A stretch of 64,000 nt of DNA. It comes from Synechococcus sp. BO 8801 (GTDB lineage Bacteria > Cyanobacteriota > Cyanobacteriia > PCC-6307 > Cyanobiaceae). A program made the position numbers and the translations under genes. Location of the stretch: NCBI RefSeq assembly GCF_002252675.1, contig NZ_NQKY01000003.1, forward strand, positions 186,001 through 250,000. Direction: 5' to 3'. Below the pieces are notes generated by a model that was given only the letters and a program-made list of their open reading frames with translations, was not told the origin of the DNA and did not search any database. This document shows positions 1 to 64,000 of the stretch, piece after piece (position 1 is the stretch's first letter; each line of letters starts with the position of its first letter).

Positions 1-1017
1 GGCCCGCTGAGCCTGCTGCCCCGAGGAGGAACGCTCCGGGGCCGTAAGGGCCCGCTGCAGCAGGGGCGCCAGCACGGCGCTGCTGGTGAGGGCGTGGCGA
101 ATCCCTTCGCCGCCGAGCAGGTTGGCGGTGCTGACCGCATCCCCCAGCCCCACCAGCCGGCCCCGCTGGTGTGGCTCCCGGCGCCGGATCGTGCTGCGCA
201 CCAGGCCGCCGTGGCGGTCGAGCACCTCGAAGGGCTCGCCGCCCGCCCCTTCGTCCGCCAACAGCCGGCGGCCCAGGTCGGCGATCAGACCTCCCAGGGG
301 CGGCTGGCGCCGCTGGCCATCCACCAGCCGGCAGACACCGAGCTTCAGCACCCCGGGCTGCATCGGAAAGATCCAGCCGTAACCCTGGGGCACCCAGTCG
401 CTGCCCAGGCAGAAGCTGAGCCGGTCGGCCCAGCGCTCCCAGCAGGAAGGGGACACTCGCAGCAGCCACTCAAGGCCGGCGGCCCGCACCAGAGCATCGC
501 GGCGGCGGTCCGTCACCGGCGGATCCCCCAGCAGGGCCCGCTCGTGGCCGCTGGCATCCACGGTCCATTCGCTGCTGACCTCAAGGGTGCTGCCATCGGA
601 GCGGCGCAGCATGGTCACCACCTGCTCGCCCTCCTGGCGGCTGGAGCAGGCGTGCAGGCCAAGGTGCACCCGGCCGCCCCAGCGGCGGCACTGCTCGGCC
701 TGCCAGCGGCGCAGGGCGCCGAAATCCAGCACCACCCCGAGGGGATGCGGGGCGGCCCAGCGCCGGGTGGCGGCCCCGGGCCCGATCAGCTGCCATTCCC
801 GCCAGCGGCTGCCCACCACCTCCGCCGGCAGGCCCAGGCTGGTCATGGTCTCGATCGGCAGGGCGGCGCTGCTGAAGGCGGAGCGGCTCAGGTCGTCGAG
901 CCGGTCGACCAGCACCACATCCACCCCCTGGAGGGCCAGACGCCGGGCCAGGTCACCGCCGGACGGTCCGGCCCCCACCACCAGCACCTGGCAGCGGAGG
1001 GACGACTCAGACGGCAA
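1..1017 (-). CDS. FAD-dependent oxidoreductase, geranylgeranyl-reductase-like (partial, cut by left edge)
   Basis: The minus-strand frame stays open from a TTG at 1017 to the window edge, so the C-terminus is missing. The N-terminus has a Rossmann FAD-binding motif ([18 protein letters not shown], about residues 12-30) followed by VVLVDR, as in the geranylgeranyl-reductase branch of p-hydroxybenzoate-hydroxylase-type flavoproteins. Later comes a second FAD motif ([20 protein letters not shown]). Members reduce isoprenoid or prenyl-lipid double bonds. The start overlaps the dxs stop by about 11 nt, which implies one transcript with dxs; a prenyl reductase beside the first MEP enzyme is sensible. 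The TTG is my choice because the FAD motif begins immediately after it and no ATG is near. The exact substrate cannot be told. Confidence 0.75.
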
Positions 1018-2926
1018 GGGCGGTGGGAACGGTGGCGCGGAAGACGGGCCCGAAGCGTTCGAGGATGCGATCGGCCATCTGGGAGGGGGTCAGCCCCAGC
1101 TTCTCCTTGCTCTGGTCGGGGCTGGCGTGGTCCACCAGGACATCGGGGATGCCGATACGCAGGACCGGCACGGGCAGATCGTGGTCGTTGAGGGATTCCA
1201 CCACGGCGGCACCGAAACCACCGGGCAGGGCCCCCTCCTCCATCGTCACGACCCGGCCGATGCGGCGGGCCAGGGGCAGGATCAGCGCCTCGTCGAGGGG
1301 CCGCAGGAAGCGGGCATTGACCACCGCCGCCCGCAGACCCTTCTCCTGCAGCAGACCGGCGGTGGCCATCGCCGGAGCCACCATGGCGCCGTAGGCCACG
1401 ATGAGCACGTCATCGCCGTCGGTGAGCAGCTCACCGCGGCCGATCTCCAGGGGCTGCCAGCCCTCGTCCATCAGCGGCACGCCCTCCCCTTCGCCGCGGG
1501 GAATCCGGATGGCACAGGGGCCGTCATGGGCGATCGAGGTGACGAGCATGCGCTGCAGTTCGGCCTCATCCTTCGGGGCCATGACCGTGAAATTGGGCAC
1601 GGCCCGCAGGTAGCTGATGTCGTACTGGCCCTGGTGGGTGGGGCCGTCGGCGCCGACGATGCCGGCCCGGTCGAGCACGAAGGTGACCGGCAGCTTCTGG
1701 ATGCCCACGTCGTGGATGAGCTGGTCGTAGGCCCGCTGCAGGAAGGTGCTGTAGATCGCCACCACCGGCCGCAGGCCCTCACAGGCCATGCCGGCCGCCA
1801 TAGTGACGGCGTGCTGCTCGGCGATGCCGACGTCGAAGTACTGCTGGGGCAGGGCCTTCTCCAGCAGATCCAGGCCCGTGCCGGTGGCCATGGCGGCGGT
1901 GATGCCCACCACCCGGGAATCCTGCTCGCAGATCTTGACCAGCGTCTGGCCGAAAACCTTGCTCCAGCTGGGGGGCTTGGGCTTGCTGGAGGGGTAGGCC
2001 TTGCCGGTGGCCAGGTCGAAGGCCGACTGGGCGTGGTAGCCGACCTGGTCGGCCTCGGCGTAGGGGTAGCCCTTGCCCTTGGTGGTGGCCACGTGCACCA
2101 GCACCGGGCCCTCGCAGCGGTGGGCCGCCTGGAAGGTGCGGACCATCTCGGGGATGTCGTGGCCGTCGATCGGGCCCACGTAGGTGAAGCCCAGCTCCTC
2201 GAACACGGCCCCCACCTTGGGCACCGCCAGCCGCTTCATGCTCTCTTTGAGGGTCTTGAGCTCGTTGGGCAGCTCCCCGTGCAGGAAGGGCAGGTGCTTC
2301 ACCGCCTCCTCGGCGCTGCCGGAGAGGAACTGCACCGGCTTGCTGAGCCGCATGCGGTTGAGGTGGGTGGACAGGGCCCCCACCGGCGGTGAGATCGACA
2401 TGTCGTTGTCGTTCAGCACCACCAGCAGCTTGGTGCGCGGCAGGTGGCCGGCATGATTGATCGCCTCCAGGGCCATGCCGCCGGTGAGGGCGCCGTCACC
2501 GATCACGGCGACGCATTTGAAATCTTCACCGCGACGGTCGCGGGCCAGGGCCATGCCCAGGGCGGCCGAGATGCTGGTGGAGGCGTGGCCGGCGCCGAAG
2601 TGGTCGAAGCGGCTCTCGCTGCGCTTGAGGTAACCCGCCACGCCGCCCTGCTGGCGCAGGGTGTGGAAATCCTTGTAACGGCCCGTCACCAGCTTGTGGG
2701 GATAGGCCTGGTGGCCCACATCCCACACCACCCGGTCGTGCTCCAGGTCGAGGGTCTGATAGAGGGCGAGGGTGAGTTCCACGACCCCCAGGCCCGGACC
2801 CAGGTGCCCGCCGCTGGTGGCCACCACCTCCAGGTGCTTCTCGCGGATCTGGCGAGCCATGGCCTCGAGTTCTGCGGTGCTCAGGCCGTGCAGCTGATTC
2901 GGATGGCTCAGCTCGCTCAGATGCAT
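1007..2926 (-). CDS. dxs: 1-deoxy-D-xylulose-5-phosphate synthase
   Basis: This is a 639-residue thiamine-diphosphate enzyme that condenses pyruvate and glyceraldehyde 3-phosphate to DXP, the entry step of the MEP isoprenoid pathway that feeds carotenoid, phytol and quinone synthesis. The GDGALTGG ... NDN thiamine-diphosphate motif lies at about residues 143-174. The transketolase-type middle domain has [15 protein letters not shown], and the C-terminal domain is complete. Length is normal for DXS (about 620-640). The ATG at 2926 gives [16 protein letters not shown], a typical cyanobacterial N-terminus. It is divergent from ilvA, with a shared intergenic region of about 96 nt, and the flavoprotein gene follows with overlap. 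Confidence 0.97.
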
Positions 2927-3022
2927 GCCCTTCCTTGCTTCCAGGTGGCCAATCTACGGGGTTCGCCCCGACCCACGGCGACGGACGCCACCGTTCCGGG
3001 GTCGGGTTGCGACACTGGAGCG

Positions 3023-4630
3023 ATGACCATGGCCGACGACGACGCGTTCCCCGGGGCGACCGCCTACCTGCAGCGGATCCTGCGGGCCCGGGTGTACGAC
3101 GTGGCGATCGAGTCCCCCCTCGATCCCGCCCCCAACCTCTCCCGCCGGCTGCACAACCAGGTGCTGCTCAAACGGGAGGATCTCCAGCCCGTGTTCAGCT
3201 TCAAGCTGCGCGGCGCCTACAACAAGATGGCGGGCCTGGAGCGCGCTGAGCTCGACCGGGGGGTGATCGCCGCCAGCGCCGGCAACCACGCCCAGGGGGT
3301 GGCCCTGGCGGCCCAGCGGCTGGGCTGCACCGCCGTGATCGTGATGCCGGTCACGACGCCGGAGATGAAGGTGCGGTCGGTGGCGGCGCGGGGGGCCGAG
3401 GTGGTGCTCCACGGCGACACCTACGACGAGGCCTGTGAGGAAGCCCACCGCCTGCAGCGCCAGCGCGGGCTCACCTTCATCCATCCCTTCGACGATCCCG
3501 ACGTGATCGCCGGCCAGGGCACGGTCGCCCTGGAGATCCTGCGCCAGTGCTCCGATCCCCCCGATGCCATCTACGTGGCGGTGGGCGGCGGCGGCCTGAT
3601 CGCCGGGATCGGCGCCTACGTCAAGAGCCTCTGGCCCCGGGTGGAGGTGATCGGGGTCGAGCCGAGCGATGCCGACGCCATGACCCGCTCACTGGCGGCG
3701 GGGAAGCGGGTGCGGCTGGAGCAGGTGGGCCTGTTCGCCGACGGGGTGGCCGTGCGGCAGGTGGGCGAGCACACCTTCGCCCTGGCCCAGCGCTGCGTCG
3801 ACCGGATGGTCACGGTGGACACCGACGAGATCTGCGCCGCCATCAAGGACGTCTTCGAGGACACCCGCTCGATCCTGGAACCGGCCGGCGCCCTCTCGGT
3901 GGCGGGGATGAAGAAGGACGTGGCCCAGAGGCAGCTGCGGGACCGCACCCTGGTGGCGGTGGCCTGCGGCGCCAACATGAACTTCGACCGGCTGGCCTTC
4001 GTGGCCGAGCGGGCCGAGCTGGGGGAGGAGCGCGAAGCCCTGCTGGCGGTCGAGATCCCGGAGAAGCCCGGCAGCCTGGCGCGCTTCTGCGCCGTCCTCG
4101 GCCAGCGCAGCCTCACCGAGTTCAGCTACCGCCTCGCCGATCCCCAGCTGGCCCACATCTTCGTGGGGGTGCAGATCAGCGGCCACCAGGACACCCGCCA
4201 ACTCATGGCCGCCCTCGAGGCCCAGGGATTTCCCTGTCTCGACCTGAGCGGCGACGAGCTGGCCAAGCTCCACCTCTGTCACATGGTGGGCGGACGGCTG
4301 CCGGCCAGTGCGGGGGCGGCCCTGAACCAGGGGGAGGAGCGGCTGTATCGCTTCGTGTTCCCGGAGCGGCCCGGAGCCCTGATGGCCTTCGTGAACGCCC
4401 TGCACCCCAACTGGAATATCAGCATTTTTCATTACCGCAACCACGGCGCCGACGTGGGCCGCATCGTGGTCGGGGTGCAGGTGCCGCCAGCGGAGCTGGA
4501 GGCCTGGCAGGCCTTCCTCGCTGATCTCCCTTACCAGCATTGGGAGGAAACGTCCAATCCGGCCTACCGGCTGTTCCTGGGTGAGGTGGGACGGTCCCTG
4601 GCCAGTCCCGGCGGGCTGGTAGGGGTCTGA
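3023..4630 (+). CDS. ilvA: Threonine ammonia-lyase, biosynthetic (threonine deaminase)
   Basis: A 535-residue PLP enzyme that converts threonine to 2-oxobutanoate plus ammonia, the first step of isoleucine synthesis. The PLP lysine lies in SFKLRGAYNK (about residue 61) and the glycine-rich phosphate loop VGGGGLIAG at about 187. The C-terminal third holds two ACT-like regulatory modules (VEIPEKPGSLARFCAVL and FVFPERPGALMAFVNAL), as in isoleucine-inhibited, valine-activated biosynthetic enzymes. The frame is open far upstream, but that part is antisense to dxs. ATG 3023 (or ATG 3029) fits homologues and lies beyond the dxs start. Confidence 0.96.
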   Translation: MTMADDDAFPGATAYLQRILRARVYDVAIESPLDPAPNLSRRLHNQVLLKREDLQPVFSFKLRGAYNKMAGLERAELDRGVIAASAGNHAQGVALAAQRLGCTAVIVMPVTTPEMKVRSVAARGAEVVLHGDTYDEACEEAHRLQRQRGLTFIHPFDDPDVIAGQGTVALEILRQCSDPPDAIYVAVGGGGLIAGIGAYVKSLWPRVEVIGVEPSDADAMTRSLAAGKRVRLEQVGLFADGVAVRQVGEHTFALAQRCVDRMVTVDTDEICAAIKDVFEDTRSILEPAGALSVAGMKKDVAQRQLRDRTLVAVACGANMNFDRLAFVAERAELGEEREALLAVEIPEKPGSLARFCAVLGQRSLTEFSYRLADPQLAHIFVGVQISGHQDTRQLMAALEAQGFPCLDLSGDELAKLHLCHMVGGRLPASAGAALNQGEERLYRFVFPERPGALMAFVNALHPNWNISIFHYRNHGADVGRIVVGVQVPPAELEAWQAFLADLPYQHWEETSNPAYRLFLGEVGRSLASPGGLVGV

Positions 4631-4671
4631 GGCCTGCGATACGTTGCCGCCACGCCGTGCCGGACGTCCCC

Positions 4672-5301
4672 ATGGCTGAACCCGACCCACTACCTCCCGA
4701 AGGCAAGCCTCCTGAACGCGAGACCCCCGTAGGCGATCGCTCGGTGGCGGCCACCCCGGGTCTGTCCCTGCCGGCCCGGCTCGAGGCGATTCTCTACCTG
4801 AAGGGTCGGCCCCTGGAGCTGGGTGAGCTGGCCGCCATCGCCGGCATCGGCCGGGACGAGACCGAGCTGGCCCTGATCACCCTGATGGCCGACTACGCCC
4901 ATCGCGACACCGCCCTGGAGATCCACCAGGAGGGCCAGCACTACGCCCTGCAGCTGCGTGCCGGCCTGGGGGACCTGGTCCAGAACCTGCTGCCGGTGGA
5001 CCTCTCTGTCGCCGCCCTGCGGACCCTGGCCACCATCGCCCTCAAGAAGCGCCTGCTGCAGTCGGAGCTGGTGGAGCTGCGCGGCTCAGGGGCCTACGAC
5101 CACATCAGGGAGCTGCTGGCCCAGGACTTCATCGAACGCCGCCGCCAGAGCGACGGCCGCTCCTACTGGCTGAGCCTGAGCGAGAAGTTCCACCGCACCT
5201 TCTCCCTGAAGGCCGATGATCTGGCCGCCCTGGGCTCACGCCTGGCGGCCGCCGAGACGGCCGGAACCCCGCCACCACCCGACGAAGAGGCGGATCCATA
5301 G
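4672..5301 (+). CDS. scpB: Segregation and condensation protein ScpB
   Basis: ScpB is the winged-helix (kite) subunit of the SMC-ScpA-ScpB condensin that compacts and separates chromosomes. The core begins ARLEAILYLKGRPLELGELA and continues through the second winged helix (LLAQDFIERRRQ..RSYWLS), the usual ScpB pattern. The product is about 209 residues with a Pro-rich N-terminal extension. A GTG at 4657 would add five residues; I preferred ATG 4672. It follows ilvA by about 40 nt and precedes the YggT gene on the same strand. scpA is not in this window. Confidence 0.92.
   Translation: MAEPDPLPPEGKPPERETPVGDRSVAATPGLSLPARLEAILYLKGRPLELGELAAIAGIGRDETELALITLMADYAHRDTALEIHQEGQHYALQLRAGLGDLVQNLLPVDLSVAALRTLATIALKKRLLQSELVELRGSGAYDHIRELLAQDFIERRRQSDGRSYWLSLSEKFHRTFSLKADDLAALGSRLAAAETAGTPPPPDEEADP
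4733..4740. repeat. HIP1 octamer GCGATCGC (one of at least nine)
   Basis: This is the cyanobacterial highly iterated palindrome. Other perfect copies that I located start at 8681, 13804, 18406, 35453, 49390, 57769, 58574 and 62355, nearly all inside genes. The list is from reading by eye and is probably not exhaustive. Confidence 0.85.
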
Positions 5302-5353
5302 AGTTGGACCAAGTGACGGCGCAAGCCTGCAGCCCCATCCCCCGACCCCTTCC

Positions 5354-5641
5354 ATGAGCATCCTCGTCTTCCTGCTCCAGGTGCTGGCCCAGACCCTGAG
5401 CATCTACCTGCTGGTGCTGCTGGTCCGGGTGCTGCTCAGCTGGTTCCCCAACCTGGACTGGAGCAACCCGTTGCTCTCCAGCGTCAGCGCCATCACCGAC
5501 CCCTATCTCAACGCCTTCCGGGGCCTGATTCCGCCCCTCGGCGGCATCGACCTCTCGGCCCTGGTGGCCTTCATCGCCCTGCAGCTGGCCCAGAGCCTTC
5601 TGGGGGCCTCCATCGCCTCCCTCTCCGGCGGCCTCTACTGA
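5354..5641 (+). CDS. YggT family (Ycf19-like) membrane protein
   Basis: A 95-residue hydrophobic protein with two membrane segments: LLQVLAQTLSIYLLVLLVRVLLSWF and, near the C-terminus, LSALVAFIALQLAQSLLGASI. The YggT/Ycf19 signature is present between them (LLSWFPNLDW..NPLLSSVSAITDPYLNAFRGLIPPLGGIDLS, shown here in part). In chloroplasts and cyanobacteria the family affects thylakoid nucleoid or membrane organisation, but the biochemical role is unknown. ATG 5354 removes an upstream extension that overlaps scpB. The 3' end overlaps the convergent secreted-protein gene by 7 nt. Confidence 0.88.
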   Translation: MSILVFLLQVLAQTLSIYLLVLLVRVLLSWFPNLDWSNPLLSSVSAITDPYLNAFRGLIPPLGGIDLSALVAFIALQLAQSLLGASIASLSGGLY

Positions 5642-6210
5642 GGGTCGGCGGCCGGGGACGCCGCCAGGGCCTCCTCCAGGGGCAGCAGCTCGTCGTCGAC
5701 GCCGGCACGGGTGCGCACCGGGGCACTGAAGCCCCGGGCCTTGACGCTGCGGGTGCCCAGGGGGCCGGGGGTGCCGGCGGGCACCGCCAGCCGCAGGGCG
5801 AAGCTGGAGCGGCCGGGGGGCACGTCGCCGATGGATCCCACCCTGGTGCGGTTGGGCAGCACCGGCTCGCCGCTGGCATCGAGGATCAGGCCGAAGACAT
5901 CGGTGTCCACGACGGGCTTCGATCCCGGGTTGACCACCACGCCGCGCAGGGCCCAGCAGGTGGCGCCGCTGGGGCGGGCCAGGGTCGGCTGGGTGCCCAG
6001 GTCTTCGGCCGGGCAGGGCTCCAGCATCACCTCCGACACCTTCAGGTCGGTGGCGCCCGCCAGGGCGGGGGCGCCGACCAGCACCAGCAGCACCAGGGAC
6101 AGCCCCACCAGCAGCCGGACTCCCGCCACCACCAGGCTGGCGGGCCCGATCCGGCCCCAGGCCCTGGACGAGATTCCTGGCCCTGGAACGACGGTCCTTT
6201 GCTGAGTCAC
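5635..6210 (-). CDS. Secreted or membrane-anchored conserved protein
   Basis: 191 residues. The N-terminus has a basic stretch and a long hydrophobic segment (LVVAGVRLLVGLSLVLLVLV) ending in an Ala-rich possible signal cleavage site (GAPALAGA). The exported part has two cysteines (MLEPCPAE and GATCWALRG) that could form a disulfide, and beta-rich text around VVVNPGSKPVVDTDVFGLI resembling a domain of the FxLYD type; that resemblance is only an impression. I do not recognise a characterised family. The start overlaps the stop of the MazG-like gene by 4 nt (ATGA), so the two are probably translationally coupled. Confidence 0.7.
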   Translation of the reverse strand: MTQQRTVVPGPGISSRAWGRIGPASLVVAGVRLLVGLSLVLLVLVGAPALAGATDLKVSEVMLEPCPAEDLGTQPTLARPSGATCWALRGVVVNPGSKPVVDTDVFGLILDASGEPVLPNRTRVGSIGDVPPGRSSFALRLAVPAGTPGPLGTRSVKARGFSAPVRTRAGVDDELLPLEEALAASPAADPQ

Positions 6211-6536
6211 CGCCGGTCGCCGCTGCCTGCGATCACGTTACGGTTCGCGCGGTCGGCCAGCTTGGCCAGGTTGGCGCCGGCCACATCGTCGAGGTCGAGC
6301 CCCAGCTCCGTGGCCAGCTGGGCCACGTACCAGAGCACATCGCCCAGTTCCAGCCGCAGGTCGTCGCGGACCTCGGGGCCGAACACGCCGCCCCGGTCCC
6401 GCAGCACCTTCTTCACCTTGTCGGCCACCTCGCCGGCCTCGCCGCAGAGCCCCAGGGTCGGGTAGAGGATGTTGGCACCCGCCTCCGGGTAGCGCGCCGT
6501 CTCACGGGAGCGTTGCTGGTAGTCCTGAAAGTCCAT
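6207..6536 (-). CDS. MazG-like nucleotide pyrophosphohydrolase
   Basis: A 109-residue all-alpha NTP pyrophosphohydrolase of the MazG-like/dUTPase superfamily. It has the metal-binding pattern GLCGEAGEVADKVKK (ExxE) and LRLELGDVLWYVAQLA (ExxD). Such enzymes hydrolyse nucleoside triphosphates to monophosphates and pyrophosphate, often as house-cleaning. I chose ATG 6536 (MDFQDYQQRSRETARYP), which matches family N-termini. It is divergent from pyk and first in a two-gene operon with the secreted protein. Confidence 0.87.
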   Translation of the reverse strand: MDFQDYQQRSRETARYPEAGANILYPTLGLCGEAGEVADKVKKVLRDRGGVFGPEVRDDLRLELGDVLWYVAQLATELGLDLDDVAGANLAKLADRANRNVIAGSGDRR

Positions 6537-6595
6537 TTCAAGCGCGCTCCTGGCAAGCCCGGATGGTAGTTTCCGCCCTTGTACAAGGTCGTCCA

Positions 6596-8380
6596 ATGGC
6601 CCCTCACGATCTCATGCGTCGCACAAAGATCGTGGCCACGATCGGGCCCGCCACCGAGTCACCCGAGGTGCTGCGGCAGCTGATCACCGCCGGCGCCACC
6701 ACCTTCCGTCTCAACTTTTCCCACGGCGATCACAGCGATCACGCCGATCGGATCGCCACCATCCGCCAGGTGGCCCACGAAATGGGCGTCCACATCGGCA
6801 TCCTCCAGGATCTGCAGGGTCCCAAGATCCGCCTGGGCCGCTTCCAGGCCGGTCCCATCACCCTGGCCAAGGGGGATCCCTTCTCGCTGACCTCCCGGGC
6901 CGTCAACTGCGACAACACCATCGCCACGGTCACCTACGACCGGCTGGCGGACGAGGTGACCAGCGGCAGCCGCATCCTGCTGGACGACGGCCGCGTCGAG
7001 ATGGTGGTGGTGGAGGTGGACGGCCCCGAACAGACCCTCAAGTGCAAGGTCACCGTCGGCGGGGTGCTCTCCAACAACAAGGGGGTGAACTTCCCCGATG
7101 TTCAGCTGTCGATCCGGGCCCTGACCCCCAAGGACCGCCGCGACCTGACCTTCGGCCTGCAGCAGGGGGTCGACTGGGTCGCCCTCAGCTTCGTGCGCAA
7201 CCCCTCCGACATGCTGGAGATCCGGGAGCTGATCCGCAGCCACGGTCACGACACGCCCGTGGTGGCCAAGATCGAGAAGTTCGAGGCCATCGACGCCATC
7301 GACGCGATCCTGCCCCTCTGCGACGGGGTGATGGTGGCCCGTGGCGACCTCGGGGTGGAAATGCCCGCCGAGGAGGTGCCGCTGCTGCAGAAGGAGCTGA
7401 TCCGCAAGGCCAACAGCCTCGGCATCCCGATCATCACGGCCACCCAGATGCTGGATTCGATGGCCTCCTGCCCCCGGCCCACCCGCGCCGAGGTGAGCGA
7501 TGTGGCCAACGCCATCCTGGACGGCACCGACGCGGTGATGCTCTCCAACGAGACGGCCGTCGGCGACTACCCCGTGGAGGCGGTGGCCACCATGGACCAG
7601 ATCGCCCGCCGCATCGAGCGCGACTATCCCCAGCGGGTGCTGGACAGCCACATGGCCACCACCATCCCCAACGCCATCTGCCAGGCGGTCAGCAGCATCG
7701 CCCGCCAGCTCAACGCCGCCGCGATCCTGCCCCTGACCAAGACCGGCTCCACGGCCCGCAACGTCAGCAAGTTCCGCCCCAGCACCCCGATCCTGGCCAT
7801 CACCTCCGACGTCACGGTGGCCCGCCAGCTGCAACTGGTGTGGGGGGTCAATCCGCTGCTGATCCAGGACCAGTCCAGCAGCAGCCGGACCTTCAGCGTC
7901 GCCATGGCCACGGCCCAGCAGCTGGGCCTGCTGGGAGCCGGTGATCTGGTGGTCCAGACCGCCGGCACCCTGGAGGGGGTGAGCGGCTCCACCGACCTGG
8001 TCAAGGTGGGCATCGTCTCGGCCGTCATGGGTCGCGGTGTCGGCATCGGCAGCGGCACCGTGAGCGGCAAGGTGCGGCTGGCCAGCTCGCCCGAGGATGC
8101 GGCCCGCCTGGAGGCCGGCGAGATCCTGGTGGTCCGCGAGACCAGCGCCGCCTACCTGGAGGCGATCCGCAAGGCCCGCGGAGTGATCGCCGAGGAGGAG
8201 GGCCGCCAGAGCCACGCCGCCGTGATCGCCGAGCGTCTGGGCGTGCCCGTGATCGTCGGTGTGGCCAACGCCACCCTCGAACTGCGCATGGGTGAGGTGG
8301 TCACCCTCGAGATTCAGGAGGGTGTGGTCCACCGGGGCCCCCGCAGTGCCCACGCTTCGTCGGTGCCCTCGTTCCTCTAG
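6596..8380 (+). CDS. pyk: Pyruvate kinase with C-terminal PEP-utiliser domain
   Basis: Converts phosphoenolpyruvate and ADP to pyruvate and ATP. The N-terminal barrel starts RRTKIVATIGPATES and contains the substrate lysine region AKIEKF and MVARGDLGVEMP. After the usual alpha/beta C domain there is an extra PEP-utiliser module (about residues 490-580) with EEEGRQSHAAVIAERLGVPVIVG, as in Bacillus-type and many cyanobacterial enzymes. Length is about 594 residues. The start could be ATG 6596 or ATG 6614 (MRRTKIV); both are before the conserved core. Confidence 0.96.
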   Translation: MAPHDLMRRTKIVATIGPATESPEVLRQLITAGATTFRLNFSHGDHSDHADRIATIRQVAHEMGVHIGILQDLQGPKIRLGRFQAGPITLAKGDPFSLTSRAVNCDNTIATVTYDRLADEVTSGSRILLDDGRVEMVVVEVDGPEQTLKCKVTVGGVLSNNKGVNFPDVQLSIRALTPKDRRDLTFGLQQGVDWVALSFVRNPSDMLEIRELIRSHGHDTPVVAKIEKFEAIDAIDAILPLCDGVMVARGDLGVEMPAEEVPLLQKELIRKANSLGIPIITATQMLDSMASCPRPTRAEVSDVANAILDGTDAVMLSNETAVGDYPVEAVATMDQIARRIERDYPQRVLDSHMATTIPNAICQAVSSIARQLNAAAILPLTKTGSTARNVSKFRPSTPILAITSDVTVARQLQLVWGVNPLLIQDQSSSSRTFSVAMATAQQLGLLGAGDLVVQTAGTLEGVSGSTDLVKVGIVSAVMGRGVGIGSGTVSGKVRLASSPEDAARLEAGEILVVRETSAAYLEAIRKARGVIAEEEGRQSHAAVIAERLGVPVIVGVANATLELRMGEVVTLEIQEGVVHRGPRSAHASSVPSFL

Positions 8381-8407
8381 AACCGAAGCCACTCCGGTTG
8401 CGCCGCC

Positions 8408-9637
8408 ATGGCCTCCAAGCTGCCCCTGAGCGAAACGGTGTCCATGGCGCTGCTGACGCTGCGCTCCAACCGTCTGCGCAGCCTGCTCACCATGCTCGGC
8501 ATCGTGATCGGCAACGCCTCCGTCATCACCCTGGTGGGGGTCGGGCGCGGGGCCCAGAACCTGGCCGAGAGTCAGCTCAGCACCCTGGGCGCCAACGTGC
8601 TGTTCGTGGTGCCGGGTAACAACGACACCCGACGCCAGGGGATCGAGATGCCGCGGACCCTGGTGCTGGAGGACGCCAAGGCGATCGCCGAGCAGGTGCC
8701 GAGCGTCCGTCGTGTCGCCCCCCAGATCACCCTCAACGAAGTCGCCCAGGCCGGTGGCTTCAGCTCATCGGTCTCGGTCTCGGGGGTGACGCCGGAATTC
8801 CTGCCCGTGCGCAGCTTCGAAGTGACCCGGGGCCGCTTCATCGACGAGCGCGATCTCAAGGGGGCCCGCAACGTGGTGGTGATCGGGCCCGATCTGCAGA
8901 AGAAGCTGATGCCCACCGGCGAGGCCCTGGGCCGCCAGCTGCGCATCCGGGACAAGTCCTTTGAGGTGATCGGCGTTCTGGCCTCGAAGGGGGCGGTGTT
9001 TGGCTCCAACCAGGACGAGAACGCCTACATCCCCCTCACCACCATGGTGAGCCAGCTGAGCGGGCGGGATCCCACCTTCGGCATCAGCCTCACCTTCATC
9101 AGCGTGGAGGCGAAGGATGAGGCCAGCACAGGCGCCGCCGCCTTCCAGATCACCAACCTGCTGCGCCAGCGCCACCGCATCCTGCGGGAGGACGACTTCG
9201 CCGTGCGCTCCCAGAAGGATGCCCTCACGATCGTGGGAACGATCACGGGCGGTCTCACCCTGATGCTCGGCGCCATCGGTGCCGTGTCCCTGCTGGTGGG
9301 CGGGATCGGCATCATGAACATCATGCTGGTGTCGGTGAGTGAACGCACCGAGGAGATCGGCCTGCGCAAGGCCCTCGGCGCCCGCAGCAGCGACGTCCTG
9401 CTCCAGTTCCTGGTGGAATCCCTGGTGCTGGCCAGCCTCGGCGGGGTGATCGGCAGTGCCCTGGGCCTGGGCACCGTCGGCCTGGTGGCGGCGTTCACCC
9501 CCCTGCCGGCCACCATAGAGGCCGGCACGGTGCTGCTGACGGTGGGGCTGTCCGGCTCGATCGGTCTGTTCTTCGGGGTGGTGCCGGCGCGCCGGGCCGC
9601 CCGGCTGGATCCGATCGCCGCCCTCAGGAGTCTCTGA
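8408..9637 (+). CDS. MacB/FtsX-type ABC transporter permease
   Basis: A 409-residue permease of the MacB type. It has an N-terminal TM helix (LRSLLTMLGIVIGNASVITLVGVG), a large periplasmic MacB-PCD domain (about 55-260), then a C-terminal three-helix FtsX domain with GGIGIMNIMLVSVSERTEEIGLRKALGA (quoted in part of the family signature). Such permeases do not transport across the inner membrane but transmit ATP-driven motion to outward export of lipids, peptides or macrolides. No ATPase or adaptor gene is adjacent, so its partner is encoded elsewhere. It follows pyk by 27 nt on the same strand. Confidence 0.9.
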   Translation: MASKLPLSETVSMALLTLRSNRLRSLLTMLGIVIGNASVITLVGVGRGAQNLAESQLSTLGANVLFVVPGNNDTRRQGIEMPRTLVLEDAKAIAEQVPSVRRVAPQITLNEVAQAGGFSSSVSVSGVTPEFLPVRSFEVTRGRFIDERDLKGARNVVVIGPDLQKKLMPTGEALGRQLRIRDKSFEVIGVLASKGAVFGSNQDENAYIPLTTMVSQLSGRDPTFGISLTFISVEAKDEASTGAAAFQITNLLRQRHRILREDDFAVRSQKDALTIVGTITGGLTLMLGAIGAVSLLVGGIGIMNIMLVSVSERTEEIGLRKALGARSSDVLLQFLVESLVLASLGGVIGSALGLGTVGLVAAFTPLPATIEAGTVLLTVGLSGSIGLFFGVVPARRAARLDPIAALRSL

Positions 9638-9827
9638 AGGCGTTCGGGCTCGCGGACCCGCCGGACCCCGGGGACGACCCTGCGGGGCCAGGGCGGCCTG
9701 GCCGGTTGCGGGCCTTAGCCTTGCCTTGGTCCGGGGAGAACAGAAGAAAAGATTAAGACTGGCAATCCGTCGCCTTCGTCACCGAATCCCCACAGCCGCA
9801 ATGGCTTGATGGTATGGACGTCGCCGC

Positions 9828-10136
9828 ATGAAGGTGTTGGATCAACTGGCCAGGACGGAACAGGTGGATTGCGGTTACCGGAACGGCTCCGACCGCATGG
9901 TCATCCTGCGCTGCATCGGGCCGGAGCATTTCTTCCTCGAACGGGTCGTCTTTCCTTTCGAACTCCTGACCTTTCAGTGTCCGGAGCGCAGCGAGGTGGA
10001 GATCTGGACACACGGCCTGGGCGGTCCGGAGCTGCTCGAATCGATCGAGGCCCGCGAACTGATCATGGAATCGGCGCCGGTGCCGGAGGCCGCCGGCGGC
10101 GGCATTGAGCTCAATCCCTGGCTCCAGGCCGGCTGA
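9828..10136 (+). CDS. DUF1830 domain-containing protein
   Basis: A 102-residue soluble protein. The DUF1830 core runs from CGYRNGSDRMVILRC through ERVVFPFELLTFQCPERSEVEIWT. The family is small, nearly restricted to cyanobacteria and of unknown function. ATG 9828 gives MKVLDQLARTEQVDC, a typical start. About 190 nt separate it from the upstream permease, so it probably has its own promoter. Confidence 0.85.
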   Translation: MKVLDQLARTEQVDCGYRNGSDRMVILRCIGPEHFFLERVVFPFELLTFQCPERSEVEIWTHGLGGPELLESIEARELIMESAPVPEAAGGGIELNPWLQAG

Positions 10137-10211
10137 GCCCTCCGCGCCGGGGGTCCCGGGCTCCCGGTTCCGGGCCCTGCGCTCTTAAGGTTGTCCGAAA
10201 GCTTCACAACC

Positions 10212-12191
10212 ATGAATCAGCGCTGGCGTGTCCTTGCCCTGTGGCTGTTGCCGGTCGCCGTGGCCCTGTTCCTGGGCTGGCAGCTGCTGAGTTCCGGGGG
10301 GCGTCTGGCCCCCGCCGACAGCGGCGGCGACACCACGGCGCCCCGCAATGCCGCGGTGGCCCGCATGAGCTACGGCCGCTTCCTTGATTACGTGGAAGCC
10401 GGACGCGTCACCGCCGTCGATATCTTTGACGGGGGCCGCACCGCAGTGATCGAGGCGGTGGATCCCGATCTCGACAACCGCGTCCAGCGCCTGCGGGTCG
10501 ATCTGCCCGGCGTGGCGCCGGAGCTGATCAACAAACTCAAGGACCAGGGCATCAGCTTCGATGTCCATCCGCCCAAGTCCACCCCTCCGGCCCTCGGCCT
10601 GCTGGGCAACCTGCTCTTCCCGCTCCTGCTGATCGGCTCGCTGATCTTCCTGGCCCGGCGCTCCTCCGGCATGCCGGGCGGCCCCGGCCAGGCGATGCAG
10701 TTCGGCAAGTCCAAGGCACGGTTCGCCATGGAGGCTGAAACCGGCGTCAAGTTCGACGACGTGGCCGGGGTGGAGGAGGCCAAGCAGGATCTGCAGGAGG
10801 TGGTCACCTTCCTCAAGACCCCCGAGCGATTCACCTCGGTGGGGGCCAAGATTCCCCGCGGCGTGCTGCTGGTGGGCCCCCCCGGCACCGGCAAGACCCT
10901 GCTGGCCAAGGCCATCGCCGGTGAAGCCGGTGTGCCGTTCTTCTCCCTCTCCGGTTCGGAGTTCGTGGAGATGTTCGTCGGTGTCGGCGCCAGCCGGGTC
11001 CGCGACCTGTTCAAGCGGGCCAAGGAGAACAGCCCCTGCCTGATCTTCATCGACGAGATCGACGCCGTCGGCCGTCAGCGCGGCGCCGGCATCGGCGGCG
11101 GCAACGACGAGCGGGAGCAGACCCTCAACCAGCTGCTCACCGAGATGGATGGCTTCGAGGGCAACAGCGGCATCATCATCATCGCTGCCACCAACCGCCC
11201 CGACGTCCTTGACTCGGCCCTGATGCGCCCCGGCCGCTTCGACCGCCAGGTGCAGGTCGACGCCCCCGACATCAAGGGACGGCTCTCGATCCTCAAGGTC
11301 CACAGCCGCAACAAGAAACTGGCCGACGACGTCTCCCTGGAGATGATCGCCCGCCGTACCCCCGGTTTCACTGGTGCCGACCTGGCCAACCTGCTTAATG
11401 AGGCGGCGATTCTCACCGCCCGCCGGCGCAAGGAGGCCACCGGCCTGGCCGAGATCGACGACGCCGTCGACCGGATCATCGCCGGCATGGAGGGCAAACC
11501 CCTCACCGATGGCCGCAGCAAGCGCCTGATCGCCTACCACGAAGTGGGCCATGCCCTGGTGGGCACTCTTGTTAAGCAGCACGACCCGGTGCAGAAGGTC
11601 ACCCTGATCCCCCGGGGTCAGGCCCAGGGCCTCACCTGGTTCGCCCCCGACGAGGAGCAGATGCTCGTCAGCCGTGCGCAGCTGCGGGCCCGGATCATGG
11701 GCGCCCTGGGGGGCCGGGCCGCCGAGGACGTTGTCTTTGGCCACGCCGAGGTGACCACCGGTGCCGGCGGCGACATCCAGCAGGTCGCCTCCATGGCCCG
11801 CCAGATGGTGACCCGCTTCGGCATGAGCGACCTGGGTCCGATGTCACTGGAGGCCGGCAATCAGGAGGTGTTCCTGGGCCGCGACCTGATGACCCGCAGC
11901 GATGTCTCCGATGCCATCGCCCACAAGATCGACGAGGCCGTCCGGCAGATCGTCCAGAGCTGCTACACCGACACCGTCAAGCTGGTGGCCGACCACCGTG
12001 CCTGCATGGACCGGCTGGTGGAACTGCTGATCGAGAAGGAGAGCCTGGATGGCGATGAGTTCCGCCTGATCGTCTCCGAGTTCGCCTCGATTCCTGACAA
12101 GGATCGTTTCTCTCCCCTGCTCACGGCCGCCGACCTGGCTGCTGCCTCGCATGAGGGTGCCATCGTCGCCGAGACCAGCGAGGCCACCTGA
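10212..12191 (+). CDS. ftsH: ATP-dependent zinc metalloprotease FtsH
   Basis: A 659-residue membrane AAA+ protease. Two TM segments ([19 protein letters not shown] near the N-terminus and [19 protein letters not shown] at about 125) flank a lumenal or periplasmic domain. The AAA module has Walker A GPPGTGKT (about 221), Walker B LIFIDEID and the second region of homology [20 protein letters not shown]. The zinc site is HEVGH (about 442). FtsH degrades damaged membrane proteins, including photosystem II D1. ATG 10212 is used rather than TTG 10191. Convergent with clpP, with a shared terminator hairpin between them. Confidence 0.97.
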
Positions 12192-12210
12192 GGGCCGGCC
12201 CTTGGCCATG

Positions 12211-12243
12211 AAAAAAGGCCTGCTCCGGCAGGCCCTTTTTTTG
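12211..12243. terminator. Bidirectional rho-independent terminator between ftsH and clpP
   Basis: An A-run, stem GGCCTGC (12217-12223), loop TCCG, stem GCAGGCC (12228-12234) and then C plus a T-run. The A/T flanks make it work on both strands, and it sits between two convergent genes. Confidence 0.9.
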
Positions 12244-12257
12244 TCTTTGCTTTCGGC

Positions 12258-12848
12258 TCAGACGGGGCGAACGGGCCGCTTCTCGATCACTTTGTCGATC
12301 AGGCCGTAGGCCATCGCTTCGGCCGGGGACATGAAGAAGTCCCGGTCGGTGTCGATCTGGATCCGCTCGAGATCCTGACCGGTGCGGCCGGCCAGTTCCC
12401 GGTTGAGCTTGTCCTTGAGATAGAGGATCTCATCGGCCTGGATGCGGATGTCACTGGCCTGGCCCCGGGCGCCGCCGAGGGGCTGGTGGATCATGATCCG
12501 GGAGTGGCTCAGGCTGCTGCGCTTGCCCTTGGCGCCGGCGCAGAGCAGGAAGGCACCCATGCTGGCCGCCAGGCCGACACAGACGGTCTGGACGTCAGGT
12601 TTGATGTGCTGCATCGTGTCAAAGATGCCGAGGCCGTCGTAAACCGAACCGCCCGGGGAATTGACATAGAGGAAGATATCCTTCTCAGGATCTTCGGCCT
12701 CCAGAAACAGCAGCTGGGCCACCACGCGGTTGGCGGACTCCGCCGTCACCGGTTCGCCGAGGAAGATGATCCTCTCGCGCAGCAGGCGTGAATAGATGTC
12801 GAAGGCTCTTTCACCGCGACCCGACTCCTCGATGACGATCGGGATCAT
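12258..12848 (-). CDS. clpP: ATP-dependent Clp protease proteolytic subunit
   Basis: A 196-residue serine peptidase of family S14. The catalytic triad is visible: Ser about 96 in GLAASMGAF, His about 121 in [10 protein letters not shown] and Asp about 166 in [10 protein letters not shown]. It is therefore an active ClpP and not the inactive ClpR paralogue. Cyanobacteria carry several clpP genes; I cannot assign which paralogue this is. Neighbouring ftsH, thf1 and clpS make a proteolysis-rich region. The start ATG 12848 is close to the length of homologues. Confidence 0.95.
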
Positions 12849-12943
12849 GGGCTCCAGACAGGCGATTGAAACGATCCTACCCAGCCGCCGATCGGGTCGA
12901 GTGCCTGCAGCGCTAAGGTCGCAGCAACGAAGAATCCAACCGC

Positions 12944-13639
12944 GTGAGCGCTGCTCTCACCGTCGCCGACAGCAAACGCGCCTTCCATGGCGCCTTCCCC
13001 CATGTCATCGGTCCCCTCTACCGGCGCATGGTCGACGAATTGCTGGTGGAGCTCCACCTGCTGAGCCGTCAGAAGGGTTTCCAAGCTGATCCCCTGTTCG
13101 CCGTCGGGGTCGTGCAGGTTTTCGATGGCTTTGCCCGGGGATACCGCCCCGAGGCCCAGAAGGGCCCCCTCTTCGAGGCCCTGTGCGCCTCCTCCGGCTT
13201 CGACGGGCCCGACCTGCGTCGCCAGTGCAACGACGCCCTGGCCGCCATGGGGCGCCACAGCCAGGCCGAGGTGCGCCAGTGGATCGAGGCACAGGGGGAG
13301 GGGGCTCCGCCGCCGGTGGCCACCGCCCTGGCCGGCATCCGCCGGCCCGACTTCCACTATTCCCGCCTGATGGCCGTCGGCCTGCTGGCCCTGCTGGAGC
13401 AGGCCCTGGCCGACGACGCCATGGAGCCCCAGGCCCTGCGCCAGCTGGCCCACGAGATCGGCGCGTCGATGGGCCTGCTGCGCGACCGGCTCGACAAGGA
13501 CCTGGCCCTTTACGCCAGCAACCTGGAGAAGATGTCCATGGCCGTTGAGCTCATGGAGGAGACCGTGGCCGCCGAGCGGCGGCGGCGAGAGCGTCAGGCC
13601 GTCAGCGGCTCACCTGAAGGCGTCCCTTCAGCCAGCTGA
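12944..13639 (+). CDS. thf1: Photosystem II assembly/repair protein Psb29 (Thf1)
   Basis: 231 residues, largely alpha-helical, beginning [35 protein letters not shown] (excerpt), with [10 protein letters not shown] and a C-terminal basic/Glu-rich coiled coil. These match Psb29/Thf1, which in cyanobacteria and plastids supports PSII biogenesis and stabilises thylakoid FtsH complexes. The start is GTG 12944, the only good initiator upstream of the conserved block. Its position beside ftsH and clpP fits that role. The 3' end overlaps the convergent membrane-protein gene by 38 nt. Confidence 0.93.
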
Positions 13640-14981
13640 GCCCAGCGCCGCCGCTGGCGGATTCACCGGGAACGGCCTCCATCCACAGCTGGTCGGCACG
13701 CCGGACCAGCTCCGGCATCGGCTCGGGCAGCAGGCCCAGCTGGTCGAGGCCCCGGGGCCGGACGCGCAACCAGAGCTCGCCGCTGGCGGGGGCACTCGTC
13801 CCCGCGATCGCCATGGGCTGCCACCGGCCTGGCACCGGACCGAGGAACAGGAGCAGCTGGGGCGAAGGCCCGCTCTCGCCGATCCAGCGCCATCCCCCCA
13901 GCACCACGCCGTCCTGCCGGCTCCAGGTGGCGGCCTGCGCCTGGGAGGTCGTGGTGCTGCCGGGGCCATCCTCCAGCCCCTGGGCCTGCAGGGCCTTGGC
14001 CAGGCCCAGCAGCAGCTGACGCCAGCCCTGGCGATCGGGCCCCACCGCCACCTGGAGCTCGAGTGAGGCCTGGAAGGGACCGGTGGCCTGGGGCTGGAGC
14101 CGCAGGCGGAACGGGGAACGCCGCAGCAGGGCCAGACCCTTGGTGTCGATGCCGTAGCGGGCCGCCAGGGGATCGCGGATCAGCTGGCGGGCCAGCAGCC
14201 CGCGGAACAGCTGCTCAAGGGAGGAGCCCTGGAGTTCCAGAAGCTGATCAGCCGGCAGGGGCGGCCTGGATGGGGCCGGCAGATCCGGGGATCTCAGGCT
14301 GCCGGCCGGGCCGACGGCGGCGGGCCTGTCGGAGGCTTCGCCGCGCCAGCGCACCTCGGAGGACTGCAGCGACAGGGACAGACAGCCCTCCTGGTAGGCC
14401 TCCAGCAGGGGGGCGAGGGGACCCACAAGCGCCCCGAGGCCGGACGCGTTCCAGAACACCCCCTGGCCGGTCTCCAGCCGGGGGAGGCAGGCGCTGAACA
14501 ACCCGCGGCCGGCCCGCTGGTCCGGTCGCAGCTGGTCCTGCAGGAGGCGCCGGGAGAGGGGATCGGGTGCCACCACCAGCAGGTTGCCCACCCGCAGGGC
14601 ATCGGCAGGCAGGGGCCGACCGGCTCCGGCTCCGGCGTTTTCCTGCACCACCAGGTACGCACCGCCATCGGTGTGGGGTCCCCAGAACTGCCACCAGGTG
14701 CGGCGCTGCTCGCGCCACAGGCGGGTAGCCGTGGCCTCGCCGAGGCGTTCGCTCCACAGGGCCGGGACCGGCCGCTCGGGACTGGCGGGGAAGCTCTGCA
14801 GCAGGCTGCTCACCGCCATCAGCTGCTCGAGCCCCTGGGCCCGGGGCCGGGGCCAGCGCCACAGGGCCAGGCCCGGCAGGAGCAGCAGGAGCAGCAGCGT
14901 GACCGTGGTGAGCGGCAGGGGCGGCAGCGGAAGCCTGCGGGGCAGACGCGGCAGGGCCAGAGCCGCCGTGGGCGATCCCAT
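13602..14981 (-). CDS. Membrane-anchored conserved hypothetical protein
   Basis: 459 residues. A single strongly hydrophobic N-terminal anchor (LTTVTLLLLLLLPGLALW) is followed by a long Leu/Gly/Arg-rich extracytoplasmic region with LFSACLPRLETGQGVFWNASGLGALVGPL and ELWLRVRPRGLDQLGLLPEPMPELVRR (excerpts). I cannot assign a characterised function; the general shape resembles DUF3352-type exported proteins, with low certainty. It overlaps the small membrane-protein gene by one base (TGATG), so it is the third gene of a petN operon. Its 3' end overlaps thf1 tail to tail. Confidence 0.65.
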   Translation of the reverse strand: MGSPTAALALPRLPRRLPLPPLPLTTVTLLLLLLLPGLALWRWPRPRAQGLEQLMAVSSLLQSFPASPERPVPALWSERLGEATATRLWREQRRTWWQFWGPHTDGGAYLVVQENAGAGAGRPLPADALRVGNLLVVAPDPLSRRLLQDQLRPDQRAGRGLFSACLPRLETGQGVFWNASGLGALVGPLAPLLEAYQEGCLSLSLQSSEVRWRGEASDRPAAVGPAGSLRSPDLPAPSRPPLPADQLLELQGSSLEQLFRGLLARQLIRDPLAARYGIDTKGLALLRRSPFRLRLQPQATGPFQASLELQVAVGPDRQGWRQLLLGLAKALQAQGLEDGPGSTTTSQAQAATWSRQDGVVLGGWRWIGESGPSPQLLLFLGPVPGRWQPMAIAGTSAPASGELWLRVRPRGLDQLGLLPEPMPELVRRADQLWMEAVPGESASGGAGLSWLKGRLQVSR

Positions 14982-15145
14982 CAGCGGTTGCGGCCCTCAC
15001 TGGAGCGGCGCCGACGCTTGTCCCGCCATTCGACGGTGGAGAGATAGATCACGCCCACGCTCACGAAGAGCAGCAGGGCGGAGGCGAGGCCCGCCAGCAG
15101 GGTGGTGGTGGGGAAGGCCAGATCAGAAACCGATGCTGTTGTCAC
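14981..15145 (-). CDS. Small single-pass membrane protein downstream of petN
   Basis: 54 residues from a GTG start: an N-terminal hydrophilic stretch, one TM helix ([20 protein letters not shown]) and a very basic cytoplasmic tail (WRDKRRRR). Size and layout resemble one-helix accessory subunits of photosynthetic or NDH-1 complexes, but I do not recognise the family. The start overlaps the last 23 nt of petN, and the stop overlaps the next gene start by one base, so the three genes look co-translated. No ATG exists in frame; GTG 15145 is the best initiator. Confidence 0.55.
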
Positions 15146-15224
15146 CGTTGCGGCCCCACACGACCATGGCGATCGAGAAGCTGAAGATGGCCGCCAGGGC
15201 GGACCAACCAAGGGTGATCAACAT
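15123..15224 (-). CDS. petN: Cytochrome b6f complex subunit PetN
   Basis: A 33-residue one-helix protein starting [14 protein letters not shown] and ending in the conserved [13 protein letters not shown]. The WGRNG tail is the PetN signature. PetN is a small peripheral subunit needed for stability of the cytochrome b6f complex in the thylakoid. It is the first gene of a minus-strand operon and is divergent from clpS, with only 63 nt between the two start codons. Confidence 0.93.
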
Positions 15225-15287
15225 CGGGACCGGTTCAAGACTGCGCGCATGTTACCTACGCTGGTGACCGGCAGCCTCTGTGGGCCC

Positions 15288-15581
15288 ATGGTCGTCGCTC
15301 CCTCGAGAAGTACCGCCCCGATCGCCCAGCGCCGGTCTGAGGGCTACCCCAGCGTCAACGTGATCGTGCTCGACGACGACGTCAACACCTTCCAGCACGT
15401 GGTGGCGGTGCTCGTGCGCCACCTGCCCGGCATGCAGCCCGACCGGGCCTGGGAGCTGGCCCACCGGATCGATGGCGAGGGTTCGGCGGTGGTCTGGAGC
15501 GGACCGCTTGAGCAGGGGGAGCTTTACCACCAGCTGCTCTCCGCCGAAGGGCTGACGATGGCGCCCCTGGGCCACGGCTGA
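15288..15581 (+). CDS. clpS: ATP-dependent Clp protease adaptor ClpS
   Basis: A 97-residue N-end-rule adaptor. It has the conserved VIVLDDDVNTFQHVVAVLVRHLPGM block (shown in part), with the Asp-Asp-Asp/Asn residues that bind N-degron alpha-amino groups, and later the helix with GLTMAPLGHG. It delivers N-degron substrates to ClpC/ClpP. ATG 15288 excludes an upstream antisense extension over petN. Downstream DUF2103 starts 9 nt after its stop, suggesting co-transcription. Confidence 0.92.
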   Translation: MVVAPSRSTAPIAQRRSEGYPSVNVIVLDDDVNTFQHVVAVLVRHLPGMQPDRAWELAHRIDGEGSAVVWSGPLEQGELYHQLLSAEGLTMAPLGHG

Positions 15582-15590
15582 GCGGCACCC

Positions 15591-15866
15591 ATGGCCCGGC
15601 TGGTGATCACCCACAGCACCTACGTGGAGGGCCTGATCCCCCTGCTGCGAAGGCTGGCGACCCTGAAGGAGATCGACACGATCACCCCGGCGGTGATCAC
15701 CCGGGTCAGGGGCCGCAGCGTCGGCCTGCGGCTGCGGGTGTCGACCCCGATCACCGGAGGCCACAAGCTGCTGGCCCGCCGGGGCAGCACGGCCCAGGAG
15801 GTGTTCGTCGTCACCCGGCTGAGCCGGGATCAGCTGCAGGAGGAGCTGGATCGGTTGACGAACTGA
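15591..15866 (+). CDS. DUF2103 protein
   Basis: 91 residues: MARLVITHSTYVEGLIPLLRRLA..ITPAVITRVRG..GGHKLLARRGSTAQEVFVVT. This matches DUF2103, a family annotated as putative metal-binding in cyanobacteria and archaea, with no proven function. It follows clpS by 9 nt. Its 3' end overlaps the convergent 159-residue gene by 56 nt. Confidence 0.8.
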   Translation: MARLVITHSTYVEGLIPLLRRLATLKEIDTITPAVITRVRGRSVGLRLRVSTPITGGHKLLARRGSTAQEVFVVTRLSRDQLQEELDRLTN

Positions 15867-16290
15867 GCAGGCTGGTGGGGGCCACCCGTTCGTAGACGGC
15901 CGGGGTGCCGAAGCGGCCGTAGGCGCCGCTGTCGCGGAACCAGTTCGCCCCTTCCACCACCTGGAGATCGCTGGGGTGCAGTCCCCAGCGCTGCTCGAGG
16001 TAGGCCGATGCAGCGGCCGCATCGAAGCGGGGCTGGCCCCAGGCCACGATCGCCAGGGCCAGGGCGCGGATCCGCAGGGCGCCGGCGGGACTTTCCTGGA
16101 TCTCCTCCTCCAGCAGGAAGGTGCGGAAATCGCCCCCGGACTCGCCTTCCAGGGGGTATTTCTGCAGGTACAGCGCCCGGGCTCTGGGAAACACCGGACC
16201 CGGGGCGCGGGCGAGCAGGCGCTCGAAGGCCTGCAGGAAGCTCGAGGGCTCGCTGTTCACGGCGGCAGGGGGGGGGCGTCTCCCCAGCAT
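15811..16290 (-). CDS. Conserved hypothetical protein
   Basis: 159 residues, no TM segment or signal peptide seen. The central part (LARAPGPVFPRARALYLQKYPL..FRTFLLEEEIQESP) reads like a real soluble helical protein, and the Ser/Pro/Ala-rich C-terminus lies over the 3' end of the DUF2103 gene. I do not recognise a family. Confidence is reduced because 56 nt at its end are shared with the opposite-strand gene, and high GC makes chance frames common. Confidence 0.55.
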   Translation of the reverse strand: MLGRRPPPAAVNSEPSSFLQAFERLLARAPGPVFPRARALYLQKYPLEGESGGDFRTFLLEEEIQESPAGALRIRALALAIVAWGQPRFDAAAASAYLEQRWGLHPSDLQVVEGANWFRDSGAYGRFGTPAVYERVAPTSLLSSSTDPAPPAADPGSAG

Positions 16291-16339
16291 GCCGGGCCGG
16301 GTGTGATCGGGATGGGCTGAAAAGGGTGGACCGCCGTGC

Positions 16340-16500
16340 CGTCTTGCCCCAGTGTTCGACCTGGATGAACCAGAAGGGGAGTCAGGGGCGGGGCTTCGTT
16401 TCCGGCAATGAAGCCGGTCTACGTTGCCGTCGCTGAAGACTCCCCATGTCGAAAGGGAGTCAGATCAGAAAACTGTGAAAGGCAGTCACCAACACAGCAG
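16340..16500 (+). ncRNA. Candidate structured RNA beside purK (possible 6S RNA; strand uncertain)
   Basis: Between the 159-residue gene and purK lie about 220 nt with no convincing gene. They contain nested inverted repeats: TTCGAC (16355-16360) with GTCGAA (16448-16453), GGGGAGTC (16376-16383) with GACTCCCC (16438-16445), and GGCTTC (16392-16397) with GAAGCC (16410-16415). Together they form a rod with an asymmetric internal bubble (15 nt against 2 nt). From memory, the cyanobacterial 6S RNA gene (ssaA) lies near purK, and its length of about 185 nt would fit. No T-rich terminator is visible on either strand. The boundaries and strand are estimates. Confidence 0.4.
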
Positions 16501-16512
16501 TCCGATCACATT

Positions 16513-17835
16513 CTAGGCGGGTTGGGGCGGGAGCGGCCAGATGGCCCGCACCTCGGCCAGCAGGCGCTGCCGCTGCAGCTCCCGCTCCTCCGCGGTGCTG
16601 CCATCCAGGAGCAGGGTCAGATGGCCCAGCTTGCGGCCCACCCCACCGCCCCGCTTGCCGTACCAGTGCAGATGGGCGCCCGGAAGCGCCTCCAGCGCCC
16701 GCCGGCGCACGAGCTGCTCGTCATCGCCCGTCTCCGGCGCCAGCAGGTTGACCATCAGCGCCCCGGGCACGACGGCATCGGTGGAACCCATCGGCAGCCC
16801 GGCGACGATCCGCACCTGCTGGGCGAACTGGCTGGTGCGGCAGGCCTCGATCGTCAGATGGCCGGAGTTGTGGGTGCGGGGGGCCAGCTCGTTGACCTGC
16901 AGCCCCGAGCGCCCGTAGAAGAACTCGATCGACAGCACCCCCACGTAGTCGAGGGCGGTGAGCAGGGAAGCGGCCACATTGCGGGCGAACACCTCGACCC
17001 GATGGTCCACCGGTGCCGGGAACAGCACCCAGTCGCAGACACGGCTGTGCTGGTGGGTCTGCACCAGGGGGTAGCAGGCCACCTGCCCCTGCCGGTCACG
17101 GCAGGCCACGAGTGCCAGTTCCTGCTCGAAGCCCACCAGTTCCTCAAGGATCCAGTCGTCCGGCTCGACGCGCTCGAGCAGCTCCTCGAGGGCCCCCAGG
17201 TCGGCCACCGGAACCGTGCCCCGGCCGTCGTAGCCCCCCCGGCTGGCCTTGGCCATCAGGGGAAAGGCGAAGCCTTCAGGGAGACGCGGCAGGGCCGGCG
17301 CCTGCAAGGGACGCGGGGGAGCCACCAGCGGCAGCCCATCCGCGTCGCGAGCCTGGGTGAGGGGCGGCTCCGGCTGGAGCACATCGGCCAGGGGGCACCA
17401 GCGGGGGGCGGGCAGATGCAGGTCGCCAAGCAGCCGCCGCTGGCCCGCCTTGCTGACCAGGGGCTGGAGGGCGTCGAGACCCGGCAGGAACTGCAGGGCG
17501 GGCCCCTCGAGGGCCCGCAGGTCCTCGAGCGGGATCCACTCGTTCTCGAAACTTATGGCGCCGCAGCGGCCGGCCAGCTCCTGGGTGGCGTTCACGTCTT
17601 CGACCGGCGCCAGCACCACGCTGGCGGCGGCGCGGGTGGCCGGATCCTCGGCGCCGGGCGTCTGCACGTGAAGGGCGACACCGAGATCCCGGGCGGCCTC
17701 GGCCAGCATCCAGGCCAGCTGGCCGCCGCCGACGATGCCGATGGCATCCAGCGGTGCCGGCGTGGTCTGGGAAAGGGGGTCCGCGATGATCTGCACCCTG
17801 GGGTTGGTGGCTCGAAGCGGAAACCAGCCTGCCAC
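16513..17835 (-). CDS. purK: 5-(carboxyamino)imidazole ribonucleotide synthase
   Basis: A 440-residue ATP-grasp enzyme of purine synthesis (AIR + bicarbonate + ATP to N5-CAIR). N-terminal domain GIVGGGQLAWMLAEAARDLG (about 33-52), a central ATP-grasp region with KASRGGYDGRGTVPV, then VNELAPRTHNSGHLTIEAC, the family signature. The N-terminus is about 30 residues longer than many homologues, so the true start may be downstream of 17835. It is separated from the ABC permease gene by about 50 nt on the same strand. Confidence 0.95.
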   Translation of the reverse strand: MAGWFPLRATNPRVQIIADPLSQTTPAPLDAIGIVGGGQLAWMLAEAARDLGVALHVQTPGAEDPATRAAASVVLAPVEDVNATQELAGRCGAISFENEWIPLEDLRALEGPALQFLPGLDALQPLVSKAGQRRLLGDLHLPAPRWCPLADVLQPEPPLTQARDADGLPLVAPPRPLQAPALPRLPEGFAFPLMAKASRGGYDGRGTVPVADLGALEELLERVEPDDWILEELVGFEQELALVACRDRQGQVACYPLVQTHQHSRVCDWVLFPAPVDHRVEVFARNVAASLLTALDYVGVLSIEFFYGRSGLQVNELAPRTHNSGHLTIEACRTSQFAQQVRIVAGLPMGSTDAVVPGALMVNLLAPETGDDEQLVRRRALEALPGAHLHWYGKRGGGVGRKLGHLTLLLDGSTAEERELQRQRLLAEVRAIWPLPPQPA

Positions 17836-17888
17836 TACAGCGTCGATGCCTTCTCGCCTGGGGTCCCAGGCGGGAGCTCAGCGGGGGA

Positions 17889-18785
17889 TCACTGGAGCGG
17901 GTTCTCGGCGGCGAAGGCGTAACGGAGCAGGCTGAGCAGGAGCACGATCAGGAAAAGGGCCAGCCCGACGGTGCAGGCGTAGCTGATCTCCAGCTCGGAA
18001 AAGGCCTGGTCGTACACGTAATAGACGATCGTGCGGGTGCTGTCGGCCGGCCCCCCCTGGGTCATCAGGTAGACCTCCTCGAACACCTTGGTGGCCCCGA
18101 TCGCCGAGATCACCGCCACCAGGGTGATGTAGGGCCTCAGCAGGGGCAGGGTGATGTCCAGATGGCGGCGCCAGCCCTCGCTGCCATCCAATGCCGCCGC
18201 CTCGTAGAGATCGGCGGAGATCCCCTGCAGGCCGGCCACGAAGATGACCATGTAATAGCCGAGGCCCTTCCAGAGGGTCACGAGCATCACCGAGGGCAGG
18301 GCCAGGCCGGTGGAGGTGAGGAAGCCGATCGGTGAGAAGCGATCCCCCAGCAGGGCACCGAGCCAGCCGTTGACCAGGCCGTTCTCGGCGTAGAGCCAGC
18401 GGAAGGCGATCGCCGCCACCACCAGCGACACCAGCACCGGGGTATAGAAGGCGCCACGGAACCAGTGGATGCCCGGCAGCTGTCGGTTGACCAGCACCGC
18501 CAGGGCCAGGGATCCGAGCACGATCGGCGGCACCACCCCCACCAGATAGAGAAAGGTGGTGCCCGTGACCCGCAGCAGCATCGGGTCGGCCAGCAGGCGG
18601 CGGAAGTTGGCCAGGCCCACGAAGGTGAGCGGCTCGCCCACATCCAGCCCGGTCCGGGTGAAGCTGATCACCAGGGCCATGGCCGCCGGGATCAGCACCG
18701 ACACGGCGAGCAGCACCAGGGCGGGGGTCAGGAACGCCCAGGCGGAGCGGGTGGCAGCCGGTGCGGCGGGGGTGGGTGGGGCCAT
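17889..18785 (-). CDS. Sugar-type ABC transporter permease (MalF/UgpA family)
   Basis: 298 residues with six predicted TM segments, beginning SAWAFLTPALVLLAVSVLIPAAMALVISF (excerpt). It has the EAA loop DLYEAAALDGSEGWRRHLDITLP (excerpt), which contacts the ATPase. This is the pattern of carbohydrate importers of the MalF/UgpA/LacF kind. In cyanobacteria, relatives import compatible solutes such as glucosylglycerol or sucrose; the substrate here cannot be read from sequence. ATG 18785 leaves 82 nt to the divergent recQ start. No binding protein, second permease or ATPase is adjacent. Confidence 0.88.
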   Translation of the reverse strand: MAPPTPAAPAATRSAWAFLTPALVLLAVSVLIPAAMALVISFTRTGLDVGEPLTFVGLANFRRLLADPMLLRVTGTTFLYLVGVVPPIVLGSLALAVLVNRQLPGIHWFRGAFYTPVLVSLVVAAIAFRWLYAENGLVNGWLGALLGDRFSPIGFLTSTGLALPSVMLVTLWKGLGYYMVIFVAGLQGISADLYEAAALDGSEGWRRHLDITLPLLRPYITLVAVISAIGATKVFEEVYLMTQGGPADSTRTIVYYVYDQAFSELEISYACTVGLALFLIVLLLSLLRYAFAAENPLQ

Positions 18786-18867
18786 GGGTGCATCCTGCCG
18801 GAGCCGGGGCGATGCACAATCGGAACCGAGGCAGGAGCCCCCTTGGTGCCGCCCCACCCCTTTCCCC

Positions 18868-20697
<1,830 letters not shown>

Positions 20698-20724
20698 CCT
20701 CGGGCCACCCTCGCCCCTTCCTCC

Positions 20725-21864
20725 GTGCTGCAGGAGTACCGCACCATCACGGTGTCCCTCGCTGCCGATCCCTACCCGATCCTGATCGGTGAAGGCCTGC
20801 TCGGGGGCCTCGGGTCCTTCCTGCTCGAAAGAGGAATCCAGAGCGGCACCCGGGTGCTGATGGTGACCAACCCCGACGTGGAGGGGTTCCATGGCGCCCT
20901 GGCGCGGCAGAGCCTGGAGGCCAGCGGCTTTGTGGTTCAGACGCTGGTGATCGAGGCCGGGGAGGAACAGAAAAACCCCGCCACCGTGGCCGCCATCCAC
21001 GACGCCGCCTTCGCCCACCGCCTGGAGCGGAGCTCCCTGATCGTCGCCCTCGGCGGCGGTGTGGTGGGGGACATGGCGGGCTACGCCGCCGCCACCTGGC
21101 TGCGGGGCATCGCCGTGGTGCAGGTGCCCACCACACTGCTGGCGATGGTGGATGCGGCCATCGGCGGCAAGACCGGGGTGAACCATCCCGGTGGCAAGAA
21201 CCTGATCGGCGCCTTCCACCAGCCGAAGCTGGTGCTGATCGACCCCCTGGTGCTGGCGACCCTTCCGGAACGGGAGTTCCGAGCCGGGATGGCGGAGGTG
21301 ATCAAGTACGCCGTCATCGGCGACGGGATCCTCTTCCGGGATCTGGAGACGGCCGCCGAACGGGACCCCCGCGGAGGCCTGGCCAGCCGGGAAGCCCTCG
21401 GCCCCGTGCTCCTGCAGCGGCTGCTGGAGCGCTCGGCAGCCGCCAAGGCCCGCGTGGTGGCGGCGGACGAACGGGAAGGGGGATTGCGGGCGATCCTCAA
21501 TTACGGACACACCCTGGGCCACGCGGTGGAGAACCTCAGCGGCTACGGCACCTGGCTGCACGGCGAAGCCGTGGGGCTGGGCATGCTGGCGGCCGGCGAC
21601 ATCGCCGTGGCCATGGGTCTGTGGAGCCAGGCGGATCAGGACCGCCAGCGACGCCTGATCGCCGCCGCCGGCCTGCCCATGGACTGGCCGGCCCTCGATC
21701 CGGAGGCGGTGCTGGCCTCCCTGCAGGCGGACAAGAAGGTGCGCCAGGGGAAGGTGCGTTTCGTGCTGCCCACCGGTGTGGGCTCGGTCACGATCCGCGA
21801 CGACGTCGAACCCGCCACCATCAGGGCCGCCCTGGCGGTCGCCAGTTCGATCGGCGCCCCCTGA
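20725..21864 (+). CDS. aroB: 3-dehydroquinate synthase
   Basis: 379 residues, the second shikimate-pathway enzyme (DAHP to 3-dehydroquinate), NAD+ and zinc dependent. NAD-binding [19 protein letters not shown] (about 111), then [20 protein letters not shown] and [10 protein letters not shown]; the metal ligands lie in the Glu and two His positions including [11 protein letters not shown] (about 261). The start is GTG 20725, 27 nt after the recQ stop, so the two may be co-transcribed. Confidence 0.96.
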
Positions 21865-22002
21865 CATGGCGGCCCGATCCGGGGGGTTCCTGCCGGCCAT
21901 GCCCCGCAGGGAAGGGGTTCAATCGTGGTCTTTCGCTGACAGGGAAGGCGCGATCCCCCCGGATCGGAGACCATCACCGGAAGGTTTTATTCACCACGGC
22001 CC

Positions 22003-23097
22003 ATGAGCAGTCGTCCCAGCCGGTTCAACAACTTCCTGAGCCAGCCCCTGCGACGACTCGGTGCCCTGGCCCGAACCATCGGGCTCGGCGGCCAGGAAGA
22101 GACCGCTGAGCCCGACCCATCCGCCGCTCCCGTGGCGGAGCCTCCGGCGGCGGCGGCTCCGGCCCAGGCGCCCTCCACCCCTGACCCCGCGCCCCAGGAG
22201 ACCGGCGGTGGAGCCAGCTGGGTGGCCTTCGTGCCCCGTGATCCCCAGTGGTCCCAGGTGCGCTGGTTCATCGAGCCGGCCGACCGCCAGCGGGCCCAGG
22301 CCGAAGGGGCCACCCAGCTGTGCCTGCGCGTCGCCGACGTCACGGGCCTCGATGGGGGATCCACCCATCCCCACACCCTGCAGGAGGTGGTCGTCGACAG
22401 CCAGGCCAGCGAGTGGTATCTGCCGGTTCCCCTCTCCGGACGCGACTACAGGGTGGAACTGGGCTTCCGCAAGGGGGGCAGTGGCGGCTGGATCTCCATG
22501 GCCTTCTCCGCCACCGCCCATGTGCCGGAACTGGACGGACCGGCCCTGACGACGCCCGATCCCTTCGTGGCCTTCTCCATGCCGCCCGCCGCCGAGCCGG
22601 CTCCTGGAGCCATGCCGGGTCGGGAGATCGTCAACGATCTGCACGAGCGGCTCTACCAGAGCGCCACCAGCCCCTGGCGTCGCCTCGGCCGTGGCTCGGA
22701 GGCCTTCCACGAGATGGATTCCGCCGCTGGTCTCGCCGCAGGCGGTGCCTTGTCCGCCTCCGGCGCCGGCCCCTGGGCCTCCGGCCGCAGCGGTTCCGGC
22801 ATCGGTGGGGTGGCCCCCCGCCAGCGCTCCTTCTGGCTGGTGGCCGACGCCGAGCTGATCGTCTACGGCGCCACCGACCCCTCGGCGAGCCTCAGCATCG
22901 GCGGTGAGGCCGTTCCCCTCTCCGCCGATGGCACCTTCCGCCTGCAGGTCCCCTTCCGTGACGGCCAGCAGCTCTACCCGATCGAGGCCCTGGCGGCCGA
23001 TGGCGAGCAGAAGCGCAGCATCACCATGGAGTTCCGCCGCACCACCCCCCACGCCAACGTCAATCCGCGCGAAGAGGCCCAGTCGGAGTGGTTCTGA
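22003..23097 (+). CDS. DUF4912 domain-containing protein
   Basis: 364 residues. A Pro/Ala-rich low-complexity region (about 35-70) follows a basic N-terminus. Then comes the DUF4912 block VAFVPRDPQWSQVRWFIEP..CLRVADVTGLDGG..QEVVVDSQASEWYLPVPLSGRDYRVELGF (excerpts). A second sugar-binding-like beta module lies at the end (SFWLVADAELIVYGATDPSASL). DUF4912 is predicted to be a small beta-rich ligand-binding fold; the function in cyanobacteria is unknown. There are 138 nt before it with no gene; it probably has its own promoter. Confidence 0.85.
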   Translation: MSSRPSRFNNFLSQPLRRLGALARTIGLGGQEETAEPDPSAAPVAEPPAAAAPAQAPSTPDPAPQETGGGASWVAFVPRDPQWSQVRWFIEPADRQRAQAEGATQLCLRVADVTGLDGGSTHPHTLQEVVVDSQASEWYLPVPLSGRDYRVELGFRKGGSGGWISMAFSATAHVPELDGPALTTPDPFVAFSMPPAAEPAPGAMPGREIVNDLHERLYQSATSPWRRLGRGSEAFHEMDSAAGLAAGGALSASGAGPWASGRSGSGIGGVAPRQRSFWLVADAELIVYGATDPSASLSIGGEAVPLSADGTFRLQVPFRDGQQLYPIEALAADGEQKRSITMEFRRTTPHANVNPREEAQSEWF

Positions 23098-23103
23098 GGA
23101 GCC

Positions 23104-23289
23104 TCAGTGGCTCTCCCGCAACTCCTCGGTGCAGATGGTGATGCACTCACCGTCGTCGAGGGAGCAGGTGGTGATGCAGGCGAAGTAACGCTCGACGGGA
23201 TCGTCGTTCGAGGTGCCATTGACAGCAAGCTGATCCGCCGACCGAACGGCAGCCCGATCAGCCACGCGATCACCCAGAACCCTGTCCAT
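23104..23289 (-). CDS. Small twin-CX3C protein
   Basis: 61 residues. The C-terminal half carries CITTCSLDDGECITICTEEL, two CX3C motifs six residues apart, in an acidic context. There is no signal peptide or TM. The arrangement suggests a helical hairpin with two disulfides or a metal site, but no function is known to me. ATG 23289 is preceded by a strong ribosome-binding site (AGAGGAG with 6-nt spacing), which supports both the gene and its start. The 3' end is 6 nt from the convergent DUF4912 gene. Confidence 0.7.
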   Translation of the reverse strand: MDRVLGDRVADRAAVRSADQLAVNGTSNDDPVERYFACITTCSLDDGECITICTEELRESH

Positions 23290-23342
23290 GGCCGCTCCTC
23301 TGGAAGTCTTTTCAACCTAACCTCATCGCCTGATGGCGCCTG

Positions 23343-23370
23343 AAGGATTGAGCAGGAATGCTCAATCCTT
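23343..23370. terminator. Perfect 12-bp hairpin
   Basis: AAGGATTGAGCA, loop GGAA, TGCTCAATCCTT. It lies 3' of the MidA-type gene and 5' of the twin-CX3C gene, both read on the minus strand. Only two or three T residues follow on either strand, so termination is likely but not certain; it could also be a leader element or protein site of the 61-residue gene. Confidence 0.6.
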
Positions 23371-23387
23371 TGTGAGGGGATGTAACG

Positions 23388-23456
23388 GCGGCGGTTGAGG
23401 TGTTGAAGGCTTGAGTTGTAACGCTGCGTTGAGATGTAACGCTCAGTTGCGTTGGA
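23388..23456. repeat. Short direct repeats TGTAACG
   Basis: TGTAACG occurs three times within about 60 nt, the last two in a longer imperfect duplication (TGTAACGCTGCGTTGAGA and TGTAACGCTCAGTTGCG). They lie between the hairpin at 23343 and the end of the MidA-type gene. No function is assigned. Confidence 0.55.
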
Positions 23457-23465
23457 ACCCTGGGT

Positions 23466-24644
23466 TCACACCGTGGGTGGCAGCAGGAACAGGGGCTCCG
23501 TCAACGGGGTCGGCGGCTCACCGTCGCGGCGCAGGGCGATCCAGCGGAATTCACCAAGCCCGGCGGGATCCACCAGCCGCAGCAGGATCTCCCTGCGCTG
23601 CAGCAGCTCCGCCAGCGGCGTGCCGCTCTGCTGCTGGAGGCCATGCAGACGCTGGGCCAGCCCGAGGGCCAGCAGGGCCTCCCCCTGACGGCAAACGCCC
23701 AGGGTCTGCCAGCCTCCGGCCCGGGAGGCCACCTCCAGGCTCTCCAGGCAGAGGTGGGCGGTCAGGTCCCAGTGGCCCGGCTCCTGCAGCGGGTCGTCGC
23801 TGGCCCGCTGGCGCCGGTAGGCCATCAGGGTGCCGTTGCTGCGCTGGGGCGCGTAGTAGCGGCAGGCCTGGTGGGCGTAGTCGATCACCAGCAGCCAGCC
23901 CTGGGCGAGCGCTTCACCACAGGCGGCCAGCCAGGGGGCCAGACCGGGATGGAGCTCGCTGCACCAGCCCTCGGGGCGGCGTTCATCGAGGGGAAGCAGT
24001 CCAAGGTCGGCCAGGGGCTCCAGCAGGGCCCCTGAGAGGGGCTCGCCGGCCTCCAGGCGCAGGCCGTCGCCCTCCAGGACGACCCGCTGGCGGCACCAGC
24101 GCCCACCCCGGCGCTCGAACCGCTCCACGGCCAGGGCGTCGAGCACCTCGTGGGCCAGCACCACCCCGCGCACCGGGGCGTCCGCCAGGGTGCGGAAGTC
24201 GGCCCAGCGCACGGGCAGGGGGCAGGCGGCGAGCCGCCGGCGCTGCCGCTCGGCCATGCCGGCATTCGGCTCGACGAGTACCAGCTCGGTGCGCCTGGCC
24301 AGGGAGGGCCAGCCGCTGTGGAGCGCTTCGGCCAGCTGCAGGGCCAGCTGCCCCTCCCCCGGTCCGGTCTCCACCAGGGCCAGGGGTTCGTCAGCGGGCA
24401 GCTGGGCCAGCCACTGGGCCACCTGGGGGGCCAGCAGGCGGGCAAACTCCTCCCCCAGGGAAGGGGCCGTGGCGAAATCGCCTCCCGGGCCGATCTGGAG
24501 CCTGCCACTGCCGTAGGCGCCATGGTCCGGGTCGTGCAGGACCCACTCCATGTAGTCAAGGAACGGCACCGAGCCGCCCGCCGCCCGCAGGCGCTGGGCC
24601 AGCCAGTCAGGAGCCGCCGGGGAGCCGGGGTGGGACGTGGTCAC
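23466..24644 (-). CDS. SAM-dependent methyltransferase, MidA/NDUFAF7 family
   Basis: 392 residues. The start has GGSVPFLDYMEWVLHDPDHGAY (excerpt), characteristic of the MidA/NDUFAF7 (DUF185) family. SAM motif I is VETGPGEGQLALQLAEAL (about 91-108), followed by LVLVEPN. NDUFAF7 methylates an arginine in mitochondrial complex I; in cyanobacteria a related role on NDH-1 is plausible but unproven. Its ATG 24644 is divergent from the Psb32-like gene with 34 nt between them. Confidence 0.88.
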   Translation of the reverse strand: MTTSHPGSPAAPDWLAQRLRAAGGSVPFLDYMEWVLHDPDHGAYGSGRLQIGPGGDFATAPSLGEEFARLLAPQVAQWLAQLPADEPLALVETGPGEGQLALQLAEALHSGWPSLARRTELVLVEPNAGMAERQRRRLAACPLPVRWADFRTLADAPVRGVVLAHEVLDALAVERFERRGGRWCRQRVVLEGDGLRLEAGEPLSGALLEPLADLGLLPLDERRPEGWCSELHPGLAPWLAACGEALAQGWLLVIDYAHQACRYYAPQRSNGTLMAYRRQRASDDPLQEPGHWDLTAHLCLESLEVASRAGGWQTLGVCRQGEALLALGLAQRLHGLQQQSGTPLAELLQRREILLRLVDPAGLGEFRWIALRRDGEPPTPLTEPLFLLPPTV

Positions 24645-24678
24645 GCGGCGTAGGGGGACTCGGTGAGAATGCTGACCG

Positions 24679-25605
24679 ATGGACGACGGAACGATGCGAA
24701 TGGCGGCAGATGGGGCAGCGGGATCGGTGGCGGTGACGGCGGAGACGGTTCAGGCACCGCAACGGCGCAGGCCCGCGCGAAGCGGCCCCCTGGGGCGGCG
24801 GCTCGGGGCCGCCCTGGCCACGGTCTGCCTCGTGCTCGCCACCTGGCTGCTGCCGGGCGGCGGCGGCCCCGCCGTGGCGGCGGACAACCCCCAGCTGCTG
24901 CCCGATCACCCCACCCCGGTGATCGACCTGGCCAAGGCCCTCACCGATGGCGAGCGGGGCGCCCTGGAGAGCGAACTCGAGGATTTCGAAGCCACCAGCG
25001 GCTGGAAGCTGCGGGTGCTGACCCAGTACGAGCGCACGCCCGGCCTGGCCGTCAAGGGTTTCTGGGACCTTGACGAGCGCAGCCTGCTGCTGGTGGCCGA
25101 TCCCCGCGGCGGCAACCTGCTGAACTTCAACGTGGGCGAAGCCCTGTTCGCCCTGATGCCCCGCACCTTCTGGGTGGAACTCCAGACCCGCTACGGCAAC
25201 CAGTTCTATGTGCGGGACCACGGCGAGGACGGCTCGATCCTCTCCGCCATCCACGCCGTGAAGGGGTGCCTGGCGATCGGCGGCTGCCAGGTGGTGCCAG
25301 GCCTGCCCCAGGAGCAGTGGATCCTGACCCTATGCACCTCGATCCTGGGCGGGCTGATCGTGGGGTTCGCCGCCTTCCCCCGCCAGGAGGGTCGACGGGT
25401 GGAGTGGACCTGGGTGCTGCTGCTCTCGCCCCTGTGGGTGATCCTGTTCGTCGCCCTGGGCATGGGACCGATCATCACGCGCACCCACGACGTGCTGCCG
25501 CTGCTGCGCAACGTGCTGGGCTTCCTCGGAGCGGCGGTGCTGGCCTACCTGATCGCCCAGAAGACCCTCGGAGGGGTGCGGCTGGAGGGCAAGGGGGAAG
25601 GCTGA
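24679..25605 (+). CDS. TPM-domain protein, Psb32-like
   Basis: 308 residues. A basic N-terminus and hydrophobic segment (LGAALATVCLVLATWLLPGG) end near AVAADNP, a signal peptide with AxA-type cleavage. The TPM (TLP18.3/Psb32/MOLO-1) domain follows: VIDLAKALTDGERGALESELEDFEATSGWKLRVLT (excerpt). Two C-terminal membrane segments lie at about 215-235 and 250-300. Psb32 and plant TLP18.3 take part in PSII repair in the lumen. The extra C-terminal TM pair is common in picocyanobacterial members. Confidence 0.85.
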   Translation: MDDGTMRMAADGAAGSVAVTAETVQAPQRRRPARSGPLGRRLGAALATVCLVLATWLLPGGGGPAVAADNPQLLPDHPTPVIDLAKALTDGERGALESELEDFEATSGWKLRVLTQYERTPGLAVKGFWDLDERSLLLVADPRGGNLLNFNVGEALFALMPRTFWVELQTRYGNQFYVRDHGEDGSILSAIHAVKGCLAIGGCQVVPGLPQEQWILTLCTSILGGLIVGFAAFPRQEGRRVEWTWVLLLSPLWVILFVALGMGPIITRTHDVLPLLRNVLGFLGAAVLAYLIAQKTLGGVRLEGKGEG

Positions 25606-25609
25606 GTGC

Positions 25610-26365
25610 TCAGGGAGCGGAAGTGGCGGGGGTGCTGACGCGCTCCAGCTGACAGGACAGGCTCTCGTCGCTGCAGGCCGGGGGCACCTGACGGATGGCC
25701 ACGTCCTCCCAGACGGCGGCGGCTTCCCGACGGAGCTGGGCCAGGTTCTGCTCGTAGAAGCGGCGCAGGTCGTTCAGGCGCTTCACGGGCTGCCCGTAGA
25801 AGCTGCGGCCGGCCAGGGTGGGGAAGGAGGCCCACTCGGGAGCGAGACGGGCGACCAGGTCGGAGCTCAGCTCGCCGCGGTCGGCCAGGTGCAGGGCACC
25901 GCGGCGCTGCACCAGGAACAGGGCGGCCTGGTCCTGGGACTCCGGTCCGAAATCGCGCACGCCGAGGGCCCGGGTGACCATGTCCCAGGTCGGGGGCATG
26001 AACTGGTAGGCGCCGGCGGCGGCACTGGCGTAGCGGGCCGTGCGCATGACGCGGTTGGGATGGCGCTCGAGGGAGTCGAACAGGCTGCCGCCGAAGAGGA
26101 TCCGGTAGCCGATTTCATGGCCATTGGCCCAGGTGCCCTCGGCGTAGCGGATCGTGTTGAGCAGGGCGCGCCGCTCGGGGGTGATGGCGAAGACCCGGGG
26201 GGCGGCCGGCAGCGGCGTCAGCATCGCGACCCGCGTGGGGCCGGCGGAGGCGGCGCTGCTGGCCCCCCAGCCCTGGGAGCCCTCGGCGGCCCTGACTGGC
26301 CCGGCCAGGCTCAGACCCAGTCCGGCGAGGGCGAGAAGCAGGGGGGTGCGCTGAAGGTTCGGCAA
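25610..26365 (-). CDS. Secreted lysozyme-like protein (GH104-like muramidase fold)
   Basis: 251 residues with an N-terminal signal peptide (LLLALAGLGLSLAGPVRAAE). The domain starts LLNTIRYAEGTWANGHEIGYRILFGG, with the probable catalytic Glu in YAEGT, and continues ASAAAGAYQFMPPTWDMV and FGPESQDQAALFLVQRRG. That is the order of motifs in phage-type GH104/GH24 lysozymes and cyanobacterial relatives. It should act on peptidoglycan in the periplasm. The C-terminus has two Cys (PPACSDESLSCQ). No phage genes are near. Convergent with the Psb32-like gene, 4 nt apart. Confidence 0.8.
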   Translation of the reverse strand: MPNLQRTPLLLALAGLGLSLAGPVRAAEGSQGWGASSAASAGPTRVAMLTPLPAAPRVFAITPERRALLNTIRYAEGTWANGHEIGYRILFGGSLFDSLERHPNRVMRTARYASAAAGAYQFMPPTWDMVTRALGVRDFGPESQDQAALFLVQRRGALHLADRGELSSDLVARLAPEWASFPTLAGRSFYGQPVKRLNDLRRFYEQNLAQLRREAAAVWEDVAIRQVPPACSDESLSCQLERVSTPATSAP

Positions 26366-26665
26366 GAGGAGAGGTCGTGAAGGACAAGTGGGGGAAGACC
26401 CGTTGCAGTAACAACAGAGTCAATCCGGCTTGATGCGCTTGGTGTGACCAGGTCTTCTGGAGAACGACAACAGGAAGAACCAGTGATCCCGTGGCAGAGT
26501 AATTGAATTCATGCCGCCGAGACTTGGCGGTAATTTGCCGATGAATCAGCAGAATCGATTCCTTATTTGTGACGGTCGAACAACTGTCTACTTGTATCAA
26601 GAATGACGTTTTGCATTCCGGTTACAGCCAGGGACTGATATCTCCCGGATTCGATGAACAGATGA
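26366..26665. other. Gene-free AT-richer interval
   Basis: 300 nt without a supportable gene. It is clearly richer in A/T than the surroundings, especially 26480-26620, and should hold the promoter of the lysozyme-like gene (minus strand) and the 3' region of the glycosyltransferase gene. I see no repeat, clear hairpin or RNA gene. A short minus-strand open frame inside it has no coding character. Confidence 0.6.
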
Positions 26666-27766
26666 TCAAATCCTGAAGGCCTGCCCCATAGGCAGTGCTG
26701 ATCGTCCCTCCAGCCAGGTCACGAGCGTCCGTGCGGCGGTGGACGCCCCGTCGTCCGCCAGGGGGCCGCGCCGGGGGGGAATCAGGGGCTGGTCCAGCTC
26801 CCAGTCGCCGCGGCGGAAGGACTCCTGGCTCAGCAGCCGGTGCCAGCCGTGGTTGCGCAGGTCCTCCTCCAGCACCGGCGCCTCGGCGAAGCCGCTCCGG
26901 TGCACCAGATGGATGCCCACCCCCTGGCTGAAGGCCTCGCAGAAACTGCTGTAGCCGGGCTTGGTGATCAGCCGTCCGGCCAGGGGCATCAGGTCGAGGG
27001 GGCGCACCCCCGGCGGCAGGCAACGGCCATTGGGCACCGTGGCCAGCAGCGGCTCCGGCCCGATGAACACATGCTCGGGCCAGCGGGCCAGCAGCGCCGG
27101 GTCGATCGCCATGCCGAGCCCCCCGAAGCTGACCAGTACCACCCGCTCCCGGTCCGCCGGCAGGTCCAGCTCCCGGGCCAGCCGTTCGCCATCGAGCCGG
27201 GGCCGGGAGCAGGTCAGGCCCAGCCGCACCTCCGGTACCCCCCAGTCCATCGGCAGGGACAGGGGGCAATGGAGCAGCAGATCCCCCTGGCCGTAGAGCT
27301 GCCGGTGGCGATCGGCCCAGGGACGGAAGGCCGGGCCCATGGGGGCATGGATCACGTCCCAGCCGAAGCTGGCCAGCCACACGAGCGGCACTTGCAGTCG
27401 ACGGGCCAGCAGGGCCGCCGCCGGAGGCACATCCCCCAGCACCAGGACCGGCTGACGCTGGTCCTCCAGCCAGCGGGCCTCGCGCTCCACCAGCGCCGGC
27501 AGCTCCTCCTCCAGCCGCTCGAGGGCGGCCAGGGTGGCGACGGCATCGGCTCCGAGGGCATCGGCCTGGATCACCCCCACGTCCCAGCGGCAGGGGCGCA
27601 GCTCGTAGGGCACACGTCCGAAGGACAGCTCCAGGAACCCCTGGGGCAGCCCGGTGGAGACCACCAGCCGCCAGTCGGGCCTCAGGGCGGCCAGTTCAGA
27701 GAGCACCGAGACCGTGCGGGATCCGTGGCCGAAGCCATGGCTGCTGACGCAGGCGTGGATCAGCAA
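26666..27766 (-). CDS. Glycosyltransferase-like protein (MurG/GT28-like fold)
   Basis: About 366 residues. The N-terminus MLIHACVSSHGFGHGSRT has the glycine-rich SHGFGHGSR loop seen in GT-B enzymes of the UDP-glycosyltransferase type. The C-terminal half has VVLVSFGGLGMA and a nucleotide-sugar-site-like LITKPGYSSFCEAFSQGVGIHLV (excerpt). The donor and acceptor are unknown; related proteins include L-arabinokinase-associated and glycolipid enzymes. TTG 27766 overlaps the stop of the upstream phosphoesterase gene by 7 nt and places the GT-B loop at the N-terminus; a longer frame upstream is antisense or out-of-frame overlap. Confidence 0.78.
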   Translation of the reverse strand: MLIHACVSSHGFGHGSRTVSVLSELAALRPDWRLVVSTGLPQGFLELSFGRVPYELRPCRWDVGVIQADALGADAVATLAALERLEEELPALVEREARWLEDQRQPVLVLGDVPPAAALLARRLQVPLVWLASFGWDVIHAPMGPAFRPWADRHRQLYGQGDLLLHCPLSLPMDWGVPEVRLGLTCSRPRLDGERLARELDLPADRERVVLVSFGGLGMAIDPALLARWPEHVFIGPEPLLATVPNGRCLPPGVRPLDLMPLAGRLITKPGYSSFCEAFSQGVGIHLVHRSGFAEAPVLEEDLRNHGWHRLLSQESFRRGDWELDQPLIPPRRGPLADDGASTAARTLVTWLEGRSALPMGQAFRI

Positions 27767-28635
27767 GGACTCAGCACCCCCGCCGCCGGCAGGGACGCCG
27801 TCCAGAGGGTCTGCTCGTAATGGAGGGCGCCGTTGATGCCGTACCAGCGGTGGCTGATGTGGCGCAGATCGCCGTCTGAGAAGACGACCCAGCTGAAGTG
27901 ACGCAGGGCCCGTCCCTGCTGATCCACGCCGTGGCGGGGAACAGAGGCGGTGTTGAGGAAGGCGGTGCCCTGGGCGTCGCGGCGGAAGCTGAGCCGTTCC
28001 CCCTGGTGATGGCAGAGGGCGTGATGCATGTGGCCGAACACCACCAGGGGCAGGCGGCGGCGGCGGCGGATCTGGTCCACCGCCAGGGCCAGATCCTGAT
28101 CCCCCCAGTCGCAGGCGGGTGCCTTCCAGTCCCGGCCGCAGAGGTCGTCCACCTGGGTGCCCAGGCCGCTGGGGCCGGAATGGGCCAGCAGGATCAGCGG
28201 CAGCTGGGGATCGGCGGCCAGGGCCGCCCGGCTGATGCGCTCGGCGGACTCCTGCAGGCCCACCGGTCCGTAGACCGATCGCACCGCCTTCGAGAGGTGG
28301 AAGCCGCCGCCGGCGGTGCCGGGACGGGCGCCCACCACCGCCAGCCCGGGAGGGCGCAGCTCCCTCAGACCCCAGCCGCAGTGCCGCTCGCCGAGCAACT
28401 CCAGCTGGCGGCGCAGGGTGCGGCCGCTGCCGTCCTTGCCGGCATCGTGGTTGCCGAGCACGCAGGCGATCGGCAGCTCCAGGGTGGCGAGCAGTTCGGG
28501 GATGCGGCACTTGCCGTCGCTGAGGTCGCCCACCAGCAGCAGGGCATCCGGACGGATCCGATCCAGCACGTCGTGGTCACTGCGATCCCACTGGTCGTGC
28601 AGATCCCCCGCGATGGCGATGTTCAGCTCAGCCAA
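27760..28635 (-). CDS. Metallophosphoesterase, TIGR04168-type
   Basis: 291 residues with all calcineurin-type motifs: GDLHD (about 10), GDLSDG (about 37), GNHDAGKD (about 61), LLAHSGPSG (about 151) and GHMHHAL (about 205). The family is common in cyanobacteria and plastids; its substrate is not known. It sits upstream of and overlaps the glycosyltransferase-like gene, so the pair is probably co-expressed. It is divergent from nadA with 29 nt between starts. Confidence 0.85.
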   Translation of the reverse strand: MAELNIAIAGDLHDQWDRSDHDVLDRIRPDALLLVGDLSDGKCRIPELLATLELPIACVLGNHDAGKDGSGRTLRRQLELLGERHCGWGLRELRPPGLAVVGARPGTAGGGFHLSKAVRSVYGPVGLQESAERISRAALAADPQLPLILLAHSGPSGLGTQVDDLCGRDWKAPACDWGDQDLALAVDQIRRRRRLPLVVFGHMHHALCHHQGERLSFRRDAQGTAFLNTASVPRHGVDQQGRALRHFSWVVFSDGDLRHISHRWYGINGALHYEQTLWTASLPAAGVLSPC

Positions 28636-28664
28636 TACCGACCGCTTCCTAGAGTGGGATCATC

Positions 28665-29669
28665 GTGCATGAGAAGGGGCATCGGTTGGTCTTCACGCAG
28701 ACGCTGACCCACACGCCCCAACCCAGCCCTGAGGCCTGCCCGCCCCGTGCTGAGCTGGCCACCGCGATCGAAACGCTCAAGAACGAGCGCAACGCCATCA
28801 TCCTGGCCCACTACTACCAGGACGACGCCATCCAGGACTGCGCCGATTTCATCGGCGATTCCCTCGAGCTCTCCCGCCGCGCCGCCAGCACCGACGCCGA
28901 GGTGATCGTCTTCTGCGGCGTCCACTTCATGGCGGAGACCGCCAAGATCCTCAATCCTGGCCGCACGGTGCTGCTGCCCGACCTGGAAGCCGGCTGCAGC
29001 CTCGCCGACGCCTGTCCGGCCGATGCCTTCGCCGACTTCCGCCGGCACCACCCCGACCACGTCGTGGTGAGCTACATCAACTGCTCCGCGGCGGTGAAGG
29101 CCCAGAGCGACCTGATCTGCACCAGCAGCAACGCGGTCCACCTGGTGCAGCAGCTGCCGGCCGATCGCCCGATCCTGTTCGCCCCCGACCAGAACCTGGG
29201 GCGCTGGGTGGCCCGCCAGAGCGGCCGGGAGCTCACCCTCTGGCCCGGCAGCTGCATCGTCCACGAGACCTTCAGCGAGCAGGCCCTGCTGCGCCTGCGC
29301 CAGGAACACCCCGAGGCCGAGGTGATCGCCCATCCGGAGTGTCAGCAGCACCTGCTCGATCTGGCCGACTTCATCGGCTCCACCAGCAAGCTGCTGCAGC
29401 GCACCCAGACCAGCCCGGCCCCCTCCTTCATCGTGCTCACCGAGCCGGGCATCCTCCATCAGATGCGGCGGCGGGCACCGGAGAAGACCTTCCATGAGGT
29501 GCCCGGGGCCGATGGCTGCAGCTGCAACGCCTGCCCCTACATGCGGCTGAACACCCTCGAGAAGCTGTGGCAATGCCTCCACACCATGGCGCCGGCCATC
29601 GAGCTCGACGAGGAGATCCGCTTGCGGGCTCTGGTGCCGATCGAACGCATGCTGGCGATGAGCGCCTGA
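28665..29669 (+). CDS. nadA: Quinolinate synthase A
   Basis: 334 residues, a [4Fe-4S] enzyme making quinolinate from iminoaspartate and dihydroxyacetone phosphate in NAD synthesis. The sequence shows [28 protein letters not shown] (excerpt), and the three cluster cysteines in [24 protein letters not shown] and [11 protein letters not shown]. Length fits the NadA family. ATG 28665 gives a roughly 35-residue N-terminal extension that is not conserved, so a later start is possible. Confidence 0.96.
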
Positions 29670-29703
29670 GGGGCCGGCCCGGACCCCTGGACTCGGCAGC
29701 GGC

Positions 29704-30789
29704 TCAGTAGCTGTAGTTGGCCACGAACAGCGAGCCGGCATCACCGGAGGGTTCGGAGCCGGCCACATAGGCCCCGCGGGCCGCGGCGCCGTTGGCCCGG
29801 GCGCGGGCCAGCAGGGCCGCCTGGCCCGCCGCCGTGTCGCTCCCCTTCCATTCACTCAGGCAGGAATGCTGCAGGGCCCGGCCGTAGGAGAACCCCAGGT
29901 GCCAGGGGGCGCCCGGGTCGGCGGCATGGATGGCCGAGAGCAGGACACTGGCCTCCTCCTCCCCCAGTCCCCCCGAGAGGAACAGGATCGCCGGCACGGC
30001 CGGGGGCACGCTGCGGCGCAGGGTGCGGACGGTGTAGGCCGCCACCTGGGCGGCGCCGGGACGGTCGGAGCCTTCGGCGCCTGGCAGGGTCATCGAGGGT
30101 TTGAGCAGGGTGCCCTCCAGGAACACGCCGTTGCGGCCAAGGGCCTCGTAGACGCTGCGCAGCACCCATTCCTGCACCGCCGCAGTGGTGAGGATGTCGT
30201 GGTCGCCGTCCATCAGGATCTCCGGCTCCACGATCGGCACCAGGCCCTCCTCCTGGGCCGTGCGGGCGTAGCGGGCCAGCCCCCAGGCGTTCTCGCGCAC
30301 GCACAGCTCCGAGGGGCAGCCGTCAGCGCTGATGCGCAGCACGGCCCGCCATTTGGCGAAGCGGGCACCGCGGGCGTAGGCCAGGGCCGCCCGCTCCTGC
30401 AGCCCCCGCAGGCCCGTGCACCAGGTCTCGCCGGCCAGGCCTCCGGCCAGGGGCTCGACACCGAGATCCAGCTTGATCCCGACCACCAGCCCCTGCTCCT
30501 TGAAGAGATCGACGATCGATCCGGCCGGCCGGCCCGGGATCGGGGCCGCCTCCTGGTAGAGGGTTTCCTCGTAGAGGATCACGCCGCTGATGGTCTCTCC
30601 GAGTCCGGGGGTGGTGGCCAGCAGGGTGCGGTAGGCGCGGCGGTTCTCCTCGCTGTTCTCGACGCCGATCGCCGCGAAGCGCTTGCCGATCGTGCCGGTG
30701 GATTCGTCCGCCGCCAGCAGGCCGGTGCCCGGCCGGGCCAGGGCGGCCGCGGTGGCCTCCAGCTCCTCGCGATGGGTGTCGAGTGACAT
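29704..30789 (-). CDS. Fructose-bisphosphate aldolase class I
   Basis: 361 residues of the class I (Schiff-base) aldolase family, more often seen in eukaryotes. The start LARPGTGLLAADESTGTIGKRF and EGTLLKPSMTLPG, with the Schiff-base lysine, are diagnostic; EENRRAYRTLLATTPGL is also typical. It cleaves or forms fructose 1,6-bisphosphate in the Calvin cycle and glycolysis. The usual cyanobacterial enzyme is class II, so this may be a second aldolase. ATG 30789 (MSLDTHREEL) is preferred; ATG 30816 would add nine residues. Divergent from the exonuclease gene. Confidence 0.93.
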   Translation of the reverse strand: MSLDTHREELEATAAALARPGTGLLAADESTGTIGKRFAAIGVENSEENRRAYRTLLATTPGLGETISGVILYEETLYQEAAPIPGRPAGSIVDLFKEQGLVVGIKLDLGVEPLAGGLAGETWCTGLRGLQERAALAYARGARFAKWRAVLRISADGCPSELCVRENAWGLARYARTAQEEGLVPIVEPEILMDGDHDILTTAAVQEWVLRSVYEALGRNGVFLEGTLLKPSMTLPGAEGSDRPGAAQVAAYTVRTLRRSVPPAVPAILFLSGGLGEEEASVLLSAIHAADPGAPWHLGFSYGRALQHSCLSEWKGSDTAAGQAALLARARANGAAARGAYVAGSEPSGDAGSLFVANYSY

Positions 30790-30898
30790 CGGGCCAGGGG
30801 CGACGGCTGTCCCCATGGCTAGTGGTGAGCCCGCACGCCGTCAATGGGCCCGGGGCCGCCAGGATGCCGCCATCCCCCTGCAGCGGCACCAGCGCGCC

Positions 30899-31939
30899 AT
30901 GGCCCTGCCGCCCGACGGCCTGCTCCAGCTCACCCCCCAGGGGCTCTACTGCCCGGCGGCGGCGGCCTGGATCGACCCCTGGCGACCGGTGAGCCGGGCC
31001 CTGATCACCCACGGCCATGCCGACCACGCCAGGCCCGGCAGCGCCGCCTACTGGGCGGCGACCCCTGGTGAGGGCGTGCTGCGCCAGCGGTTGGGGGCCG
31101 GCATCGAACTGACGGGGGTGGCCTATGGCCAGGAGCGCCGCATCGGCGAGGCCCTGGTGTCGTTCCATCCGGCCGGCCATGTGCTGGGCTCGGCCCAGAT
31201 CCGGATCACCGCCGGCGGCGAAACCTGGCTGATCAGCGGCGACTACAAGCGCGATGCCGACCCCAGCTGCGACCCCTTCGAGCCGGTGAGCGCCGACGTG
31301 CTGATCACCGAGGCCACCTTCGGGCTGCCGATCTACCGCTGGCGGCCCGGCCACCGGGTGGCCGCCGAGATCCTGGCCTGGTGGCGCGGGGCACCCCACC
31401 GCCCCTCTGTGCTGTTCGCCTACGCCTTCGGCAAGGCCCAGCGACTGCTGGCGGAGCTGGCGGCGCTGGGGGTGGAGGAGGAGGTGCTGCTGCACGGGGC
31501 GGTGCAGGCGCTGATGGAGCCCTACCGGAGCCAGGGCGTGGTGCTGCCGCCGACGCGACCGCTGAGCGAACTCCCCCGCAACACCGCACTGGCGGGGCGC
31601 CTGGTGCTGGCGCCACCCTCGGCCCACCGCTCGCCCTGGATGCGGCGGTTCACGACCCCCCAGACCGCCTTCGTCAGCGGCTGGATGGCGGTGCGGGGCG
31701 CGCGGCGGCGGCGCGGCTTCGAGCGGGGCTTCGCCCTCAGCGACCACGCCGACTGGGACGGGCTGCTGGCCACGGTCCGCGACTGCGGCGCCCGGCAGAT
31801 CTACGTCACCCACGGCAACAGCGACGGACTGGCCCGCTACCTGCGCGAGGAGATGGGACTGGCGGCGGACCCCCTGGGGCGGGCCTTCGAGGGGCAGCGC
31901 AACGAGGAGGGAGAGGTGGCCGCAGCCTTGCCAGGCTGA
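30899..31939 (+). CDS. Ligase-associated DNA exonuclease (metallo-beta-lactamase fold)
   Basis: 346 residues. The metallo-beta-lactamase motif HGHADHARPG lies at about 37, then SFHPAGHVLGSAQI, ISGDYKRDADP and, near the C-terminus, SDHADWDGLL and YVTHGNSDGL. This is the beta-CASP-like pattern of the ligase-associated exonuclease family (TIGR04122), which is encoded near ATP-dependent DNA ligases. ATG 30899 (MALPPDGLLQL) fits the family; ATG 30815 would overlap the aldolase start. The ligase gene lies 3.7 kb downstream on the same strand. Confidence 0.87.
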   Translation: MALPPDGLLQLTPQGLYCPAAAAWIDPWRPVSRALITHGHADHARPGSAAYWAATPGEGVLRQRLGAGIELTGVAYGQERRIGEALVSFHPAGHVLGSAQIRITAGGETWLISGDYKRDADPSCDPFEPVSADVLITEATFGLPIYRWRPGHRVAAEILAWWRGAPHRPSVLFAYAFGKAQRLLAELAALGVEEEVLLHGAVQALMEPYRSQGVVLPPTRPLSELPRNTALAGRLVLAPPSAHRSPWMRRFTTPQTAFVSGWMAVRGARRRRGFERGFALSDHADWDGLLATVRDCGARQIYVTHGNSDGLARYLREEMGLAADPLGRAFEGQRNEEGEVAAALPG

Positions 31940-31981
31940 AGCTTTACCGGCCTGAAGCATTACCGGCCTGAAGCCTTGAAG
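31936..31981. repeat. 16-bp tandem repeat at the exonuclease stop codon
   Basis: CTGAAGCTTTACCGGC (31936-31951) is followed directly by CTGAAGCATTACCGGC (31952-31967) and a partial third copy CTGAAGCCTTGAAG. The exonuclease stop TGA lies in the first unit. Confidence 0.8.
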
Positions 31982-32110
31982 AGATCAAGGACCACTGAAT
32001 GTTCGCGATGGAACCGCAGTATGGGCGGCGAGGGAATCAATAACTGTTGAAGGTCCGGGGTGACGGGGGCAGCTCGCCTTTAGCGTTCTTCAGGAAGGGA
32101 CGGTGGCGTC

Positions 32111-35100
32111 ATGGGTGAACGTGGGGGATCGGCAGACCACATCGCGACCCTCCACGATCGCCTGGCCGATTTCTGCCTGATCGCCGACCTCACCGACACC
32201 GACCTGCTCGCCTCCGATGCGCTGAGCGGCGAATTTCTCGCCTGCAATGATTCAGCCCACACCCATCTGGGGTACAGCATCCCGGAACTGCTTGCCCTGT
32301 CCCCGGAAGCGATCCAGGCCGATCCCGATCACGACGCTGCCTGGGTGGCCGAGCGTCGCCGCGAGCTGATCGCCGCCGGCGGCGGGACCATGCACACCCG
32401 TCATCGCTGCAGCGATGACTCCATCCGCGATGTCATCGTCCGCAGCCGTGTCCTGGAGATCGACGGGCAGCAACTGATCGTGAGCTGCGTCAGCGACGAA
32501 ACCCAGCAGCGCCATCGGGAAATCCAACTCGCCGACACCCTCTCCCTGCTGGAGGAGGGATCCTCGATCAGCGGCATCGGTGTCTGGGATCTGCGCTTCA
32601 GTGACGGCCGCATGCGCTGGTCGGAGCAGACCCGGCGCCTCTGCAAAGGCCAGCGCAGCGGTGAGCACACCTCGCTCCGGGACTACGGCGCCCTGGTGCA
32701 TCCCGACGACCGGCTCCGCTGGCACATGGATGTGCGGCGAGCCGTCACCCGGGGCGATGTGTTCCGCAGCTGCCATCGGCTCTGCTTCGGGGACGGCACG
32801 GAGGTGATGGTGGAGGCTGTGGGTCACCTCAGTTACGACCACAGCGGAGCGCCGGCGCGCATGGTGGGGACCCTCAGGGATGTCACCGGCGAGCAGGCCC
32901 TGATGCAGGCTGTGGCGGGCGAGCGCTCCTGCGACCCCCTCACCGGACTTCCCAACAAGCTCGCCACCCTGGAGGAGCTGAACCGACGCCTGAGCGGTCG
33001 CCGCTACAACGCGTCGATGGCGGTCCTGAGCCTGGATGTGGATGGTTTCGGGGACATCAACGACCACTTCGGATCCGATGTCGGCGATCGGGTGCTCCGC
33101 GCCATGGCCGGCCGGCTGCGGGATCTGATCGGCCCGGGCGACTGGCTGGCGCGGCTGGGCAGCGACCAGTTTCTGATCCTCATGGAGGAGGGAGTCCGCT
33201 CCATCGGTGATGCCATGGGCGCCGCCCGTCGTCTGCAGCAGGCGTGGGGCCAGCAGCAGCCGTTACTGAAGGACCTGCCCCTCGACCCGACCTTTTCCGT
33301 GGGCATCGCCACCTATCCCGAGCACGCCCAGGAGAGCCGGACGCTGATCCAGTGCGCCAACACGGCACTGATGAAGGCGAAGGCCCAGGGAAGCCTTCAG
33401 GTGTGTGCGTACTCCAGCACGATCAGCCGCCAGATTCAGGAGCGCATGGAGCTGAGCCTGCAGCTCTCCCAGGCGCTGGATCGCGAACAGTTCCGGCTGC
33501 TGATTCAACCGCAGCGAACCCCATCCAACGCGCTCGCCGGCGGAGAGATCCTGCTGCGCTGGACCAACCATCTGAGCCTCTCGGTACCGCCCAGCCATTT
33601 CCTGCCGCTGGCCGAGGAGAGCGGTCTGATCCTGCAGCTCTCCCCCTGGGTCCTGCGTCAGACCGCCCAGCGGATCAGCGACTGGCAGGCGGCGGGCCTC
33701 CGCCCCCCGCGACTGGCCCTGAACGTCTCCCCGCGGGAGCTGGAGCTGCCGGACGGGCGCTTCATCGGCGCCATGCTGGAGACCCTGGCGGAGCACCAGC
33801 TGCGGCCGGAGCAGCTGGAACTCGAGATCACGGAAACGGCGTTGATCCGCAATCCCCTGCTGGCCCGTGAACAGCTGCGGGTGCTGGCCGATCAGGGGTT
33901 CCGGATCGCGATCGACAACTTCGGAACCGGCTATTCCTCCCTGGAACTGCTGCGGACCCTGCCGGTCCATCGGCTCAAGATCGATCGCACCTTCGTGCAG
34001 GCGCTGGCGACCTCCCCCGTCGATCAGACCATCGTGGCCACCACCATCGCCCTGGCCCATGGCCTGGGGATGGAATGCACCGCCGAGGGGGTGGAGACCG
34101 AGGAGCAGCGCCGGATGCTGCAGGATATTGGCTGCGACTGCTTCCAGGGCTTCCTGTGCGGCCCTCCACTGGAACCGGAGGCCTTCGAGGCCCTGCTCCT
34201 GAATCCGGACGCCGCCGTGATGCCTCCCCCGGAGCGCTGGTCGAGCGCGCCGCAGGGCAGCGAAGCCCCGTCCAGCCTGCCGACGGATGGGGCCCATCTG
34301 CCCGGCACGTTCGAGCAGCTCACGTTGCTGCGAACGGCCGTGGACGCCAGCCGCGATTTCTTTCTGCTGCTGCAGTCGGTCCATCGCCATGACGGCAGTA
34401 TCGAAGACTTCCGGGTTCTGGATGTCAACAGAGCCGTCTGCTCCCACCTGCAGCAGGACCGCGAGGCGATCCTGGGCCAGACCCTGCTGGCCATCAGCCC
34501 GTCGATGGGCCAGAAGGGCCTGATCGATCTGTATGGCGATGCCGCCATGCGCAACGTCCCCACCGCCGTCAGTGGCTTTGCCGCCACCGATGGGCCCATG
34601 GCCACGGGCCGTCGCCTGTTCGACATCGAGATCACCCCGGAGCGCGGCATGCTCGCGGTCACCTGGCGGGATGTGACCGAGCAGGACCAGGCCGCCCGCA
34701 GCCTGGCGGATGTGGCGGCCCTCTACCGACTGCTCGCCGACAACATCGTCGATGTGATGCTGCTGCTGAACCACCACCAGCAGGTGGTGTGGGTGTCGCC
34801 GTCGCTGCAGCCGATGACGGGCTGGCAGCAGAAGCAGTGGCACGGCCGGAGGTTCCGGGATCTGTTCGCCTCCGCCGAGGAGCCACCCGGGCCGGTGGAT
34901 CTCGACCAGTGGCTGGCGGAGTCGGGCCCGATCCGCCAGGGCCGTCTGCGGCTGGCCGATCCCGGCGGAGGCTGGAGCTGGGTGCAGCTGAGCGTCCGCA
35001 GGCTCGACGGCGACCAGCTGCGCAGCCTCGATACCCAGGGGGTCGACACCAGTGGCGAGGTGGATCCGGTCGGGGCCCCCCTGAGCCTGGCCCATGGCTA

Positions 35101-35650
35101 TGTGATCACGCTCCAGCCGGTGGATGAGCAGGTCCTGGAGGAACGCCTGCTGCTGCAGCGCGCCAACACCGATCCCCTCACGGGCCTCTGCAGCCGCGCC
35201 GCCATCCTCGAGCGGCTGGAGCGGCTGCTCCTGGATGAACGAGCCCACAGCGCCCAGCCCCTGGCCCTGCTCTTCTGCGACTGTGACGGCTTCAAGGGCA
35301 TCAACGATCGCCATGGCCATGCCTGCGGTGATGCGGTGCTGAGAACCGTGGCCCGCAGGATCCAGGCCCGGACCCGCCGTGGTGACCATGCCGGCCGGAT
35401 CGGCGGTGATGAGTTTCTGCTGCTGCTGGAGGGGATCGAGCATCTGGAGGATGCGATCGCCTTCGCCGAAGACCTCCAGACCAGCATCAGCGAGCCGATC
35501 ACCTGGAGTGACGCCACCCTCGAGCCCTCGTTCTCGATCGGCATCGCCCTGCACGGGGCCGGGGAGGATGCGGATCTGTTCCTCCGGCGGGCCGACCGCA
35601 ACATGTACACAGCCAAGGCCGCCGGCCGCCACCGGGTGGTCGCCCTCTGA
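32111..35650 (+). CDS. PAS-PAS-GGDEF-EAL-PAS-PAS-GGDEF cyclic-di-GMP protein
   Basis: 1179 residues, cytosolic (no TM seen). Order by my reading: PAS (about 20-125), PAS (150-265), GGDEF with the altered motif LARLGSDQF (about 349), EAL (455-700), PAS (745-860), PAS (870-1000) and a canonical GGDEF (RIGGDEFLLLL, about 1097) with an RxxD inhibition site (RRGD) just upstream. The EAL domain has EILLRW in place of EALLRW and AIDNFGTGYSS in place of DDFGTGYSS, while AEGVETEE and RLKIDRTF are kept. The first cyclase is thus probably inactive, the phosphodiesterase questionable and the C-terminal cyclase intact. ATG 32111 follows about 170 nt of intergenic DNA. It lies between two repair genes. Confidence 0.9.
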   Translation: MGERGGSADHIATLHDRLADFCLIADLTDTDLLASDALSGEFLACNDSAHTHLGYSIPELLALSPEAIQADPDHDAAWVAERRRELIAAGGGTMHTRHRCSDDSIRDVIVRSRVLEIDGQQLIVSCVSDETQQRHREIQLADTLSLLEEGSSISGIGVWDLRFSDGRMRWSEQTRRLCKGQRSGEHTSLRDYGALVHPDDRLRWHMDVRRAVTRGDVFRSCHRLCFGDGTEVMVEAVGHLSYDHSGAPARMVGTLRDVTGEQALMQAVAGERSCDPLTGLPNKLATLEELNRRLSGRRYNASMAVLSLDVDGFGDINDHFGSDVGDRVLRAMAGRLRDLIGPGDWLARLGSDQFLILMEEGVRSIGDAMGAARRLQQAWGQQQPLLKDLPLDPTFSVGIATYPEHAQESRTLIQCANTALMKAKAQGSLQVCAYSSTISRQIQERMELSLQLSQALDREQFRLLIQPQRTPSNALAGGEILLRWTNHLSLSVPPSHFLPLAEESGLILQLSPWVLRQTAQRISDWQAAGLRPPRLALNVSPRELELPDGRFIGAMLETLAEHQLRPEQLELEITETALIRNPLLAREQLRVLADQGFRIAIDNFGTGYSSLELLRTLPVHRLKIDRTFVQALATSPVDQTIVATTIALAHGLGMECTAEGVETEEQRRMLQDIGCDCFQGFLCGPPLEPEAFEALLLNPDAAVMPPPERWSSAPQGSEAPSSLPTDGAHLPGTFEQLTLLRTAVDASRDFFLLLQSVHRHDGSIEDFRVLDVNRAVCSHLQQDREAILGQTLLAISPSMGQKGLIDLYGDAAMRNVPTAVSGFAATDGPMATGRRLFDIEITPERGMLAVTWRDVTEQDQAARSLADVAALYRLLADNIVDVMLLLNHHQQVVWVSPSLQPMTGWQQKQWHGRRFRDLFASAEEPPGPVDLDQWLAESGPIRQGRLRLADPGGGWSWVQLSVRRLDGDQLRSLDTQGVDTSGEVDPVGAPLSLAHGYVITLQPVDEQVLEERLLLQRANTDPLTGLCSRAAILERLERLLLDERAHSAQPLALLFCDCDGFKGINDRHGHACGDAVLRTVARRIQARTRRGDHAGRIGGDEFLLLLEGIEHLEDAIAFAEDLQTSISEPITWSDATLEPSFSIGIALHGAGEDADLFLRRADRNMYTAKAAGRHRVVAL

Positions 35651-35666
35651 ACCTGGGGCTGAGGCC

Positions 35667-37343
35667 ATGCAGCTGTTTGCCGAGCTGATCGAAACCCTGG
35701 AGCACAGCAGCGGCACCCGGGCCCGGGTGGCCGCTTTGACCGGCTTCTTCCGGGTGGCCGATCCGGCCGATGGCGCCTGGGCCCTGGCCCTGCTGCTGGG
35801 CAAGCGGCGCCGGCGGCTGATCACAGGCCGGCGGCTGCGGCAGATCGCTCTGGAGGGCTCCGGTCTGCCCGAATGGCTGTTCGATTCCTGCCACGCCCAG
35901 GTGGGGGATTCGGCCGAGACCATCGCCCTGCTGCTCCCCCGGCTGGCCCTGCCGCCGGCCCCGCCCCTGGAGCTGCCCCTGGCCGCGTGGATGGGCACGC
36001 GGTTGCCGGCCCTGGCCGCCCTGGAGGGCGAGGCGCAGGCCGAGGCGGTGCTGGCGGTCTGGGCGGGGCTCCCCGAGGGGCAGGTCTTCCTGTTCAACAA
36101 GCTGCTCACCGGTGGCTTCCGGGTGGGGGTGGCGGCCGGCCTGGTCACGCGGGCCCTGGCGGAGGTGGCAGGGCTGGAGGAGGCGGAGCTGGCCCACCGG
36201 CTGATGGGCGGCTTCGAACCCTCCCTGGAGACGATGGAGGCCCTGCTGGCGCCGCTGGAGGCCGGCGCGGCCGCCCCGATCAGCCGGCCCTATCCCTTCT
36301 GCCTGGCTTCCCCTTTGGAGCCGGAGCGCCTCGCCGCCACCGACCCCGCCGGCTGGCAGGTGGAGTGGAAGTGGGACGGGATCAGGGCCCAGCTGATCCG
36401 CCGCGACAGCCAGACCTTTCTCTGGAGCCGGGGCGAGGAACTGATCAACGGCAGCTTCCCCGAGCTGGAGGGGGTCGCCGCGTTGCTGGGGCCGGGCACG
36501 GTGCTGGATGGGGAGCTGACCGTCTGGCCGGCTGGGGCGAGCCAGCCCGCCGGATTCGGCCCCCTGCAGCGGCGGCTGGGGCGGCAGAAACCCGGCGGAG
36601 CCCTGCTGCGGGAGTGTCCCGCGGCCTTCGTCGCCTACGACCTGCTGGAGCAGGGGGACCGCGACCTGCGCCCCGAGCCCCTGGGCCGGCGCCGCGCCGC
36701 CCTGGAGGATCTGGTGCGGGGGCTGCCGGAGGCGGTCTCCACCCCCGCCGCCGGGCTCCTGCGCCTCTCCCCGGTGCTGCCGCTGGGGAGCTGGGAGGAG
36801 CTGGACACCCTGCGGCAGCAGGCCCGCTCGGTTGGCGCCGAGGGGCTGATGCTCAAGGCCCTCGATTCGGCCTACGGCGTCGGCCGGCGCCGCGGGCTGT
36901 GGTGGAAGCACAAGCTGGAGCCGATGGAGCTGGATGCGGTGCTGCTCTATGCCCAGGCCGGCAGCGGCCGCCGCGCCAACCTCCACACCGACTACACCTT
37001 CGGCCTCTGGGACGGCGAAGGCCGCCTGGTGACCTTCGCCAAGGCCTATTCGGGGCTCGACGACGGCGAGATCACCGAGCTGGACCGCTGGATCCGCCGC
37101 CACACCACCGAGCGCTTCGGTCCGGTGCGGGCCGTCGAACCGCTGCAGGTCTTCACCCTGGGCTTCGAGGGCCTGCAGCGCTCCTCCCGCCACCGCAGCG
37201 GCCTGGCCGTGCGCTTCCCCCGCATCCTGCGCTGGCGCCGTGACCGCACCGCCGAATCCGCCGATACCCTCGCCAGTGCCCTGGCCCTGCTGCAGAATCC
37301 GGCTCAGCGATCGGCTGGTCAGGGGGAGACAGCTGAGCGATAG
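35667..37343 (+). CDS. ATP-dependent DNA ligase
   Basis: 558 residues. Adenylation motif EWKWDGIRAQLIRR with the nucleotide-accepting Lys at about 235; motif III/IIIa VAYDLLEQ; motif IV EGLMLKALDSAYGVGRR; motif V WWKHKLEPM. An N-terminal DNA-binding domain and a C-terminal OB fold are present (FGPVRAVEPLQVFTLGFEGLQ, excerpt). The size and the neighbouring exonuclease match the bacterial ligase set that is separate from NAD-dependent LigA. ATG 35667 lies 16 nt after the PAS/GGDEF gene, so they can share a transcript. Its 3' end overlaps the convergent DUF4178 gene by 25 nt. Confidence 0.93.
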   Translation: MQLFAELIETLEHSSGTRARVAALTGFFRVADPADGAWALALLLGKRRRRLITGRRLRQIALEGSGLPEWLFDSCHAQVGDSAETIALLLPRLALPPAPPLELPLAAWMGTRLPALAALEGEAQAEAVLAVWAGLPEGQVFLFNKLLTGGFRVGVAAGLVTRALAEVAGLEEAELAHRLMGGFEPSLETMEALLAPLEAGAAAPISRPYPFCLASPLEPERLAATDPAGWQVEWKWDGIRAQLIRRDSQTFLWSRGEELINGSFPELEGVAALLGPGTVLDGELTVWPAGASQPAGFGPLQRRLGRQKPGGALLRECPAAFVAYDLLEQGDRDLRPEPLGRRRAALEDLVRGLPEAVSTPAAGLLRLSPVLPLGSWEELDTLRQQARSVGAEGLMLKALDSAYGVGRRRGLWWKHKLEPMELDAVLLYAQAGSGRRANLHTDYTFGLWDGEGRLVTFAKAYSGLDDGEITELDRWIRRHTTERFGPVRAVEPLQVFTLGFEGLQRSSRHRSGLAVRFPRILRWRRDRTAESADTLASALALLQNPAQRSAGQGETAER

Positions 37344-37951
37344 ACCGAGCGGCCATCCCCGGGCAGCAGCAGCGGTGCGGCCGGGTCAATGCGCAGGCCC
37401 AGGCTGAGCTCCGGCGGCCCGGGATCACCGCCTTCCTCCCAGCGCTCCAGGGACAGCACCCGGCCATCGGCCCCCTCGTAATCGCCGTAACGGCAGCCCG
37501 TCAGGCGCCGGTTCATCACCCGGGCGGCGGCGGTCACCGAGGCCCGGCCCGTCTCCTTGAGGTGATAGAGCTGGCCGCGGCAGCGCACGTGCTCAGGGAA
37601 GTCGGCCGTCAGACCCTCCAGCTCGGCGGCCGGGACGTCCTCCAGCCAGCTCACCTCCAGCCAGTCGTCCTCACAGACGCTCAGCCAGCGGCCATCTGTG
37701 CCGTCGCGCAGCAGGTACTCCAGCCACTGGAAACCGTCGTCGTCGTAGAGCAGCCGGTCTTCCACCACCCAGTCGCGGCCGTCGTGCTGGACGATGTCGC
37801 CGGTGGTGAGGTTGAACAGGGTGCGGGCCTGCAGCGTCGGGCTGCGGCGGCGCAGGCGGGCCCGCCGCCCCAGCACCAGGGCGACGGCGGCGAGCAGCAG
37901 CAGGAGCAGGAGAAGCCAGACGGCCATCGGAGCGCTCGGGGGCCGGACCAT
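37319..37951 (-). CDS. DUF4178 membrane-anchored protein
   Basis: 210 residues. An N-terminal TM helix (MAVWLLLLLLLLAAVALVLG) is followed by DUF4178: TLFNLTTGDIVQHDGRDWVVEDRLLYDDDGFQWLEYLLRDG (excerpt). DUF4178 has a predicted small beta fold and often occurs with DUF350 and spermidine-synthase-like genes, as here. It is the last gene of the minus-strand membrane/polyamine operon, 69 nt after the aminopropyltransferase-like gene. Function unknown. Confidence 0.8.
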   Translation of the reverse strand: MVRPPSAPMAVWLLLLLLLLAAVALVLGRRARLRRRSPTLQARTLFNLTTGDIVQHDGRDWVVEDRLLYDDDGFQWLEYLLRDGTDGRWLSVCEDDWLEVSWLEDVPAAELEGLTADFPEHVRCRGQLYHLKETGRASVTAAARVMNRRLTGCRYGDYEGADGRVLSLERWEEGGDPGPPELSLGLRIDPAAPLLLPGDGRSVYRSAVSP

Positions 37952-37979
37952 CGAGACCGGCGGGCCCAGCTTATGGACG

Positions 37980-37996
37980 CCGGCGCCTGGCGCCGG
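37980..37996. repeat. Inverted repeat CCGGCGCC-T-GGCGCCGG
   Basis: A perfect 8-bp palindrome around one T in the gap between the aminopropyltransferase-like gene and DUF4178. As RNA it would form CCGGCG/CGCCGG with a 5-nt loop. It could attenuate readthrough into the DUF4178 gene or bind a protein. Confidence 0.6.
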
Positions 37997-38020
37997 TGGC
38001 GGTCCGGGTGGCGGTGACGA

Positions 38021-39568
38021 TCAGTTCTCCCGCCAGCGGCCCTGGCGCTGGTAGTCGGCCAGCACAGGCCGGTGCAGCCGGTTCGGCAGCACCCGCTCCC
38101 CCGGCGGCAGGGCCAGGTCCCGGCTGAGGGGAAACAGGCGATCCAGCTGGCCCTGGTCGATCCAGCGGCCCTGGAAGGGGAGGACGGCCGGAGCCGGCCG
38201 CGGCGGGCCGCGGTGGGCCATCACGAAACCCCAGGGCCCGAAGCTGGGCACATCCACGCCGTAGGGGCGGGTGGTCAGTCGCAGCTCGGCCAGGGTGGCC
38301 TGGATCGAGGCCAGCACCCTGGGGCTGAAGAACGGGGTCGAGGCCTGGGTGACCAGCAGGCCATCGGGGGCGAGCCGCCGCAGCAGGCGGCCGTAGAAAG
38401 TGACGCTGTAGAGACGCGCCAGGGCAGGCGTGGCCGGGTCGGGGAAATCGGCGATGATCACGTCGTAGGTGCCCCGCAGCTGCCGCACCCGCTCGAAGGC
38501 GTCGCCGATCACCAGCCGCGCCCGAGGGTCCTCGAGGCTGGCGCCGTTGAGGCGCCGCAGGAACGGCTGCTCCCGGGCCAGGCGCACCATGGCCGGGTCG
38601 AGCTCCAGCACATCCACCTGCCGCACCGCGGGCCAGCGCAGCACCTCCCGCAGGGCCAGGCCATCGCCCGCCCCCAGGAGCAGCACCCGGGCAGGCCGGC
38701 CGTGCCAGGCCATCGCCGGATGCACCAGGGCCTCGTGGTAGCGGTACTCGTCGAGGCTGGAGAACTGCAGCTGGCCGTCGAGGAACAGGCGCAGGTCGTC
38801 GCGGCGGCGGGTGAGCACGATGCGCTGGTGGCGGCTCTGGATGCGGCCCACCACCGGATCCTCGTAGAGCCCGTCCTCGATCCGGTCGCCGAGGGGGACC
38901 AGCCCCAGGCCGGCCAGGGCGACCACGGGAACGGCGACGGCGATCGAGCGGCGCCAGAGCCGCCCCACCGGGAACACGGCGACGATCACCACGCAGCTGA
39001 CCAGCGGCATCAGGGCCAGCAGGCCGGCGGTGGGCAGCAGCCCCAGCCAGGGGAGCAGCACCAGGGGAAACAGCAGGGCCCCCACCAGGGCACCCAGGTA
39101 ATCCAGGGCCAGCACCCTGGCCAGGGCGACACGCAGCTGCTGGCCGCACTCCAGCAGGCGGGTCAGCAGCGGCACCTCCATGCCACCGAGCGCCCCCACC
39201 AGCACGGTGAACACCACCAGGCCCAGCCACACCGGCCCCCCCAGGCGGAACAGGGCGAACAGGCCGAGGGGCGCCAGCAGGCACAGGGGCGCCAGGGCCA
39301 GTTCGACGCCCAGGAACCACTGCAGCAGGGCCATGGCGGGGTCAGGCCCGGTGGCCAGGAACTGGCTCACCCAGGCACCCAGACCCATGGCGGCCAGGAA
39401 GGTGCCCACCACGACGCCGGTGGCCAGGGCTTGGTCCCCCAGCAGATAGCTGGCCTGGGTGATCAGCATCAGCTCCAGCACCAGGCTGACGCTGGAGGAG
39501 AGGGCCGCCGCCGCCAGCAGCACCCGCACCTGAACGGGGCTGAGGGCAGGCAGGCTCCGGGCCGTCAC
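38021..39568 (-). CDS. Membrane-fused spermidine-synthase-like aminopropyltransferase
   Basis: 515 residues. About seven TM helices occupy residues 15-220, starting LLAAAALSSSVSLVLELMLI. A cytosolic spermidine-synthase fold follows: QFSSLDEYRYHEALVHPAM, the nucleotide-binding loop VLLLGAGDGLALREVLR (about 293) and IIADFPDPATPALARLYS with the catalytic-type Asp residues (about 371). Such fusions occur in loci with DUF350 and DUF4178. Whether the product is spermidine or another aminopropylated compound is not known. Its start overlaps the stop of the 77-residue gene by 4 nt. Confidence 0.9.
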   Translation of the reverse strand: MTARSLPALSPVQVRVLLAAAALSSSVSLVLELMLITQASYLLGDQALATGVVVGTFLAAMGLGAWVSQFLATGPDPAMALLQWFLGVELALAPLCLLAPLGLFALFRLGGPVWLGLVVFTVLVGALGGMEVPLLTRLLECGQQLRVALARVLALDYLGALVGALLFPLVLLPWLGLLPTAGLLALMPLVSCVVIVAVFPVGRLWRRSIAVAVPVVALAGLGLVPLGDRIEDGLYEDPVVGRIQSRHQRIVLTRRRDDLRLFLDGQLQFSSLDEYRYHEALVHPAMAWHGRPARVLLLGAGDGLALREVLRWPAVRQVDVLELDPAMVRLAREQPFLRRLNGASLEDPRARLVIGDAFERVRQLRGTYDVIIADFPDPATPALARLYSVTFYGRLLRRLAPDGLLVTQASTPFFSPRVLASIQATLAELRLTTRPYGVDVPSFGPWGFVMAHRGPPRPAPAVLPFQGRWIDQGQLDRLFPLSRDLALPPGERVLPNRLHRPVLADYQRQGRWREN

Positions 39569-39798
39569 TTGGCCGCGCCGGGTCCGCGCCCCTGGAATCC
39601 CGACCAGTCCTGCCGGCGGGGTGTCGCCGTCACCCAGCGGCCGGAGCGGTAGCTGCCGCCGTAGCGGACGCCGCTGGAGGCGGCGGGGGTGCCCTCCTGG
39701 CCGAGGCGCCAGAGGCCGGGGCGGGTGATGGCCGCCAGGGTGCCGGCGGTGACCACCGTCACGGCCAGCACCATCACCACCGCGCGCTCATCGACCAT
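39565..39798 (-). CDS. Small membrane protein of the polyamine locus
   Basis: 77 residues: a TM helix (VVMVLAVTVVTAGTLAAI) then a Gly/Ser/Arg-rich tail (SGVRYGGSYRSGRW). It overlaps the aminopropyltransferase-like gene by 4 nt (ATGA) and starts 2 nt after the 344-residue gene, so it is embedded in the operon, which supports that it is real. The family is not recognised. Confidence 0.65.
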   Translation of the reverse strand: MVDERAVVMVLAVTVVTAGTLAAITRPGLWRLGQEGTPAASSGVRYGGSYRSGRWVTATPRRQDWSGFQGRGPGAAK

Positions 39799-39799
39799 C

Positions 39800-40834
39800 T
39801 CAGCGGCCCTCCGTCACGGCGTCCGGGGACAACACCGGCACCGGGCGCGGCGTCATGAGCCCGTCCTCCACGGCGAGTCGCAGCCATTCGATCTCCCAAA
39901 TGTCACCGTCGGCGCGGAAGGTCTCGGGCAGCTGCACGCGGAAGCGGTGGCTGCCCGTCTCCGGCAGTCGCAGATGGATCACCTGGTGGGCCGAGAGCCA
40001 GTGGTCCCCATCGCTGGAGCGGTGGGCCACGGTCACCGTCTGCCGGTGCCGGAGGCAGGGGCGCCCCAAGGCGTCGCACACCCGCAGCTCCAGAGAAGCG
40101 GTGGCCGGGGGCTGGCCCAGGGGGGGATTGTCATGGGGCAGTTCCCAGCGGGCCACCACCCCCACCCGCACCAAGCCGGGTCCACCGGCCTCACAGCGGA
40201 TCGCGGCGACGCCCTCATCGCTGCGGCGGACCCAGCGGCCCCGGGCGATGCCGTAGCAGGCCATCAGCAGCACCAGCGCCGTCGCCTGCGTCACTACGGC
40301 GGTGAACAGGAGCAGGGGGGCGTCGACGCTGTGATTGCGGATGCTGCCGCGGACCACGACCGGATTCGGCAGGGGGCGGCCCGCTTCATCGAGCAGATCG
40401 TGCAGCTGCACCGCCAGCTGGAAGCGTCCGGTGCGGCCCGGACGCATGGCCAGCGCCAGGCCCGCGTCGCCCTCCTCCCAGGTGCCGCTCTCCCCCTCCT
40501 CCGCCCAGGTGCCGCTGGCCCGCCAGCCGTCCTTGGTGAGGCTGAGCACGGTGCGGCCGCCGGCATCGAGGAGGGCCACATCCAGCTCGACGCTGCTGTT
40601 GGGGGGGATCTCGGCGGTCAACGTCAGCCGGGGGCTGCCCAGCCAGCCGTCCCGCAGCTCGAAGGGGGCACTGAGCACCCGCTGCCCCTCCGGCACCACC
40701 ATCACCAGCCGCCGGGGCCACTCCAGCGCCGAGACCGCCAGCACCAGCAAAGGCAGCAGCGGCAGCAGCAGGCTGGCCAGCGGCCAGAGCAGCAGCGCCG
40801 GATCCCGCCGTCCGCCCGGGGAAGAAAGCCCCAT
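39800..40834 (-). CDS. Two-TM conserved protein of the polyamine locus
   Basis: 344 residues. TM helices lie near the N-terminus (LLWPLASLLLPLLPLLVLAV) and at about 178-196 (LLFTAVVTQATALVLLMACYG). Between them is a beta-rich extracytoplasmic region (VMVVPEGQRVLSAPFELRDGWL..LAMRPGRTGRFQLAVQLHD). A further beta region follows TM2. This is the first gene of the minus-strand operon and is divergent from the DUF350 gene, 54 nt away. I do not recognise the family; the gene order suggests an envelope partner of the locus. Confidence 0.7.
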   Translation of the reverse strand: MGLSSPGGRRDPALLLWPLASLLLPLLPLLVLAVSALEWPRRLVMVVPEGQRVLSAPFELRDGWLGSPRLTLTAEIPPNSSVELDVALLDAGGRTVLSLTKDGWRASGTWAEEGESGTWEEGDAGLALAMRPGRTGRFQLAVQLHDLLDEAGRPLPNPVVVRGSIRNHSVDAPLLLFTAVVTQATALVLLMACYGIARGRWVRRSDEGVAAIRCEAGGPGLVRVGVVARWELPHDNPPLGQPPATASLELRVCDALGRPCLRHRQTVTVAHRSSDGDHWLSAHQVIHLRLPETGSHRFRVQLPETFRADGDIWEIEWLRLAVEDGLMTPRPVPVLSPDAVTEGR

Positions 40835-40888
40835 CAGCGGGCGGCCTCCGGGCTGTCCCTACGGTGGGGCCGGCTTCGCGACGCGGGG

Positions 40889-41098
40889 ATGGTCAAACCA
40901 CTGCTCCAGATGCTGCTGATGGTCGGCTGGACCTTTCTGGGCATCATCCTCATCTATGTCGGGCTCCTGCTCTTCGATCGGCTCTCTCCGATCGATTACC
41001 GGGCCGAGATCCGCCGGGGCAACATCGCCGCCGGGGTGGTGCTGGGGGCCGTGATCCTGGCCATCGCCGCCGTGGTGGTGGCGGTGCTCTCCACCTGA
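40889..41098 (+). CDS. DUF350 membrane protein (YjfL-like)
   Basis: 69 residues with two TM helices (LLMVGWTFLGIILIYVGLLLF and GVVLGAVILAIAAVVVAVLS) joined by DRLSPIDYRAEIRRGNIAA, the DUF350 signature. E. coli YjfL carries DUF350 duplicated. This single-unit form starts at ATG 40889. It diverges from the rest of the polyamine locus and is 22 nt upstream of the helicase gene on the same strand. Function unknown; probably a membrane partner of DUF4178 and the aminopropyltransferase. Confidence 0.82.
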   Translation: MVKPLLQMLLMVGWTFLGIILIYVGLLLFDRLSPIDYRAEIRRGNIAAGVVLGAVILAIAAVVVAVLST

Positions 41099-41120
41099 GC
41101 CGTCCCCGCCCCGCCAACAC

Positions 41121-43631
41121 TTGACCCCTTCCCCCGCGGCGGCGCTGCGGCCGATCGAGGCCTGGTTCACCAGCCGCGGCTGGCGGCCGATGCCCTTCCA
41201 GCGCCAGTGCTGGCGGGCCTACCTGGAGGGAGCCAGCGGCCTGATCCAGGTGCCCACCGGCTCCGGCAAGACCTACGCCGCCGTGATGGGACCGATCGCG
41301 GCGATGCTGGCCGAGAACGGGGGATCCGGGCCGGAGGGCGGTCTGCGTCTGCTGGTGCTGACGCCCCTGCGGGCCCTGAGCCGGGATCTGCTGCTGGCGA
41401 TCCGGGAACCGATCGAGGCCATGGGCTGGCCGTTGCGGGTGGGACTGCGCAACGGCGACACCAGCAGCCATGAGCGGGGCAAGCAGCTCAAGGCCCCGCC
41501 CCAGATCCTGATCACCACCCCCGAATCCCTCTCCCTGCTGCTGGCCGGCCCCCGGGCCGAGGCCCTGTTCGCCGACCTGGAGGCGGTGGTGATCGACGAG
41601 TGGCACGAGCTGATGGGCAGCAAGCGCGGCTCCCAGACCGAGCTCTGCCTCAGCTGGCTGCGGGGCCGGCGGCCGGCCCTGCGCACCTGGGCGATCAGCG
41701 CCACCATCGGCAACCTGGAGGAGGCGGCCCGGGCTGCGGTGGGGGTGGGCGGCGAGCCGCGGATCATCACCGCCCGGATCCGGCGGGACACCCAGATCCG
41801 CAGCCTGCTGCCCGACACGATCAACGGCTTCCCCTGGGCCGGCCACCTGGGGCTGCGCATGTACGAGGAGCTGGTGGCCGCCCTGGACCCGGCCATCTCC
41901 ACCCTGCTGTTCACCAACACCCGCAACCAGGCCGAACGCTGGCACCAGTGCCTGCGCTTCGCCTGCCCGGAGATGGACGGCGCCCTGGCCCTGCACCACA
42001 GCGCCATCGACCGGGCCCAGCGCGAGGCCATCGAAGCGGGGGTGAAGGCCGCGGAGATCCGCTGGGTGGTCTGCACCAGCTCCCTGGATCTGGGGGTCGA
42101 CTTCCAGCCGGTGGAGCGGGTGGTGCAGATCGGCAGCGCCAAGAACCTGGCCCGGCTGCTGCAGCGGGCGGGCCGCTCGGCCCACCAGCCCGGCGGCACG
42201 GCCCAGGTGCTGTTCATGCCCACCAACGCCCTGGAGCTGCTCGAGGTGTCGGCGATGCGCAGGGGGCTGGGGGAGGGGCTGGTGGAGCACCGCCGCCCGC
42301 CCCAGGAGCCGCTCGATGTGCTGCTCCAGCACCTGGTGAGCCTGGCCTGCGGACCGGGCTTCGAGCCCGAGGCCACCCTCGCGGCTGTGCGGCGCACCTG
42401 GAGCTACAGCCAGCTGGAGCGCAGCCGCTGGGACTGGTGTCTGCGCTTCCTGGAGGAGGGGGGCGACTGCCTGGGGGCCTACCCGCGCTACCGGAAACTG
42501 GAGCGGGACCCGGCCGGGGCGGACCAGGCCGGCACCTGGCGCTACGTGGTGCGGGAATCGGCCGTCGCCCGCCTGCACCGCCTCAACATCGGCACCATCA
42601 GCGCCGACCGCGCCGTGACCGTGCGCTTCGTGCGCGGCGCCGTGCTGGGCCATGTGGAGGAAGCCTTCATCGGCCGGCTCAAGCCGGGGGACGTCTTCTT
42701 CTTCGCCGGGCGCCAGCTGGAGTTCGTGCGGCTGAGGGAGATGACGGCGATGGTGAAGGCCACCACGCGCCGCAGTGCCACGGTGCCCGCCTGGGGCGGC
42801 GGCCAGATGGCCCTCTCCGACCTGCTCAGCGCCCATCTGCGCCGGGAGGTCGACCGCTGCGCCCGCGCCCTCGACGGCGAGGCTGGTTTCACCCTCGACA
42901 CCGCCGAGCTGCGGGCCCTGGAGCCGCTGCTGGAGCGTCAGGTGCAGCTCTCCGCCCTGCCCCGGACGCACCAGTTCCTGGTGGAGCTGTGCCACACCCG
43001 GGAGGGCAGCCATCTCTACGCCTATCCCTTCGAGGGCCGTTTCGTGCACGAGGGCCTGGGATTCCTGTGGTCGTGGCGGCTGGCCCGGCACCGGAGCGGC
43101 ACCTTCACGGTGTCGGTGAATGACTACGGCTTCGAGCTGCTCGCCCCCCGCGGCTACCCCTTCGAGGAGCTGCTCGTGGAGCACGCCGAGAGCCTCCTGG
43201 ATCCCGCCGGGCTGCTGGAGGACCTGGAGCGGGCCGTGAACCTCTCGGAGCTGTGCCGCCGCCGCTTCCGCTCCATCGCCCAGGTAAGCGGCCTGGTGCT
43301 CAACGGCTACCCCGGCCAGGCCCGCTCCGGCGGCCAGCTGCAGATCAGCGCCGCCCTGCTCTTCGATGTCTTCCAGCGCCATGAGCCCGGCAATCTGCTG
43401 CTGGCCCAGGCTCGCGGCGAGGTGCTGGAGGAGCAGCTCGACCTCGGTCGGTTGATCGGCACCCTGCAGCGGCTGCAGGGGAGCGAGTGGCTGGAGCGGC
43501 ACCCGCCCCGCCCCGGGCCCATGGCCTTCCCGCTGCTGGCGGAGCGGCTCAACAACCGGATGAGCAACGAATCGCTGCTGGAGCGCCTGGAGCGGCTGCG
43601 CCAGCAGGCCTGTCGGGCCGAGGGGCTCTGA
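41121..43631 (+). CDS. Ligase-associated DEXH-box helicase (Lhr-core type)
   Basis: 836 residues. Q-motif-like MPFQRQCWRAYLEG, Walker A QVPTGSGKT (about 46), motif II VIDEWHEL (DEWH, about 159), motif III SATIGN, motif VI QRAGRSAHQPGG. A C-terminal winged-helix and Lhr-core block (LNIGTISADRAVTVRFVRG..LGHVEEAFIGRLKPGDVFFFAGRQLEF, excerpt) follows. This is the helicase that occurs with ATP-dependent ligase and MBL exonuclease (TIGR04121). The start is TTG 41121, the only initiator before the Q motif. The ligase lies 3.8 kb upstream, separated by the polyamine locus. Confidence 0.9.
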   Translation: MTPSPAAALRPIEAWFTSRGWRPMPFQRQCWRAYLEGASGLIQVPTGSGKTYAAVMGPIAAMLAENGGSGPEGGLRLLVLTPLRALSRDLLLAIREPIEAMGWPLRVGLRNGDTSSHERGKQLKAPPQILITTPESLSLLLAGPRAEALFADLEAVVIDEWHELMGSKRGSQTELCLSWLRGRRPALRTWAISATIGNLEEAARAAVGVGGEPRIITARIRRDTQIRSLLPDTINGFPWAGHLGLRMYEELVAALDPAISTLLFTNTRNQAERWHQCLRFACPEMDGALALHHSAIDRAQREAIEAGVKAAEIRWVVCTSSLDLGVDFQPVERVVQIGSAKNLARLLQRAGRSAHQPGGTAQVLFMPTNALELLEVSAMRRGLGEGLVEHRRPPQEPLDVLLQHLVSLACGPGFEPEATLAAVRRTWSYSQLERSRWDWCLRFLEEGGDCLGAYPRYRKLERDPAGADQAGTWRYVVRESAVARLHRLNIGTISADRAVTVRFVRGAVLGHVEEAFIGRLKPGDVFFFAGRQLEFVRLREMTAMVKATTRRSATVPAWGGGQMALSDLLSAHLRREVDRCARALDGEAGFTLDTAELRALEPLLERQVQLSALPRTHQFLVELCHTREGSHLYAYPFEGRFVHEGLGFLWSWRLARHRSGTFTVSVNDYGFELLAPRGYPFEELLVEHAESLLDPAGLLEDLERAVNLSELCRRRFRSIAQVSGLVLNGYPGQARSGGQLQISAALLFDVFQRHEPGNLLLAQARGEVLEEQLDLGRLIGTLQRLQGSEWLERHPPRPGPMAFPLLAERLNNRMSNESLLERLERLRQQACRAEGL

Positions 43632-43664
43632 ACAGCCGGATGCGGGCCAGGGCGGGGGGAAAGA

Positions 43665-43749
43665 CGGAGGGGGTGGGATTCGAACCCACGGAATCTTGCG
43701 ATTCGCCGGTTTTCAAGACCGGAGCCATCAACCACTCGACCACCCCTCC
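43665..43749 (-). tRNA. tRNA-Ser (UGA)
   Basis: The minus strand reads GGAGGGGTGGTCGAGTGG at the 5' end. Acceptor stem GGAGGGG/CCCCTCC with discriminator G, anticodon stem-loop CCGGT-CTTGAAA-ACCGG with anticodon TGA, a long variable arm (CGAATCGCAAGATTC) and T arm GTGGG-TTCGAAT-CCCAC. The long variable arm and the anticodon both identify serine. CCA is not encoded. Confidence 0.97.
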
Positions 43750-43810
43750 AGGCTGGACGGCCTGCCGACCATGTCGGAAGCCCAGCCATGCTCCCATGGA
43801 GGGGCGGCGC

Positions 43811-44992
43811 CTAGAGCCGGCTGGGCAGCCCCTTGCAGCCACCCGGGATGGTCTGCCGGGAGCGCACACCGCTCCAGGCCGCCAGGTAGGTCCGGCTGGA
43901 CGGATCCAGCTGGCGCACCCCCGAGAGGTTGACGTTCTCCACCAGGGCACCGGTGCCGGCACCGCCGACGTGATCCGGTGGCTGCTGGGCCTGGGGCGGG
44001 GTGGCCTCCAGGGGGTCGCCGTAGAAGAAGCGGGTGCCCTGCAGGCAGGCCCCCTGCAGGTTGGCGCCCGCAAGATTCACGCCCGAGAGGTTCGCCTCGG
44101 CCAGATCAGCGCCGGAGAGGTCGGCGCCCGAGAGGTCGGCCCCGTTGAAATCGATGGCCCGCAGGTCGGTGCCGGCGAGGTCGGCCCCCCGCAGCATGCT
44201 CTGCAGGCGGATCACCGGGACGCCCCGCGGCCGGTCCTCCTCGTAGCTGCCCTCGCCGTCAAGGATGGCCCGCCCCAGCCGCTGGTCGCGGCGCAGGGGC
44301 GTCAGCAGCCGGGCGTGGGAGAGAAACCGCAGGATCCGGGCTTTGCCGTCGCCGTCGATGCTGCTCAGCACAGCAGCCAGGCGACCCTCCGCCAGCATCC
44401 GCTCCAGGGGCCAGTCCTCCAGCAGCCCCTCCTCGTCGCTGATCAGCTCGGAGATGCCGTGGATGAAGCTGTCGATGGTCTGGGCCTGGGTGATGCGGTT
44501 CTGCTGGGTGGTGAGCCGCTGATCCACCATCACCTGGCGCCAGGCGATCATCAGGGCCACCAGGGCCACGAGGATCTGGCCGATGGCCCCGATCACCCCT
44601 TCCCCGAAGGCGCCGATCGCCTCCCAGTCACCGTTGCGGTAGATCGCCAGCAGCGGGTCGAACCAGCCCAGGGCCAGGGGGATCGACAGCAGGGCGAGCA
44701 CCAGGGACACCAGCGCCAGCAGGCGGACGGTGGGGGGTTCCTCCAGCTGGCGGGCGAGGAGCTCCCAGAGGGGCGGCAGCAACTGGCGCAGGGCCAGGGC
44801 GACAACCAGCAGGGCCGCCGGCAGCGCCAGCCAGGCCAGACCCAGGATGAGGGCCGCTTGGAGCACCAGGAGCGTGAGCAGCAGCTGCAGGCCGGCTCCA
44901 TGGCGCAGACGGGTCCAGGCACCACCCGAGCGCAGGGCAGGGGGCGGGGCGGTGGCGGCGGTGAGCGGACGGTCGTCCGGCTTCGTGCTCAT
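43811..44992 (-). CDS. Membrane pentapeptide-repeat protein
   Basis: 393 residues. Three or four TM segments (LLLTLLVLQAALILGLAWLALP, VRLLALVSLVLALLSIPLAL and VIGAIGQILVALVALMIAW) occupy residues 35-165. A helical linker follows (QAQTIDSFIHGISELISDEEG). About ten pentapeptide repeats lie at 270-320 (LRGADLAGTDLRAIDFNGAD, excerpt). Such proteins are abundant in cyanobacteria; the roles are mostly unknown. It overlaps the upstream cax stop by 4 nt (44989-44992), so the two are probably translationally coupled. Confidence 0.87.
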   Translation of the reverse strand: MSTKPDDRPLTAATAPPPALRSGGAWTRLRHGAGLQLLLTLLVLQAALILGLAWLALPAALLVVALALRQLLPPLWELLARQLEEPPTVRLLALVSLVLALLSIPLALGWFDPLLAIYRNGDWEAIGAFGEGVIGAIGQILVALVALMIAWRQVMVDQRLTTQQNRITQAQTIDSFIHGISELISDEEGLLEDWPLERMLAEGRLAAVLSSIDGDGKARILRFLSHARLLTPLRRDQRLGRAILDGEGSYEEDRPRGVPVIRLQSMLRGADLAGTDLRAIDFNGADLSGADLSGADLAEANLSGVNLAGANLQGACLQGTRFFYGDPLEATPPQAQQPPDHVGGAGTGALVENVNLSGVRQLDPSSRTYLAAWSGVRSRQTIPGGCKGLPSRL

Positions 44993-46125
44993 GGGACGGG
45001 GCTGCCCTGGAAGAAGAACCCGGCCGCCAGGATGGCGTAGGCCGCCAGCAGCAGCACCCCCTCCAGCCAGTCCGAGCGTCCGTCGAGGCTGACCAGGTTG
45101 CTCACCAGCACCGCGGTCGCCACGGCCACCACCTCATAGACGTTGAAGCTGAGGTCGAGGGGGTGACCGAGCAGGGGAGCGACCAGCAGCAGCACCGGCA
45201 CCACCAGCAGCCCCACCAGCAGGGTGGAGCCCAGGGCCACCGACACCGCCAGATCCATCTTGTCCTTGCGGGCCATGGACACCGCGGTGAGATATTCCGC
45301 CGCGCCGCCCAGCAGGGGAAGCAGCACCACGCCGGTGAACAGGGCCGAGAGGCCAAGGGACTCGGTGACGGTCTCCACCACCCCGACGAACAGCTCGGAG
45401 GCGTAGGCCAGGCCGACGGTCGCCGCCAGCAGCACGGCGACCCAGGGGAGCAGGGGCGGCTTGGTGCCGCCGCCCTCGCCGTGGGCCTCCTCTCCCTCCA
45501 CGCCCAGGTCAGCCTCGGCCACGGCGTAGAGGGTGCGGTGGGTTTTCAGGGAAAACAGCAGGGTGAGGGCGTAGACCGCCAGCAGCACCCAGGCCACGAA
45601 AAGGGAGAAGGATTCAGCGGCGCCCGCATCGAGGCCACCGGCGCCGTCACCCACCATGCCCCGCAGGCTCGGGATCAGGATCGCCAGGACGGCCAGGGTC
45701 ATGGCCGAGCCGTTCACCCTGGCCACCACCGGCTGGAAGCGCTGCTCGCTGCGGCCGATCCCACCGACCAGCATCGACAGGCCGAGGGCCAGCAGCAGAT
45801 TGGCCATGACCGTGCCCGTGATGCTCGCCTTGACGATGTCCACCAGGCCCGCCCGCAGGGCCGCCAGGGCGATGATCAGTTCGGTGGCATTGCCGAACAG
45901 GGCATTGAGCAGGGCCCCGAGCGAAGGCCCGAGGGTGAGGGAGAGCTCCTCGGTGGCGGTGCTGAGCAGGATCGCCAGCGGAATGATCGAGAGGATCGAG
46001 GTTACGAAGACGATCCCATCCCCCCAGTGGAGCCGGTCCGCCACCGCAGCCACCGGCAGCATCGCCAGCAGGCCGGTGGCGATGCGCAGGCGAGGGGGCA
46101 TGAAAGGAGAAAGACGGTGACCCAT
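44989..46125 (-). CDS. cax: Calcium/proton exchanger (CaCA family)
   Basis: About 378 residues with 11 predicted TM segments. Both alpha-repeats are visible: LLNALFGNATELIIALAALRAG (excerpt) and VLLPLLGGAAEYLTAVSMARKDKMDL (excerpt). The central acidic loop (ADLGVEGEEAHGEGGG) is typical of Cax. It expels Ca2+ in exchange for protons and supports salt or alkaline tolerance. The start may be ATG 46125, ATG 46101 (MPPRLRIATG) or further up at 46203; no strong ribosome site decides it. First gene of a pair with the pentapeptide protein. Confidence 0.9.
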   Translation of the reverse strand: MGHRLSPFMPPRLRIATGLLAMLPVAAVADRLHWGDGIVFVTSILSIIPLAILLSTATEELSLTLGPSLGALLNALFGNATELIIALAALRAGLVDIVKASITGTVMANLLLALGLSMLVGGIGRSEQRFQPVVARVNGSAMTLAVLAILIPSLRGMVGDGAGGLDAGAAESFSLFVAWVLLAVYALTLLFSLKTHRTLYAVAEADLGVEGEEAHGEGGGTKPPLLPWVAVLLAATVGLAYASELFVGVVETVTESLGLSALFTGVVLLPLLGGAAEYLTAVSMARKDKMDLAVSVALGSTLLVGLLVVPVLLLVAPLLGHPLDLSFNVYEVVAVATAVLVSNLVSLDGRSDWLEGVLLLAAYAILAAGFFFQGSPVP

Positions 46126-46325
46126 TGTGACCGACTGTTGATGCCCGGGGCCATGGCCGGACGTGGTGAAATCGCCATGGCAGCGGGGTGGGCCGGGCCC
46201 CACGCGGGGCGGGGTCGTGATGAAGGCGGCGCGACAGGGATGTTCGGCTCAGAATGGCCGCAGCAGCATGCTCCGGATTGCCCGACACCCTGCAGGCCAG
46301 CTTGGGTCCGAAGAACCCTCAGCCC

Positions 46326-47570
46326 ATGAACGTCCCTGTCCAGCGGCCCGATGGCGGCAGGCCGAGGCAGCGCTTCGGGCTGCGCTTCGGGCCCCGGAAA
46401 TCACGAGGAGGACAGCATCCGGCACGACAACCGGTGGCATCGATTCAGCAGGTCTTCACGCTGATCGCGATTGTCAATGGGCTTGTTCTCCTGTACCTGG
46501 TGATTGCCGCCATCCAGGTGCTGAAGGTTCCTGGTGGCCGGTCAGCAGAGATCTACGTCTCCCTGATTCTGACCCTGCTGCTGGTCATCCTGGCGATCAT
46601 CTCGTATCAGATCATCGCCAGGCGCATCATCCTGCCCATCGCCCGACTGGTCAGGGAAGCCAGTGCGATCGAGAGCGACGACATGAGCAGTCTGCTGACG
46701 ATCCGGAGCAACGACGAGATCTCCCGGCTGGCGCAGGCCTTCAACGTGGTACTCACCAAGATGCGGCAGGCCCTGATCGCCGGTGAGGCCAGCAACCGGC
46801 AACTGCTGGAGGCGAACCGCCAGATCGAGTCCTCCATCAACTATGCGGGCCTGCTGCAGCGCTCGATCCTGCCGGACCGCCAGCTGCAGGAAACCTTCGG
46901 CAACGACTATTTCATCCTCTGGCTGCCGCGCGACACGGTTGGTGGCGACTACTACATCTTCCACTCGGAAGGCGGGCACTGCCTGGCCGGTGTGGCCGAC
47001 TGCGCCGGCCACGGCGTTTCCGGGGCAATGATGACCATGCTGGCCAGGGCAGGCATCGATCGTTCGATCATGGAGGTGGGCATCACCTCACCGGCGGCCA
47101 TCCTGAGCTGCACCGACACCGCGATGCGCACCCTGCTGCATGGCGCCAGGATGAGCAAGTCCATCGCCACCAGCATGGACATCGGGCTGGTTCGCCTTGA
47201 CTTCGAAGCCAGGACACTTAGATTCTCGGGTGCAAAGATCAGTCTCTATTGGAGTGATGGGCAAACCATGCACATGCTCAGGGGAGACCATCGGGCCATC
47301 TGCGACCAACGGGTCGGCTCCTACACGGACCACGACATTCCGTTGCAGCCGGACTGCACCTACTACCTCACCACCGACGGCCTGCTGGACCAGTCAGGCG
47401 GTGACAACGGCTTTTCCCTCGGCACCCAGCAATTCAAGGAATGGCTGATCGGACTGGCCCGCCAGCCGCTGGAGCAGCAGCGTCAGGCCCTGGCCGATGC
47501 CCTTGAACAGTTCCGCGGCAGTCATCCCCAGCGGGATGACATCACGATCCTTTCCTTCCGTTTCTCCTAG
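46326..47570 (+). CDS. siaA: SiaA-like PP2C (SpoIIE-type) serine/threonine phosphatase
   Basis: 414 residues. TM1 (about 43-66) and TM2 (77-98) are separated by only about ten residues, then HAMP (ARRIILPIARLVREASAIES, about 98-150), a coiled coil and a PPM phosphatase domain: PRDTVGGDYYIF, ADCAGHGVSGAM (about 222), YYLTTDGLLDQ and QRDDITILSF, so the metal-binding Asp residues are present. In Pseudomonas SiaA dephosphorylates SiaC and so permits activation of SiaD. Here the large periplasmic sensor of the Pseudomonas protein is missing. ATG 46326 (MNVPVQRP) is chosen. It heads the four-gene operon. Confidence 0.87.
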   Translation: MNVPVQRPDGGRPRQRFGLRFGPRKSRGGQHPARQPVASIQQVFTLIAIVNGLVLLYLVIAAIQVLKVPGGRSAEIYVSLILTLLLVILAIISYQIIARRIILPIARLVREASAIESDDMSSLLTIRSNDEISRLAQAFNVVLTKMRQALIAGEASNRQLLEANRQIESSINYAGLLQRSILPDRQLQETFGNDYFILWLPRDTVGGDYYIFHSEGGHCLAGVADCAGHGVSGAMMTMLARAGIDRSIMEVGITSPAAILSCTDTAMRTLLHGARMSKSIATSMDIGLVRLDFEARTLRFSGAKISLYWSDGQTMHMLRGDHRAICDQRVGSYTDHDIPLQPDCTYYLTTDGLLDQSGGDNGFSLGTQQFKEWLIGLARQPLEQQRQALADALEQFRGSHPQRDDITILSFRFS

Positions 47571-47661
47571 AGGACCGACTGATGTCCTATGCGACCATGC
47601 TCAGCGAACGATTCTCCTGGCGCGCCATCGCCGCGCAAGAGCGCCTCTCGGAGTTGAAGCG

Positions 47662-48210
47662 ATGACGATCACCACCACCAGTCTGATGTCTCTGAGGGAG
47701 TTCTTCAGTGACTATCGGATTCTCATCTGCTTCAATGGCCCCATCTCCACCACGCTGATCGGCGAGATTGGATCCGCACTCAAGGAACACATCGAATCCA
47801 ATCACGCGCCTGAACTGGAAGTGATGGATGTGTTCAGTGTGTATATCGAAATGAGTCAGAATATCAGGAATTACGCCACCAGCCATGGCTTCAGCGATGC
47901 CGAGTCCTCCGCCACGGTCGTGATCGCGGCCGCCGAGGCTGGCCATTACGCCGTCTGTGCAGGTAACCTCGTTGAGATGGAGGATGGAAAGGCCCTGCTG
48001 AAGCGGATCCACGAACTCGCCGCCTGTGACAAGCCCCAGCTGAAGGCGCTCTACAAACAGCAGTTGCGCCAGCCCCACTCCCAGACCCCGGGCCAGGGCG
48101 CCGGCCTGGGTCTCATTGAGATTGCCAGGCGCTCAAGCCAACCCATGGAGGCCTCCCTTGACCCCCTTGAGCCCGGTCGCGCTTTCTTCAGCCTTCGGGC
48201 CATCATCTGA
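47662..48210 (+). CDS. siaB: SiaB-like protein kinase (GHKL fold)
   Basis: 182 residues. It has a degenerate GHKL ATP-binding fold: an N-box-like VYIEMSQNIRNYA (about 59-71) and a G-box-like GQGAGLGLIEIARRS (about 145-160). SiaB in Pseudomonas phosphorylates SiaC on a threonine and opposes SiaA. ATG 47662 begins 91 nt after siaA, and the stop is 4 nt before siaC. The gene is visibly less GC-rich than flanking housekeeping genes. Confidence 0.85.
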   Translation: MTITTTSLMSLREFFSDYRILICFNGPISTTLIGEIGSALKEHIESNHAPELEVMDVFSVYIEMSQNIRNYATSHGFSDAESSATVVIAAAEAGHYAVCAGNLVEMEDGKALLKRIHELAACDKPQLKALYKQQLRQPHSQTPGQGAGLGLIEIARRSSQPMEASLDPLEPGRAFFSLRAII

Positions 48211-48214
48211 TCCC

Positions 48215-48610
48215 ATGACCAGCAGCGAAGAACTGAACCTGTCCGTACCGGGCTCCCAGTCCAGCCCTTCGATCCGTGCGGACTGGAAGGCGGGTGTCGT
48301 GGTGATGAGCGGTGAGTCCTATCCTGAGAATTCCTTTGAGCTCTACGACCAGCTGATCCAGTGGATTGAGTCCTATCTCACCACCGCCAACCACTCACTG
48401 ACTCTCGAGCTGCATCTCAACTATCTGAACACCAGCAGCATCCGCTTCATGATCGACATCTTTGATCTGCTGCAGACGGCGTTTGATGAGGGTAAGGAAG
48501 TGCTGGTGCAGTGGATGTTTGATGACCGAAACCCTCGCTCCGCCGAGCTGGGCTCCGAATTCAAGGAAGACTACACCTTTCCTTTTCTGATCCTTTCCAT
48601 CAACGCCTGA
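48215..48610 (+). CDS. siaC: SiaC-like switch protein (DUF1987)
   Basis: 131 residues. DUF1987 shows as VVVMSGESYPENSFELYDQLI (excerpt) and LELHLNYLNTSSIRFMIDIF. Thr73 in LNTSS is, by my recollection of the family alignment, equivalent to the threonine phosphorylated by SiaB and freed by SiaA in Pseudomonas; that assignment is inference. Unphosphorylated SiaC binds and activates SiaD. An N-terminal Ser-rich tail of about 20 residues precedes the fold. Confidence 0.87.
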   Translation: MTSSEELNLSVPGSQSSPSIRADWKAGVVVMSGESYPENSFELYDQLIQWIESYLTTANHSLTLELHLNYLNTSSIRFMIDIFDLLQTAFDEGKEVLVQWMFDDRNPRSAELGSEFKEDYTFPFLILSINA

Positions 48611-48611
48611 C

Positions 48612-49466
48612 ATGCCAGAGACTTCCGGCCCCAAATCTGACGATCAGCTGGAACAGGAAGTCATGGCCGTCCTGGCAGATCAGCGTTACGACAATGATCC
48701 GGTCCGGAACCTGCTGGCCAGATTGTGGCACCGCATCGAAGAGCAGGTGGACCGCCTGGAGCGGGTTGCCGATATCTCCGATCTCTACCAATCCCACGTT
48801 CTGGAGAGTAACCGCAGCCTCACGAATCGCTATGAGAAGCAGCTGCGCCAGATCAAGCGGGTGGTGCGCATCTCTGACCTCTATCAGGCCTCACTGAAAG
48901 AGGTGAATCTCACCCTGTTCGAGGCTTCCACCCACGACCCCCTGACAGGGATCTCCAATCGTCGCTTCATGGCGGAGCGCTGCCTGGAGGAGGATCAGCG
49001 GGCCAGCAGGCATGGCTCCACCTATTCGATGATCATCCTCGATGTTGACCACTTCAAACTGATCAACGACGACTATGGGCATGCCACCGGCGATCTGATG
49101 CTGGTGGATTTCGTCAAGGCGCTTTCCGGCAGCCTCCGCCACTACGACATCATCGCCCGCTGGGGTGGGGAGGAGTTCCTGGCCCTGCTGATCGATGCCG
49201 ATCTGGCCACGGCCGAAGGGGTGGCCAAGCGGATGCTGGCCAACATCCGCAGCATGCGCGTGTCCATCGACGACATGGAGCTGAAGCTCACCGCCAGCAT
49301 GGGCCTGACCGAGCACAAGGCCGACGAGAACTACGACGCCACCTTCCGCCGCGCCGACAAGGCCCTGCTGATGGCCAAGAACAGTGGTCGCGATCGCCTC
49401 GTCGTGATTGATCCCGGCGACCCCCTCGGCCATCGGGAAATCAGCACCCTGGCGGCGACGGAGTAG
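48612..49466 (+). CDS. siaD: SiaD-like diguanylate cyclase
   Basis: 284 residues. The C-terminal cyclase domain has DPLTGISNRRFM (about 110), MIILDVDHFKLINDDYGHATGD (excerpt) and the active-site motif ARWGGEEFLALL (about 184). The N-terminal helical region carries a duplicated segment, RVADISDLYQSHVLESN and RVVRISDLYQASLKEVN, about 35 residues apart, the likely SiaC-binding or dimerising stalk. No TM. It starts 1 nt after siaC and ends the operon, before a hairpin pair. Confidence 0.9.
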   Translation: MPETSGPKSDDQLEQEVMAVLADQRYDNDPVRNLLARLWHRIEEQVDRLERVADISDLYQSHVLESNRSLTNRYEKQLRQIKRVVRISDLYQASLKEVNLTLFEASTHDPLTGISNRRFMAERCLEEDQRASRHGSTYSMIILDVDHFKLINDDYGHATGDLMLVDFVKALSGSLRHYDIIARWGGEEFLALLIDADLATAEGVAKRMLANIRSMRVSIDDMELKLTASMGLTEHKADENYDATFRRADKALLMAKNSGRDRLVVIDPGDPLGHREISTLAATE

Positions 49467-49485
49467 GGGCCACCCACCCAAGCCA

Positions 49486-49521
49486 GCTCAGCGAATGAGC
49501 CGGCGGCCGCAGGGCCGCCGG
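49486..49521. terminator. Two adjacent hairpins between siaD and nrdJ
   Basis: GCTCA-GCGAA-TGAGC (49486-49500) is followed directly by CCGGCGGCC-GCAG-GGCCGCCGG (49500-49521), a perfect 9-bp stem. They lie between the convergent 3' ends. No T-run follows on either strand, so efficiency as an intrinsic terminator is uncertain. Confidence 0.6.
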
Positions 49522-49535
49522 CGAGGGCTCAGGCC

Positions 49536-51923
49536 TCAGGCCTCAGGCTTGGCCAGCGGCAGCAGACACTTGTCGGAATCGCACCCGGCCGGGCCGGCTT
49601 CGATCAGCTCGCCGCCGTCGTACTTCTGCAGGGCCAGGAAGAAATCGCCACACACACGCCGCTGTTCGACCTCGCCCACCATCCGGGCGTAGGTGGCCTG
49701 ATCGATCGGTTCGAAGGGCAGCCGCGGGAAGGTGGCGTTGGCATCGAAGCGGGCCAGGAGTGCGGCCGAGATGTAACCCTCCCCGTTCTCGATGGCGTGG
49801 TGGATCGCGGCGGCCAGGGGCTCGATCTCATGCTCACGGAATTCCACCGTCGCCGAGGTGTTGTGGGTGGTGTAGGAGCGCTGCACCTGCATGTAGAAAT
49901 CGAACTGGGCCAGGGCGGAGAAGTTGTTGATTTCCACCCGGTCGGCCCCGGGCAGGTTGGCCCAGCTCACCTCGGTGGGGATCTCCACCAGCCATTCGGT
50001 GCAGCGCGGATCGAAGGGATCATTCAGCAGCCGCCCCTGCTCGTCCTTGTCGGACTGGGAGGGAACGATCGCGTAGCCGTACTCCATGCAGGCCAGGGCC
50101 ACCGGATCGTTCTTGCGGAAGGTGATGCGGCGGATGAAGCGCTGGGCCTTGGGGGGATGCCAGCCGGGGCTGGCGCCGGTGAGCAGGCTCTTGGTGCCGG
50201 CCGGCTGGACGGTGGTGCAGCGATTGGGACGGCGCATGCCATGGCGGTCGCAGTAGTCCCAAACCGCCTCGTGCACCCAGTCCTTCCAGCGGGACAGGTA
50301 GGCCGCCTCCTGCTGGCGGAACGACCGGCCCTCCTCGCTGTCGGGACGGCCCGCCTCCCACCACTGCAGCCAGGGGGTGCCGAAGGCGTGGACGAAGAAG
50401 TCGAACAGGCCCGTGAAGCTGACCCCCACGATCGGATCCCAGGCCCGGCTGCGGCGATAGCGCTCGACCTCGAAGCGGTGGTTCAGCAGGCAGGCCACCG
50501 CCAGACCGCCGGCCTTGAAGGCATCCTCCTGGGCCTGGTGGTCGGCGGGGTCGATCCGGTTGAGATGGATTTCCGCCAGGTTGCAGTGGAAATCGGCTCC
50601 GAGAATCTCACCGCAGGGGTTGAGGCCATAGCGACAGAGTCGGTGTTCAAGCTCGTCGGCGCCGATCTCGGGGTGGTGCAGCTGCAGCCAGCGGCCGGCT
50701 TCCTCCCGTCCCTGGTCGCAGTAGATGCCGATGAACTCGGTGCGCAGCTCCGGGGTGGTCAGCAGGTCGGCGTTGGAGCGGGCGATGGCCTCGGGGGCGA
50801 ACTGGATGGCCCCCTCGCCCGACTGGAACTGCTTGGTGACCGCTTCCAGCACCACCTCGCGGCTGGGACGCACGTGAAACACGCGCGTGTGGTTGGCCAT
50901 GCGCAGGGCGTCCCTTTCGGGGTCGATGCGCCAGTTGCCCTGGTCGTCCTGCTGCCACAGGTTCTCCTTGGCGCCGAGGGCGGAATCGTCATCGGCACAG
51001 AACTGGCGCATGCCGGCGCTGCGGCGGATGTTGCCGGCCACGATCGTGACCGCCGCCTCATCGATCAGCAGGCAGCACTCCACCGAGGTGAGCTGGCGGC
51101 CCCTGGCCTTGTTGAGGATCTGGGCGACGCGGCCGTAGAGATCCTTCAGCTTGACCGGATTGGCCATGCCTCCGAAGCCCTTGAGGGTTTCCCCCACCGG
51201 CCGCACGTCCGAGAGGTCGACCGAAACATGGACAGGACCGTCAAAGCGCTCGTCGCTGCAGAGGTTGAGCAGCAGCCGGTAGCTCTCCACCCAGCCGGCC
51301 CGGGTGTCGCCGACCCGGACGCTGACGTGATGGCCATCGATCACGTGGCTGGTCTGCTGCTGGCGGGAGCCGATCGGCGTCAGGCCGATGTCGGTGACGC
51401 CATCGATGACGAGGGTGTTGCGGATCTTCGGCAGCCGGCTGATCAGATGGGGCTCGATGATGGCGCCGGTGCCGCAGCCCATCATCGCCAGATCCATCAT
51501 CAGGGCGAAGGCTTCCCAGTCCACCAGGTTGGTGGAGGTGCAGTTGTAGGCCCCGGAGAAGTTCTCGGATTGCTCGATCCATTCGGTGCCGCCGATCCAC
51601 AGCCAGCGGCCGGAGGGGAGGGCCATCTGGTGGCGCTGCATGCGCCGGATCAGCTCCACCTCGGAGGCGTCGAGGGAGCCCAGGACCCGCAGGCCCTCCA
51701 GGTTGCGCTCAGCCACCTCGTGCCAGCTCTCCCGACCACCGCTCGCGGTCTTGCGGCTGTAGGTGCGATAGAAGACCGGATAGGCCGCCGGAGCGGTGAC
51801 CGGGAAATCCGCCGCCGGCGCTGGGATCGCGTCGCTGCCGGCAGAGGTCGCCCCGGCAGACGTTGCCCCGGCAGAGGTCGCCGCCGTGTCGGGGGTGGCT
51901 GGACGGGCGGCGGAGATGGTCAC
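49536..51923 (-). CDS. nrdJ: Adenosylcobalamin-dependent (class II) ribonucleoside-triphosphate reductase
   Basis: 795 residues, the monomeric B12-dependent reductase like Lactobacillus RTPR. The sequence has [14 protein letters not shown] near the substrate site, [16 protein letters not shown], the radical/active-site NPCGEI (in [19 protein letters not shown], excerpt) and [17 protein letters not shown]. It ends with a redox Cys pair region ([12 protein letters not shown]). The start is taken as GTG 51923; ATG 51992 lies upstream. The N-terminus has Ala/Thr/Ser-rich repeats ([14 protein letters not shown]). Only about 110 nt separate it from the divergent methyltransferase gene, too little for a cobalamin riboswitch. 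Confidence 0.93.
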
Positions 51924-52033
51924 GGTGGGTACGGCCGGATCGTGTTGCGCACCATAACGCCACCTGTAGGGTCTGCAACGCCCCGACCCCACCAGCCACG
52001 GTGCCTTTGGCGCCCGAACGCGATGCTGGAGCC

Positions 52034-52729
52034 ATGGAGCGGATCTGCGAACCGGAGCTGATGGACGAGCCGCTGCAGGCCGAGGCCTACGCGGCGGCGG
52101 ATTTCTCCAGCGGTGACCTTGCGGTGCTGGAGCGGATCGAGGCCCTCCCCGCCCTGCGGGGGAGCGGCGACGGGGAGGGCCTGAACGTCGTGGATCTGGG
52201 CTGCGGACCGGGCAACATCACCTTCCTTGTGGCGCGGCGCTGGCCAGAGGCCCGGGTGCTGGGCATCGACGGATCGGCCGCCATGCTGGCCATCGCCGAG
52301 CGGCGGCGGCTGGCGCAGCCGGCCGCCCACCGCCAGGTGCGCTTCCAGCGGCTGGTGCTGCCCAGCCCCCAGCTGGCGGGCCCCTGCAGCGCCGTGGTCA
52401 GCAACAGCCTGCTGCACCATCTCCATGATCCGGGCGTGTTCTGGGGAGCCGTGAAGCAGCTCTCGGGTCCGGACACCAGCCTCTACGTGAGGGATCTGCG
52501 CCGGCCGGCGAACGCCGCCGACCTCGAGGCCCTGGTGGCCCGCCACGCCGGCGCCGCGCCGGAGGTGCTGCGGCGGGACTATGCCCATTCCCTGCGGGCG
52601 GCCTTCACCGCCGCCGAGGTGATCGAGCAGCTGGAGGCCGCCGGGCTGGGGGGGCTTCAGGTGCGGGAGGTGGACGACCGGTATCTGGAGATCCAGGGCC
52701 ACGGCCTGCCTGGCAGGCTGGCCCCATGA
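52034..52729 (+). CDS. Class I SAM-dependent methyltransferase
   Basis: 231 residues. SAM motif [20 protein letters not shown] (about 53-71), motif [13 protein letters not shown], and the post-motif [20 protein letters not shown] (excerpt). The His-rich block and Asp-Arg region ([18 protein letters not shown]) are of the methyltransferase type acting on small molecules; the substrate is unknown. The last codons overlap the prfC start by 4 nt (ATGA), indicating coupled translation. Confidence 0.85.
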
Positions 52730-54378
52730 CCAGCCGACCCCCCTCCGTCCCCGTTCCGGACACCGACGCCGCGGCACTGGCGGCGGCGGTGAGCCGGCGC
52801 CGCAATTTCGCGATCATTTCCCACCCCGATGCGGGCAAGACGACTCTCACCGAGAAGCTGCTGCTCTACGGCGGGGCCATCCAGCAGGCCGGGGCGGTGA
52901 AGGCCAAGGGGGAGCAGCGCAAGGTGACCTCCGACTGGATGGAGCTGGAGAAGCAGCGCGGCATCTCGATCACCTCCACCGTGCTCCAGTTCGACTACGC
53001 CGGCAGCACGATCAACCTGCTCGACACCCCCGGTCACCAGGACTTCTCGGAGGACACGTACCGGACCCTGGCCGCCGCCGACAACGCCGTGATGCTGGTG
53101 GACGCAGCCAAGGGTCTGGAGCCCCAGACCCGCAAGCTGTTCGAGGTCTGCCGGATGCGGCGGATCCCCATCTTCACCTTCATCAACAAGATGGACCGGC
53201 CGGGGCGCGAACCCCTGGAGCTGATCGACGAGATCGAACAGGAGCTGGGGCTGGCCTGCTGGCCGGTGAACTGGCCGATCGGCAGCGGCGACCGCTTCCG
53301 CGGCGTCATCGACCGGCGCTCCCAGGATCTGCTGCTGTTCGAGCGGGCCGAGCGAGGCCGCCAGAGCCTGGAGCGGCGCCTGGCCCCCGGCGATCCCGAT
53401 CGGGCCGGGCTCGTGGAGGCGGAGCTGCTGGAGCTGGCCCAGGAGGAACTGGAGCTGGTGGAGGGGGCCGGGGCCACGCTGGATCTGGAGCGGGTGCACG
53501 CCGGTGAGCTGAGCCCGGTGTTCTTCGGCTCGGCGATGACCAATTTCGGGGTGCGCCCCTTCCTGGATGCCTTCCTGGAGCTGGCCCAGCCGCCGGTGGC
53601 CCGGGAGAGCGACCAGGGACCGGTGGATCCGCTGCGACCGGAGTTCAGCGGCTTCGTGTTCAAGCTCCAGGCCAACATGGACCCCCGCCATCGCGACCGC
53701 GTCGCCTTTGTGCGGGTGTGCAGCGGCCGCTTCGAGAAGGACATGAACGTGCGCCACGCCCGCAGCGGCCGCACCATCCGCCTGTCCCGCCCCCAGAAGC
53801 TGTTCGGCCAGGACCGGGAGGTGGTGGAGGACGCCTACCCCGGTGATGTGATCGGCCTCAACAACCCCGGCATGTTCGCCATCGGCGACACCCTCTACAC
53901 CGGTTCGCGGGTGGAGTACGAGGGCATTCCTTGCTTCAGCCCGGAGATCTTCGCCTGGCTGCGCAATCCCAACCCCTCGGCCTTCAAGAGTTTCCGCAAG
54001 GGGGTGAACGAGCTGCGGGAGGAGGGGGCCGTCCAGGTGCTCTATGACACCGACCCCAGCAAGCGGGACCCGATCCTGGCGGCGGTGGGCCAGCTGCAGC
54101 TGGAGGTGGTGCAGTACCGGCTGGAGAACGAGTACGGCGTCACCAGCCGGCTCGAACCGCTGGAATTCAGCGTCGCCCGCTGGGTGAGCGGCGGCTGGCC
54201 GGCCCTGGAACGGGTCGGCCGCCTGTTCAACTGCAAGACGGTCCGCGACGCCTGGGACCGGCCGGTTCTGCTGTTCCGCAACGACTGGAATCTGCACCAG
54301 CTGCAGGAGGACCATCCCGAGCTGGAGCTGCACGGGGTGGCGCCGGTGGTGAGCGGGGTGGAGCCGATCGCCCTCTGA
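52726..54378 (+). CDS. prfC: Peptide chain release factor 3
   Basis: 550 residues, a translational GTPase that recycles RF1/RF2 after termination. G1 [21 protein letters not shown] (excerpt), G2/G3 [11 protein letters not shown] and [19 protein letters not shown]4 [11 protein letters not shown]. The RF3-specific middle and C-terminal domains are present ([19 protein letters not shown] and [18 protein letters not shown]). Length is normal. It overlaps the upstream methyltransferase gene by 4 nt. Confidence 0.96.
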
Positions 54379-54412
54379 ACCCGGGGCGCCGTTGGGGTCG
54401 GTGCGGGGGAAA

Positions 54413-54442
54413 CCCCTCCCTCGCGCAACCCCGGCGGAGGGG
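54413..54442 (+). promoter_or_regulatory. Hairpin that may hide a ribosome-binding site
   Basis: CCCCTCC (54413-54419) can pair with GGAGGGG (54436-54442) across 16 nt. The 3' arm (GGAGGGGG) is also an excellent Shine-Dalgarno sequence 5 nt before ATG 54448. It may end prfC transcription, control the 93-residue gene, or be chance in GC-rich DNA. Confidence 0.4.
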
Positions 54443-54447
54443 GCAGA

Positions 54448-54729
54448 ATGAAGCAACAAATCGTCACGCCGCAACGGACGGTCACTGCGATGCCTCGATC
54501 CGTGACGCCATTCCCGCTCTGGCTTGTGCGTCCCCGCAGCGACGGGGGCAGTGATTACGTCAGCTTCCAGCCCTCCCAGGGGGCCGTGGAGATGCGTGAA
54601 GGCAGCCACCTGCCCCCCCAGATGCCCCTGCTCAAGCGGCGCCGGTCGCTGGCCATTGAGGAGGCCGAGGCCTGCCGTCGCCGTCTGCAACAGGAAGCCG
54701 GATATCACCGCAGTGAACCGCTTTTTTAG
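54448..54729 (+). CDS. Small conserved cyanobacterial protein
   Basis: 93 residues, no TM. A core PFPLWLVRPRSDGGSDYVSFQP is followed by a basic/Gln-rich helix (LKRRRSLAIEEAEACRRRLQQEAGY, excerpt). It resembles the short picocyanobacterial W-L-V proteins of unknown function. ATG 54448 has a strong GGAGG site. It lies between prfC and the CPP1-like gene on the same strand. Confidence 0.65.
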   Translation: MKQQIVTPQRTVTAMPRSVTPFPLWLVRPRSDGGSDYVSFQPSQGAVEMREGSHLPPQMPLLKRRRSLAIEEAEACRRRLQQEAGYHRSEPLF

Positions 54730-54753
54730 CCTTGGCTCGATACGCTCGTTGGT

Positions 54754-55440
54754 ATGAACCAAGGATCCGACCTGCCCCATCCGGGCCCTGACGCCTCCGA
54801 TCCGTACGAGCGGCTGGGTGTCGCCCCGGATGCCTCCTTCGACACGGTCCAGGAGGCCAAGCTGGCTCGGCTCCAGGAGGCCGGCGAAGATCCGATGGTG
54901 CGCTCCCGCATCGAGGCCGCCTACGACGCCGTGCTGATGGATCGGCTCAAGGAGCGTCAGCAGGGGCGGGTCAGCAGCGCCGCCCGTTCCGCCTCCCAGC
55001 GGGAGCAGGCCTCACCACCCCCGAGCCGGCCCGCCCTTTCGGCCCTGCCTAGCCTGCCCCAGCTTCCCCCCTCGCGACTGCCGCGCCCGAGCTTCTCCCT
55101 GCCCCGTCTGCAGCTGGCCAGCGGCCGCGATCTCTGGCTTCCCCTGGCGGCCGACGGAGTGCTGCTGGTGCTGCTGGTGCTGATGCCCGGCGCCGCCCCT
55201 GAGCTGCTCACGGCTCTGGCCACGGGCGTCACCCTGCTCAACCTGCAGCGGCGCAACGGACGCTTTCTGGCGGCGGTGGGCTGGTCCTTCGCCCTCCTCT
55301 GCGTGGGTCTGGTCCTCGGCGGCCTGCTGGCCGGTGGGCTGGGGCCCTCCCTGAGCTCGGCCCTGCCGGTCTCCACCCTCCAGCTGCAGAGCATTCCCGC
55401 CATCCTGCTGCTGCTGCTCGGAGCCCTGCTGATCGCCTGA
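54754..55440 (+). CDS. CPP1-like family protein (J-like domain plus membrane helices)
   Basis: 228 residues. A J-like helical domain at the N-terminus (DPYERLGVAPDASFDTVQEAKLARLQEAG, excerpt) has no HPD motif, as in CPP1-like proteins. A Pro/Ser-rich linker (about 85-125) and four TM segments (LAADGVLLVLLVLMPGA to AILLLLLGALLI) follow. In plants CPP1 is a chaperone-like factor for protochlorophyllide oxidoreductase in plastid membranes. Thylakoid location is inferred. Confidence 0.85.
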   Translation: MNQGSDLPHPGPDASDPYERLGVAPDASFDTVQEAKLARLQEAGEDPMVRSRIEAAYDAVLMDRLKERQQGRVSSAARSASQREQASPPPSRPALSALPSLPQLPPSRLPRPSFSLPRLQLASGRDLWLPLAADGVLLVLLVLMPGAAPELLTALATGVTLLNLQRRNGRFLAAVGWSFALLCVGLVLGGLLAGGLGPSLSSALPVSTLQLQSIPAILLLLLGALLIA

Positions 55441-55456
55441 GCCCCGGGGCTTCAGG

Positions 55457-56374
55457 TCAGGCCACAGCGGCCAGCTCGTCGATCAGCTCCTGCAGTTCCT
55501 CTGCCCCCACCCGGTAGACCTCACTGCAGAAATGGCAGGTCAGTTCCGCCTGGCCGTCCTCGCTGAGCATGGCGCTCAGTTCATCGCGGCCCAGAAGCCG
55601 CAGGGCGCTGACGCTGCGGTGGCGGCTGCAGGGGCAGTGGAAGCGCACCGGCTGCTCGATCGGAGCCGCCTCCAGGGGCTGGGGATCGAGATCCGGAAAG
55701 ATGTCCTCGAACAGGGCATGAAGCTGGTGGGCATTGGCGGCGAGCCGCTCGCTGAAACCGGTGATCTCCCGGCAACGCTCCTCCAGCAGGGCCACCAGGG
55801 CCGGCTCCCGCGCCGCCTTCGGCAGCACTTGCACCAGCACCCCACCGGCGCAGCGCACCCCGGAACTGTCGATCGTCTCCCCCACGAACAGGGCCGAGGG
55901 GGTCTGCTCGGAATGCAACAGGTAGGAGGCCACGTCCTCACCGATCCCGCCGCTCACCAGCTCCACGGTGCTGCTGAAGGGTTCGCCCTGGCCCCGGTCC
56001 CGCACCACGTGCAGGTAGCCGGTGCCGGTGGCGCGGCGGAAGTCGAAGCGGTGGCCGCCGTCCGCGTCGGGGAGCAGATCGAGTTCCAGGTCGGGGCGGC
56101 CCACGTAGCCCCGCACGCTGCCGTCCCGGCCCGCATCCACCATCAGGCCCCGCAGCGGTCCGTCGGACTGGATGCGCAGATTCACACGCCCATGGGCCAC
56201 CTTCATCGAGCTGGCCAGCAGCAGGGCCGCCGTCATGGCACGGCCCAGCAGGGCGGTGGTGAGAAAGGAGAGCCCGTGGCGTTCCCGGGCCACGCGGCTG
56301 GCCGCGGTGGTGGTGACCGCGACCATGCGGATGCCGCCGCCGGCGCCGGTGGCCCTCAGCAGGCTGTCCCCCAT
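55457..56374 (-). CDS. hslO: Redox-regulated chaperone Hsp33
   Basis: 305 residues. An N-terminal chaperone domain ([40 protein letters not shown]) and a C-terminal zinc switch with CPC in [10 protein letters not shown] and CHFC in [13 protein letters not shown] are visible, both present and intact. Hsp33 becomes an active holdase under oxidation plus unfolding stress. I chose ATG 56374 ([10 protein letters not shown]), next to the conserved core. Further in-frame ATGs lie upstream in a tandem repeat (up to 56437). Confidence 0.93.
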
Positions 56375-56422
56375 GAACTGAGCCCCCATGAACTGAGCCC
56401 CCATGAACCGATCCCCCATCCA
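56371..56422. repeat. Tandem 15-bp repeat with serial start codons
   Basis: On the + strand CATGAACTGAGCCCC is repeated twice, with a diverged third copy CATGAACCGATCCCC. On the coding (minus) strand this reads [10 protein letters not shown] plus MGDRF, each unit beginning with an in-frame ATG upstream of the hslO start chosen here. Confidence 0.85.
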
Positions 56423-56444
56423 GCCGTCCCCCACCATCAGCTGG

Positions 56445-57098
56445 TCATCGTAAGGAGGCGGATCGGGGCGCCTCCAGGGGCCCCAGGGCGCCGGCCTCCA
56501 GCCGCCAGCCGTGGTCGATCACACCCCGGAACAGCTCGGGTTCGTGGGTCACCACCAGCAGGGCCCGCTCCCGGGCCAGGTCGGCCAGCAGCTGCAGCAC
56601 CTCCTCCCGCACGGTCCAGTCGAGGCCGGCGGTGGGTTCATCGAGCAGCAGCACCCGGGCATCCCGCACCAGCTGCACCGCCAGCGCCAGCCGCCGCTGC
56701 TGGCCGCCGCTGAGCCGCTCGGGAGCCTGCTGCAGGGAGAGGTGGCCGAGACCCACCTGCTCCAGCACCGCCTCAGCCTTCTCGGCGGTGAGCCGCCGCT
56801 GGCCCAGCTTCAGCTCCTGGCCCACCGTCAGGCCGAGGAAATGGCGTTCCGGGAACTGGAACACCAGGCCACACAGCCAGCGGCGCTGGCGGCTGTTGAG
56901 GGCCTCCCCCTGCCAGAGGATGCGGCCGGCATCGGCTTCGGCCAGACCGCAGAGCACCTCCAGCAGGGTGGTCTTGCCGCTGCCGCTGCGGCCGGCCACC
57001 AGGGCCGGGGCTCCCACCGCCAGCTGCAGCGAAACGTCACGCAGCACCGGCGCGGCCGCCGTGGCCGGGTGATAGCGCAGACCGATGACGTCGAGCAT
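56445..57098 (-). CDS. Ecf-type ABC transporter ATP-binding protein
   Basis: 217 residues. Walker [15 protein letters not shown] (about 38), Q-loop [11 protein letters not shown], signature [12 protein letters not shown], Walker [14 protein letters not shown] and H-loop VVTHEP are all present. The FQFPE Q-loop is characteristic of energy-coupling-factor ATPases (EcfA/CbiO). No EcfT or S component is adjacent, so its partners are elsewhere. ATG 57098 is used; an upstream ATG would run toward the divergent DUF3531 gene. Confidence 0.87.
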
Positions 57099-57183
57099 CC
57101 CACCAGCATGCCGTCCGGCGCTGCGGCGCCGGCGCCCGGGAACGTGTTGGATGGGGGGACACGCGCGCCGTCTCCCCTTCTCC

Positions 57184-57630
57184 ATGGATGTCCGATTTCG
57201 CGAGGTGGATCCGTTCAACTGCTGGATCTGGCTGCGCTTCGCCGACCAGCCCGGCGGGTCCGAGCGGGGCTACGTCGAAACGGCCTTCGACAGCTGGTTC
57301 TTCCTCGGCAAGCTGGGCGGCTTCAATGCCGAGAACCTGCAGACCCACGAGGGGGGTGTGGACCTGGGCTGGCTCCCCTACGACACCGACTCCGCCGAAC
57401 GTTGTCTGCCCGCCCTGATGCACAACATGGGGCCGATGGAGTACCAGGACGACTGGGCCCGCTGCTGGGTCGACCTGGGCACCAGCGATGCCCTGGCCCT
57501 CGATGTGCTGATCAACGCCCTGCGCCAGCTGGACAACGACGTTCTCGAGATCACCGAACTGGTGATCGGCGGCCTCAACGAGGACTGGCCGATTGACGAG
57601 GAGCCCGAGAGCCCGTTCACCGGAGACTGA
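57184..57630 (+). CDS. DUF3531 protein
   Basis: 148 residues, soluble and acidic. MDVRFREVDPFNCWIWLRF and YVETAFDSWFFLGKLGGFNA (excerpts) match DUF3531, a family of cyanobacteria and plants with unknown function. Its last base overlaps the rsmE start (TGATG), so the pair is probably translationally coupled. Confidence 0.85.
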   Translation: MDVRFREVDPFNCWIWLRFADQPGGSERGYVETAFDSWFFLGKLGGFNAENLQTHEGGVDLGWLPYDTDSAERCLPALMHNMGPMEYQDDWARCWVDLGTSDALALDVLINALRQLDNDVLEITELVIGGLNEDWPIDEEPESPFTGD

Positions 57631-58445
57631 TGGGGCGGGAGCTGCGCCGGCTGCTGATCACCCCGGAGCGGATCGCCGCCCTGGCGGCCGGGGGCCCGGA
57701 GCTGGCCAGGCTGGCCCTGGAGTCCCAGGAACGCCACTACCTGGAACGGGTGCTGCGCTACCGCCCCGGCGATCGCCTGGCGCTGGTCGACGGTGTCGGC
57801 GGACTCTGGACGGCGGTGCTCGACCCGGAGCGGGGCCTGCGGCTGGAGCAGGCACCTGCTGAGCCGCTGCTGCGGGAGGAGCCGCCTTGGCCACCCCTGG
57901 AGCTCGCCATGGCCGTGCCGCGGCGGGAGGCGGATCTGGTCTGGCGCATGGCCACGGAACTGGGGGCCGACCGGCTTCAGCCCCTGCTGGCCGAGCGTGG
58001 CGCCCCTGGCGAGCGCTGTCCCCTCGAGCGCTGGCAGGGGATCGTGCGGGAGGCCACCGAGCAGTGCGAACGGCTGTGGCATCCGGTGCTGGAATCTCCC
58101 CAGCCGGCCCGGGAGTGGCTGAGCCGGCACACGCCCGGGATCGCCCTGCTGGCCACCACCCGGCGGGAGGGGCTGCCCCTCTGCAGCCAAAGGCTGCGGG
58201 AACTGCTGGACGGGGCGGGCGAGGGGGCGAGCGACAAGGACCTGGCGGCCGGCCTCCGGCTGGCGATCGGTCCGGAAGGGGGCTGGAGCCCCCAGGAGGA
58301 GGAATGGGCCGAAGCCGCCGGCTGGCAGCCGGTGAGCCTGGGGCCAACCATCCTGCGCACGGCGACTGCCGCGGTGGCCGGCCTGGCCCTGCTGGCCGAC
58401 TGGCGTGCGCTCAGGAGCGCATCATGCCGGCCGCCATCTCCTTGA
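57630..58445 (+). CDS. rsmE: 16S rRNA (uracil1498-N3)-methyltransferase
   Basis: 271 residues. The N-terminal PUA-like part has RHYLERVLRYRPGDRLALVDG, and the C-terminal SPOUT knot has LRLAIGPEGGWSPQEEEWAEAAG (excerpt) and SLGPTILRTATAAVAGLALL, the SAM-binding region of RsmE. It methylates U1498 of 16S rRNA. It shares one base with the upstream DUF3531 stop and overlaps the convergent 128-residue gene by 35 nt. Confidence 0.95.
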   Translation: MGRELRRLLITPERIAALAAGGPELARLALESQERHYLERVLRYRPGDRLALVDGVGGLWTAVLDPERGLRLEQAPAEPLLREEPPWPPLELAMAVPRREADLVWRMATELGADRLQPLLAERGAPGERCPLERWQGIVREATEQCERLWHPVLESPQPAREWLSRHTPGIALLATTRREGLPLCSQRLRELLDGAGEGASDKDLAAGLRLAIGPEGGWSPQEEEWAEAAGWQPVSLGPTILRTATAAVAGLALLADWRALRSASCRPPSP

Positions 58446-58797
58446 ACACGCCCAGGTTCGCCCCGGGGGTGCGGCGCTTCATCGGGGTGGCGCCCCCGGC
58501 GGTGACGCAGTCGGGGGCGAAGGTGGCCAACGAGGGTGCCGGCCGCAGCGCCTCGGCGGCGGCCAGTTCGGCCGCGATCGCCTCGGCGGTGGTCAGACCT
58601 GAAACGGGCTGAGGGGTGCCCTCAGCCGCCGCCGGGGCTGCAGACGCCGCAGGCTTGGCCTCGGCAGGCTGGGGGGCGGCTTTGGCCGCTGGCTTGGCTT
58701 CGGCCTTGGGGGGGGCCACCACGGCCGGGGGCTGATTGCCTTCGCCGCCACCCAGATCGAGGAAGAACTTGGGTCGTTTGAAGACCATTCGGAGCAC
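58411..58797 (-). CDS. Ala/Pro-rich small conserved protein
   Basis: 128 residues. A conserved head (MVFKRPKFFLDLGGGEGN) is followed by an Ala/Pro/Lys/Glu-rich low-complexity region (about 25-60) and a structured tail (LTTAEAIAAELAAAEALRPAP..FAPDCVTAGGATPMKRR). I do not know its function. Two starts are possible (58797, or ATG 58785 giving MVFKRPK). The 3' end lies over the rsmE 3' end. Confidence 0.65.
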   Translation of the reverse strand: MLRMVFKRPKFFLDLGGGEGNQPPAVVAPPKAEAKPAAKAAPQPAEAKPAASAAPAAAEGTPQPVSGLTTAEAIAAELAAAEALRPAPSLATFAPDCVTAGGATPMKRRTPGANLGVFKEMAAGMMRS

Positions 58798-58879
58798 CGC
58801 CGGATGCAGGGATTATCCGCCGAAGCCGGCGCCCCGCAGCGCCTGGCTTAGATCTGTGCAACACAACCGGGCTTCCGCC

Positions 58880-59641
58880 ATGCTGCCGCTGCCGCCCCAG
58901 GACCCCCTCCACTGGCTGGCGGCCCTGGCGATCAACGGGCTGCTGATCGGGCTGGCCCAGCGCCTGCCCCTGCTCACCCCGGCGGGCTGGGTGCATGCCG
59001 GGGTGCTCGGCACCCTGCTGTGGGGAAGCCTGGGCTGGCGCGGCTGGCTCGCGGTGGTGGTGTATCTCGCCCTGGGCAGCGCGGTGACGAAGCTGGGGTT
59101 CCGGCGCAAGCGGGAGCTGGGGCTGGCCGAGGGGCGGGAGGGGCGCCGGGGGCCGGAGAACGTCTGGGGCTCCGCCCTGGTGGGGACGGTGCTGGCCCTG
59201 CTGACCTGCCGGGCACCGGCGGCCATGCAGCCCCTGCTCCTGGCCGGATTCGCCGCCAGCTTCGCCGCCAAGCTCGCCGACACCTTCGGCAGCGAGATCG
59301 GCAAGCGCTGGGGCCGGCACACCGTGCTGATCACCAGCCTGCGGCCGGTACCCCCCGGCACCGAGGGGGCCATCAGCCTGGAGGGCACCGCCGCCAGCCT
59401 GCTGGGCAGCGTCCTGATGACCCTGGCCATGGGGGCCCTGGGGGTGATCCGCGGCTGGCCGCTGGCGGCCCTGGTGGGCGGTGTCGGGCTGGTGGCCACC
59501 CTGGCCGAGAGCGTGGTGGGCGCCAGCCTGCAGCGTCACTGGCGCTGGCTGAGCAATGAGGTGGTCAACGGGCTCCAGACCCTGCTGGCGGCCCTGCTGG
59601 CGATGGCGCTGGTGCCGTGGCTGTCGCCGCCTCTGGGCTGA
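58880..59641 (+). CDS. DUF92 family (VTE6-type phytyl-phosphate kinase candidate)
   Basis: 253 residues with about six TM helices. The DUF92 block is clear: KLADTFGSEIGKRWGRHTVLITSLRPVPPGTEGAISLEGT (excerpt), with the conserved Asp/Glu/Lys cluster. Plant VTE6 and Synechocystis homologues phosphorylate phytyl phosphate to phytyl diphosphate for tocopherol synthesis. ATG 58880 starts MLPLPPQDPLHWLAALA. The 3' end overlaps the convergent sigma-factor gene by 77 nt. Confidence 0.88.
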   Translation: MLPLPPQDPLHWLAALAINGLLIGLAQRLPLLTPAGWVHAGVLGTLLWGSLGWRGWLAVVVYLALGSAVTKLGFRRKRELGLAEGREGRRGPENVWGSALVGTVLALLTCRAPAAMQPLLLAGFAASFAAKLADTFGSEIGKRWGRHTVLITSLRPVPPGTEGAISLEGTAASLLGSVLMTLAMGALGVIRGWPLAALVGGVGLVATLAESVVGASLQRHWRWLSNEVVNGLQTLLAALLAMALVPWLSPPLG

Positions 59642-60563
59642 GGGCCTGCTGGCGCCAGGCGAGGGCGGCGCGCCTGAGGCGATCGAGGGCGGCGTCGTGG
59701 CGGCGCTGGGCCTGGCGGGCCGGCATGCCCAGCTGCCGGCCCAGCTCCACCCAGGTGCAGCCGCCATCGAGGCGGCCCACCAGCAGCTCCCGCTCCCGGG
59801 GATCGAGATCGGCCAGCTGCTGGCGCAGCCACTGACGCTCTGCGCCGCGGGCTTCGCTCTCGCCCGCCGCCGCCTCATCGCCGCAGGGGGAGGCGGGGGC
59901 GGCCAGCAGATCCAGCAGGCAGCTGGCCGCCTCGGACGCGCCACCTCCCGGGCCGAGGGGGGCATCCAGGCTGCGCACCCGGGCGGCCCGGCGGATCCCC
60001 AGGGCCTCCTCCAGCCGGGCCGGATCACAGGCCAGCCGGTCGGCGAGGGCGGCGGGCGGCAGGGGATCGAGCCCCTGGCGGCGGCGGGCCTCCTGCAGGC
60101 CCAGCACCTGCTGATGCAGATCCCACAGGGGCCGGGGCGGACGCACCAGGGGCTGCCGATCCCGCCGTTCGCGGCGCATCGCCCCCTGGATGTACGGCAC
60201 CGCAAAGCTGCTGAGGCTGACGTTGCGGTCGGGATCGAAGGCCTCCACCGCCCGGATCAGGCCGAGGCTGCCCACCTGGGCGAGGTCATCGAAGGCCATC
60301 CCCGCGTCGGCGCCCTGGCGCCTGGCGATGCTGTACACGAGCGGCAGGTTGTCCTCCACCAGCAGGTTGCGCCAGCGCAGCCGGACGACCGGATCGGTGG
60401 CCTCGGCGAACGCCTTGAGCCGGCGGCGGTTGCGGCTGCGGCGATCGACGATGGCCTCCGGGATCTCACGGCAGCCCGGACACAGATCCGGGGCCGGCAC
60501 CCGGCGGGTGCTCTGCACCACCGCCGCCGGCGGCGGGGGCGAAGGGGGCGGGGGGCGATCCAT
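59565..60563 (-). CDS. RNA polymerase sigma-70 family factor, group 3-like
   Basis: About 332 residues. Region 2 is well kept: LVEDNLPLVYSIARRQGADAGMAFDDLAQVGSLGLIRAVEAFDP (excerpt), with the -10 recognition helix SSFAVPYIQGAMRRERRD. Region 3 is present, and region 4 (LADLDPRERELLVGRLDGGCTWVELGRQLGM) is followed by an Ala/Pro-rich tail. There is no long region 1, and the N-terminus is Pro-rich with PDLCPGCREIP. This fits a group 3 factor of the SigF kind. ATG 60563 (MDRPPPP) or ATG 60626. Tail overlaps DUF92. Confidence 0.85.
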   Translation of the reverse strand: MDRPPPPSPPPPAAVVQSTRRVPAPDLCPGCREIPEAIVDRRSRNRRRLKAFAEATDPVVRLRWRNLLVEDNLPLVYSIARRQGADAGMAFDDLAQVGSLGLIRAVEAFDPDRNVSLSSFAVPYIQGAMRRERRDRQPLVRPPRPLWDLHQQVLGLQEARRRQGLDPLPPAALADRLACDPARLEEALGIRRAARVRSLDAPLGPGGGASEAASCLLDLLAAPASPCGDEAAAGESEARGAERQWLRQQLADLDPRERELLVGRLDGGCTWVELGRQLGMPARQAQRRHDAALDRLRRAALAWRQQALSPEAATATAPAPSPAGPPAGSGAR

Positions 60564-60734
60564 GGCGTTGGGCTCAGCGAGGGGCCGTTCCTTCAGGGTC
60601 GCCGTCGGCCACGGGCGGCGGTTCACCCCACGGGGGGAGCGGCTCTCATCCGATCGGGTGATGCCAGCGGCAGCGGCCCGGGGAAGAATGGCGGCTGGGT
60701 TCGCCCCGGGAAAACTGACGGCCGGGCCGGCGGT

Positions 60735-61406
60735 TCAGAAGCCAGCCGTCACGCTGCTGTGGGGATCGAGCCCGGCCCAGTCCAGCAAGGCCCTCCATGT
60801 GCGCAGGCGCCGGTAGAGCTGGCCGTGGCCGTCGCTGTTGAGGTGCAGGCCGTCGCTGCCCAGCCACTGCAGCCAGTGGGGGTCGGCCAGCAGGCCATCG
60901 AGCAGGGGCAGGAAGGGGACGTCGGCCTCCATGCAGGCCTCCTCCAGCAGGCCCTCGTAGTGGCGCACCGTGGCCAGGTCGTACCAGAGCATCTCGGCGA
61001 AGGGCATCACCACCTCATCCACCGGGGTGAGGCCCAGCACGAACAGCGGGGCGATCGACGCCAGCCGGGGGAGCAGCTGCTTCAGGCCGAACAGGAAGGC
61101 GTCGGGGGCCAGCTGGTGGCGGCCGTCGGGCCGGCCCACCCGGGCCGTGTCGTTGAGGCCGATCGACAGCAGGATCCCCTGGGGCCGCTGGCGGCGCAGT
61201 TCACCCCGGTGGCTCACCTCCGCCTCGGCACGGGCCGCCAGCCGCTCCAGCCCATCCCCTCGCACCCCCAGGCCATAGAGCACCGGCCCCTGGGGCAGCT
61301 CCATCCAGTGGCGCCGCAGCCGCTCGCACCAGCCGCCCTGTTCCGGATCACCCCATCCATAGACCCCGCTGTCGCCGAGCACCACCAGCTTCTTTGGCAC
61401 CTGCAT
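60735..61406 (-). CDS. SGNH/GDSL hydrolase
   Basis: 223 residues. Block I VVLGDSGVYGWG (catalytic Ser about 13), block III ILLSIGLNDTARVGR, and block V DGLHLNSDGHGQLYRRL with the catalytic Asp-x-x-His. Such enzymes deacylate lipids, sugars or polysaccharides; the substrate is unknown. No signal peptide is seen, so it is probably cytosolic. It lies just downstream of the aspartate aminotransferase gene (12 nt). Confidence 0.88.
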   Translation of the reverse strand: MQVPKKLVVLGDSGVYGWGDPEQGGWCERLRRHWMELPQGPVLYGLGVRGDGLERLAARAEAEVSHRGELRRQRPQGILLSIGLNDTARVGRPDGRHQLAPDAFLFGLKQLLPRLASIAPLFVLGLTPVDEVVMPFAEMLWYDLATVRHYEGLLEEACMEADVPFLPLLDGLLADPHWLQWLGSDGLHLNSDGHGQLYRRLRTWRALLDWAGLDPHSSVTAGF

Positions 61407-61417
61407 GGGCAGGGCGC

Positions 61418-62596
61418 TCAGAGGCTGGCGCCGAAGCGGCGCAGCCGCTCCAGGCCGTCGTCGATCGTGGCCGGGGACGCCGCGCAGGACAGACGGATGC
61501 AGCGGTCATCGCCGAAGGCGGCACCGGGCACCACCGCCAGCCCCACCTCGTCGAGCAGCCGGCCGCAGAGGGTCATCGAATCCAGCCCCCAGGCGCTGAC
61601 GTCGGGGAAGGCGTAGAAGGCCCCCTCGGGGGGCAGCAACTCGAGGCCGCTGATCGCCATCAGCCCGTCGCTGAGGCGGGAGCGCCGACGGCTGAATTCG
61701 GCCGCCATCTCCTGGACGCAGTCGCGCGAGCCGCTGACAGCCGCCAGGGCACCGAACTGGGCAAAGCTGCAGACATTGCTGGTGCTCTGGCTCTGCAGGG
61801 CGCTGGCGGCGGCCACCACATGGCGGGCGCCCGCCAGCCAGCCGATGCGCCAGCCGGTCATCGCCCAGCCCTTGGCAAAGCCATTGACGATGAAGATCCG
61901 CTCGGCGATGTCGGGCGCCACCGCCGCCAGGCTGTGGTGCACGTGGCCGGGGGAGAGCAGCAGCTCATAGATCTCGTCGCAGACCACCGCCACGGCCGGG
62001 TGGCGGCGCAGCACGGCGGCGATCCCCTCCAGCTCGGAGCGGCTGAGCACCATGCCGGTGGGATTGGAGGGGCTGTTGAGGACCAGCAGCCGGCTGGCCG
62101 GGGTGATCGCCGCCTCGAGCTGCTCGGGGCTGAAACGGAACCCGCCGCTGGCATCGGTGGGGAGGCAGCAGACGCTGGCCCCGGCCAGGTGGGCCATCTC
62201 CGGGTAGCTCAACCAGTACGGGGCCGGCAGCAGCACCTCGTCACCGGGGTCGAGCAGAACCTGGAAGAGGTTGTAGAGGGCCTGCTTGCCCCCATTGGTC
62301 ACCAGCACCTGGTCGGGCCGGGTGGGAACGCCGTTCTCCTGGCTCAGCTTGGTGGCGATCGCCTGGCGCAGATCAGGCTCGCCCGCCACGGGCCCATAGC
62401 GGGTGTGGCCGGCCTCGAGGGCCTCGGCGGCCGCCTGGCGGATGAAGGCGGGGGTGTCGAAGTCGGGCTCCCCGGCGCTGAGGCTGCAGATGTCCTTGCC
62501 CTCGGCGCGCAGCTCGCGCGCCTTGGCGGTGATGGCGAGGGTGAGCGATGGCTGCAACGCCTGCGCCCGGGCGGAGAGCGGCAACGGGGCCGGCAT
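61418..62596 (-). CDS. aspC: Aspartate aminotransferase family (class I/II PLP)
   Basis: 392 residues. The fold-type I motifs are SAGEPDFDTPAFIRQAA, NSPSNPTG, the PLP lysine in NGFAKGWAMTGWRIGWLAG and LSCAASPATIDDGLERL (excerpts). This is the aspartate/prephenate-type aminotransferase of cyanobacteria. I chose ATG 62596 (MPAPLPLSARAQAL), which matches homologue N-termini; ATG 62641 would leave only 20 nt to the divergent glycosylase gene. Confidence 0.92.
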   Translation of the reverse strand: MPAPLPLSARAQALQPSLTLAITAKARELRAEGKDICSLSAGEPDFDTPAFIRQAAAEALEAGHTRYGPVAGEPDLRQAIATKLSQENGVPTRPDQVLVTNGGKQALYNLFQVLLDPGDEVLLPAPYWLSYPEMAHLAGASVCCLPTDASGGFRFSPEQLEAAITPASRLLVLNSPSNPTGMVLSRSELEGIAAVLRRHPAVAVVCDEIYELLLSPGHVHHSLAAVAPDIAERIFIVNGFAKGWAMTGWRIGWLAGARHVVAAASALQSQSTSNVCSFAQFGALAAVSGSRDCVQEMAAEFSRRRSRLSDGLMAISGLELLPPEGAFYAFPDVSAWGLDSMTLCGRLLDEVGLAVVPGAAFGDDRCIRLSCAASPATIDDGLERLRRFGASL

Positions 62597-62661
62597 GGCA
62601 GCGCGCGCCGTCTGGAGGGCGCGATTCGGCAATCCCGCCATCTTGCCCTACGCCCTGCGCC

Positions 62662-63357
62662 ATGCCGAAGAATGGGGCGATGGCCGGCAATCCCCTGCAA
62701 CCATCTCCCCTGCAACCGTCCCTTCTGGGTGAGGCCCCTGCCACCGCGGAGCCTGCCACTGCGGGGACGCCCGACCTTGCGGCCCTGGAGAGGGACTGCC
62801 GCGAGTGCCGCCGCTGCGGCCTGGCGGAGGGCCGCCAGCGGGTGGTGGTGAGCCGCGGCGATCCGGCGGCCCGGCTGATGGTGATCGGCGAGGGGCCCGG
62901 CGCCCAGGAGGACGCCAGCGGCCGGCCGTTCGTGGGCCGGGCCGGCCAGCTGCTCGACCAGATGCTCGCCAGCGTGGGGCTGGACAGCGAGCGCGATGCC
63001 TACGTCTGCAACGTGGTGAAGTGCCGCCCGCCGGACAACCGCCGGCCCACGCCCCAGGAGATCGCCGCCTGCGCCCCCTGGCTGGCCGCCCAGATCGCCG
63101 CCGTCAATCCCTCCGTGGTGCTGCTGGCCGGCGCCACCGCCCTGGAGGGGGTGCTGGGGATCAAGGGGGGGATCTCCCGGCTGCGGGGCCGCTGGCATCC
63201 CTGGCAGGGCCGCTCGGTGATGCCCGTGTTCCATCCCTCCTACCTGCTGCGCAATCCCTCGCGGGAGCAGGGCTCGCCCAAGTGGCTCACCTGGCAGGAC
63301 CTGCAGGAGGTGCGGCGGCGCCTGGACCAGGACCAACCGTCGACACCCTCTTTGTGA
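62662..63357 (+). CDS. Uracil-DNA glycosylase, family 4
   Basis: 231 residues. Iron-sulfur cysteines at CRECRRCGL (about 48) with further Cys in NVVKCRPPDNR and IAACAPW. The active-site block is MVIGEGPGAQEDASGRPFVGRAGQLLDQM (excerpt), and the C-terminal motif is VFHPSYLLRNPSR. This thermostable-type family removes uracil from DNA. ATG 62662 or ATG 62680 starts the variable N-terminus. Confidence 0.92.
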   Translation: MPKNGAMAGNPLQPSPLQPSLLGEAPATAEPATAGTPDLAALERDCRECRRCGLAEGRQRVVVSRGDPAARLMVIGEGPGAQEDASGRPFVGRAGQLLDQMLASVGLDSERDAYVCNVVKCRPPDNRRPTPQEIAACAPWLAAQIAAVNPSVVLLAGATALEGVLGIKGGISRLRGRWHPWQGRSVMPVFHPSYLLRNPSREQGSPKWLTWQDLQEVRRRLDQDQPSTPSL

Positions 63358-63387
63358 CAGGCTTTGGCCACCACCGGCCCACCCAAG

Positions 63388-64000
63388 ATGACCGGCACCC
63401 TGGCCACATCCACCACCACCGCTCCGGGGACCTCCCCCCTGCCGGCCGACTGGGCCAGTGACCCCCGCTTCGACACGGTGATCCGCCGCCGCCGGACGCG
63501 CAGCGTGCGGGTGGGCGACGTGTGGGTGGGCAGCGAGCACCCCGTGGTGGTGCAGTCGATGATCAACGAGGACACCCTCGACATCGAGGGGGCCACCGCC
63601 GGCATCCGCCGCCTGCACGAGGCGGGCTGCGAGATCGTGCGCCTGACGGTGCCGAGCCTGGCCCATGCCAAGGCGGTGAAGGAGATCCGCCAGCGGCTGG
63701 AAGACAGCTACCAGCCGGTGCCGCTGGTGGCGGACGTGCACCACAACGGCATGAAGATCGCCCTGGAGGTGGCCCAGCACGTCGACAAGGTGCGGATCAA
63801 TCCGGGCCTCTACGTGTTCGACAAACCCGACCCCAACCGCACCGAGTTCACCCCAGAGGAGGTGGCGGCGATCGGCGAGCGGATCCAGGCCACCCTCGAA
63901 CCCCTGGTGAGCCTGCTCAAGGAACAGGACAAGGGGCTGCGGATCGGCGTCAACCACGGCTCCCTGGCGGAGCGGATGCTGTTCACCTACGGCGACACCC
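63388..64000 (+). CDS. ispG: 4-hydroxy-3-methylbut-2-enyl diphosphate synthase (partial, cut by right edge)
   Basis: 204 residues are visible. [33 protein letters not shown] (excerpt) and [28 protein letters not shown] are diagnostic of IspG/GcpE. The enzyme converts MEcPP to HMBPP in the MEP pathway using a [4Fe-4S] cluster (the cluster cysteines lie beyond the edge). ATG 63388 gives a roughly 30-residue extension as in other cyanobacteria. It follows the glycosylase gene by 30 nt. dxs at the other end belongs to the same pathway. Confidence 0.96.

Follow-up and report, generated by a model that had tools for sequence, protein, structure and literature searches.

A trimmed SiaABCD-type operon, predicted to be a functional phospho-switch, in Synechococcus sp. 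BO 8801

Does a picocyanobacterium carry the SiaABCD phospho-switch of Pseudomonas and, if so, what does it sense and how did the genes get there? The question is raised by four co-directional genes at positions 46326–49466 of a 64,000-nt stretch of Synechococcus sp. BO 8801 (the window), which lie in the Pseudomonas order siaA, siaB, siaC, siaD (Table 1). In P. aeruginosa, unphosphorylated SiaC converts SiaD from an inactive pentamer to an active dimer, which four SiaC molecules hold together; SiaB prevents this activation by phosphorylating SiaC, and c-di-GMP inhibits through the I-site (passages of PMC8457831). The Sia literature that we found is on Pseudomonas, and no SiaABCD in cyanobacteria was apparent in the titles, abstract starts and term counts among the matches listed, which cover the literature outside subscription journals and preprints. 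Some of these genes may already be labelled by NCBI automatic naming. We consider it probable that the window operon is a SiaABCD phospho-switch of a trimmed kind and predict that it is functional. If so, c-di-GMP in picocyanobacteria would also be controlled by way of protein phosphorylation.

Identity of the four genes

Pfam detects HAMP and SpoIIE/PP2C domains in SiaA, DUF6272/SiaB in SiaB, PF09345 in SiaC and GGDEF in SiaD. A preliminary description of this DNA had proposed a profile search of the four proteins. In this search, SiaB (251.7 bits vs 225), SiaC (187.6 vs 150) and SiaD (303.1 vs 290) exceed the cut-offs of the NCBIfam equivalogs NF038264, NF038265 and NF038266, respectively. 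SiaA scores 414.5 bits, below the full-length cut-off of 700 for NF038263, and aligns only to positions 298–657 of the 658 in that profile; it falls short because the periplasmic sensor is missing. Thus, we class the system as a variant of SiaABCD rather than an ordinary member. In the PDB, the best matches are all Sia chains: 6k4f (E 7.4e-39) and 6kko for SiaC, 6kko_A (E 5.6e-58) for SiaB, 7e6g_A (E 3.1e-71) for SiaD and 6k4e (E 5e-89) for the PP2C of SiaA, whose catalytic half is thus matched. The kinase fold of SiaB is presumably GHKL-type.

The preliminary description had named a complete operon of PP2C phosphatase, kinase, switch protein and cyclase in Pseudomonas order, with spacings of 4 nt and 1 nt. 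Pfam and NCBIfam confirm the four kinds of gene and their order, and the spacings are right for siaB–siaC and siaC–siaD, respectively; siaA and siaB are 91 nt apart. The operon is complete in its genes but not in the domains of SiaA, which lacks the sensor. The start codon of siaA is uncertain (the ATG at 46326 or an upstream ATG or TTG). A scan for promoters and terminators was uninformative, with one promoter-like site vs 0.7 expected and no terminators vs 1.7 expected.

Table 1. Features of the sia block, in window coordinates
Feature	Position	Strand	Evidence
siaA variant: two-helix membrane hairpin, HAMP and PP2C (SpoIIE-type) phosphatase	46326..47570	+	Pfam HAMP, SpoIIE; PDB 6k4e; AF2
SiaA membrane hairpin, about residues 39–96, with SIQ..F......NG motif at the first helix	46440..46613	+	motif and hydrophobic segments
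Probable translation-coupling small ORF, 27 codons, stop overlapping the siaB start (ATGA)	47582..47665	+	frame kept in 16/16 loci
siaB, SiaC kinase	47662..48210	+	NF038264; PDB 6kko_A
siaC, phospho-switch protein, Thr73 in YLNTSSI	48215..48610	+	NF038265; PF09345; PDB 6k4f
siaD, diguanylate cyclase with two SiaC-binding stalk motifs, GGEEF and RxxD I-site	48612..49466	+	NF038266; PDB 7e6g_A

Loci of relatives were found via two peptide patterns, and we used the best 80 of 181 loci, so that sampling outside cyanobacteria is biased. The named cyanobacterial relatives among these 80 are Cyanobium, Synechococcus, Aphanothece and Vulcanococcus, and the closest to the window is Cyanobium sp. N.Huapi 1H5 (98% SiaC identity). 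At all 31 cyanobacterial loci, window included, the four genes are adjacent in the order A-B-C-D; SiaA is incomplete in L061 and L062. L061, a MAG, looks decayed.

We scored key residues at these 31 loci against the matched P. aeruginosa Sia PDB chains. The phosphorylated Thr of SiaC, which is Thr73 in the window and T68 in P. aeruginosa, is retained in 30 of them (Ala in L061), as is the catalytic Glu of SiaB (Lys in L124). SiaD has GGEEF, the metal Asp and RxxD at every locus. The PP2C metal Asp of SiaA is found in 31 loci, or in 30 with one gap, depending on the site, and is present in the window. A degraded operon in the window was rejected, with all four frames open and the key residues retained. 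The window SiaD has recognisable forms of both SiaC-binding motifs; in the first (RIARISD), Asp stands where P. aeruginosa has Arg. Some relatives differ further from P. aeruginosa in having a single recognisable motif: the first is not recognisable in SiaD of L053, L054, L063, L127 and L131, nor the second in L126. A 2:4 complex as in P. aeruginosa can thus not hold for all loci, and in these natural variants one site may suffice.

Taken together, curated HMMs, best PDB matches, key residues and gene order support the identification as SiaABCD. An RsbU/RsbW/RsbV-type sigma-factor partner switch with no relation to Sia would involve similar broad kinds of protein (a PP2C phosphatase and a kinase), and SiaC resembles anti-sigma factor antagonists (a passage of PMC7647112), but this identity is refuted by the NCBIfam profile matches of SiaB, SiaC and SiaD, with a neighbouring SiaD that bears SiaC-binding motifs, and we give it virtually no credence. 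The slr1658/slr1659 superfamily of cyanobacteria (NF047703, NF047705) has a weak likeness to SiaB and SiaC (E 0.0029 and 0.0013); at 17.1 and 19 bits vs a cut-off of 100, it is another family.

The likeness to SiaABCD of P. aeruginosa (PMC7647112, PMC8457831, PMC12834913) extends to the gene set and order, the SiaB, SiaC and SiaD families, the phosphorylated Thr, the SiaC-binding stalk motifs, GGEEF with the I-site and the PP2C output half of SiaA. By homology, the Thr of YLNTSSI in SiaC would be phosphorylated by SiaB and dephosphorylated by SiaA. Unphosphorylated SiaC would then clamp the SiaD stalk and yield an active, product-inhibited diguanylate cyclase. We infer that phospho-transfer, dephosphorylation and SiaD activation are likely to occur.

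The SiaA hairpin and its possible input

Unlike P. aeruginosa SiaA, cyanobacterial SiaA has no periplasmic sensor, and its first membrane helix bears a conserved Asn motif. The window SiaA begins with two hydrophobic helices separated by a short turn and followed by HAMP. An AF2 model of moderate confidence (mean pLDDT 71.6) places the helices at residues 40–67 and 73–118 with a 5-residue turn and no periplasmic domain. The N-terminus is available in 29 of the 31 cyanobacterial loci (the L061 frame is shortened and L062 lies at a contig end). A hydrophobicity scan found two 19-residue segments 12–24 residues apart in 28 of these 29, and a single segment over threshold in L131. Among 56 other sampled SiaA, the main membrane segments are separated by 253–294 residues in 35 and by 124–127 in 11 (Azospirillum); ten have no such pair in the scan, and none has just two segments separated by a short turn. 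For instance, the loci of Verticiella, Aromatoleum and Azoarcus (L068, L066, L075, L064), which carry the same four genes and are, besides P. aeruginosa, the nearest sampled relatives in our trees, have 280–286 residues between the two segments, unlike the cyanobacterial proteins.

The pattern [ST]IQ..F......N[GS] occurs at the first helix in 29/29 cyanobacterial SiaA with an N-terminus vs 0/56 other sampled SiaA. S39, I40, Q41, F44 and N51 are invariant across 23 aligned sequences, although identity to the window drops to 52% among them. Judged from these comparisons, the loss of the periplasmic sensor is a clade trait of cyanobacterial SiaA. A source of the hairpin elsewhere in the window's genome (G000) was rejected: its three other matches are confined to residues 39–109 of the 111-residue query, which comprise the second helix and HAMP, and five SiaC-negative genomes gave no match.

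As SiaA has no periplasmic ligand domain, its phosphatase would most likely be controlled via HAMP and the hairpin of two helices, with either the membrane state or a membrane protein as the source of control. We thus infer that the input to SiaA is of a kind read in the membrane. For P. aeruginosa, PMC12834913 reports that swapping SiaA residues 1–336 for the CusS region abolished high biofilm at room temperature, and thereby the response of the biofilm to cold, and proposes membrane perturbation as the SiaA signal. In that swap, the helices and the periplasmic domain were exchanged together. Cyanobacterial SiaA is a natural version with the helices alone, and the roles of helices and domain are therefore separable.

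The discussion of PMC12834913 also describes polar 'sunken-buoy' residues in the first helix of DesK, a membrane thermosensor. The cyanobacterial hairpin likewise has a polar residue in its first helix, the Asn conserved in 29/29 proteins. Unlike SiaA, DesK belongs to the histidine kinases and spans the membrane with five helices (PMC8301901); we make no claim of homology. Considering the swap result and the polar residues of DesK, we regard the cyanobacterial hairpin, in which the Asn is conserved, as a candidate minimal membrane sensor. More tentatively, the hairpin of picocyanobacterial SiaA might respond to how fluid or thick the lipid bilayer is, as under cold, light or lipid stress, and drive c-di-GMP via SiaC and SiaD. 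If so, the helices alone would suffice for the membrane sensing that has been reported of SiaA in P. aeruginosa.

Two alternatives concern the origin of the signal. The input might have been lost, so that SiaA would be a constitutive phosphatase and the switch would be set by SiaB (e.g. by the energy state of the cell) or by transcription. The absence of the periplasmic domain from 29/29 proteins is consistent with such a loss, and the upstream neighbour gene is not common beyond the window's own group, L121 excepted. However, the S/T-I-Q, F and N of the first helix are kept in 29/29, although identity to the window is as low as 52% among the 23 aligned, and HAMP is kept too; an Asn in a membrane helix is needless for a mere anchor. 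We consider this loss possible but doubtful. Alternatively, the signal might come from a second, sensor-bearing membrane protein that docks on the hairpin, which we consider rather unlikely. Pairing with the helices of a partner is possible for a short hairpin that has a conserved polar residue, but no partner gene was seen to accompany the operon at these loci, where upstream genes vary by group and nrdJ is the gene shared downstream. Across the neighbours at 31 loci, no conserved sensor partner gene was found upstream of the operon.

Origin and age of the operon

The preliminary description had noted that the block is less GC-rich than its surroundings and had taken this as a sign of transfer. 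The dip itself is confirmed, with a GC of 0.603 vs a window mean of 0.702. Only 0.17% of the window's 3141-base stretches are as low, the lowest overlaps the block, and the GC-poorest 3.1 kb of the window begins 54 bases before it. However, GC is below the available flanks at all 31 cyanobacterial loci (one flank only for L062), which makes GC a weak argument for transfer. Support for an origin outside cyanobacteria comes from the trees instead.

The trees were inferred with a quick method and SH-aLRT support only. The first SiaA-B-C tree comprised 74 of 88 loci (L062 is among the 14 omitted); for the second, L099 and L106 were also removed and P. aeruginosa was added. The 30 cyanobacterial rows form one clade (SH-aLRT 100). 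Among the sampled loci of the first tree, Verticiella joins this clade next (97), and in the second tree a pair of P. aeruginosa and Verticiella (87) is its sister (97). These trees support a transfer into cyanobacteria from outside; the donor group cannot be named, as the outside sampling is biased. PF09345 is present in 21 of 201 family-sample genomes (6 of 59 genera). Phylum-wide, 7 of 386 genomes have it: five with strong matches, all of the window's genus and including the window's genome, and two with weak ones.

Neighbouring genes at the 31 loci were assigned by tblastn. A convergent nrdJ lies beyond siaD in 27 of them, across several genera, and was not found next to the operon by tblastn in L059, L062, L127 and L130. 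With the GC dip at 31/31 loci and nrdJ beside 27, the operon has the look of a long-standing resident, in which the dip is no mark of recent transfer. Furthermore, nrdJ is present in 15 genomes without a SiaC match. In the seven of these where its place was inspected, nrdJ is accompanied by a methyltransferase gene (7/7) and prfC (6/7; the L156 contig ends before prfC), no sia match was found beside it, and other genes come after it.

In the NrdJ tree (42 rows), the presence and absence of sia needs at least five changes, or two when counting starred branches only. Most of the small groupings among the Sia sequences are found again in it (window/L041/L042/L132, L054/L063, L053/L131, L055/L056, L058/L060/L124 and L057/L061), and the placement of L121 and L126 differs between the trees. 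One old acquisition followed by later losses fits these patterns best; alternatively, the operon may have been exchanged along with its flank. A recent transfer marked by low GC would agree with the block being the lowest-GC part of the window and with a cyanobacterial clade placed beside Pseudomonadota, but the dip at all 31 loci, nrdJ beside 27 of them and the groups shared with the NrdJ tree strongly disfavour it, and we judge it very unlikely.

Output and the siaA–siaB junction

The preliminary description had linked the operon to colony or aggregate formation. By analogy with Pseudomonas, the output of the switch may be c-di-GMP-driven aggregation. The window's genome has 18 GGDEF matches (17 besides SiaD), so that SiaD may not set global c-di-GMP. 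Possible readers of c-di-GMP are PilZ proteins, with eight matches in this genome at E 0.01 (seven over the cut-off) and six at E 0.001. One is cellulose-synthase-like (TIGR03030, 386.5 bits vs a cut-off of 699.1, on the 631 residues available). PilZ was found in 20 of 21 SiaC-positive family-sample genomes (all but G180) vs 28 of 180 SiaC-negative ones (Fisher p 1.7e-13), if, as the handles indicate, both samples comprise one and the same set of 201 genomes. Genome size confounds this comparison, since the SiaC-positive genomes are also large (2.4–4.0 Mb), and the result is an association only.

Lastly, the window's group differs from P. aeruginosa in a small ORF, probably a coupling one, between siaA and siaB. 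We find it at 16 loci (the window's group of 14, L053 and L131), and no ORF of this kind ending at the siaB start is listed for the other 15 cyanobacterial loci. At all 16, its ATG precedes that of siaB by 77, 80, 83, 95 or 104 nt, always 2 mod 3. The frame is free of stops up to the siaB start and ends at ATGA in 15 loci and one codon earlier in L050. The two remaining frames contain stops in 13 and 4 of the 16 loci, so that the open frame by itself is weak evidence; the five frame-keeping lengths argue more strongly for the small ORF. Its peptide is poorly conserved, which makes translational coupling more likely than a functional peptide.

Base composition and the siaA-siaB junction

The GC dip persists at the sia operon of the window and at the other 30 cyanobacterial sia loci. 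The operon that carries this dip appears to be vertically inherited. The frame of a small ORF that precedes siaB was preserved in all loci examined (16/16), though its length varies.

Sequence features of the window
Feature	Position	Strand	Remark
siaA-siaB-siaC-siaD operon	46326-49466	+	
Small ORF, siaA-siaB intergenic	47582-47665		27 codons; stop overlaps siaB start
1179-aa protein	32111-35650	+	two GGDEF matches

The two GGDEF matches of the 1179-aa protein are spaced by about 2.2 kb, and an EAL-like part lies between them, as judged by eye.

The input part of SiaA

The input part of SiaA seems to have been swapped repeatedly, because no membrane segment was found before the HAMP domain in the SiaA of five non-cyanobacterial loci (L067, L097, L102, L103 and L106).

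Variants among cyanobacterial loci

The operon of L061, a locus from a MAG, is apparently decaying. At this locus, the SiaA frame is shortened, the phospho-Thr of SiaC is replaced by Ala, and the SiaC match on the contig (genome G200) contains a TAA. At the position of the catalytic Glu, the SiaB of L124 has Lys (VYIKMSQNI); nonetheless, all four sia genes are present at this locus. The first SiaC-binding motif of SiaD was not recognisable in L053, L054, L063, L127 and L131, and the second was not recognisable in L126.
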